Source: Acidobacteriota bacterium (GTDB taxonomy: Bacteria > Acidobacteriota > Blastocatellia > Pyrinomonadales > Pyrinomonadaceae). From it: 34,415 nucleotides of DNA. Positions within the stretch are counted from its first letter, which is position 1, and every line of letters begins with the position of its first letter. The translations under genes were made by a program, and so were the position numbers. Of this stretch, positions 1 to 34,415 are shown one piece after another. The notes beneath the pieces were generated by a model, which worked only from the letters and a program-made list of their open reading frames with translations, ran no database searches and was not told the origin of the DNA. The DNA is taken from NCBI GenBank assembly GCA_003222895.1, contig QHXI01000088.1:1-34415 (forward strand), written 5' to 3'.

Positions 1-59
1 GAGACCAGCCGTCGCGCGACGCGCTCTGCTATCAAACGTGCTTGATCTTCATTACTCAC
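1..59 (-). CDS. N-terminal fragment of a BMC-operon gene (cut by window edge)
   Basis: An open frame begins with GTG at 59 and runs off the window edge, giving 19 codons that start VSNEDQARLIAERVARRLVS. There is no stop between it and the preceding shell gene, so an in-frame TTG at 74 is an alternative start. The spacing of 50-odd bases and the same strand place it in the microcompartment operon. The residues form a short amphipathic helix (L, I, V, L, V on one face), which is what N-terminal encapsulation peptides of lumen enzymes look like. In related loci this position is often held by an aldehyde dehydrogenase or a PduL-type phosphotransacylase. That identity is inference from context; too little sequence is present to assign it. 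Confidence 0.5.
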   Translation of the reverse strand, partial: MSNEDQARLIAERVARRLV

Positions 60-110
60 TTTTATGTAACGCAAGCTGGTAGCTGGCGATTCGCAAACTG
101 ATCGTTTGCG

Positions 111-395
111 CTATGCCGGGCTTTCCAAAAGATCGATGCGATCTACAACGCCAACGATGGCTGAATCGATCGCGGCGCCGGCCTTACCAGTCGCCGTCGT
201 CGAAGCGCTCCAACCTTCTTGCACGATCAGAACCGTGTCACCAACCCCGGCATCGACAGCATCCAGTGCGAGCACCGTGTGACCGGTTGTTTCGCCTTCG
301 GGGGTTATCTGTTCGCACAACATTACGCGCGCATTTTCGTAACGCTGATTTTTCTGCGTAGCGACGATGTTGCCGACAACTTTGGCTATGATCAT
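111..395 (-). CDS. BMC-P vertex protein, EutN/CcmL family (copy 3)
   Basis: A 94-residue EutN/CcmL-family protein (Pfam PF03319). Members form pentamers that cap the vertices of the icosahedral microcompartment shell. The N-terminal strand MIIAKVVGNIVAT, the central ALDAVDAGVGDTVLIV turn and the C-terminal VGVVDRID strand are the conserved elements, and the length is typical. It is the third and most divergent-positioned of three tandem EutN genes in the operon and is separated from the next one upstream by a 115-bp gap holding a long hairpin. Cargo or pore specificity cannot be read from the sequence. Family assignment is secure. Confidence 0.93.
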   Translation of the reverse strand: MIIAKVVGNIVATQKNQRYENARVMLCEQITPEGETTGHTVLALDAVDAGVGDTVLIVQEGWSASTTATGKAGAAIDSAIVGVVDRIDLLESPA

Positions 396-415
396 CTTAA
401 AGTCTGTGGCTTGTG

Positions 416-503
416 CTTCGTACTTTGTACTTTGTACTTTGGCCGCTGGGCGGGCAGGCGTTACTTTGATTAGAGATCAAAGTACAAAGCTCAAAGTACG
501 AAG
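416..503. repeat. Heptad-periodic inverted repeat (hairpin) inside BMC operon
   Basis: Left arm 416-441 is built of GTACTTT heptads; right arm 478-503 is its reverse complement with 24 of 26 positions matching, leaving a 36-nt loop. On the operon (minus) strand it would form a long stem between two EutN genes. It could slow transcription, protect mRNA or be a mobile repeat remnant; no U-tract follows, so it is not a standard terminator. Confidence 0.8.
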
Positions 504-510
504 ATCGTTC

Positions 511-786
511 TTATTCACAACAGACGTGACTATCCGAGTCTACGATTCCAATGATGGTGCAGTCCGTCGGCGTGTCCTCACGTTTGAAAGGAAAGCTTGC
601 TTCTTTTCCCCGGCACCAGAAAACCAATTCGCCGACGCCCGCTCCCGCAGCATCGACGGCAACCAGCGGCTTTCCTTGAGGCGCCAAATTCTTGTCGAGG
701 GATTGAACGACGAGAAGTTTGCGATGCCGAAGCGAATCGTTCTTGATCGTGGCCACCACTGTGCCGATTACGCGTGCAAGCTGCAT
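511..786 (-). CDS. BMC-P vertex protein, EutN/CcmL family (copy 2)
   Basis: A 91-residue EutN/CcmL pentamer-forming shell protein. The N-terminal strand MQLARVIGTVVAT, the central AVDAAGAGVGELVFW segment and the C-terminal IIGIVDSD strand match the family. It differs from its two neighbours throughout, including the segment after the N-terminal strand (DSLRHRKLLVV), and it ends in a short Cys-Cys-Glu tail not seen in the other two. It sits between two hairpin-bearing intergenic gaps (396-510 and 787-881). Presence of several BMC-P paralogues usually means they occupy different vertices or make mixed shells; which applies here cannot be told. Confidence 0.92.
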   Translation of the reverse strand: MQLARVIGTVVATIKNDSLRHRKLLVVQSLDKNLAPQGKPLVAVDAAGAGVGELVFWCRGKEASFPFKREDTPTDCTIIGIVDSDSHVCCE

Positions 787-801
787 ATAAAATCAGTTCG
801 G

Positions 802-880
802 AGTCTGGAGTGCCGAGTCTGGAGTCTAAATGCGGATATCGACATTTGAGTCTTAGACTCCAGACTTGCGACTCCAGACT
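802..880. repeat. Heptad-periodic inverted repeat running into EutN copy 1
   Basis: Left arm 802-828 (units of AGTCTGG/AGTGCCG) and right arm 854-880 pair at 24 of 27 positions around a 25-nt loop. The same 7-nt periodicity continues past 880 into the 3' end of the adjacent EutN gene, whose last codons (SPESEV) are therefore made of repeat units. The heptad sequence differs from the one at 416-503. Confidence 0.8.
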
Positions 881-881
881 C

Positions 882-1166
882 TTAGACTTCAGACTCGGGA
901 CTCATTATGTCTACTGTGTCGATCACGCCCACCACGGCTGCATCGACCGGGGCGTCTTTCATGTTTTGCGCCAGACGCGCGCTCGATCCGGCGACCACCA
1001 GCACGCGTTCATGAAAGCCCGCGCCGACGGTGTCGACAGCGACGACATAACCGCTTGTGTCGGTGCCGTCGACGTTGATTGGCCGCACGATCAGAAGTTT
1101 CTTGCCTTCCAAACGCTGGTCCTTTTGGGTCGAGACGACCGTGCCAATAATCCGGGCGATGATCAT
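882..1166 (-). CDS. BMC-P vertex protein, EutN/CcmL family (copy 1)
   Basis: A 94-residue EutN/CcmL-family shell vertex protein with the usual N-terminal strand [21 protein letters not shown], central [17 protein letters not shown] and C-terminal [10 protein letters not shown]. Its ATG overlaps the stop of the upstream BMC-H gene by four bases (ATGA at 1166-1163), so the two are probably translationally coupled, matching a need for fixed hexamer-to-pentamer stoichiometry. The last six residues are encoded by a heptad DNA repeat and probably arose from repeat invasion or extension; they lie beyond the conserved fold. Confidence 0.93.
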
Positions 1167-1450
1167 GCCCGAGCCTGCGCGGTGATCGGCATCGCTTCAT
1201 CGACGCTGCCGTGCGGTCGCGGGATTACGTGCACGCTGACCAACTCGCCGACTCGACGCGCGGCTGCTGCGCCCGCGTCCGTTGCTGCTTTGACGGCCGC
1301 CACATCACCACGAACGATCGCGGTCACAAATCCCGCGCCAATCTTTTCATAACCAATCAGGGTTACGTTCGCCGCCTTGACCATTGCATCAGCGGCTTCG
1401 ATCATCGCCACCAGGCCTTTTGTTTCCACCATTCCAAGTGCTTCTTGCAT
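1163..1450 (-). CDS. BMC-H hexameric shell protein (BMC domain)
   Basis: A 95-residue single-BMC-domain protein (PF00936), the hexamer that tiles the facets of a microcompartment. Diagnostic features are the start [20 protein letters not shown], the [22 protein letters not shown] strand-helix region, the helix [19 protein letters not shown] and the terminal strand [18 protein letters not shown]. This is the PduA/CcmK-like order without circular permutation. The pore loop is expected just after the second strand region. It is the only BMC-H gene visible, so either it forms the whole facet or other shell genes lie beyond the window. It follows the aldolase after an 84-bp gap. Confidence 0.96.
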
Positions 1451-1481
1451 TCAGTTTCTCCCGTGAGAAGTATTATTAGTA

Positions 1482-1521
1482 AATCGTAAATAGAATAGCA
1501 CGCTTAGTTCTGTTTACGATT
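1482..1521. repeat. Short degenerate inverted repeat between aldolase and BMC-H
   Basis: Arms 1482-1492 and 1511-1521 pair at 10 of 11 positions. The surrounding bases (GTAAATC GTAAATA) hint at the same heptad periodicity seen in the next two gaps of the operon, but here it is eroded. Weak on its own; listed because every larger gap of this operon carries such a structure. Confidence 0.4.
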
Positions 1522-1534
1522 GATGATTAGCCAT

Positions 1535-2350
1535 TCATCGCTCACTCAGTCGCGCCGCCTGGCTGAGGAGTTCAACCAACTCTTCCCTGCTGAGCGAAAC
1601 CCTCCCCGATCCATTTGTGGCGGAATACGAGCGCGGCGTCGGTCGATCCCCGGTCGGACACGACAACCTCGTCTCATGCAAATATCCGCAAGCCTGGCAA
1701 CGCGCGCCTTCATCCAGATAGCCCGCTGATTCGCGCACGTTGATTAGTTTCTCAATCGCATCCGGTGAAAGATTCCGCGAGCCACCAAGCACGCGCGAAA
1801 GAATCGCAATCTTCGCTGTGTGTTCCAGCGTTTCCAGACGATCCCAGGCCTGCCAGAGATCGGACCCGTACGCTACCGCGCCGTGATTCGCCATCAGCAG
1901 CGCATTGTGGTGCTTTACCAAAGGCCGCATGGCGTCGCTTAACTCGTCAGTAGATGGAGTTCCGTATTCCGCGAGCGGAACACAACCAAGCGTGAGAATG
2001 ACTTCCGAAAGGATCGGCTGATCGATTGGCAGTCCCGCAACTGCGAAGGCAGTTCCGTGGGGCGGATGTGCGTGACAGACAGCCTTCACATCCGGCCGCT
2101 CGCGATAAATCAAAAGGTGCATCGCCAACTCGCTCGATGCCCGTCGATCGTTAAGCGATCGTCCTTCAAGATCAGTAACGGCAATCGAGTCTTCCGTCAT
2201 TCGGCCTTTGCAGGTCATGGTCGGCGTCGCCAGCACTCGCCCATCACCAAGCTGGACACTGACATTGCCGTCCGACGAAACGACGTAGCTGCGCTCGTAC
2301 ATGAGGTGGCAGATTTCGATCAGGTCGCGCCGTGCGGTTTGTTCGTCCAT
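1535..2350 (-). CDS. Class II (fuculose/rhamnulose-phosphate-type) aldolase with C-terminal encapsulation helix
   Basis: A 271-residue zinc-dependent class II aldolase (FucA/AraD family, PF00596). The zinc and catalytic residues align with FucA: Glu74 in SSELAMH, His93 and His95 in CHAH, and His156 in MANHG. The family fold ends near residue 210; about 60 extra residues follow. They contain CQACG and a further Cys at 231, then a linker and an amphipathic helix, residues 252-268 (SLSREELVELLSQAARL), which has the form of an encapsulation peptide. By family knowledge it would split a deoxysugar phosphate into DHAP and lactaldehyde inside the shell, as in PVM-type compartments. The gene starts 13 bases after rex stops and precedes the shell genes. 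The exact substrate is inferred. Confidence 0.88.
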   Translation of the reverse strand: MDEQTARRDLIEICHLMYERSYVVSSDGNVSVQLGDGRVLATPTMTCKGRMTEDSIAVTDLEGRSLNDRRASSELAMHLLIYRERPDVKAVCHAHPPHGTAFAVAGLPIDQPILSEVILTLGCVPLAEYGTPSTDELSDAMRPLVKHHNALLMANHGAVAYGSDLWQAWDRLETLEHTAKIAILSRVLGGSRNLSPDAIEKLINVRESAGYLDEGARCQACGYLHETRLSCPTGDRPTPRSYSATNGSGRVSLSREELVELLSQAARLSER

Positions 2351-2363
2351 TTAGAAGATCACT

Positions 2364-3074
2364 TCAGAGGGTTGTTTGATCAGCTTGAGTTATCTCGGCT
2401 CGCGAGGCCGGCACGCCGTTTCCATTTGTCACCAGCGCCGACGAAGGTTGCGCAAGGAAATATGAAAGCGATTCGAGTGAAGTTGTCAGATCGACGGTCC
2501 TCACCTTCACGCCCAGCCGAGCCTTCAACGGCGCCGGCGCAAAATTAAGAATGGCCTTCACGCCCGCCGCCATCACTTGATTGAGCACGCGTTGTGCGGC
2601 TCGGGCGGGAACCGCGATTACGGCGACGTCGATTTGTTCGTCGCGAACGACCTTCGCGATCTTCTTCGCGTCAAAAACAGGAATTCGATCGTGCCCGACG
2701 TGTTCGCCAACCTTGTTCGGATCGTTATCAAATAAGGCAACAACACTGAAGTTCGATTTCGACAGGCCGTTGTAATTCGCCAGCGCGGTTCCGAGTCTTC
2801 CGGCACCGATGATGCCGACCCGATGCGGCTTGTCGAGTCCGAGAATCTTAGTCAGGTCCGCTCGCAAATCTTCGATGTAATAGCCGGTGCCGCGCACGCC
2901 GAACTCGCCAAAGTACCCGAGGTCTTTTCTTATCTGTGCGGAATTAAGATTGAATTGTTCGGCCAGCTCTTGCGACGAGACCGTCTTGATTCCGGCCGCC
3001 GCCAATTCATTAAGACAGCGCAAATACACGCTTAGCCGGTTCGTGGTTAATTCAGAAATCTTTTCTCTCTTCAT
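2364..3074 (-). CDS. rex: Redox-sensing transcriptional repressor Rex
   Basis: A 236-residue Rex repressor. The N-terminal winged helix begins MKREKISELTTNRLSVYLRC and carries the DNA-reading segment QIRKDLGYFGEFGVRGTGYYI. The Rossmann domain shows GIIGAGRLGTALANY, and a C-terminal segment follows with the LNFAP motif. Rex represses respiratory and fermentative genes and leaves DNA when NADH/NAD+ rises. I chose the ATG at 3074 because the family starts there; a TTG at 3086 is possible. A TATACT box at 3093-3088 would give a very short leader, without a good -35. As first gene of the operon it likely regulates the microcompartment and itself. A half-matching TTTG-N10-CAAA palindrome lies near 3132-3150 but is weak. 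Confidence 0.95.
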   Translation of the reverse strand: MKREKISELTTNRLSVYLRCLNELAAAGIKTVSSQELAEQFNLNSAQIRKDLGYFGEFGVRGTGYYIEDLRADLTKILGLDKPHRVGIIGAGRLGTALANYNGLSKSNFSVVALFDNDPNKVGEHVGHDRIPVFDAKKIAKVVRDEQIDVAVIAVPARAAQRVLNQVMAAGVKAILNFAPAPLKARLGVKVRTVDLTTSLESLSYFLAQPSSALVTNGNGVPASRAEITQADQTTL

Positions 3075-3180
3075 GGCGAACGACAAAAGTATAACGCCGA
3101 AGCAGCGAAGCGAGAAGTGACAGGTTTGCGATTGAAAACAAATTTACGCGATAATCCGCGCGCGTTAACGACTTTATTCC

Positions 3181-3258
3181 CCGCCCTCTGGGAGGGGACG
3201 AAGGGGAGGGCTTGGCGCGCGTAGTACCCTCACCCTTCCCTCTCCCAGCGGGAGAGGG
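3181..3258. repeat. GC-rich palindromic intergenic repeat (family A, copy 1)
   Basis: The core at 3238-3258 is a perfect 9-bp stem CCCTCTCCC / GGGAGAGGG with loop AGC, preceded by CCCTCACCCTT. The bases from 3181 form a partial companion hairpin (CCCTCTGGGAGGGG). The same core, in reverse orientation, occurs at 28997-29017 and a degraded one at 20421-20455. It lies in the divergent rex-ruvA gap and artificially extends the ruvA reading frame upstream. Confidence 0.85.
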
Positions 3259-3283
3259 CACAGAAGGTCGCCCGCGAACCAAA

Positions 3284-3910
3284 ATGATCGCACATCTTTC
3301 GGGAACACTTCTTTCAAAACAAGCGACGTCGGCGATCGTCGACGTGGGCGGCGTTGGCTATGAAGTCGCGATTCCGCTTTCGACGTTTTATGAATTGGGC
3401 GAAGCAGGATCGGCGGTGCAACTTCGCGTTTATACCCACGTCAGCCAGGATGCGATTCGTCTTTATGGATTTAAGACAGTTCGCGAGCGCGAATTGTTTC
3501 TTCAATTGATCTCGGTCAGCGGCGTCGGTCCGAGTCTTGCGATCAAGTTGCTGTCGGGAATGAACGCCGACGAGATGATCGCGTCGATTCGCACAAATAA
3601 TCTCGTACGGCTGGTGGCTATTCCCGGCGTTGGCCGAAAGACCGCAGAACGTTTGGTCGTCGATCTGCGCGACAAGATCGCAGCGCTTTCGTCGCCGGCC
3701 ATGGAAGAAGAATTTGCCGCGAAAGCCGCGGGCGCGGGAGTTGCTCCCACCCCGGATACCATGCGCGACGATGCTATGTCAGCGCTCTCGAATCTCGGAT
3801 ATCAGAAAGCTGCTGCGGAAAAAGCCGTCAAGAACGCGATCGATGAAGGCGGCGAACTTTCGGTCGAGTTGGTTCTGCGCCGGAGTTTGCGATCGTTGGC
3901 AAAGGCCTAG
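3284..3910 (+). CDS. ruvA: Holliday junction branch migration protein RuvA
   Basis: A 208-residue RuvA. The OB fold starts [12 protein letters not shown] and includes [10 protein letters not shown]; two helix-hairpin-helix motifs are seen as [16 protein letters not shown] and [17 protein letters not shown]; the C-terminal domain III that contacts RuvB is [17 protein letters not shown]. It holds the four-way junction and loads RuvB. The frame is open to 3212, but that part is translated intergenic repeat, so the ATG at 3284, where the family begins, is used. No good ribosome-binding site is visible. ruvB follows 40 bases later; ruvC is not in the window. Confidence 0.97.
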
Positions 3911-3950
3911 GCCTTCGAATCACTCCCTGCATTCACAATTCAACTTGAAC

Positions 3951-4991
3951 ATGCCGAAAGCAACCCAAGCAGCCGAAGCCTTGCAAGCGACACCTACCGA
4001 TGAAGATCGGCAATTCGATCTTTCTTTGCGCCCGTCGCGTCTGGCTGAGTACATCGGACAGACCAAAGCCAAAGAAAACCTGCGTATCTATATCACCGCT
4101 GCGCGCAAGCGGCGCGAGGCGCTGGATCACGTTCTGCTAACGGGTCCGCCGGGATTAGGCAAGACGACGCTGGCGCACATCGTCGCCAACGAAATGGGCG
4201 CCCAATTGAAATCAACCTCGGGGCCGGCGATTGAAAAGACGGGGGACGTTGCTGCGCTGTTGACGAACTTGCAGGAAGGCGACGTGCTTTTCATCGACGA
4301 GATTCATCGACTGTTGCCGGCTTTGGAAGAAAAGCTTTATCCGGCCATGGAAGATTTCAGTCTTGATTTATTGATCGGTCAGGGACCGGGCGCGCGCTCG
4401 ATCAAACTCGAATTGCCCAAGTTCACCTTGGTTGGGGCGACGACCCGACAGGGTTTGATTACAGCGCCGCTGCGTGGCCGATTCGGAATCAATTTTCATC
4501 TGGACTTTTATCCTCCGGAAGACTTGGAGACAATCTGCAAGCGTTCGGCAACCATCTTGAATGTCGAACTTGACGCCGGCGGCGCCCACGAAATCGCTCG
4601 CCGATCCCGAGGCACGCCGCGCATCGTGAATCGCTTGCTGCGGCGCGTGCGTGATTACGCGGAAGTCGATTACGACGGCAGGATCACGCACGAGGTGGCG
4701 AATGACGCGCTTAATCGGATGGAGGTCGACACGTACGGCCTCGACGAAATGGATCGAAAGTTATTGACGACGATCATCGAGAAGTTTGAAGGCGGGCCAG
4801 TCGGCGTGGGAACTTTGTCGGCGGCGATTCATGAAGAGAAAGATTCAATCGAAGAAATCATCGAGCCATACTTAATTCAAATTGGCTTCCTGAATCGCAC
4901 TCCGCGCGGGCGCATGGCGACCCAACGCGCCTATCAACACTTTGGATTGAAAACAGGGCAGCAAAAGCCAAGCTTGTTTGATTCGCAGTAG
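3951..4991 (+). CDS. ruvB: Holliday junction branch migration ATPase RuvB
   Basis: A 346-residue AAA+ motor that drives branch migration with RuvA. Seen in order: the family-typical entry [19 protein letters not shown], Walker [12 protein letters not shown], Walker [10 protein letters not shown], sensor [20 protein letters not shown] with the arginine finger, sensor II around [13 protein letters not shown], and the C-terminal winged helix ending in [14 protein letters not shown]. The ATG at 3951 fits the usual RuvB length; the open frame reaches further upstream only in the shadow of ruvA. It is presumably co-transcribed with ruvA and followed by a double hairpin at 4994-5050. Confidence 0.98.
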
Positions 4992-4993
4992 CC

Positions 4994-5050
4994 GTTTAGC
5001 GGCGGGCTACTGCCCGCCGGGATGCGCGGGCGGTTAGCCCGCGCCTAAAC
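4994..5050. repeat. Double-hairpin REP/BIME-like element after ruvB
   Basis: Two back-to-back hairpins: 5001-5018 (7-bp stem GGCGGGC/GCCCGCC, loop TACT) and 5024-5044 (8-bp stem GCGCGGGC/GCCCGCGC, loop GGTTA). They are framed by GTTTAG (4994-4999) and its complement CTAAAC (5045-5050). This resembles paired REP units. It may also stabilise or end the ruvAB message, but no T-run follows. Confidence 0.8.
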
Positions 5051-5079
5051 AAATCGGAAGTCGCAGTTTGCGCTAAATC

Positions 5080-5997
5080 ATGCCACGACGTATTTCCCGC
5101 CATTCATTTGGAGTTAAGAATCGTTCGCCATGGCGACGCATGCTGGGCGACGCAGTTCATCATTTTCACGAAAACGATTTGTTCGCGTCGGCTGCGGCGA
5201 TGAGTTATTTCGGCTTGATGACTCTGTTCCCTGCTCTACTGCTGCTACTGGCATTAAGCAACAAGATCGCCGCCGGCAATCAAATGATCTCGCACGTCGT
5301 GCAGGTGTATCCCGGCTCGACGCAATTCCTTCGCGACACGATTCGATCGCTTTCGGCGATCAGCCCCGGCGTTATGATCACCTGCGCCATCGTAGTCTTG
5401 TGGGCCGGCTCGTGGGTCTTCGCCATCGTCGAGCGCGCTCTGAACAGAATTTGGGGGACGACACATCGCACCTTTGTTCATGGCCGGTTGCTGACGCTGG
5501 GCATGATCGGATTTATCGGATTGTTGCTGTCGGCCTCGGTATTGCTCACGTCGATCCTCGTTTATATGCAGGAAATCGCCGGCCGCCTGTCGCCACATCA
5601 ACTCGAACATTATCCACTGCTATTGTCCGTCGGTAGTTTGGTCTGGCAGGTCGTCTTCGCGCTGGTCAGTCTATTAGTAACGTTCGCGTTGTTCTCGATC
5701 GTTTATCGATTCATGCCAAACGCGTACGTGACGTTGCGCGACACGGTTCCCGGGGCGTTGATCGGCAGCCTCCTTTGGGAAGCCGCGAAATACATCTTCG
5801 CGTGGAGCCTGAATTATTTTAACTACGAACAGATTTATGGCTCGGTCGGCGCCGTCGTCGCGGTGCTTACGTGGGGCTACGTCTCAAGCCTGGTCCTGCT
5901 ATTCGGCGCGCAGCTGACCGGCGTTTTTCATCGCGAGCACATGGAGCATCCCGTCCCTGCGCCTGGAATTAACGTCCCCTCCGCATCCTATTCGTAA
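5080..5997 (+). CDS. yihY: YihY/BrkB-family inner membrane protein
   Basis: A 305-residue integral membrane protein of the YihY/virulence factor BrkB family (PF03631). It has a short basic N-terminus and about six transmembrane segments, among them MSYFGLMTLFPALLLLLAL, VMITCAIVVLWAGSWVFAI, LTLGMIGFIGLLLSASVLL and VVAVLTWGYVSSLVLLFGA. Family marks are HFHENDLFASAAAMSYFGL, the RALNRIWGT segment and the YRFMPNAYVTLRDTVPGALIGSLLWEAAKY stretch near the C-terminal third. The family was once called RNase BN; that activity was shown to belong to another protein, and its true function is not settled. It lies between ruvB and queA on the same strand with gaps of 88 and 37 bases. Confidence 0.93.
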   Translation: MPRRISRHSFGVKNRSPWRRMLGDAVHHFHENDLFASAAAMSYFGLMTLFPALLLLLALSNKIAAGNQMISHVVQVYPGSTQFLRDTIRSLSAISPGVMITCAIVVLWAGSWVFAIVERALNRIWGTTHRTFVHGRLLTLGMIGFIGLLLSASVLLTSILVYMQEIAGRLSPHQLEHYPLLLSVGSLVWQVVFALVSLLVTFALFSIVYRFMPNAYVTLRDTVPGALIGSLLWEAAKYIFAWSLNYFNYEQIYGSVGAVVAVLTWGYVSSLVLLFGAQLTGVFHREHMEHPVPAPGINVPSASYS

Positions 5998-6034
5998 GTT
6001 TCTTCGCTCTTGCTTCGGCGCTTGATTTCTCGCG

Positions 6035-7072
6035 ATGCGCATCTCCGACTTCGATTACGAGCTTCCGCAAGAGTTGATCGCTCAGCAACCGCTGAATGAG
6101 CGTGACGCTTCGCGCATGCTGCTGGTGGATCGGGCAGCGCAAACGTGGCGCGATTCTGAATTCATATCGCTGCCTGATCTGTTGACGGCAGGAGACGTTT
6201 TAGTAATTAACAACACGCGGGTGTTTTCGGCTCGATTGCATGGCCAGCGAAAATCGTCCGGGGGCACGGTGGAGCTATTGCTGCTGCGCGGAGTAGGAGG
6301 CAACGTTTGGGAAGCGTTGACGCGACCGGCTCGACGTCTGCAGACCGGGGCGCAGATCGATTTCGCAGGTGCGGCGATGTCCGCCGAGGTAATTGAGGAA
6401 TTGCCGAATGGCGCTCGCTTGATCAAATTCGAAGCAAACGAACCACTTGAAAACGTGTTCGATAGAATCGGCGAGACTCCGCTTCCGCCTTATATCAGGC
6501 GCGAGGCAGCAGAGTCAGAGAATGACCGCGATCGATATCAAACAATCTATGCGAAGGATCGCGGCGCTATTGCCGCGCCAACGGCAGGCCTACACTTCAC
6601 TCCGGCCGTGCTCGAACGAATCAGAGCACGCGGAATTCAAGTCGTCGAAGTAACTCTGCACGTCGGTTACGGAACTTTTGAACCTGTCCGGGTCGATGAC
6701 ATCGCTGAACACAGAGTCGCCGCCGAATGGTTTTCAATTGACGAAAGTGCGGCGCAAGAAATCAATGCCGCCCGCTGCCGTAGTTCCCATGTAATTGCCG
6801 TGGGGACGACAACGACGCGCGCGTTGGAATCGGCGGCCACATCAAACCGCGAAGTAAAAGCCGGCTCGGGTTTTGCAAATCTTACGATCGTGCCCGGATA
6901 TCAATTCAAAGTCGTCGACAGACTGTTAACCAATTTCCATCTGCCGCGGTCTTCACTGCTGATGCTTGTTTCTGCTTTCGCGGGTCGCGATTTCATGCTG
7001 GCCACGTACCGGCACGCAGTGAACGAACGTTATCGCTTTTACAGCTATGGCGATTGCATGTTGATAATGTGA
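6035..7072 (+). CDS. queA: S-adenosylmethionine:tRNA ribosyltransferase-isomerase QueA
   Basis: A 345-residue QueA that converts 7-aminomethyl-7-deazaguanine in the wobble position of tRNA to epoxyqueuosine, using SAM as ribosyl donor. Signature segments are the start MRISDFDYELPQELIAQQPL, VLVINNTRVFSARL, PLPPYIRR, the tyrosine-alanine region QTIYAKDRGAIAAPTAGLHFT, VTLHVGYGTFEPVR, and FHLPRSSLLMLVSAFAG near the C-terminus. Length is normal. Other queuosine genes are not in the window, so substrate supply comes from elsewhere. ruvAB-queA linkage occurs in many bacteria, which agrees with this order. Confidence 0.97.
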   Translation: MRISDFDYELPQELIAQQPLNERDASRMLLVDRAAQTWRDSEFISLPDLLTAGDVLVINNTRVFSARLHGQRKSSGGTVELLLLRGVGGNVWEALTRPARRLQTGAQIDFAGAAMSAEVIEELPNGARLIKFEANEPLENVFDRIGETPLPPYIRREAAESENDRDRYQTIYAKDRGAIAAPTAGLHFTPAVLERIRARGIQVVEVTLHVGYGTFEPVRVDDIAEHRVAAEWFSIDESAAQEINAARCRSSHVIAVGTTTTRALESAATSNREVKAGSGFANLTIVPGYQFKVVDRLLTNFHLPRSSLLMLVSAFAGRDFMLATYRHAVNERYRFYSYGDCMLIM

Positions 7073-7087
7073 TTTGTGTTTGCGAAC

Positions 7088-7118
7088 TTGAAAGCGACGG
7101 TGGGTGACAGGCTATAAT
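7088..7118 (+). promoter_or_regulatory. Candidate promoter for the GNAT gene
   Basis: TTGAAA at 7088-7093 and a perfect TATAAT at 7113-7118, 19 bases apart, lie 40 bases before the ATG at 7158. The spacer is longer than the best 17, so strength is uncertain. Confidence 0.4.
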
Positions 7119-7157
7119 CTGCGCCACGCTTTATTTCCGCTGACGGGCGATTGGGGT

Positions 7158-7715
7158 ATGGCCGTTCTCAAAAAATTTCGACCGCGATGGTGGCTTAGCG
7201 GCCGGCAAGTGTCTCAGCCCGAGGCGCGCCCGAACATCGCGCTGGTGCCGCCGGTCAATGTGCGTTACGACCTACGGCCACTTACCGTTTCGCAAATTGA
7301 TGAATGTTGGCGGCTGGACCAGCGCTGCTTCGTCGATGGCGAGGCATACAGCCGCGACACTTTCGACTACCTGCTGACCACACCTGAATCGGTTGCCTAC
7401 CGCATTGTCATGCAGAACGGAGCAATGGCCGGTTTCGTGATCGGATTGCTCGAGCCGGATCACACAGGCCATATCACTACGATCGGCATCGCACCTGAAC
7501 ATCGGCGACGCCGTCTCGCGAGCTGCCTGATGGAGACAATCGAATCTGGTTTTCAACGGCGAGACGTTCGAATAGTCAGGCTGGAAGTGAGATCCAGCAA
7601 TGTCTCAGCGCAGAAACTCTATTTGAACCTTGGCTACTCGGTTACGCAGCGGCTGCCAAAATATTATTCGAATGGCGGCGATGGACTGTTGATGGTGAAG
7701 TCGCTCGAGGTTTAA
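7158..7715 (+). CDS. GNAT-family N-acetyltransferase (RimI-like)
   Basis: A 185-residue GNAT acetyltransferase. After about 40 residues without clear domain features, the fold shows YDLRPLTVSQIDECWRLDQRCF, then AMAGFVIGLLEP, then the acetyl-CoA-binding motif TTIGIAPEHRRRRLASCLME (Q/RxxGxG/A-type loop in variant form), and the terminal VRLEVRSSNVSAQKLYLNLGYSVTQRLPKYY that is close to RimI. RimI acetylates the N-terminus of ribosomal protein S18 and other proteins; whether this one does is unknown. The frame also opens at GTG 7104, but that start would overlap the candidate TATAAT box, so ATG 7158 is preferred. It converges on the next gene with a 4-base overlap of the 3' ends. Confidence 0.82.
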   Translation: MAVLKKFRPRWWLSGRQVSQPEARPNIALVPPVNVRYDLRPLTVSQIDECWRLDQRCFVDGEAYSRDTFDYLLTTPESVAYRIVMQNGAMAGFVIGLLEPDHTGHITTIGIAPEHRRRRLASCLMETIESGFQRRDVRIVRLEVRSSNVSAQKLYLNLGYSVTQRLPKYYSNGGDGLLMVKSLEV

Positions 7716-8737
7716 CTCTTCCGCAGCTCGGTCAATACCTGCTTCGCTATCGCTTTCAAAGTATCGAAAACTCCTACTCCCGTGGCAGCGACGGCTTCAA
7801 CCACCGGCTCATCCTTGCGTAGGAGCTCAGCGGCCAAGTCAGTCGACGGGATTGCCGTCGGCAGATCGCGCTTGTTTAGTTGCAGGACGTAGGGAAGCTT
7901 CATCAGATCGTAGCTGTAGACGCGCAGATTCTCTTCTAGGTTGTAGAGAGATTCGATGTTCGCGTCCATGCGCTCTTCCTGCGAGTCGGCGACGAACACC
8001 ACGCCATCCACGCCCTTGAGAATTAATTTGCGCGAAGCTTCGTAAAAGACCTGACCGGGAACCGTGTAAAGGTGAAAGCGAGTTTTGAAGCCGCGAACTG
8101 TCCCCAACTCCAGCGGCATGAAGTCGAAAAAGAGCGTGCGGTCCGTTTCGGTGGCGAGGCTTATTAACTTGCCCTTCGCTTGCGCTGCCGTCGAGTCATA
8201 AATGAATTGCAAATTCGTAGTCTTCCCGCACAAACCCGGACCGTAATAAACGATCTTGCAATTGATCTCCCGTGACGCGTAGTTTTCATCGGTGATTTCA
8301 GAAAACGGCAGCGAGACGCCAGCCGCGGCCGACTCGCGTTCGATTTCAGCAAAGGTCGTCGCCAGCTCATGAGAGATCTGTTTCGATCGGAGCTTAACCA
8401 AACCCAAACTTGACCTGTCATCGAACACCACGACCAGAAGCACGCGGCCAATCACAGAAATGTGAATGCTCTCTTTCTCACCTTCATGGGACAGCGTCGG
8501 AAATTCCTTTTCGCCAATCAGCTTTGCCATTCCACCGGTAGCGGCAACGTTCCCCGCTGCCAGCGACGCCAAACTTGTCGTGTCGAGATCGCCGAGTTCG
8601 CCGTGAACGGCGATCTGCTGACCGTCCTTATCGACCAAGACCACCAAGCGTGCGGACGAGTCCAAACGCAGACGGGCCAAGACCGCCTTAATCTGATGGT
8701 AGCGCGTTTCGCGCATCACTATTGAGCTGTGGGTCAT
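7712..8737 (-). CDS. Roadblock/LC7 (MglB-like) - MglA GTPase fusion protein
   Basis: A 341-residue protein joining two partners that are usually separate. Residues about 8-125 are a Roadblock/LC7 domain as in MglB (strand LVVLVDKDGQQIAVHGE). Residues about 156-336 are an MglA-type small GTPase: P-loop GPGLCGKT (166-173), TETDRTLFFDF switch I, TVPGQ switch II (225-229), and NKRD (288-291). MglA sets cell polarity and its MglB partner acts as GTPase-activating protein; here regulator and GTPase would be made one to one. An upstream in-frame ATG-less extension to 8830 exists; ATG 8737 just before the Roadblock fold is chosen, and 8716 is also possible. No clear ribosome-binding site. Confidence 0.85.
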   Translation of the reverse strand: MTHSSIVMRETRYHQIKAVLARLRLDSSARLVVLVDKDGQQIAVHGELGDLDTTSLASLAAGNVAATGGMAKLIGEKEFPTLSHEGEKESIHISVIGRVLLVVVFDDRSSLGLVKLRSKQISHELATTFAEIERESAAAGVSLPFSEITDENYASREINCKIVYYGPGLCGKTTNLQFIYDSTAAQAKGKLISLATETDRTLFFDFMPLELGTVRGFKTRFHLYTVPGQVFYEASRKLILKGVDGVVFVADSQEERMDANIESLYNLEENLRVYSYDLMKLPYVLQLNKRDLPTAIPSTDLAAELLRKDEPVVEAVAATGVGVFDTLKAIAKQVLTELRKS

Positions 8738-9052
8738 GTCTGAGCGAACCGAAAAGGAGGGCAGGCAACTGAACCTGACAAGCTCGTGGCCAACGATGTT
8801 TTGCGCTGTGGGCCAGCTCCGACGCGTCAAAAGCCGTCGTCAAAGCTCACGAGTCACATTAACACGGCAATTTCGAAGGCTTCAAGTGTTTTTCGATCGG
8901 TGGAAATACCTGGCACGGTTAAACCAATTCTGGTCCAGGGACTGCAAACCCTACTCTTCCGTTGATTTAGCCCTCCAGCTATGCTACCCTCTGGCGTCGT
9001 TTTTGAGCCAATTTCGCATTAAATATACCCCTTAGAGGCGAGGCCTGTTACC
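8738..9052. other. Divergent intergenic region, 315 bp
   Basis: No gene is supported here. It separates the minus-strand GTPase from the plus-strand histone-like gene. A TATGCT at 8980-8985 could be a -10 box for the plus-strand gene, though no convincing -35 lies at proper distance. AGGCGAGG at 9037-9044 is a fitting ribosome-binding site for the ATG at 9053. Confidence 0.6.
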
Positions 9053-9907
9053 ATGAGTAGCCCGGTAGCCAAGAGCGGAAAGAAACTTTCGACACGCGCA
9101 TCGTCTCGGCGTGCAGCGAATACACCAGCTCGCAAGCGTGCGATCGCGAAATCAACTCGCCTGAAGCCGGCCACCAAACGTTCACCCGCAGGTAAAGCGC
9201 GCGCGCATAAAGCAACAAAGATTACTAAGGCGAAGGCGAAACCAAAAATCGCGGCTCGCAAACCGGTGAAGCGAACAACTGCCGTTCGAAAGAAAGCTGC
9301 GTCGGCTTCCTCACGAGCGGCTGTAAAGCGGACAGCCGCGAAGCGAAAGCCAGTTCGCACCAAGGCTCCGCTGGTTCTCAAGCGGCCGGCGTCTCCAACA
9401 CCGCCACCGCAATTAACTCATGATGAAGCGGCCGCCCTACAAGCATTCGAAGCTGCTCATAAAGAATTTTCGCGCGGACATTTTGCGGAGGCGCGAAATC
9501 TGTTTCGATCCCTCGTCGAAAAATATCCAACGGTTTCGGAAGTGACCGCACGCTCCAGAACTTACCTGGCGGTTGCTGAATCGCGCCTGCGAACTGACTA
9601 TACTCTGCCTCGCGATGCTGACTCGCTTTATGATCGCGGCGTTATTGAATTGAATCGCGGAGAATACGTTGCGGCGCAAGAACTCTTTGAGCGTGCGTTG
9701 CGTCGCGAGCCTGAAGCCGCACACATCCATTACGGCCTTGCCGCGACACGCGCGCGTTTGGGCGCGATCGATACCGCGTTGAAGTCTCTCGAGCGCGCGT
9801 TCGATCTCCAACCGAATCTGCGCATCCGAGCCCAACGCGATCAGGATCTCAATCCGTTGCGCAGTGATCCTGAGTTTGAGGAATTGCTCTTCGCCAGTCG
9901 CGAATAG
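9053..9907 (+). CDS. Histone H1-like basic tail fused to TPR repeats
   Basis: A 284-residue protein in two parts. Residues 1-115 are a low-complexity tail made almost only of Lys, Arg, Ala, Ser, Thr and Pro, with AKR/KAT/AAR-type units as in eukaryotic H1 tails and bacterial Hc1/AlgP-like proteins; it should bind DNA or RNA non-specifically. A PTPPP linker leads to two or three TPR-like helix pairs (about 122-280), including LYDRGVIELNRGEYVAAQELFERALRR with Tyr/Gly/Ala at TPR positions. No signal peptide is seen, so it is probably cytoplasmic and nucleoid-linked. SD AGGCGAGG supports the start. Function is not known; a link from TPR partners to the chromosome is a guess. Confidence 0.8.
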   Translation: MSSPVAKSGKKLSTRASSRRAANTPARKRAIAKSTRLKPATKRSPAGKARAHKATKITKAKAKPKIAARKPVKRTTAVRKKAASASSRAAVKRTAAKRKPVRTKAPLVLKRPASPTPPPQLTHDEAAALQAFEAAHKEFSRGHFAEARNLFRSLVEKYPTVSEVTARSRTYLAVAESRLRTDYTLPRDADSLYDRGVIELNRGEYVAAQELFERALRREPEAAHIHYGLAATRARLGAIDTALKSLERAFDLQPNLRIRAQRDQDLNPLRSDPEFEELLFASRE

Positions 9908-10007
9908 TTCCATCCGGCGATTGCAAGGATCCCCAGTCATATTCCAAACCGATTCGCTTTCGCGTATTATTCTGATTGCGCATCACTGATTAACCCCGGA
10001 GCAAATC

Positions 10008-11051
10008 TTGCACGACGCAAACGCCAACGGCAGCCTTAAGCTCGTAGCCATCGGTGGCGGCACCGGACTATCTACTCTGCTCGCGGGTCTGAAGCGTTAT
10101 GTCGGCGAACGCGGCGAAGAAGACTGGATCGAATCACTGTCAGCGATTGTCACCGTCTCAGACGATGGTGGCAGCTCAGGGCGTTTGCGCGAAGAATTGC
10201 AGATGCTTCCGCCCGGCGACATTCGTAATTGCATGATCGCTTTGTCGGAAGACTCGACGTTGCTTTCCCGACTCTTCCGTTATCGTTTCACGGGTTCGGG
10301 GGATCTCGGCGGCCACAGCTTTGGAAATCTATTTCTCGCGGCGCTAACCGCAGTGACCGGCGATTTCGCTGAGGCCGTTCGCTTTTCGTCTGAAGTTTTG
10401 GCAAGCAAAGGACATATTTTTCCGGCGACAATCAGCGATGTTCGCCTGGTGGCCGAGATGGAAGATGGCCGCGAAGTGCGCGGCGAAACTCAAATCACAG
10501 CAGCACGCGGACATATTCGCAGGCTCCGTCTCGTGCCTGAGCACTGCCTTCCTTTGCCGGAAGCGCTCGCCGCGATTCAGGCCGCCGACGTGATCACGAT
10601 TGGGCCAGGTTCGCTTTACACGAGCATTCTCCCTAACCTCCTCGTGGGCGGAGTAGCTGATGCAATCGGTTCCTCGCGCGCGACCAGAATTGTTGTTGCC
10701 AACCTCATGACACAGCCGGGCGAGACCGATGGCTACGACTTCAAGCAACATGTGGATGCGGTGCGGAGTTACGCTCCGCAAATTAATTTCGATTATGTAG
10801 TCATGAATAGTCGCGTAATCACCGCAGAGCAAACGGATCGTTACCGCTCTGACGGCGCCGATCAAATCCTGTTGGACGAAGCCGCTGATGAGCGTTTTGC
10901 GCGAGAAGGAATAGAAATCGTGCGCGCCGATTTGTTGGATGAAGGCGAAATGGTGCGTCACGATTCAGCGCGGCTAGCGCGCGTAGTGATTAATTGTGCG
11001 GCAAACGCGCATTCGCGATCCGTACTTGGTGAACTGCTGAACGCAAACTGA
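10008..11051 (+). CDS. yvcK: YvcK/CofD-like UDP-GlcNAc-binding gluconeogenesis factor
   Basis: A 347-residue YvcK-family protein (CofD-like fold). Key segments: nucleotide loop AIGGGTGLSTLLAGLK, VTVSDDGGSSGRLREEL, LPPGDIRNCMIALS, GHSFGNLFLAALT and GPGSLYTSILPNLLV. In Bacillus YvcK binds UDP-GlcNAc and is needed for growth on gluconeogenic carbon and for normal envelope synthesis. The start is TTG at 10008, supported by CGGAG at 9997-10001 and by the family starting right there. glmU follows 8 bases after the stop, then glmS, so the UDP-GlcNAc sensor sits with two enzymes that make UDP-GlcNAc. Confidence 0.93.
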   Translation: MHDANANGSLKLVAIGGGTGLSTLLAGLKRYVGERGEEDWIESLSAIVTVSDDGGSSGRLREELQMLPPGDIRNCMIALSEDSTLLSRLFRYRFTGSGDLGGHSFGNLFLAALTAVTGDFAEAVRFSSEVLASKGHIFPATISDVRLVAEMEDGREVRGETQITAARGHIRRLRLVPEHCLPLPEALAAIQAADVITIGPGSLYTSILPNLLVGGVADAIGSSRATRIVVANLMTQPGETDGYDFKQHVDAVRSYAPQINFDYVVMNSRVITAEQTDRYRSDGADQILLDEAADERFAREGIEIVRADLLDEGEMVRHDSARLARVVINCAANAHSRSVLGELLNAN

Positions 11052-11059
11052 AACGCTCG

Positions 11060-12460
11060 ATGCCAGAAGATTCCATCCCCAAGAAATCACCATTAGATGT
11101 TCTCGTTCTCGCGGCCGGTCTCGGCACGCGAATGAAGTCTGGTGTCGCGAAAGTTCTTCACAAGCTCGATGGCAGGCCGCTGATTGCGCACGTTTGCCTC
11201 GCTGCGACGGCACTAGAGCCGCGCAACATTTATGTGGTCGTTGGTCACCAGGCTGAACAGGTGCAAGACGCGGTTGATAAAGAACTCGGCACAGGAAAGG
11301 CATCGCTCGTTCATCAGCCGCAACAACACGGAACGGGCGATGCGGTGATTGCCGCGAAGGACGCACTCGCTAACGCGAAATCAACGATCTTGATTCTGTC
11401 AGGCGATGTTCCGCTGGTCCGGGCCGAAACGTTGCGCGGATTCGTCAACAAACATAAATCCTCGAGCGCTTCATGCACGATCCTGACGATCAGGCTCGAA
11501 AATCCCACCGGCTACGGCCGAATCGTGCGCGATGAAGCGGGCGCCTTCGTCAAGATCGTCGAGCAGAAAGACGCGAATGACGAAGAACGCCAGACTCGCG
11601 AAGTGAATGCAGGAATCTACTGCTTCGACAGCACGAAGTTATTTGCAGCCCTCGATAAGATTCAGCCCACGAACAGTCAGGGCGAGTATTACCTCACTGA
11701 CGTTCCGGCGATTCTAAAAGGAGATGGCGAAGAGGTCGCGCTCTATCAGCATTCCGACGCTCGGGAGGTTTTGGGCATCAACACTCGCGCTGAACTTGCT
11801 GAATTCGAAAATCTAATCCGTCGTCGGACGATTCGCAGGTTGATGTTGGAAGACGGCGTGACCTTCATCGATCCCTCGCACGCCTACATCAGCGCCGGGG
11901 CGAAGATTGGCCGCGACTCCATCATTCATCCCGATGTTCATATCCAGGGCGATTCGGTTCTGGGCGAGGCCTGCGAGATTCAGCAAGGAGCGCGCATCGT
12001 CAATTCGAGTTTGGGCAATCGCGTCGCGATCAAAGACCACTGTCTGATCGTCGATTCTGATATCGCCGATGATTGTGCAGTTGGTCCATTTGCGCATCTG
12101 CGGATGAATGCAAAGATGGAAGAGCGCGCGGTTGTCGGAAACTTCGTCGAAGTGAAAAAGTCGCAAATTGGCCGCGGCACAAAATCGATGCACCTAACAT
12201 ATTTGGGTGACGCGACGATTGGAGAGAATACAAATATTGGCGCGGGCACAGTGACCTGCAATTATGACGGCAAACAGAAACATCCAACCGTCATTGAAAA
12301 CAACGTGCGCATTGGATCGGATACGATGCTCGTCGCGCCGGTGCGTGTCGGCGAAGGCTCGGTTACCGCGGCAGGTTCCGTCGTGACCGAAGACGTTCCG
12401 CCGAATACGCTTGTGGCCGGCGTCCCGGCAAAAGTGAAGAAGAAACTAACTGACGCATGA
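11060..12460 (+). CDS. glmU: Bifunctional UDP-GlcNAc pyrophosphorylase / glucosamine-1-P acetyltransferase
   Basis: A 466-residue GlmU. The N-terminal uridylyltransferase shows LAAGLGTRMKS (residues 17-27), VLHKLDGRPL, HGTGDAV and the metal/uridine region LSGDVPL. The C-terminal half is a left-handed beta-helix of hexapeptides ending in the acetyltransferase sites NFVEVKKSQIG, HLTYLGDATIGENTNIGAGTVTCNYDG and SVVTEDVPPNTLVAGVPAK. It makes UDP-GlcNAc from glucosamine-1-phosphate in the cytoplasm for peptidoglycan and glycans. An operon with yvcK (8-base gap) and glmS (57-base gap with a heptad tract) is likely. Confidence 0.97.
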   Translation: MPEDSIPKKSPLDVLVLAAGLGTRMKSGVAKVLHKLDGRPLIAHVCLAATALEPRNIYVVVGHQAEQVQDAVDKELGTGKASLVHQPQQHGTGDAVIAAKDALANAKSTILILSGDVPLVRAETLRGFVNKHKSSSASCTILTIRLENPTGYGRIVRDEAGAFVKIVEQKDANDEERQTREVNAGIYCFDSTKLFAALDKIQPTNSQGEYYLTDVPAILKGDGEEVALYQHSDAREVLGINTRAELAEFENLIRRRTIRRLMLEDGVTFIDPSHAYISAGAKIGRDSIIHPDVHIQGDSVLGEACEIQQGARIVNSSLGNRVAIKDHCLIVDSDIADDCAVGPFAHLRMNAKMEERAVVGNFVEVKKSQIGRGTKSMHLTYLGDATIGENTNIGAGTVTCNYDGKQKHPTVIENNVRIGSDTMLVAPVRVGEGSVTAAGSVVTEDVPPNTLVAGVPAKVKKKLTDA

Positions 12461-12484
12461 CATCTAACGGCTCATATTCTTTTT

Positions 12485-12515
12485 CTGCTTACTGCTTACT
12501 GCTCACTGCCTACTG
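12485..12515 (+). repeat. Heptanucleotide tandem tract abutting the glmS start
   Basis: Four consecutive units CTGCTTA, CTGCTTA, CTGCTCA, CTGCCTA plus a partial CTG end two bases before the glmS ATG. The tract occupies the place of a ribosome-binding site and contains none. Period seven is shared with the arms at 416-503 and 802-880. Confidence 0.85.
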
Positions 12516-12517
12516 AT

Positions 12518-14380
12518 ATGTGTGGAATAGTTGGATACGTTGGAAACAAACAAGTCGTGCCGTTGATTATCGACGGACTGCGCAAGCTCGAATATCGCGG
12601 CTATGACTCGGCCGGGATTGCGGTTGTTGATGAAAATCATCACCTCGAGATTGAACGAGCTGAAGGCAAGCTGCGCAATCTTGAAGAGGCTTTGCGCAAG
12701 CATCCTCTCGATGGCACTTATGGCGTGGGACACACGCGCTGGGCCACGCATGGCCGGCCTACCGAAGAAAACGCGCACCCGCACCGCGACTGCACCGGTC
12801 GCGTCGTCGTCGTGCACAACGGCATCATCGAAAACTATTTGCAGCTAAAAGATGAACTGCGAAAAAAAGATCATGAGTTCGTCACTGAAACCGATACCGA
12901 GATCATCGCTCACCTGATCGAAGAACACCTCAAGCACGGAAACAGTTTCGAACAAGCAGTGCGCGCAACCGTGAATGAGCTGCGCGGCATCTTCGCGCTC
13001 TCGATGCTTTCGGCGGACGAACCTGACACGATCATCTCCGCGCGGCTTGGACCGCCGGTCGTGATCGGAATCGGCGACGGCGAATTTTTTGTCGCTTCCG
13101 ACGTGCCCGCAATCCTCGAACACACACGCGATGTCTTCTTTCTGGGCGACGGCGAAATCGCGGTGATGACGAAGGAAGGCGTCCGCGTTACTGACTTTAC
13201 CGGCAATCCCGTCATGCCGCATCGGCAACGCATCACCTGGGATCCGATTCAAGCGGAAAAGGGCGGCTTCAAGCATTTCATGCTCAAAGAGATTTACGAG
13301 CAGCCGCGCGCGGTCCGCGAAACCGTCGAAGGGCGCATCTCGCTCGATACGGGCCGAGTATTTTTGGATGAGATGCGAAACCTCAGCGAAAAAAATTTCA
13401 AGCGTTTCGATTCGATCAAGATCGCCGCCTGCGGAACGTCCTGGCACGCGGGCATCGCCGGCAAGTACATGATCGAACAACTCGCGCGCGTGAACGTCGA
13501 AGTCGATTATGCCTCTGAGTTTCGCTATCGCGATCCAGTGCTCGACAAAAACACTCTGCTGCTCGTGATTTCACAGTCGGGCGAAACAGCCGACACGATC
13601 GCGGCGCTGCGCGAAGCGAGTGAGAGAGACAGCAGCGTGCTGGCAATCTGTAACGTTCAGGGATCGATGATTACCCGCGAAGCCGACGGCACAATTCTCA
13701 CCCACGCGGGCCCGGAAATCGGCGTCGCGTCGACGAAGGCTTTCACCGCACAGATGATTGCGCTTTATCTCTTCGGTCTGTATTTGGGTCAAATTCGCGG
13801 GACGTTGAGCGAAGAAGAGAGCCGCGCGCACGCGCAACAACTCGCGGAACTTCCGGTGAAGATGGAACATCTGCTGAACGAGGCAAATTTGATCGAGGAA
13901 CTCTCGAAAGAATTTTTCCGTGTGAACGATTTTCTTTACCTCGGACGCGGAATCAATTTTCCGATCGCTCTGGAAGGCGCACTGAAGCTGAAAGAGCTTT
14001 CGTACATTCACGCCGAAGGTTATCCCGCCGGTGAAATGAAGCACGGTCCGAACGCCTTGATCGACGAGCGTCTGCCCGTAATGTTCATCAACACTCGTGA
14101 AGAAGGAAATCGGGCTTCTGAGTTGCGCTACGAAAAAACTCACTCGAACATCGTGGAGGTCAAAGCGCGTGAGGGGATCGTTCTTTCAGTATTGACCGAA
14201 GGCGATTCGATGTCTTCCAGGATGTCTGATCACATCATCACAGTTCCCGCGTCCAGCGATTTGCTGTCGCCTTTGCTCTCGATCATTCCGCTGCAACTGC
14301 TCGCCTATCACATCGCCGTGCGACGTGGTTGCGACGTCGATCAGCCCAGGAATCTGGCGAAGTCGGTGACGGTGGAATAG
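12518..14380 (+). CDS. glmS: Glutamine--fructose-6-phosphate aminotransferase (isomerizing)
   Basis: A 620-residue GlmS. The N-terminal Ntn glutaminase begins [10 protein letters not shown], so Cys2 becomes the catalytic N-terminal nucleophile; further glutaminase motifs are [29 protein letters not shown] and [10 protein letters not shown]. Two SIS domains carry [21 protein letters not shown] and [13 protein letters not shown], and the end KSVTVE is the family terminus. It makes glucosamine-6-phosphate, feeding GlmU. The gap to glmU is only 57 bases, too short for a glmS ribozyme, and a heptad tract abuts the start codon with no ribosome-binding site. It converges on the TIR gene, 17 bases apart. 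Confidence 0.98.
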
Positions 14381-14397
14381 ATCTCTGATTTGCGTCC

Positions 14398-16485
14398 TCA
14401 ACGACGCGTCAACTTAAGGAATATTAAGTTGTCTGTGAAAAGCTGGTAGGTGGCCCTTCTTTCCACTTTGTATTCGTGAAAGGCGGACAGGAGTGCCGCC
14501 TCACCGCGAAGGCGGGTGTGTTCGCTGACTTGCTGCCCGACATCAACATGTTCAAATAGAAAGAGGGTTCTTGCGGATTTTTTCATAACCTCAGCTACGG
14601 CGTGAAAGTCTTCCTCTTCGACGTTGTGAATAAGCATAAGTGACGAAATTGCAACGTCATATAATCTGTCGGGAATGTAATTCTGCACGAACGTTTGCAC
14701 ATATTGCACTCTTTGCGCGAAGGATCCTAACCGATTTCGGTTCCGCTCGAGCATTCTGCTACTGAGATCTATACAAGTCATCCTTCTGGCTTTGCGAACC
14801 AGGATTTCGGACATTCTCCCGATTCCCGCTCCGATTTCCAGGACGTCTTCGCCGTCAATGTCGCTCCCGATGAAGTCAAAGACCGCCTCTATGTACTTCT
14901 TCGATTCCTCGTGACGTCGACCGCCTGGATAACGAGCACTCATGACCGCGAGATCTCCAGGTCGGAACGCTCGATAGTCCCACTCGGCGGTCATCTCGTC
15001 GGTTAGTCGCTTATGAACAAACACAGGGTCAATGGCTCGTTCCACGGCTCGATAGCCGAATCTCTTGGCGCAGAGTGTCAACAAGCCTGCCGCCGCCGCT
15101 GGCTCCCACGGATTTGTTTTCAACATGTCTACGACGGACTCAAGGTCGAATGGGATCGCTACGATTTCTTGCATCTCGATGAAGTAATCACGAGCCATAA
15201 TGGCCTTTCCGATCACGTCTTCTGATGACAGGCCAGTCCTCTCAAAAAAACTGAATTGGTAGTAGAACTTCTGAGCGTCAACGCCAAATCCAAACAAATA
15301 CATGTTGTCCAACTTAATGTTGTGACCTATCTCTTCACGGCATTCTCGGGCCATTTCAGTAAATGGATGTACATTGTCACACCAGTCCATCGTCCCGCTA
15401 GCCGAGTAGGTCCATGTGTTGCTGTAGACGTTTACGCTGTGTGAGTGCCTCGAAACAACGATCTTATCGTCGCGCGTGATCAGAAAGATCCCGACCCCGC
15501 ATATGTTTGTTAGTTTGGAATGACTCACGTCATTCAGATCAAGCCGAGGGGCGTATTTATCTCTGAAGGTACGGTTCGGATCATCCGGCAGCGGAGAATC
15601 CAGATACTCGCCGGACAACAGATAGTCAAGATACTCAATTTTCGAAAAAGTAAACGTAAGGCGACAGAGGCCCGCGCGTAAGATTGTGAAGTCGTACTGA
15701 CTTAATCTGCATTTGAAATCTGTAAAGTAGTAAGCAGGTGGCGGATTTTTCTTAAAATCTTCCGGTAAGACATAAGTGGAAACGTTGTCCGTAAGGCTAA
15801 TCACCTCACCCATTCCAAACTCATTTGAGTCGGCCTTCCATGCGGCAATCAAGACCACGTAAGGAAATCGCCACGACGATATCTGAAAAAGGTTCGAGTA
15901 GCGGTGGGCCATTGCTTGCGCGGAAACAGAAGAAACAGACTTCACAGGCTCGAACGAAGGGATGGGCTGGTTCGGATGTTTCGACGCTTCCGCCTCTGCT
16001 GCAATCGTCGGGAGGCGGGCTCTCATCAATGTCTCCGATATTCGTCTGATTCCGCGTGCAATATCTTCAAACGCTGCGTCCGGATTTGACCAAAGGGTCA
16101 CAGGGTTGGCCTCAGTCGGTAACGCCTGAAGTTTTCCAAAAGGCGCGGACTTCCAATCGCAGGGCCGACATAGGATAGGAATAATCCGCGCGTCGCCGCT
16201 TGCGTGCCGGTCCATTGCGCGAGTCATCTCAACGTCATAACAATAGTCAGAGGCGAGGAAATCGGCGCTCACTAACAGAAGCACAATATCCGCGTTGTCA
16301 AGTTGTCCGTCTATTTCCCCAGCCCACTCATGTCCAGGTTCAATTCTGCGATCACTCCAACCCGAGATGACGCCTTGCCGCCGCAGAACGCTGAGATGTT
16401 TCTCTAACTCAACGCGAAGCTCTTCATCCTGATGAGAGTAGCTATAGAACAGCCGAAGCGGAGAACGTGATGATGTGTGACTCAT
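14398..16485 (-). CDS. TIR - unknown domain - Nudix-like - methyltransferase multidomain protein
   Basis: A 695-residue protein with four regions. Residues 10-150 are a bacterial TIR domain: LFYSYSHQDEEL, WSDRRIEPGHEW, LLLVSADFLASDYCYDVEM with putative NADase Glu86. Residues about 195-320 match nothing I know. Residues about 325-450 form a Nudix-like domain with box residues G364, R380-E381, E384-E385 and G387; the first conserved Glu of the box is replaced. Residues about 525-695 are a class I SAM methyltransferase (VLEIGAGIGR 548-557, acidic residue D573). TIR domains cleave NAD or make signal nucleotides; Nudix domains cleave or bind ADP-ribose-type molecules. It is an orphan between glmS and phyH, appears less GC-rich than its neighbours, and may be acquired. 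A defence role is inference. Confidence 0.85.
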   Translation of the reverse strand: MSHTSSRSPLRLFYSYSHQDEELRVELEKHLSVLRRQGVISGWSDRRIEPGHEWAGEIDGQLDNADIVLLLVSADFLASDYCYDVEMTRAMDRHASGDARIIPILCRPCDWKSAPFGKLQALPTEANPVTLWSNPDAAFEDIARGIRRISETLMRARLPTIAAEAEASKHPNQPIPSFEPVKSVSSVSAQAMAHRYSNLFQISSWRFPYVVLIAAWKADSNEFGMGEVISLTDNVSTYVLPEDFKKNPPPAYYFTDFKCRLSQYDFTILRAGLCRLTFTFSKIEYLDYLLSGEYLDSPLPDDPNRTFRDKYAPRLDLNDVSHSKLTNICGVGIFLITRDDKIVVSRHSHSVNVYSNTWTYSASGTMDWCDNVHPFTEMARECREEIGHNIKLDNMYLFGFGVDAQKFYYQFSFFERTGLSSEDVIGKAIMARDYFIEMQEIVAIPFDLESVVDMLKTNPWEPAAAAGLLTLCAKRFGYRAVERAIDPVFVHKRLTDEMTAEWDYRAFRPGDLAVMSARYPGGRRHEESKKYIEAVFDFIGSDIDGEDVLEIGAGIGRMSEILVRKARRMTCIDLSSRMLERNRNRLGSFAQRVQYVQTFVQNYIPDRLYDVAISSLMLIHNVEEEDFHAVAEVMKKSARTLFLFEHVDVGQQVSEHTRLRGEAALLSAFHEYKVERRATYQLFTDNLIFLKLTRR

Positions 16486-16723
16486 TTCTTGCGCGACAGA
16501 AAAAACTGGCAGAGCAGCGCTGAACCAAAGAAAATTAGCATGTCATCCGGTTCGGAGTGCCCCAGCCGTCATGTGTTAACGTGATTATGTGTCTCAAACG
16601 TGGTGCCAGGTCAACCCTTTGGCAATATCTTACACCTCGCGGATTGGTGATCGCTCTCAACGGACAGCCCATTTCAGGACGACTCGGCAGCGACACAGTT
16701 TGAGATGGGCAAAATGACAGGAC

Positions 16724-17560
16724 TCAAAACCCTCTCAGCGGCATCTCCGCCGACCGCTGCAACCAGTTACTAGCCGGATATTCGCAGGAAGGATCAATGA
16801 TATGCAGCGTGTAAGCATGTCTTGATTGTGAGGACTTGTTTTCGCGACTGAGATGCGGGAGTAATGGATGCAGCACGATCAGACTTCCCTTCTTGACTTC
16901 CAGCGGCTGGAGATTTTCTTCAGCCCAGGGCGAATCGTCGAATGTTTCGAAGCGAGTTCCGCCCGCGTCCGCGCGCACGAAACGCGACTTCAACCCGAGC
17001 TTATGTCCGCCGGGAATCGCCCATAGGCATCCATTCTCGATCGTCGCGTCTTCAAGCGCGAACCACAGCCCAACCATTCGCAACGGCTCGGTGTAAATAA
17101 ACGTCGCGTCCTGATGACAAGTTACTTCCCCGCCAATGCGCGGCTGTTTGAAGATGTACATCGACTGAAGCAACAACGGATCTTCGATTCCGAGTTCGCG
17201 CACTAACTGTTCAATCTCTTTCGTTCGCGAAAACCGATCGAACACCGGATCGAGATCATGAAGCGCATGGCCGATCTTGTTGATCGACTGCTCTTTGCTT
17301 TGCCGCAGCATCCTATTGGAATTGAAAGCGTTTTCTTCGAAGAAAAAACGAATCTTGTCGCCGGATTCGAGAAAGTAATCGTCGCTGGTGCGCGTCTGTT
17401 CATGTGTCGAGAAAATCGAAATCAAGGACGGATTGAATTCGCGCACGAGTTCTTCAGCGCGCGCGCGTAAATCATCGCAGGCCGTGGGCGAAACAAAGTT
17501 CTCGATCACGAGGAAGCCATCGCGTTTATAGGCGGCAATTTGTTGGAGACCAAGAGTCAT
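16724..17560 (-). CDS. Phytanoyl-CoA dioxygenase (PhyH) family protein
   Basis: A 278-residue Fe(II)/2-oxoglutarate dioxygenase of the PhyH family (PF05721). It begins with the family-typical QQIAAYKRDGFLVIENFVSP. The iron triad is visible as H and D of CHQDATFIY and the distal His in LHPLLPHLSREN, with Arg in SQSRHAYTLH for 2-oxoglutarate. A GLWFALEDATIENGCLWAIPGGHK segment lies between them, as in phytanoyl-CoA and small-molecule hydroxylases. The substrate is unknown. ATG 17560 is chosen by family fit; ATG 17572 is close, and the frame stays open into the repeat element upstream, which is not coding. A 238-bp gap without a clear gene separates it from the TIR gene. Confidence 0.88.
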   Translation of the reverse strand: MTLGLQQIAAYKRDGFLVIENFVSPTACDDLRARAEELVREFNPSLISIFSTHEQTRTSDDYFLESGDKIRFFFEENAFNSNRMLRQSKEQSINKIGHALHDLDPVFDRFSRTKEIEQLVRELGIEDPLLLQSMYIFKQPRIGGEVTCHQDATFIYTEPLRMVGLWFALEDATIENGCLWAIPGGHKLGLKSRFVRADAGGTRFETFDDSPWAEENLQPLEVKKGSLIVLHPLLPHLSRENKSSQSRHAYTLHIIDPSCEYPASNWLQRSAEMPLRGF

Positions 17561-17635
17561 GCGAGGCAACATTTTCAGTTCTGGCGAAGGATTAATCAAG
17601 ACGACAGCAAAGCGGTTTGTCAAAACGGATTTTTG

Positions 17636-17793
17636 GCGGCTCTGCCGTCTGATGTGCGGAAAGGCTACGCCTTTCCGCGAGCCTTTTTTGATTATTATTA
17701 GGCTACGCCTCATTTGCGAGGCGGAGCCTGATAACAAAAAATGATCCATGCCGGAAAGCCGCAGGCTTTCCGCACATCAGACGGCAGAGCCGC
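17636..17793. repeat. 158-bp nested-hairpin element with perfect 28-bp inverted ends
   Basis: Terminal arms 17636-17663 and 17766-17793 are exact reverse complements over 28 bases. Inside are three further hairpins: 17656-17678 (10-bp stem, loop TAC), about 17696-17733 (TTATTAGGCT... paired with AGCCTGATAA plus an inner GCCTC/GAGGC), and 17753-17771 (8-bp stem, loop GCA). No open frame of its own and no obvious target-site duplication are seen. It fits a non-autonomous MITE-like or REP-derived element between phyH and the transporter. Confidence 0.85.
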
Positions 17794-17875
17794 AACCACC
17801 ACCATCGGCGATTAACAAAAGCTTTGCGTTACGATGCACGCACGATAGACTTCCCGCGTTTCAGGAAGGCGAACA

Positions 17876-19252
17876 TTGTCTGATCAACTCGAAACCGGAA
17901 TCGTCGCCGAATCAATCGCGCAACCTCCAGCTCTGGGTAGGTTCTTGAAAATCTTTGCTCCTGCGGCGGCCGTGCCGATTAGGTCAACCGACCCGGCTGA
18001 AGTCTCAAATCGATATCGTCATTGGCAAAAGCGCGTCCTGTTCAGCTCGATCATTGGCTATGCGACTTTCTACTTCGTTCGCAAGAACCTCAGCATCGCG
18101 ATGCCGGTAATGCAGAGCAGCCTCGGCTTCAAGAAAACTCAGCTTGGTTTGTTTTTGACTTTGCACGGCGTGCTTTACGGCGTCTCGAAATTCGCGAATG
18201 GTTTCCTGGGCGATCGAGCGAACGCGCGCGCGTTCATGGCGTTCGGACTCGGCGCTTCGGCGTTGATGAATGTGCTGTTCGGATTCAATTCCGCAGTTGT
18301 CGCGCTCGGTTTGATTTGGATGGCCAACGGATGGTTTCAAGGGATGGGTTTTCCGCCGTGCGCGCGACTTTTGGCGCACTGGTTTTCCCCGAAGCAGCTT
18401 GCGAGCCGCATGTCGATCTGGAACATCTCGCATTCAATCGGCGGCGGATTGATCGTGATCCTTTGCGGTTATCTCGTGGTCATAAGTTGGCGTCTCGCAT
18501 TCTTTGTTCCCGCGGCCATCGCATTCGCATGCGTGATCTTGATTTGGCTGACGCTGCCGGACACGCCGCCTTCAGTCGGTTTGCCGGAAGTTGAAGGCAC
18601 CGAGCAACATTCGCAGAAGCATGAATCGGGGAAAGAATTCCGGCGCTTTCTGGTCGAGCGAGTTTTCATGAACAAGTACATCTGGATCGTTTCGCTCGCG
18701 AACTTCTTCGTTTACATCGTGCGTTACGCGGTGCTCGATTGGGGACCGACGATGCTTACCGAAGCGAAGCACGTGCATATCACGCACGCAGGCTGGATGG
18801 TTGCGGCATTCGAATTTTGCGGCGCGCTGGGAGCAATGTTCGGCGGTTGGATCACGGATCGATTTCTTGGCGGTCGCGCCGTACGCGCTTGTGTTGTGTA
18901 CATGGCGCTGGCTGGAGTTGCCGTGTTCGCGTTTTGGAAACTTCAATTGCATTCTGAATTGCTAACCACCCTCGTGCTCGGCGCCGCAGGCTTTTTTGTT
19001 TATGGCCCACAGTGTTTGCTTGCAGTTGCGGCGGCGAACCTGGCAACCAAGCGCGCCGCCGCGACAGCGATTGGACTGACGAGCATCTTTGGTTACGCCA
19101 GCACTGTGCTGTCAGGCTGGGGACTCGGCGCGTTGGTTCAGAAGTATGGTTGGGACGCAGGGTTCTTTGGACTAATTATCGTGACAGTGATTGGAACTCT
19201 GCTCTTCATCGCGGCATGGCCGGCGAAAGCGCATGGTTATGGAACCGCGTAG
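17876..19252 (+). CDS. OPA-family MFS transporter (GlpT/UhpT/UhpC-like)
   Basis: A 458-residue major facilitator of the organophosphate:phosphate antiporter family. Twelve helices are expected; family marks are SIIGYATFYFVRKNLSIAMP, the KTQLGLFLTLHGVLYGVSKFANG helix, NGWFQGMGFPPCARLLAHWFSP, the WNISHSIGGGLI helix and LTSIFGYASTVLSG late in the protein. Members swap glycerol-3-phosphate or hexose phosphate for phosphate, and UhpC acts as a sensor; which role applies here is open. The start is TTG at 17876, backed by AGGAAGG at 17863-17869. Its regulatory gap holds the 158-bp repeat element. No kinase or response regulator is adjacent, so a UhpC role is less likely. Confidence 0.9.
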   Translation: MSDQLETGIVAESIAQPPALGRFLKIFAPAAAVPIRSTDPAEVSNRYRHWQKRVLFSSIIGYATFYFVRKNLSIAMPVMQSSLGFKKTQLGLFLTLHGVLYGVSKFANGFLGDRANARAFMAFGLGASALMNVLFGFNSAVVALGLIWMANGWFQGMGFPPCARLLAHWFSPKQLASRMSIWNISHSIGGGLIVILCGYLVVISWRLAFFVPAAIAFACVILIWLTLPDTPPSVGLPEVEGTEQHSQKHESGKEFRRFLVERVFMNKYIWIVSLANFFVYIVRYAVLDWGPTMLTEAKHVHITHAGWMVAAFEFCGALGAMFGGWITDRFLGGRAVRACVVYMALAGVAVFAFWKLQLHSELLTTLVLGAAGFFVYGPQCLLAVAAANLATKRAAATAIGLTSIFGYASTVLSGWGLGALVQKYGWDAGFFGLIIVTVIGTLLFIAAWPAKAHGYGTA

Positions 19253-19288
19253 GATTGCACGATGATACTCGAAAGTAAGAGGTTACAA

Positions 19289-19666
19289 ATGACAAGACAT
19301 TTGCGGATCGCAAACATCGCGGTGATGCTCGTCGCCGCACTTACTACCGTTCCTTGCATGCTGTCTGGAGCTCAGGCCCGCCAAGAGCAGATTGCTGGTG
19401 GCTACAGCGAAACTGCGAACAGCGATCCTGACGCGCTGGCAGCAGCACGGTTCGCTATCAAGAACGAGGCGCAGAAGCTACGCGCGCTCGTATCGCTTCG
19501 TTCAATCAAACGCGCGGAAGTTCAAGTGGTCGCCGGACTCAACTACCGGCTCTGCATGACGGTAAGGATCAAGCGCAAGACGCAGCTAGTAACCGCCGTG
19601 GTTTACAAGAATCTCAAACAAAAGTATTCGCTCACCAGTTGGACCGCTGGTTGCGAGAAACCATGA
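19289..19666 (+). CDS. Secreted cystatin-like protein (papain-type protease inhibitor fold)
   Basis: A 125-residue protein with a signal peptide (RHLRIANIAVMLVAALTT, cleavage probably after AQA at 30). The mature part has the three cystatin contact elements in order: Gly-Gly at 37-38 (AGGYS), the QVVAG loop at 79-83, and a Ser-Trp pair at 117-118 in the place of the usual Pro-Trp. The helix AARFAIKNEAQK and strands YRLCMTVRI and LVTAVVYKNL complete the fold pattern. Family I25 inhibitors block papain-like cysteine proteases. Two cysteines in the mature part (89, 122) could form a disulfide. ATG 19289 is chosen over 19262 because AAGAGG lies 7 bases before it. Export suggests an external or periplasmic target. 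Confidence 0.8.
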   Translation: MTRHLRIANIAVMLVAALTTVPCMLSGAQARQEQIAGGYSETANSDPDALAAARFAIKNEAQKLRALVSLRSIKRAEVQVVAGLNYRLCMTVRIKRKTQLVTAVVYKNLKQKYSLTSWTAGCEKP

Positions 19667-19806
19667 CGGAATTTGAAGTTACCCGTGCCCATCTCAAGAA
19701 CGCATTCGATCAAGAGAACTGGGATCTGCTTGATAAGCTTTTGGAGATCCGGGAAGTCACGTCAATAGCTGGAGACCTTGCACTCTCATTCTTCAGCAAT
19801 CCCTAA
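19663..19806 (+). CDS. 47-residue small protein coupled to the cystatin gene
   Basis: This short frame starts with ATG overlapping the cystatin stop (ATGA, 19663-19666), the usual mark of translational coupling, and ends at TAA 19804-19806. The product begins MTEFEVTRAHLKNAFDQEN, is acidic, lacks a signal peptide and transmembrane segment, and is mainly predicted helical (LKNAFDQENWDLLDKLLEI). I recognise no family. It could be a cytoplasmic partner or a remnant of a longer gene. The overlap and sensible composition make it more likely real than chance. Confidence 0.5.
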   Translation: MTEFEVTRAHLKNAFDQENWDLLDKLLEIREVTSIAGDLALSFFSNP

Positions 19807-19887
19807 ATCTGCTTCAAAATGTGGTAAGTCACTTGCTGCTACTGGGTGACGGTTCTAGACTTGTCTTGTGATTAGAACAAGGAAGAC

Positions 19888-19963
19888 TGGAGCCGGCTAT
19901 CGGAGTCGAACCGATGACCTTGCGATTACGAATCGCACGCTCTACCAACTGAGCTAAGCCGGC
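19888..19963 (-). tRNA. tRNA-Thr (anticodon CGU)
   Basis: Read on the minus strand it starts GCCGGCTTAGCTC and closes with AGCCGGC, giving a perfect 7-bp acceptor stem, discriminator U and an encoded CCA (19890-19888). The anticodon arm is TGCGA-TTCGTAA-TCGCA, so the anticodon is CGU, reading ACG threonine codons. The T arm has GGTTCGACTCC. A strong promoter lies upstream at 19979-20008. Confidence 0.97.
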
Positions 19964-19978
19964 TTGGCCTGAGCTTTG

Positions 19979-20008
19979 ACTATACGAACGCGCTCTTTTG
20001 AGTGTCAA
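19979..20008 (-). promoter_or_regulatory. Sigma-70 type promoter of tRNA-Thr
   Basis: On the minus strand a consensus TTGACA (20008-20003) and TATAGT (19984-19979) are 18 bases apart, 15 bases before the tRNA 5' end. Confidence 0.75.
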
Positions 20009-20011
20009 GCA

Positions 20012-20082
20012 GTAGCTAGACTTTAGTCTGTGATCTTTCTCAGTCGCGGCCGATCAAGATCACAGACTGAAGTCTATGCTAC
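20012..20082. repeat. Long inverted repeat between tRNA-Thr promoter and small gene
   Basis: Arms 20012-20037 and 20056-20082 pair with one mismatch and one bulged base around an 18-nt loop. Sequence TAGACTT/TAGTCTG shows a loose 7-nt rhythm like the hairpins in the BMC operon. It ends just before the ribosome-binding site of the next gene and begins right behind the tRNA promoter. Confidence 0.8.
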
Positions 20083-20098
20083 GACGAACGGAGGCATT

Positions 20099-20314
20099 AT
20101 GAGAGATCAAACACGCAACATCGAAACGTTCAAGGTCGGGACCGGCGCGCGGATGAACGAATTCGATTTTCATAAGCATCAGGAAGAGATGCACGAACAT
20201 CACCCTGAAGAGCTTGCGCACGGTGTCGCGAGATCAGAGACGACCGCTGAACGCGTTGCGCGATTGACCAAGCGGGCGCATGAAAAAGTTTTGAAAAGGA
20301 AGAAGCGGCGATAG
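20099..20314 (+). CDS. Small charged hypothetical protein
   Basis: A 71-residue protein starting MRDQTRNIETFKVG. GGAGG at 20090-20094 precedes the ATG closely and supports this start over one at 20030 that would lie within the inverted repeat. The middle is rich in His and Glu (KHQEEMHEHHPEEL) and the C-terminus is very basic (KRAHEKVLKRKKRR). No membrane segment or signal peptide. I do not recognise a family. The basic end suggests contact with nucleic acid and the His/Glu patch could bind metal; both are guesses. Confidence 0.65.
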   Translation: MRDQTRNIETFKVGTGARMNEFDFHKHQEEMHEHHPEELAHGVARSETTAERVARLTKRAHEKVLKRKKRR

Positions 20315-20330
20315 TAATCATTGCAGCCCC

Positions 20331-20456
20331 CTCCTCCCTCTGGAAGAGGGTGGGGGTGGGGGTGGGGGTGAGGGCTTAGTCAAGTGAGAGTAGAATTGAT
20401 TTTCGTTTCCGCCGCATAACCCCTCACCATGGCGCCTCTCCACGGGGGGAGAGGGA
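20331..20456. repeat. GC-rich palindromic intergenic repeat (family A, degraded copy 2)
   Basis: The left part is CCCTCT/AGAGGG followed by G-rich units and GTGAGGG; the right part 20421-20455 reads CCCTCACC then CCTCTCC / GGAGAGG with a larger loop. Both halves are versions of the palindrome at 3238-3258 and 28997-29017, facing each other across about 45 bases. Confidence 0.7.
20348..20374 (+). other. Potential G-quadruplex (GGGGGT repeats)
   Basis: Five G-runs (3, 5, 5, 5 and 3 bases) separated by single T or TGA lie on the plus strand about 100 bases before trmFO. This meets the usual G4 motif with very short loops. Confidence 0.6.
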
Positions 20457-20471
20457 TTGCGCTCCATAACG

Positions 20472-21821
20472 ATGAACGAAATCACAGTCATTGGCGGCGG
20501 TCTCGCCGGAGTAGAAGCTGCCTGGCAAGCAGCTAGTCTCGGTGCGCGAGTGCGTCTTTATGAAATGCGACCGGTGAAGCGGACGCCCGCGCATCGCACG
20601 GACAAACTTGCCGAGATTGTCTGCTCGAACTCTCTAAAATCTGATGAACCGGGCAGCGCTTCGCATTTACTCAAAGAAGAATTGCGCCGCGCCGATTCGA
20701 TCGTTATGAAAGCAGCGGCCGAGACGCGGGTTCCTGCCGGCGCCGCACTCGCCGTCGATCGAGAGCGTTTCGCTAATCACATCACCGCTCAGATTGAAAC
20801 TCATCCAAACATCGAAATTGTGCGCGAGGAGATCACCTCTATTCCGCCCGGCGAGACTTCGATCATCGCTACCGGACCGCTGACCTCTGATGCTTTGACG
20901 TTTGAGATCATGAAACTGACCGGCGACGATCAGCTTTACTTCTACGACGCGATCGCGCCGATTATCGCGGCAGATTCAATCGATCAGTCCATCGCCTTCA
21001 AAGCTGCTCGCTACGGAAAGGGGGGCGACGATTACCTGAATTGTCCGCTGAACGAAGAAGCATACGCGCAGTTTTATGAACAGTTAACCAACGCGAACAG
21101 CGTCCCGTTGCAACGATTTGAAGAAACGCGTTGGTTCGAAGCCTGCCTGCCAATTGAAGAGCTGGCGCGGCGCGGCATCGACACTTTGCGTTATGGCCCA
21201 ATGAAGCCGGTGGGCCTCGTCGATCCACGAACCGGCCGCGAACCTTACGCCGCGGTTCAGCTTCGGCAGGAAAACCTGATGGCCGATGCGTACAGCATGG
21301 TCGGCTTTCAAAACCATCTGCGTTACGGCGAGCAAGCGCGCGTGCTGCAGTTGATCCCGGGACTTGAACACGCCGAGTTCCTGCAGTTCGGACAGATTCA
21401 TCGCAACACCTACATCAATTCTCCACGAGTGCTCGCGGCAACCATGCAGATGCGCGAGCATCCAAACATCTTCTTTGCCGGACAAATCACCGGCGTCGAA
21501 GGTTACGTAGAATCGGTTGCGATGGGTTGGCTGGCCGGCGCGAATGCCGCGCGGCTTTTGCGAGGCGAAGAACTTTTGATTGCGCCGCCGCGTAGTGCCA
21601 TTGGGGCTTTGGCGCGATACGTTTCGAGCGCGGAAACGAAAAATTATCAGCCGGTCAATATCACGTTTGCTTTGCTCGAGCCGTTGAGTCGCGAACAAGC
21701 TCGATCGGTCAAGCGCAAACGCGATCGGCACTTGCTGCAAGTAAGATTGGCTTTAGAAGAATGGGATCAGTGGATGCACAGCGTTCGTCACGACAGCCAG
21801 CAGTTGGCGGTAGCCAAGTGA
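20472..21821 (+). CDS. trmFO: Methylenetetrahydrofolate--tRNA-(uracil-5-)-methyltransferase TrmFO
   Basis: A 449-residue FAD and folate-dependent enzyme that makes ribothymidine at position 54 of tRNA. It starts MNEITVIGGGLAGVEAAWQA with the dinucleotide-binding loop, then RTDKLAEIVCSNSLKSDEP with the conserved Cys, VPAGAALAVDRERFA, FYDAIAPIIAADSID, YLNCPLNEEAY, FEACLPIEELARRG and FAGQITGVEGYVESVAMG. The ATG at 20472 sits right at the family start; an upstream in-frame start at 20457 is in repeat DNA. It is found in Acidobacteriota, Firmicutes, alphaproteobacteria and others in place of SAM-dependent TrmA. The next gene overlaps it by four bases. Confidence 0.97.
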   Translation: MNEITVIGGGLAGVEAAWQAASLGARVRLYEMRPVKRTPAHRTDKLAEIVCSNSLKSDEPGSASHLLKEELRRADSIVMKAAAETRVPAGAALAVDRERFANHITAQIETHPNIEIVREEITSIPPGETSIIATGPLTSDALTFEIMKLTGDDQLYFYDAIAPIIAADSIDQSIAFKAARYGKGGDDYLNCPLNEEAYAQFYEQLTNANSVPLQRFEETRWFEACLPIEELARRGIDTLRYGPMKPVGLVDPRTGREPYAAVQLRQENLMADAYSMVGFQNHLRYGEQARVLQLIPGLEHAEFLQFGQIHRNTYINSPRVLAATMQMREHPNIFFAGQITGVEGYVESVAMGWLAGANAARLLRGEELLIAPPRSAIGALARYVSSAETKNYQPVNITFALLEPLSREQARSVKRKRDRHLLQVRLALEEWDQWMHSVRHDSQQLAVAK

Positions 21822-22915
21822 GAGGGCCGCGGAGGTTACCCCCGATACTTTCACGCGGCGTTCTCTTCGCCGCAATCGCTATGCTTTTTTTCATCGCGGC
21901 TTCGCGGCTACCGACGCACTCTCAATCAGGCCGGCAAAAGGGCCCAGCGCCTTCACCCACGCCAAAAAACTCTCGGTCTCGGCAGGCATCGAAATTACCG
22001 CCCCCGCCCCTGATGATTAAACCAGCGACGGGCCAGTCAAATACAAACGACAACTCTACGGAGGCGGGCGACGAGGTAGTGCGCGTTACGTCGCATCTGG
22101 TCCCGGTGCCGACCACGGTCGTTGACACTCGCGGGGTTGCGATCATGAATCTGCGGCTCGAAGATTTCGAACTCTCTGTTGACGGACAGCCGAAACCGAT
22201 CAGCGACATCGCGCGCGCAGAATCGCCGGTACGCATGGCGATGTTGTTCGATAACAGCGGCAGCCTGGATGCATCGCGTGACTTTGAGAAACGCGCCGCC
22301 GTGCGCTTCTTTCGCAACGTAATGAGGCCTGCAGATCAGGCTGCAATTTATTCCGTGTCCACCAACATCGAACTGTCGCAACCAATGACCAGCAACGTGG
22401 CGCTCCTCGAACAAACGATCCAATCGTTCGCAAAACCTGAGGGTGCAACCTCGCTCTACGATGGGATTTTCATGGCGCTGACTTACGTGAAACCATTTCC
22501 TGGTCGGCGGGTGATTGTCATCGTTTCAGATGGCAGGGATACAACCAGCCGATACGATCACGATTTCGAAGCAACTCTGCAGAGACTCTCGGCTGACGAA
22601 TGCCAGGTCTACGTGGTGCAGACTGGTGTCTATGACAACGCGAACGTGCGCGATCTTGCGGCCGAACGGCGCATGCAGGAGTTCGCTGCGCAGACTGGCG
22701 GCGCCGCTTATATTCCGAAGAGCGTCGACGATCTCGACAACGCCTTCGCGCAAATCTCAGCCGATCTCGCGCAGCAATACATCCTCAGTTACTACCCTGC
22801 ATCCGATAAGCGCGACGGCAAGTATCACCTGATCAGCGTGCGCGTGAAGCCGCAGCCAAATGCACGTGTGCGATCAAGAAAAGGATTTCTAGTCAAGGTT
22901 TCTGATCGCGCTTAG
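21818..22915 (+). CDS. Exported VWA-domain protein (acidobacterial VWFA-related)
   Basis: A 365-residue protein. The start is GTG at 21818 overlapping the trmFO stop (GTGA), followed by a basic N-terminus and a hydrophobic segment (GVLFAAIAMLFFIAASRL), that is, a signal peptide or anchor. A Pro/Ser-rich linker leads to a conserved entry strand (VPTTVVDTRGVAIMNLRLEDFELSVDG) and a von Willebrand A domain with MIDAS DNSGS (D145, S147, S149), a distal Thr in GATSLYDG and SDGRDTTSR. The domain ends near ILSYYP. This matches the large VWFA-related family of Acidobacteriota, whose role is unknown but presumably adhesive or protein binding with a metal ion outside the cytoplasm. Confidence 0.88.
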   Translation: MRGPRRLPPILSRGVLFAAIAMLFFIAASRLPTHSQSGRQKGPAPSPTPKNSRSRQASKLPPPPLMIKPATGQSNTNDNSTEAGDEVVRVTSHLVPVPTTVVDTRGVAIMNLRLEDFELSVDGQPKPISDIARAESPVRMAMLFDNSGSLDASRDFEKRAAVRFFRNVMRPADQAAIYSVSTNIELSQPMTSNVALLEQTIQSFAKPEGATSLYDGIFMALTYVKPFPGRRVIVIVSDGRDTTSRYDHDFEATLQRLSADECQVYVVQTGVYDNANVRDLAAERRMQEFAAQTGGAAYIPKSVDDLDNAFAQISADLAQQYILSYYPASDKRDGKYHLISVRVKPQPNARVRSRKGFLVKVSDRA

Positions 22916-22957
22916 CGAATCTGTTTGGGACACGTGTGATATCATAATTCCGACACG

Positions 22958-23113
22958 ATGAGTAAGGTACTGAAAAAAGTTAAGATTGAGCGACCGAAGC
23001 GAGCAAAGCTCACGCGCGAGGAAGTCATCAAGCGGATGAAGTCGTTTCCCAAGCGTAGGGAGAAATTCATTGCTGCTATCCGAGAAAGTACGGATCGAGG
23101 TCTTCATTCCTGA
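22958..23113 (+). CDS. 51-residue basic small protein, first of an overlapping pair
   Basis: A short frame from ATG 22958 to TGA 23113, starting MSKVLKKVKIERPKRAKLT. It is strongly basic, with a predicted helix REEVIKRMKSFPKRREKFIAA. It overlaps the following gene by 44 bases in another frame, which suggests coupled translation. Shape and placement resemble a small DNA-binding or antitoxin-like partner, but I recognise no known antitoxin fold. No clear ribosome-binding site is visible. Confidence 0.55.
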   Translation: MSKVLKKVKIERPKRAKLTREEVIKRMKSFPKRREKFIAAIRESTDRGLHS

Positions 23114-23402
23114 TCTTCCTGATCCTGCTTACGTCAAACTCCCCACTCAACTGCAAACTGAGGTGAGCTACGCCTTTGGAGGTTGCACTGTCGTTTCCGC
23201 TTCGGGAACCTTCCTGTCCGCGAGTGGCATTATTCTGCCGGACAAAATCAGCATTCTCTTTACGGACATACCGTTGAATCTGAAAAAGGACAGGCTCCTA
23301 ATCGGCCAATACACCGAAAGGATCAGAAGCGTTGCGCGCGAAGCTTTACAAGGTGAGGAAACAATTCTGGTCAGCGCCTACACAGTCTTTCATGATGAGT
23401 AG
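23070..23402 (+). CDS. Conserved-looking hypothetical protein, second of an overlapping pair
   Basis: A 110-residue protein with TTG start at 23070 (LLLSEKVRIEVFIPDLPD). It has an alternating strand-helix pattern: a strand VRIEVFIP, a helix QLQTEVSYAFGGCTVV, a strand ISILFTDIPL, a helix QYTERIRSVAREAL and a last strand ETILVSAYTVFHDE. That ferredoxin-like order and the GGCTVV turn resemble small proteins of unknown function seen beside regulators in cyanobacteria; this is recalled, not tested. It starts within the 51-residue gene and xerC begins 11 bases after it. The first residues may be wrong; a later in-frame GTG near 23088 would also work. Confidence 0.65.
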   Translation: MLLSEKVRIEVFIPDLPDPAYVKLPTQLQTEVSYAFGGCTVVSASGTFLSASGIILPDKISILFTDIPLNLKKDRLLIGQYTERIRSVAREALQGEETILVSAYTVFHDE

Positions 23403-23413
23403 CTCTGTAAGCC

Positions 23414-24331
23414 ATGCTAGATCAGCTTCTCAACCAATTTCTCGATCACTTGCGCTATGAGCGCAACGTTAGCGCGCATACCGTGCGGAATTATGAGAGT
23501 GATCTGCGTCAATTCTTTGAGTACATCGCGCCCGCTGACGATGGAAAGCACCGTAGTCCGCCAATAAGCCAAATCGATCACCTCACGATCCGCGAATGGC
23601 TTTCGACGCTTCACTCTGATCACAAAAAGAAAACTTCGATCGCGCGTAAGCTCGCCGCGCTGCGGACGTTTTTTCAATTTCTTGTTCGCGAAGGCATCGT
23701 CGAATCAAACCCGGCGAAGATCGTGGCAACCCCTCGTAAAGAAAAAAAGCTTCCGGTTCATCTTTCAATCGAGGAGGCAATTCGCTTCATTGAAACGCCC
23801 GATCCCGAAACTGAGTTCGGCAAACGCGATCGAGCGATTCTCGAACTGCTTTATGCCACCGGCGTGCGCGTTTCGGAATTGGTAAACATCAATCTGCGTG
23901 ACATCGATTTCAAGAACAAGTTGCTGCGCGTTTTCGGCAAGCGGCGGAAAGAACGCATCGTTCCGTTCGGCGATCCGGCCATGAAAGCATTGCAGGATTA
24001 CTTGAGCGTGCGCGAAGACTTCTTGATGAATGCACCGGCCACAAAGCGCGACGCGCAGCCTTTGATTTTGAATTATCAGGGCACCCGGATGACGACGCGT
24101 TCGGTTGGCCGGCTGGTAGAAAAATATATTCGTCTCTGCGCCGGCATTCATGACATCAGTCCTCACGCGCTGCGCCACTCGTTCGCGACACATCTGCTCG
24201 ATAGTGGGGCCGATCTCCGGGACATACAGGAGCTGCTCGGTCACGCTCGGCTTTCGACGACGCAAATCTATACTCACGTTTCGATGGAAAAGCTGATCGA
24301 GGTTTACGACAAAGCACATCCGAAAGCCTGA
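23414..24331 (+). CDS. xerC: Tyrosine recombinase XerC/XerD type
   Basis: A 305-residue tyrosine recombinase with all catalytic residues: Arg152 (ATGVRVSEL), Lys176 (FGKRRKER), His251 and Arg254 (HALRHSF), His277 (LGHARL) and Tyr286 (TQIYTHV). The N-terminal SAM-like domain ([30 protein letters not shown]) has the arrangement of XerC/XerD, which resolve chromosome dimers at dif with FtsK. The C-terminal end [10 protein letters not shown] matches Xer proteins rather than phage integrases. A single-Xer system or a XerD elsewhere cannot be told apart here. Compare the defective integrase at 31234. Confidence 0.93.
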
Positions 24332-24448
24332 AGCGCCAAATCAATTCCGCCAACAAGGCTGCCAATTCTCACCTTCACCGGTTTTCGCGCGTGCGTTATG
24401 ATTCGACGTGAGAGATCGAGCGTCGCCGGGTAAGCTGCAGCATCTACA

Positions 24449-25912
24449 ATGAACGGAAGACTCGCCCAGAATCCCCTCGCTGAACTTGTTCGCGAAGTCG
24501 TGAATGCTGAACTGTCGGGCGTGCTTCGTCTGTCAAGAGAACGCGCCAGGGTCGTCGCCTACTTCGACGCCGGCCAATTGGTCTTCGCCGCGTCGAATCT
24601 GCGACCGCATCGACTGCGCGAAGTTCTGAAGCGAAGCGGATTCCCTGCCGAGCAATTGGTGCAGGCGCAAAAGACGAATACGGACGCGGACGCGGCTGCA
24701 GCACTGGTAAATGCCGGTGTGCTTACGCAACAGTCGCTACAAAAATTTCGCTGTGCTCAAGCCGCGGACGTGATGCGTACAGCGCTGCTTTGGACTGATG
24801 GCGAATGGTCGTTCGATTCACGCTTCACGGTTACAAACGAGAGTCGCGTGGAAGTTGATGTTAGCCGGCTGTTGCGCGAATCCGCCCGGCACCTGCCTCT
24901 GCTTTTCATCAAATCCCGCTTTGGGAGCACGACAGAGGTTTTCTCGATCGACGCAAGCAAAGAGATTCCGAACCTTTCGCCAATCGAAGAGTTCATCGTT
25001 TCCCGCACACGTCTCGCGCCCACCGCAATTCACTTGCCCGATCTAATCGGCAACGGGTTGCCTGAGGAGGAAGGACTGCGAAGCGTCTATGCGCTATCGC
25101 TCGCCGGGCTGCTGCAGCGCAGCGAATGGCCCACAGCATTCCATGCCGAGCAACTGGCCGGACTGAAACGTGTGAGACCTCGGTCGGAATCGGGATTAGA
25201 AGAAGGGCCGGCTGAGACTCGAGACAAGGTCGGTGACGTCGAGTCTTTTCTGGCGCGTATGGATTCAGCGAAAGATCACTACGAAGTTCTCGACGTGTCC
25301 CGCAGCGCGACCCTTCCGCAAATCAAGGCCACGTATCATTTGCTGGCGCGCCATTTTCATCCTGACCGTTTTCATCAAGAGACGCCCGAGCTGCGCAATC
25401 GGATCGAAGATGCCTTCGTACGCGTTGCACACGCATACGAGATTCTGAACGATCCGATGCGGCGCGCCGAGTACGATCAAAAACAAGTCTCGAAACTGAA
25501 AACTGAAAACGATAGGAAGGCAACCGTTGCGGATGAGCCGGTAATTCAACCGCGCGCGAATGCCGGCAACAGTTTTCGGCAAGGCATGGAAGCGTTGCAG
25601 CGAAAAGAATACGACGACGCGCTCCGTTTTCTTGCGGAAGCGGCTATACTCGAACCGCGGCAAGCTCGCTACCGCGCGCATTACGGTTACGCGCTAATGA
25701 ATCGGCCGAAAGCCAGGCGCGCCGCAGAAAACGAATTGCTCGCCGCGCTCGCGCTCGAACCGAACAACGCAAAGTTTCGGGTAATGTTGGCGGAAATTTA
25801 TCAAAGCGGCGGCATGCGTCGTCGCGCTGAAAGCGAAGCAGCGCGGGCATTGATGCTCGATCCGAAGAACGAGAAAGCGCGCGCGCTGTTAGAGAGCTTG
25901 CGAAAGAAATAG
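24449..25912 (+). CDS. DUF4388 - J-domain - TPR protein
   Basis: A 487-residue protein. Residues 1-125 form a DUF4388-like domain (ELSGVLRLSRERARVVAYFDAGQLVFAAS), which is typical of Myxococcota and Acidobacteriota signalling proteins. Residues 276-345 are a J-domain with the HPD triad at 304-306 (HYEVLDVSRSATLPQIKATYH, then AYEILNDPMRRAEYD), so it should stimulate an Hsp70 (DnaK). Residues about 370-485 are three TPR units. No zinc-finger or client-binding DnaJ domains are present, so it is a class III J-protein. It may link DnaK to a polarity or gliding-type complex; the MglA fusion elsewhere in the window makes that attractive but unproven. Confidence 0.87.
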   Translation: MNGRLAQNPLAELVREVVNAELSGVLRLSRERARVVAYFDAGQLVFAASNLRPHRLREVLKRSGFPAEQLVQAQKTNTDADAAAALVNAGVLTQQSLQKFRCAQAADVMRTALLWTDGEWSFDSRFTVTNESRVEVDVSRLLRESARHLPLLFIKSRFGSTTEVFSIDASKEIPNLSPIEEFIVSRTRLAPTAIHLPDLIGNGLPEEEGLRSVYALSLAGLLQRSEWPTAFHAEQLAGLKRVRPRSESGLEEGPAETRDKVGDVESFLARMDSAKDHYEVLDVSRSATLPQIKATYHLLARHFHPDRFHQETPELRNRIEDAFVRVAHAYEILNDPMRRAEYDQKQVSKLKTENDRKATVADEPVIQPRANAGNSFRQGMEALQRKEYDDALRFLAEAAILEPRQARYRAHYGYALMNRPKARRAAENELLAALALEPNNAKFRVMLAEIYQSGGMRRRAESEAARALMLDPKNEKARALLESLRKK

Positions 25913-25935
25913 GACCTCAAACACACTGTCAATTC

Positions 25936-26625
25936 ATGCCGCCAATTGAATCAATCGACAGCAATCAGTCGGACGCCATCGAGGTTTTTAAGAGCCTAAG
26001 CGCAAGCGCCGACGAGTTCGAAGAGTACGCGAATCCGCATGCGGCGCGCATCGCCGCGATTGCCGACCAACTCGCGAAGTCATTTCACCTCGGGGCGCGC
26101 GATCGTTTTTCTCTTCGCGTCGCTGCCCTGGCCCACGACTTGGGCGAGATAGTAATGAATCGCGATTACATTCGACGACCTGGCGCGTTGAGCGACGACG
26201 AGCGGATCGATCTTGCGCGACATCCTCTGCTAAGCGAGCGCGAGGCGGCCGATTCCGGCGCCGATCGCGGCGCGCAGTTGTTGGTTCGTTGGCATCATGA
26301 ATGGTGGAACGGAAATGGTTATCCCGACGGGCTGCGTTTTGAACAGATCCCCTTGGGCGCGCGGATTCTGCGGGTAGCCGATGCGTATGCTTCGCTGACT
26401 GATGCGCGGCCGTTTCGCAAAGCTTATTCAGAGCAACAGGCGCGCGCGCATCTGCTCGAGTGGACGGGGCTGGAATTCGATCCGCGGGTCGTGAAGTCTC
26501 TGCTCGCGCTCGATCCTTTCAAGGAGCTAAAGGGCTACGCGCAAGAGCCCGAGCCGCCGCCGGACTTGAATGTGCTCGCGGACGAGATCATGGAACGTGT
26601 GCAGCACTTGGGAGAGCAAGTTTAG
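25936..26625 (+). CDS. HD-GYP-type metal-dependent phosphohydrolase
   Basis: A 229-residue stand-alone HD-GYP-like domain. Metal and signature residues: His35 (NPHAARIA), His67-Asp68 (AHDLGEI, where HD-GYP usually has HDxGK, so Lys is replaced by Glu), His96 (RHPLLSE), His120-His121, and GNGYPDGL at 126-133 for the GYP motif, then ILRVADAYASLTDARPFR. Such proteins hydrolyse cyclic di-GMP. The K-to-E change may alter activity. No receiver or sensor domain is attached; the partner gene starts at the next codon overlap (TAGTG), pointing to joint function. Confidence 0.85.
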   Translation: MPPIESIDSNQSDAIEVFKSLSASADEFEEYANPHAARIAAIADQLAKSFHLGARDRFSLRVAALAHDLGEIVMNRDYIRRPGALSDDERIDLARHPLLSEREAADSGADRGAQLLVRWHHEWWNGNGYPDGLRFEQIPLGARILRVADAYASLTDARPFRKAYSEQQARAHLLEWTGLEFDPRVVKSLLALDPFKELKGYAQEPEPPPDLNVLADEIMERVQHLGEQV

Positions 26626-27578
26626 TGCAAACTCAAACCACGCTCAACGCCGGAAATATTGGCTGGCTCGGATTCGAGCTGGGCGTGCTTCGTCGTTTGA
26701 AGTTTCGTTCGGTCGCACTGCCACTGGCGGGCGAACCCACTCTCGGGCATTACCTGAAGCGCTGGGAAGCGCGCGTCGCTGCGAATGATCCGGCGCAATG
26801 GGCCTGGATCAAATCTCAGGCCTTCATTGAAAACAATGGCGAGACACTGACTGAAGATGACGTCAGCCTCGTGCTCGACGACTCCTATGTTCCGCGCAAC
26901 TATTTCCGCAATCCGACACTGCTGACATGGTTCAATGAAACGGATGCGTGGTGGTTCGACAACGTGCGCGCGAATGCCGATCGCTTATCGTCGCCTTATA
27001 AACGAGCACTGGCGTTAGCCTTGGGTATGTCTGTCGGCGACTACGTTTTTTCTTTCAACCTCGACACGCGCGACTTGCGACAGCCGCTCTCGTTGTCAAA
27101 TGTCTTTCGTCGGATTTGGCACACGTCGATGCCGCCGGTAAACAATTTCAGAAGGAACACCAGCGCGAATAAATCAGCGCGCGCGTTTCTCGCTGAGACC
27201 CAGGAAACCGATTTGATGTTTCTGCGTCTGCCGCGGCCGACACGATCGAGCGACAGCCGCAACACGCGCGTGCTGACCTGGCGCGAAGAATGGATGCGTC
27301 AATCGAAAGGGTTCTGGAGCGAACTGGCGAAAGAGCGAAACGGAAAACTCGATTCCTACGTTGAGACGAAAGAGCAGTACCTCAGCATGATCGCGGATCT
27401 ATTGCAAACCGCGGCGCATCTTCCGATGTGGGCCATCGAAGCGGTCAGCGATGGTTTTGTTTCGACCGATGAGTTGGTTGAATGTGTCGGCGATGCGCGC
27501 AAGATCGAAGCGATCTACACCAAAGATTTCTCTGAACTGCTGGGAATCCAGGCGGTGATTATCACGGCTGGCGGATAG
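26625..27578 (+). CDS. Catalytically degenerate D12-class adenine methyltransferase homologue
   Basis: A 317-residue protein starting at GTG 26625, which shares one base with the HD-GYP stop (TAGTG); GGGAG at 26610-26614 precedes it. It keeps the D12 (Dam/MboII-type) layout: KxxVxANDP-like ARVAANDPAQ, AFIENNGETLTEDDV, FDNVRANADRLSSPYKRALALALG, and an ETDLMFLRLP strand. The AdoMet loop FxGxG is LAGEP here and the catalytic DPPY is replaced by LRLPRP, so methylation of DNA is unlikely. It may bind DNA or AdoMet as a regulator, together with HD-GYP. The relation to D12 is judged by eye. Confidence 0.6.
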   Translation: MQTQTTLNAGNIGWLGFELGVLRRLKFRSVALPLAGEPTLGHYLKRWEARVAANDPAQWAWIKSQAFIENNGETLTEDDVSLVLDDSYVPRNYFRNPTLLTWFNETDAWWFDNVRANADRLSSPYKRALALALGMSVGDYVFSFNLDTRDLRQPLSLSNVFRRIWHTSMPPVNNFRRNTSANKSARAFLAETQETDLMFLRLPRPTRSSDSRNTRVLTWREEWMRQSKGFWSELAKERNGKLDSYVETKEQYLSMIADLLQTAAHLPMWAIEAVSDGFVSTDELVECVGDARKIEAIYTKDFSELLGIQAVIITAGG

Positions 27579-27600
27579 CGCTTTAGCGCAACTTGCCACC

Positions 27601-27909
27601 CTAAGCCCCGCGATTCTGTGCGCGGCTCGCGCTGAAGCAATTTCCACAGAGCACCGGCCGGCCCGGTTGTGGCTTGAAGGGCACGCTGTCAGTCTTGCCG
27701 CATTGATCGCACACGATCTCGAAACGTTCGCGATCGCCGCCGCCGCCTCCTCCCTGCTTCGCACTACCAAAGTTCGCTCGGCGTGCATCGCGACAAGGTT
27801 TGCAGCGTTTGGGATGACTCAGTCCGCGCTCGCGATAGTAATCCTGTTCTCGTTCAGTAAACGGGAAGCTGTTGCCGCACTCGGCGCAATTGATTTCCAG
27901 ATCTGGCAT
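27601..27909 (-). CDS. Zinc-ribbon protein with CxxC-x17-CxxC domain
   Basis: A 102-residue protein with two zinc ribbons. The N-terminal one is INCAECGNSFPFTEREQDYY ending in CKPCRDAR (zf-trcl-like, PF13451). A glycine linker leads to the second, where Cys-Asp-Gln-Cys is followed by exactly 17 residues and then Cys-Gly-Asn-Cys, the CxxC-x17-CxxC family. ATG 27909 is chosen because GGGAG lies 7 bases before it; an upstream start at 27933 would run through that site. Such proteins are small, cytoplasmic and uncharacterised; nucleic acid or protein binding is likely. It is the last of three minus-strand genes. Confidence 0.88.
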   Translation of the reverse strand: MPDLEINCAECGNSFPFTEREQDYYRERGLSHPKRCKPCRDARRANFGSAKQGGGGGGDRERFEIVCDQCGKTDSVPFKPQPGRPVLCGNCFSASRAQNRGA

Positions 27910-28035
27910 AACTATCTCCCGAGGTAAAACCAATTCTGAGGGTGTTCCGGTTTCTGGTGTGGCAGTTTACCGCACTGCTCGAAGCGTGTACAGGAATTTG
28001 AACCGCGGTGGAAGTTGCGGAATTGAAATGCTCGG

Positions 28036-28977
28036 TTACGCTTGAAGCGCGCGCACATGCGCTCTCACCGTTTCGCCGAGTGTATCGAGGTTGTATCCAC
28101 CCTCCATGCAAGAGATGACGCGGCCGCGGCAGCTTTCATCGGCCCACTCCTTCACGACGTGAGTCATCCGCACAAAGTCTTCGTCACTCAAGAGCAATTG
28201 ACCAAGCGGATCGCCTTTGTGCGCATCGAATCCTGCCGAGATGATGATCAAATCAGGAACGAACCTTGAAGCGATCTCTTCAATCGCTGAATCGAACGCG
28301 CGACGCTGATCGTTTGTCGGCGTCAAGGCTCTGAGCGGCACGTTGACAGTGTAGCCACGGCCTCTTCCCTGACCGGTCTCACCGCGCGAACCGGTCCCCG
28401 GAAACCACGGATACTGATGCATCGAAAAATAAAAAACTGACGGGTCGTCGTAGAAAATTCCCTGCGTGCCGTTTCCGTGATGCACGTCCCAATCAAGAAT
28501 CGCCACGCGATCGATTTCTTTGTATTGCTTTTGCGCGTAACGCGCGGCGACTCCGACGTTGTTGAAGAGGCAGAAGCCCATCGCCCGGTCGGGCGTGGCG
28601 TGATGACCGGGAGGCCGCACCGGCACGAAAGCATTCTTCGCCGAGCCTTCGATCACTGCATCAATCGCGCGACAGGCGGCGCCGGCGCCGCGTAAAGCTG
28701 CTTCGAACGAGGCCCCTGACACCATCGTGTCCGCGTCGAGATAGCCGCGTCCTTCACGGACAGCTTCTTCAGCGTGCTTGTAAGGCTGTGGGGTGTGACA
28801 CGCCTGAATGTCGCTGCGTCGAGCCTCGTCGGCTTCGATCTCAGCCACGTCTTTCCATAATTCTTCATCGCCGCGCAGCGCATCGATGACCGTCGCGTAA
28901 CGCTCGGGCCGCTCCGGATGCTGAGGGCCCGTGTCGTGCTTCTCGAAAACTGGATGATGAACTATTGCGGTAGGCAT
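28036..28977 (-). CDS. Histone deacetylase-like amidohydrolase (class II, acetoin utilization family)
   Basis: A 313-residue zinc amidohydrolase of the histone deacetylase superfamily. Active-site parts are the opening HPERPERYATV, RPPGHHATPDRAMGFCLFNNV with the tandem histidines, the zinc ligands in ILDWDVHHGNGTQ and SAGFDAHKGDPLGQL, and the catalytic-type tyrosine in MEGGYNLDTL. Members deacetylate acetyl-lysine proteins, acetylpolyamines or other acylated amines. Length is normal. The genome also encodes a histone-like tail protein (9053) and a GNAT enzyme, but no direct link is shown. A repeat pair separates it from the TPR gene upstream. Confidence 0.94.
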   Translation of the reverse strand: MPTAIVHHPVFEKHDTGPQHPERPERYATVIDALRGDEELWKDVAEIEADEARRSDIQACHTPQPYKHAEEAVREGRGYLDADTMVSGASFEAALRGAGAACRAIDAVIEGSAKNAFVPVRPPGHHATPDRAMGFCLFNNVGVAARYAQKQYKEIDRVAILDWDVHHGNGTQGIFYDDPSVFYFSMHQYPWFPGTGSRGETGQGRGRGYTVNVPLRALTPTNDQRRAFDSAIEEIASRFVPDLIIISAGFDAHKGDPLGQLLLSDEDFVRMTHVVKEWADESCRGRVISCMEGGYNLDTLGETVRAHVRALQA

Positions 28978-28994
28978 TTGTGTGATTGCCGGCT

Positions 28995-29091
28995 CTCCCT
29001 CTCCCGCTGGGAGAGGGAGTTGGAGGGTGAGGGTTTAGCGCGGGCTACCTTCGGCCCTCCCCTTTGTCGCCTCCCAAAGGGAGGGGAGCCA
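28995..29091. repeat. GC-rich palindromic intergenic repeat (family A, copy 3)
   Basis: A perfect 11-bp stem at 28995-29019 (CTCCCTCTCCC / GGGAGAGGGAG, loop GCT) is followed by GGAGGGTGAGGG, the reverse complement of the arrangement at 3231-3258. A second, imperfect hairpin spans 29056-29091 (CCCTCCCCTTTG / CAAAGGGAGGGG). It lies between the TPR and deacetylase genes. Confidence 0.85.
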
Positions 29092-29093
29092 AC

Positions 29094-30581
29094 TCAATTC
29101 CGCATATTTGCCGGGGCCGCATCATAAAGTTGCTGGGCCTTAGCCGGATCGAGTTGCTTGAGAATCGCATACTGCGACTGAGCGCCCTGTTTATTTTTTT
29201 GTTCGATGAATACAAAACCAAGATACAAGTGCGCAGTCGCATAGTCTCGCTTCAAACCGATCGCGGTACGGAGCGACTCGATCGCTGCCGGCAGTCGATG
29301 CAGTTTGTAGTATGAGAATCCCAACTCTGTATGCGCCTCGACATACTCCGGTTTTAATCGCACAGCCTCACTCAGGTACGTGGCTGCTTCGGCGTAGCGC
29401 GATTGATCGTTGTAAACCCAACCGAGGTTGTAGTGAACGCGCGCGTTGTTTGGCGAAATTTGGATCGCCTGTTCGTAGGGCGCAATAGATTGCTGATACT
29501 GCTTTAGGTCGACGAAGTAAACATCGCCGAGGCCCGTGTAAGCGATTCCATAACCCGGCTTCAAACGGATCGCCGTCTGATACGCAGTAATCGCATCGTT
29601 AGGCGAGTTCAACTTTCGATTCGCGAAACCGAGTTCCGCGTAGGCTTCCGGATAATTTGCCTTCAATGCGATCGCACGGCGGGCGGCGCTGGCGGCATCG
29701 CTGAAACGATTCAACTCGTTGGCGCACCAGGCGAGGTTGTAAAAGGCAGTCGGATTGTCGTCTTTGTACTGGACGCCCTGACGATACGCTTCCATCGCCT
29801 GCTGATACTGCTTTGTCTGATAGTAATAGACGTCACCCAAGCCCACGAGAGCGAGACCATAATCCGGTTTGATGCGAATCGCATTTTGGTAAGCCGCGAT
29901 CGCCTCTTGCGATCGATTCAGTTTGTTGTAAGCGTAGCCCAACTCCTCGTAAGCATCGGCGTAATTTTCTTTAAGCGAAGCCGCCCTTTGCAGCGGCTCA
30001 ACGGCTTGCGCGTACTGGGCCTGATCGTTGTAGATCCAACCGATCTCATAATAAGGCGTCGCGTAATCCGAGCGGAGTTGAATGGCTCGCCTGAAAGCGT
30101 TGAGAGCTTCGCTGTACTGCTTCAGATTACGATATGAGTAACCGAGTTCGTGCTGGACGACTGCATCTGTCGGATCAAGCCGCACGGATTGTTGCAGAGC
30201 TGGGAGCGCCGAATCGTAATCGTCGCGGTCGTTGTAAATCCACCCAATGTGATAGTAGGCGCTGGCGATCGGCTTGAGCGCAACTGCTTTCGTATAGGCG
30301 TCGAGTGCGTCATCATAGTTTTCCGCTTTGAAGAAATCGTCGCCTTGGGCATTGTACTGTTCAGCGGTGACGCCGCGTCGTGCCGGCGCAGTCGTGCGAC
30401 GCGTCGTTGGTGGACGACGCACGGTTCGACGCGCGGGCGTGCTGCGCCCGGAATCTCCGCCACCGACGGCGGCGCCGCCACCTGCTGCGCCCCCGCCGAC
30501 ATCGTGTTGGGCCATCGCCGTACCGGCGGTTAACGAAAACGCTGCGATCAGCGCGAAACGCGTTAGGGAACGAATCATCAT
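29094..30581 (-). CDS. Exported protein with twelve tetratricopeptide repeats
   Basis: A 495-residue protein. Residues 1-25 are a signal peptide (RFALIAAFSLTAGTAMAQ). Residues 26-72 are low-complexity Gly/Ala then Arg/Thr/Pro. From about 73 to the end, twelve consecutive 34-residue TPRs follow. Units 6-8 and 9-11 look like a duplicated three-repeat block (GLGDVYY...KQYQQ, then NLAW/NLGW, then ELGFA/ELGFS), so it grew by internal copying. It should act as a scaffold outside the cytoplasm. A perfect TATAAT at 30648-30643 lies 62 bases before the start, with only a poor -35. Confidence 0.92.
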   Translation of the reverse strand: MMIRSLTRFALIAAFSLTAGTAMAQHDVGGGAAGGGAAVGGGDSGRSTPARRTVRRPPTTRRTTAPARRGVTAEQYNAQGDDFFKAENYDDALDAYTKAVALKPIASAYYHIGWIYNDRDDYDSALPALQQSVRLDPTDAVVQHELGYSYRNLKQYSEALNAFRRAIQLRSDYATPYYEIGWIYNDQAQYAQAVEPLQRAASLKENYADAYEELGYAYNKLNRSQEAIAAYQNAIRIKPDYGLALVGLGDVYYYQTKQYQQAMEAYRQGVQYKDDNPTAFYNLAWCANELNRFSDAASAARRAIALKANYPEAYAELGFANRKLNSPNDAITAYQTAIRLKPGYGIAYTGLGDVYFVDLKQYQQSIAPYEQAIQISPNNARVHYNLGWVYNDQSRYAEAATYLSEAVRLKPEYVEAHTELGFSYYKLHRLPAAIESLRTAIGLKRDYATAHLYLGFVFIEQKNKQGAQSQYAILKQLDPAKAQQLYDAAPANMRN

Positions 30582-30701
30582 TGAGTCAACTCCATGTGTT
30601 AAAGTATGCGGCTTTGGAAATATCTGCTGGATAAGGCAGGCAATTATAGAACATCAGCACCGCCTGCGATAGGGGCATTTTTTGCCTGACGAACTAGCAT
30701 A

Positions 30702-31010
30702 ATGGAAGAACGAAGACGAGCTCAACGCTTGCGCACGAATATCAAAGTGCGCTGGGAATCGTTGAAAACGCAAGGGGCCGGCCAGGTTTGCGATCTCAGC
30801 ACCACTGGTGGCTTTGTCCTAAGCGGCGGTGAGGTAGATCAAGGCGAACTGCTTCAGATGCGGCTGATTCTTGATGATGAGATCGTCAGCTTGTGGGGCC
30901 AGGTAATCTATGCCGTTCGCGAGATGGGATTTGCGGTGCGGTTAATTCTCACAGACGACGATGGCAAGCACTTGAACACGTTACTCGATCGATTATCTGC
31001 GGCGACTTGA
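30702..31010 (+). CDS. PilZ-domain protein
   Basis: A 102-residue stand-alone PilZ domain (PF07238). It has the RxxxR-type motif RRRAQRLR at the N-terminus and the DxSxxG motif DLSTTGG, the two c-di-GMP-binding elements, followed by beta-barrel strands LLQMRLILDDEIVSLWGQVIYAV and MGFAVRLI. It would respond to cyclic di-GMP, as would the HD-GYP protein at 25936 act on it. It is divergent from the TPR gene. No clear ribosome-binding site; the start codon at 30702 is the one that includes the RxxxR motif. Confidence 0.88.
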   Translation: MEERRRAQRLRTNIKVRWESLKTQGAGQVCDLSTTGGFVLSGGEVDQGELLQMRLILDDEIVSLWGQVIYAVREMGFAVRLILTDDDGKHLNTLLDRLSAAT

Positions 31011-31031
31011 TTGGCCGGGCACGCTCACGGT

Positions 31032-31060
31032 TTGACAGTAATTTTCCCCTCGGCTAACTT
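31032..31060 (+). promoter_or_regulatory. Candidate promoter of tRNA-Glu
   Basis: A consensus TTGACA (31032-31037) is followed after 17 bases by TAACTT (31055-31060), which matches TATAAT poorly. It lies 36 bases before the tRNA. Confidence 0.5.
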
Positions 31061-31096
31061 AATCGTTCCGCCAACTAACAACGACTTTCACCACGC

Positions 31097-31172
31097 GTCC
31101 CGTTCGTCTAGTGGCCTAGGACACCGCCCTTTCACGGCGGTAACACGGGTTCGACTCCCGTACGGGACGCCA
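31097..31172 (+). tRNA. tRNA-Glu (anticodon UUC), integration site of the flanking element
   Basis: The acceptor stem GTCCCGT / ACGGGAC is perfect, discriminator G and CCA (31170-31172) are encoded. The anticodon loop CTTTCAC between CCGCC and GGCGG gives UUC. The T arm has GGTTCGACTCC. An integrase gene starts its 3' end 62 bases downstream, the usual layout for an element inserted at a tRNA 3' end. Confidence 0.97.
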
Positions 31173-31233
31173 ATATTTTCAATCATTTACAAGCTCCCGC
31201 CATTTTCCCGCGCGTCCAGAAACGTCCATTAAG

Positions 31234-32397
31234 CTAGCTCACTGCCCTGCGAATACCCGGTAGAAGCATTTCAACAACCTTGCTCTGCGCGTTGCGCTTC
31301 TCATCAGACACGGCTTGGACGTAAGTATCCATGGTGACTTTCAGAGTAGCGTGACGCAGCAGTTCTTGAATCACTTTGGGGTTCTCTCCATTAGCATTCA
31401 AGATCGTGCCGAACGTGTGACGGAAGGTGTGCCAGCCGATCCGCTTCTTCAGACCAATCTTCTTAGCCGCGCGCTTGATGTAAACGCGATAGATAGAATT
31501 TGGCCAGTAAGGTTGCGTACCGTTCATGGCAACGCTTGCGTAAACCCAATCGTCCGGTCGGTTGTAAATCGTCTTCATCTTCCAAAGCCGAAGCGCCTTC
31601 GCCAAGTCCGCATTCAACGGAATTGGTTTCTCTGATGCTTCGGTTTTTGGCGGGCCAATTTTCTGCTTTACAATCGAGCGCCGGATGAAGATCTGATTGT
31701 TCTTGAAATCTACATCCAGAAAAACTGCCGTGCGGAACGGTTCTCGAATGGCACCCAGTAGCTTGACGAGTTCGGCGACCGTAAGAACTTCCGGCACCGA
31801 CTGTCTTTTTGCGCTCTGTCGAACACTCGTAATCGGGTTCCTGGTTGCCCATTCCCACCGAATTGCATGCGAGTAGAGACCGCTCATGATATTTCTGATT
31901 TTTGCCTTGCTGCCTCTCGCTAGGGGATTGCCGTTCTCGAAACTGAGAGTCTTCAGCCATTGCTCGACTTCTACAGCTTTGACTTCCGACAAACGGTAAG
32001 ACCGCCAGCGAGGTAAAATCCACTTCCTCAAATAACCATCGTAGTTGTATTGAGTGGAATACGACTTTCGTTCTTCCTCATCCGAGATTTTGTCCGGCTC
32101 ATCCTTATAGAAGATATCCGGCATCTCATGTTCTCGGTAATGGTTCACCAAAGCCTCCACGCTAATATCTTTGATGGCTCCTTGCGAAGCGAATGGGTTG
32201 ATGTTGAGTCGCAACTTCTCGACCTCGGCTTGAGCAAGCGACTCGCTCGGATAATCCTCGACCGAACCAACGATCATCGATCGCCGTTTTCGAGTTCCAT
32301 CCGTTTGAGCCTCCCGCCATCGATATTCCCAAACCTTGGTTCCGTCCTTGCGCCTGATTCGTCTCAGACTGCCTCGTTGAAAACGTGCACGCCTCAT
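31234..32397 (-). CDS. Tyrosine integrase with catalytic arginine box deleted
   Basis: A 387-residue phage/island integrase. It has the arm and SAM-like parts (residues 1-200) and, in the catalytic domain, Lys251 (PPKTEASEK), His323 and Arg326 (WHTFRHTF), His349 (LLRHATL) and Tyr359 (DTYVQA). The region that should hold the first catalytic Arg (TGLRxSEL...W) is missing: FRTAVFL at 221-227 runs directly into DVDFKNN. About 17 residues are lost without a frameshift, at 31716/31717. Such a protein should not cut DNA. AAGGAG sits before the ATG at 32397. It adjoins tRNA-Glu and the excisionase-like gene. Confidence 0.9.
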   Translation of the reverse strand: MRRARFQRGSLRRIRRKDGTKVWEYRWREAQTDGTRKRRSMIVGSVEDYPSESLAQAEVEKLRLNINPFASQGAIKDISVEALVNHYREHEMPDIFYKDEPDKISDEEERKSYSTQYNYDGYLRKWILPRWRSYRLSEVKAVEVEQWLKTLSFENGNPLARGSKAKIRNIMSGLYSHAIRWEWATRNPITSVRQSAKRQSVPEVLTVAELVKLLGAIREPFRTAVFLDVDFKNNQIFIRRSIVKQKIGPPKTEASEKPIPLNADLAKALRLWKMKTIYNRPDDWVYASVAMNGTQPYWPNSIYRVYIKRAAKKIGLKKRIGWHTFRHTFGTILNANGENPKVIQELLRHATLKVTMDTYVQAVSDEKRNAQSKVVEMLLPGIRRAVS

Positions 32398-32406
32398 GTT
32401 GTCTCC

Positions 32407-32655
32407 TTAGGAGTTAAGGCGGCATGGATAGCTGACTAAGTTTACCTTACGAGTCAACCAATCATCGAGGTCTGCGCGTCGGAATCTCCAAAGCCTTCCG
32501 ATCTGAATTGACGGGATTTCACCGCGCCGCGCCATTCGCGTTAAGGTGCGCGGACTGATGCGAAGATATCGAGCAGCCTGGTCGCTATTCCATATGGCTT
32601 CAACGGCCTGTTCACGAGACGGCAGATCGAATATGCTTTCAGACAAATTAGTCAT
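32407..32655 (-). CDS. Excisionase-like helix-turn-helix protein
   Basis: An 82-residue protein with a MerR-like/HTH_17 domain: SDQAARYLRISPRTLTRMARRGEIPSIQIGRLWRFRRADLDDWL. This is the excisionase (Xis)/AlpA type, which bends att DNA or controls the integrase. ATG 32655 is used because GGAGAGGG stands 8 bases before it; the ATG at 32673 would overlap that site. It ends 9 bases before the integrase start, so the two are probably one transcript. Confidence 0.88.
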   Translation of the reverse strand: MTNLSESIFDLPSREQAVEAIWNSDQAARYLRISPRTLTRMARRGEIPSIQIGRLWRFRRADLDDWLTRKVNLVSYPCRLNS

Positions 32656-32745
32656 CCGGGTTTCCCTCTCCATAAATCAAAGCGAGCAAAAGAATCGTTT
32701 TCATCTAGGGCGACGGCAACCAATCTCAAACTCCATGCCATGATG

Positions 32746-32759
32746 GTAAACAAGTAAAC
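32746..32759. repeat. Direct GTAAAC repeats upstream of the excisionase gene
   Basis: GTAAAC occurs at 32746-32751 and again at 32754-32759. Two hexamers 8 bases apart in the 272-bp gap before the excisionase gene could be binding sites of its regulator or arm-type sites. The rest of the gap holds no gene I can support. Confidence 0.3.
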
Positions 32760-32927
32760 GGTTCCGCTGTCCGGCCATAAAGGACCGAAAACACTAATGA
32801 TCCGCATTGTCGAGCTAGATTGGTGGATCGTCAGAGGGCCTTCGGTCTAGCGCACCTGTGTGCAAACTGTGACCGACGATCTGTGCGCATTTTGATGAGA
32901 AGTGGTCTAAGGTTAGGGATCAGATTT

Positions 32928-33524
32928 CTATTTCTCGCGCGCGGACCTGGCGTCGTAAAGCAAGCGCCCTTGCCGGTCATCGTTATCATCGATCTCAGTC
33001 GCGGTTATTTTAGTTTCTGTTGCTAGGAGTTGCGTCTTGATATCCTCTGCGAGTCCATAAGCGAAGTCCTGGGCTTCTGCGGTCTTCGCATCAAATAGCT
33101 CGGCAATGGCCGGAGTGCTCTTACCCTGTTCCTTCAACGCGGGAACTACAAAAGTCTCCCACAAGCCTAACCTCGTTGCGCGTGCGTCGGCCAACGTCTC
33201 CTGCAGGAGTTCGAGAGTCATACTGTCGATGCAAAAGGCCGTCTGTCCCTGTCCAACGAGCCTGAGTAACAGCGCTTGGATGGTTTCAAGAACTTCCGAG
33301 ACATCCTGAACCGATGGCAACTGCTCCGGCGCTTCGACCGGAACGAGTTTCCGGCGACGGGCTGCGAGAGCTTCGTCAACTAATTGTCGGACCAATGGCG
33401 CTTCCATTCTGGTTCCTGTTGCTTCCATGATGGCCTGAATCTGTGTCGCTTGATCGACATAGAAGTTTATCGAGGTCACCCGCTTTGTAAGCGCTCTCTT
33501 GCGGTTTCCCATACGCTTGGACAT
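32928..33524 (-). CDS. Hypothetical element protein with ribbon-helix-helix-like N-terminus
   Basis: A 198-residue protein. The N-terminus is basic (RMGNRKRALTKRV), then a strand TSINFYVDQ and two helices (ATQIQAIMEATG and APLVRQLVDEALAARRRK) in the pattern of a ribbon-helix-helix DNA-binding fold. The rest is helical, without motifs I know. Placement next to integrase and excisionase suggests a regulator or a relaxosome or partition accessory protein of the integrated element. The start at 33524 is first in frame; Met5 is an alternative. Confidence 0.65.
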   Translation of the reverse strand: MSKRMGNRKRALTKRVTSINFYVDQATQIQAIMEATGTRMEAPLVRQLVDEALAARRRKLVPVEAPEQLPSVQDVSEVLETIQALLLRLVGQGQTAFCIDSMTLELLQETLADARATRLGLWETFVVPALKEQGKSTPAIAELFDAKTAEAQDFAYGLAEDIKTQLLATETKITATEIDDNDDRQGRLLYDARSAREK

Positions 33525-34171
33525 GGCTCTTTCTCGCTTTAGTTTTTAGTGAATTCGGTTCGGGGCTTCACCTCAAAAAATAAGGCTGCAAATGCTGCAA
33601 TTTAAGTATTTGTCCTGATTACCAGTTCGCCCAGTTTTATTTATTTATTTTCCTGATGACAAGGCAATTGATAACAAAGGGTTTACGGTCAATCGAGTTC
33701 CTGTTTTTCGTCCCTATCTTGTCTGCCCACTTTATCGCGTTGCTTTATTGCTTTATCACCTCACCTTCCTAAGACGCGACATCGAGCCAGAAATTCCAGA
33801 CCACGGAAGATTTTTTCACCGTCGGTCATTACAGCTAGACGCACGGCGGGTCCACCAAGCGAGTCGATGAACGGTGCTTAGAACGGTCGCGGCTCTCGAA
33901 TCGAGGGTCAAAGCCAATGCGCTACAGCCTACACGCGGGGCGCGCTTGAGAGCGCGCAAGCCACAACCTTGGCATAGAGGGGTTCTTGTCCTCATTTCCC
34001 TAAAAGCGATATATAGAGACCGTTCCGGCCTGGCCTGCCGATTCGACGGTCCGCACTCCGCTTTTGTCATTGTCGCAATATGGCTAGACGCACTTACGAT
34101 AGTTCACACTCCGCGCTACGCTCGGCGCGTATGGGTAAGGGTAGAAGGACTGTACTTCGCTCTAGGGAGCA
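33525..34171. other. Gene-poor stretch of the integrated element
   Basis: From 33580 to 33770 the DNA is clearly AT-richer than the rest of the window, with TTTATTTATTTATT at 33637-33650 and TTGCTTTATTGCTTTAT near 33742. A 128-codon plus-strand frame at 33874-34260 exists but its composition does not look coding. No gene or known origin or transfer site is supported; the AT-rich part could be a regulatory or replication site. Confidence 0.5.
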
Positions 34172-34390
34172 CTAGGGATTGGGTTCGTAAAGGTAACAAC
34201 CTAGATTGGCGTGGTATCGCCGGCGCAAACTGCCAAGCGGTATTTGAGATAATGGATTGAGTCTTTCCCACCTTCGGCGCAGTCGGGTAATTGCCCTGGG
34301 GCGCAGGCGCATCAGGCGGCGGAAACGATCCTGATTCCACTCGGCGCGAGCTTCCCTCACTTCGCTTTCGATCCGCATAAACAGAGACAT
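34172..34390 (-). CDS. Possible small element protein, Arg-rich
   Basis: A 72-codon frame from ATG 34390, starting MSLFMRIESEVREARAEW with an Arg-rich amphipathic middle (DRFRRLMRLRPRAITRLRRR). A helix-rich basic start is plausible for an element protein, but no family is recognised, the ribosome-binding site is weak and the frame overlaps another frame on the plus strand. Low certainty. Confidence 0.3.
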   Translation of the reverse strand: MSLFMRIESEVREARAEWNQDRFRRLMRLRPRAITRLRRRWERLNPLSQIPLGSLRRRYHANLGCYLYEPNP

Positions 34391-34415
34391 GGCTTGAATG
34401 GTAAGTTCGCGCTCA

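Follow-up and report, generated by a model that had tools for sequence, protein, structure and literature searches.

Bacterial immune effectors of the TIR type form a large class, and it is the fusion partner of the TIR that makes them diverse. The described systems closest to the protein analyzed here are Thoeris ThsB and the stand-alone or fused bacterial TIR effectors, along with TIR fusions to Roc-COR-LRR, STAND/NACHT, or FGE-sulfatase parts, in which the other half is a recognition or switch module. For the middle of the protein, the closest described enzymes are NUDT22 (PDB 5LOR and 5LF9) and bacterial NUDT22-like proteins, which are single-domain metabolic enzymes; an excerpt of PMC10101856 describes the conversion of UDP-glucose to glucose-1-phosphate and UMP by NUDT22, and an excerpt of PMC5688067 reports that NUDT22 showed no clear substrate when human Nudix proteins were screened against 52 substrates. 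TRPM2, an ion channel that carries a Nudix domain (NUDT9-H), is a parallel in working only, as a case in which an effector bears a Nudix domain, and no kinship to it is claimed; excerpts of two papers describe NUDT9-H as a binding domain in man (PMC5671594) and invertebrate TRPM2 as an active ADPRase in which catalysis is uncoupled from gating (PMC6461439).

The gene that we compared with these systems occupies positions 14398..16485 on the minus strand (stop codon included) of the window, by which we mean the whole 34,415-nucleotide stretch of DNA that was analyzed. It is a single intact frame with an ATG start and no internal stops, and the encoded protein of 695 residues is predicted to consist of a TIR domain (residues 8-157), then a divergent, likely NUDT22-like Nudix domain (about 239-449), and then a class I SAM methyltransferase (about 527-645). 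An earlier note, made from the letters of the sequence, had read the same three parts in the same order on one chain, and the profile searches agree with it. The TIR is of the same broad type as ThsB and the other bacterial TIR effectors and retains the putative catalytic glutamate, but a ThsA-like partner was not found by PADLOC among 10 neighboring proteins, and to our knowledge the C-terminal half resembles no known Thoeris protein. Whereas the related TIR fusions carry a recognition or switch module, this protein carries a Nudix-methyltransferase pair. With NUDT22 and its bacterial kin it appears to have in common, by the profile of its relatives, the layout of an N-terminal subdomain followed by a Nudix core, but unlike those enzymes it is fused and very divergent; from TRPM2 it differs in both the effector and the Nudix branch. 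All of the parts are of known kinds, and the arrangement looks new. The claim that no described system has this domain order fits our survey of the open-licence PubMed Central literature, where no TIR-Nudix, TIR-Nudix-methyltransferase, or TIR-methyltransferase fusion was found; in the excerpt of PMC9503650 the term "TIR-Nudix" occurs 0 times.

The TIR domain and its relatives

The TIR domain (residues 8-157; 16015..16464, minus strand) was matched by Pfam TIR_2 at residues 13-132 (E 5.2e-15; 56.5 bits, the cut-off being 28) and by the PADLOC ThsB model PDLC00420 over residues 12-177 (5.6e-59), a model that would also fit many fused TIRs of similar type. The AlphaFold2 model of this region was confident: of the 15 ten-residue blocks that make up residues 11 to 160, 13 have a pLDDT of at least 91. 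A PDB comparison with VIA-align, which covered residues 8-154 only, gave a best Z of 15.9 with 139 residues aligned and an rmsd of 2.7. Among the matches listed, 50 of 50 PDB rows were TIR domains or TIR-containing proteins, and the best chains included the TIRs of plant NLRs, SPARTA, AbTir, SARM1, and Cat1. The modeled structure is, with high confidence, that of a TIR fold, as had been proposed.

The motif ASDYCYDVE has its last residue at position 86, the residue that the earlier note had singled out as the putative catalytic glutamate (codon 16228..16230, minus strand). This glutamate was invariant in all 34 rows of the alignment of the query with its TIR relatives (A8) and conserved at 90% or more in a 26-row alignment (A6). 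We take a glutamate in the SxYC/WxxxxE region to be the catalytic residue of TIR NADases, and the retained residue is consistent with a TIR that would hydrolyze NAD.

A scan of genomes with the TIR domain returned 30 loci out of 61 pattern matches, with 34-62% identity in the TIR part. The set of 34 proteins searched against Pfam comprised the query, one plasmid protein, 29 of the 30 scan loci, and L002, L011, and L012 from the same class; L003-L010 and the truncated L090 were left out of this set, which covered 33 of the 42 relative loci. TIR_2 was present in 34 of 34 proteins. Among the matches listed, which represent 25 of 46 families, the 33 relatives carried Roc and COR (seven proteins), FGE-sulfatase (three), iSTAND (three), NACHT (two), nSTAND1 (one), and trypsin-like (one) domains, and LRRs occurred in 6 proteins of the 34-protein set. 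About half of the 33 relatives had a sensor or regulator module, and the other half had none among the families listed. On the basis of the match coordinates, the TIR lay at the C-terminal end, opposite to its place in the query, in at least 7 of the 33 relative frames, and these are probably the Roc-COR ones. Matches to the 695-residue protein were also obtained in 44 plasmid records; the 20 listed all fell inside the TIR part, and none covered 80% of the protein. The viral scans (L035, L037, the pair alignment, the DNA motif, and P0001) yielded a single TIR fragment, L113. In the query's own genome, 14 TIR_2 matches were above the cut-off. Among them are neighbors on C88 and on C70 and, on C67, two pieces that adjoin each other, so that the genome can be described as TIR-rich.

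The divergent Nudix domain and the methyltransferase

The middle domain was divided into a Nudix N-terminal subdomain (residues about 239-325; 15511..15771, minus strand), delimited by alignment with six relatives and by profile matches that start at residue 252 or 258, and a Nudix core (residues about 326-449; 15139..15510, minus strand), where the profile matches end at residue 449 or 448. The Pfam NUDIX match to the core (residues 330-400) was weak and under the cut-off (E of 0.043 for the whole protein and 0.0039 for a 160-residue piece), so the call is not readable from Pfam alone. The canonical Nudix box is G-x5-E-x7-REUxEExGU; in the query the first Glu of the box is missing and the G-to-R spacing is non-canonical. 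The RExxEExG half is represented by RECREEIG at residues 380-387 (15325..15348, minus strand). Glu381 and Glu385 of this stretch, as well as Glu437, were invariant in all seven rows of the alignment of the query with its six relatives (A4; positions converted), to which the query is 21-25% identical. According to the excerpt of PMC5688067, NUDT22 is likewise without a conventional Nudix box.

The relatives were recruited by iterated searches with the query. L035 was a lone weak match (E 0.0016) in 1 of 399 genomes of another class of the same phylum; a profile of the query and L035 then returned L037 (2 of 396 genomes, the query's own counted), and the three-row profile returned L041, L042, L043, and L044 (5 of 399 genomes, that of L035 counted). 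The Pfam NUDIX cut-off was passed by L042 (barely, at 21.6 versus 21.1 bits), L043, and L044, and Pfam gave zero matches for L041, L035, and L037. Because of this mode of recruitment, the 60.7-bit score of the query is partly circular. A query-free profile of seven relatives (L042, L043, L044, and four plasmid proteins, three of the seven having been recruited with query-containing profiles) scored the query at 35.3 bits (E 3.7e-10), and the best of 1000 shuffled versions of that part of the query reached 3.4 bits. With the profile of L042, L043, and L044, the query scored 27.6 bits (best of 1000 shuffles, 6.0), and with that of the four plasmid proteins, which were found via L043 only, it scored 10.0 bits (best of 500 shuffles, 4.7). 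A five-member profile made of the four plasmid proteins and L043, without L042, gave the query 14.3 bits (best of 500 shuffles, 8.8); run against the frames of the collected loci, it scored the query at 14.2 bits and ranked generic Nudix frames such as L057, L051, and L061 (about 23 bits) above it, and with the four-member plasmid profile the query was not in the list of frames. The hhalign comparison of the query with the six relatives gave 97.8%, and the profile match spanned residues 252-449, which correspond to the core and part of the N-terminal subdomain. At the level of sequence, these profiles firmly assign the middle domain to the Nudix superfamily.

Within the class, the seven-row profile matched 16 of 162 genomes at E ≤0.01, the query's own counted. 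Of the 17 matches other than the query, 16 begin at profile position 108 or later, and we read these as generic Nudix proteins. The AlphaFold2 prediction of the full chain, made with the TIR rows only, had a mean pLDDT of 52.7 and gave no usable model for the middle domain or the methyltransferase; the middle domain alone, as a single sequence, had a pLDDT of 35.1. One relative, the 412-residue Nudix-module protein at L035:1276-2511, has a hydrophobic N-terminal stretch (by eye), and genes for a DDE transposase and a hybrid histidine kinase lie next to it; here too the module may be fused, or it may be membrane-bound. In the relative at L042:505-2280, a NUDT22-like Nudix half follows an unrelated N-terminal half in one continuous frame of 591 residues.

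Searching the PDB with the seven-row profile, in which the query is included, returned NUDT22 as the best match (1.5e-16 for 5LOR and 1.8e-16 for 5LF9), followed by other Nudix enzymes from 5.6e-7 downward. This match leans on L043 and L044. L043 alone reached NUDT22 at 3.1e-14, L041 alone returned nothing from the PDB, L035 alone reached it at just 0.65, and the pair of the query and L035 gave a weak match (E 0.029). Placement of the query in the NUDT22 branch is at best likely, and is a weaker call than that of the Nudix superfamily.

The C-terminal part (residues 496-695; 14401..15000, minus strand) is, from its profile matches, a class I SAM methyltransferase. Pfam Methyltransf_25 matched residues 548-635 above its cut-off (2.2e-11), Methyltransf_11 and Methyltransf_12 were above theirs too, and the Rossmann-type SAM motif I is present as EIGAGIGR at residues 550-557.

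The insertion site behind glmS

The gene stands by itself among housekeeping genes, as noted before. On the basis of their Pfam domains, from which the neighbor names are deduced, GlmU-like and GlmS-like genes lie on one side and a PhyH-family oxygenase gene and an MFS transporter gene on the other. The left border of the site is glmS (12518..14380, plus strand; SIS and GATase domains) and the right border is the PhyH-family oxygenase gene (16724..17749, minus strand; Pfam PhyH, 1.6e-52); the inserted segment extends from the glmS stop to the stop of the PhyH gene (14381..16723). The GC content is 0.501 for the gene and 0.502 for the insert versus 0.547 for the window outside the insert, so that the foreign composition claimed by the earlier note holds in its direction, but the difference is mild.

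We found glmS in 6 of the 7 genomes of the genus, the query's own counted, and the five sister orthologues are 86-95% identical. Of the five sister genomes in which glmS was found, two have an empty site and three a filled one. Where the site is empty, in G006 (L093) and G005 (L096), glmS and the convergent PhyH gene meet stop codon to stop codon, with 0 bases between them. The gap of 3.7 kb in G002 (L094) contains a 1163-residue frame with WD40 repeats and a Peptidase_C14 (caspase) domain (L094:5475-8966); the 2-kb gap in G001 (L095) contains a small frame that matches HicB-type antitoxins just under the cut-off and a 375-residue frame with no Pfam match; and the gap in G003 (L097) is about 0.35 kb. 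The end of glmS is an insertion spot, and the TIR gene is its cargo in the window, which bears out the cargo-like character that had been suspected for it. Tn7 inserts behind glmS in other bacteria. In L095, a second copy around the glmS 3' end (5236-5421 and 6045-6230; 89% over 186 nt) looks like the trace of a site-specific or duplicating insertion. In L094, 23 nt of the PhyH 3' end recur as a near-copy (91%; 5400-5422 and 8924-8946) near the glmS end of the insert, perhaps a trace of the insertion route. The insert in the window had four imperfect inverted repeats, to which we attach no meaning, and neither a further ORF of at least 80 residues nor a direct repeat of at least 14 nt was listed for it. 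The glmS-PhyH gap is a cargo spot that deserves mining across the genus.

The 10 neighboring proteins had zero PADLOC matches at 0.001, and PHROG gave nothing for the 695-residue protein except methyltransferase, weak Nudix, and unnamed matches. Three other identities were considered and dropped: a toxin-antitoxin system and a Thoeris pair, as a partner gene is absent from the insert and PADLOC is silent on the 10 neighbors, and a phage gene, in view of the PHROG result.

Searches for a second copy

The earlier note had suggested looking for the same domain order near defence genes in other genomes; no second TIR-Nudix-methyltransferase copy was found in class, phylum, plasmid, viral, and phage searches of limited reach, the sequence searches being of the exact-8-mer or single-sequence type, which distant relatives escape. 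The C-terminal 516 residues had zero close relatives in viral contigs and no relatives among 87 pattern matches in genome contigs, and the 15 plasmid records that they returned matched the methyltransferase part only. With the middle domain alone, 1 of 162 genomes of the class was found, which was the query's own, and zero relatives were found in viral contigs or phages. Seven plasmid records at E values of 3 to 7 were taken as chance, and the 33 of 396 phylum genomes returned at E up to 1 consisted of the query's own and apparent chance matches. Plasmid searches with L035, L037, and L042 gave nothing, that with L043 gave six records, and that with L041 gave one. When the Nudix profile and the methyltransferase query were run against the 4306 frames of the collected loci, the only TIR frame matched was the query's own; some of these loci are short or cut, and fused parts past their ends would escape. 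Since these searches returned no second copy, conservation gives no argument for cooperation of the three parts.

Possible roles of the three-part protein

The explanation that we prefer, and to which we assign an even chance, is that the gene was acquired horizontally and by itself encodes a TIR effector, probably directed against phages, in which sensing or regulation falls to the Nudix-methyltransferase half. Those relatives that have a second module have one of a recognizing or switching kind, so that the TIR would be the effector and the remainder would decide when it fires; by this analogy the Nudix-methyltransferase half is read as the input side that would control the TIR. Once triggered, the N-terminal TIR would deplete NAD or produce an NAD-derived signal. 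The input may be a change in a nucleotide, in a nucleotide-sugar (UDP-sugar), in methylation, or in a SAM-related state during infection, and the half that senses it would parallel the Roc-COR-LRR, STAND/NACHT, or FGE-sulfatase modules of the related TIR proteins. We infer the regulatory role of the C-terminal half, phage as the trigger, and the role in defence. The TIR fold, the kept Glu86, the module-fused TIR kin, the cargo site, the lower GC content, and the TIR-rich genome all speak for an effector of this kind; against it stand the silence of PADLOC on the neighbors, the single copy, the half of the relatives without a listed module, and the C-terminal position of the TIR in at least 7 of the 33 relatives. 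A pure sensor would, in addition, have no need of the active-site residues that the Nudix and methyltransferase parts both keep, and these parts may alternatively be functional enzymes with the TIR product or a target as their substrate.

One alternative, which we regard as doubtful, is that the NUDT22-like domain has UDP-glucose or UDP-GlcNAc as its target; infection-driven shifts in cell-wall precursors would then gate the TIR, or NAD and UDP-sugars would both be drained. The kinship of the family profile to NUDT22 points this way, as does the position of L041 between galE-like and glycosyltransferase-like ORFs (names by eye), but the direct match of the query and L035 to NUDT22 was the weak one given above, the profile without L042 and the closer relatives scored the query below several generic Nudix frames, and a sequence reveals no substrate. 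The products of glmU and glmS make UDP-GlcNAc; this neighborhood nevertheless carries little weight, because the neighbors are native and the insert is foreign.

The earlier note had instead proposed a self-limiting NAD device, in which the TIR would make an ADP-ribose-type product, the Nudix domain would hydrolyze or bind it, and the methyltransferase would cap the product or a target; we consider this unlikely. The retained RExxEExG half of the box and the three glutamates invariant in 7 of 7 rows are consistent with such a device, an excerpt of PMC9503650 describes Nudix domains that process ADP-ribose in conflict systems, and invertebrate TRPM2, as described in the excerpt of PMC6461439, is a precedent for a working Nudix domain on an effector. 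The relatives' best solved match, however, is to NUDT22, a UDP-glucose hydrolase and not a known ADP-ribose hydrolase, the canonical box is without its first Glu, and one copy is known. Because NUDT22 is a UDP-glucose enzyme, the handling of ADP-ribose is not what the kinship suggests, although the divergence is large and Nudix substrates change easily, so that an ADP-ribose role could still be accommodated. With the ADP-ribose link unsupported, the self-limiting device is a minority reading.

It is improbable, in our estimate, that the chain is a signal factory in which the TIR would make an ADP-ribosyl or base-exchanged product (the acceptor possibly being a UDP-sugar or another nucleotide), the Nudix domain would trim the diphosphate, and the methyltransferase would cap what is left; if true, the methylated nucleotide that is released would be an immune messenger of a new class, which a single gene both makes and tunes. 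We give equally little credence to a chance fusion or ordinary enzyme, that is, a metabolic Nudix-methyltransferase that gained a TIR and has no role in defence: the architecture had no second copy in the searches and the standalone NUDT22-like relatives are surrounded by ordinary genes, but the 695-codon frame is intact, active-site residues are kept in all three parts, and the gene occupies an insertion site and is not part of an operon.

Under the preferred reading of a TIR effector with a sensing or regulating half, NAD, nucleotide-sugar, and methyl metabolism would come together in one immune protein through the attachment of a methyltransferase and a catalytic-looking, NUDT22-like Nudix domain to a TIR, and the TIR-Nudix-methyltransferase arrangement would let the roles of such enzymes as sensors or as tailors of the product be tested. 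A minor observation concerns the standalone NUDT22-like gene at L043:582-2157, which overlaps a same-strand frame resembling a UbiE-type methyltransferase (by eye); this overlap is a possible second Nudix-methyltransferase link.
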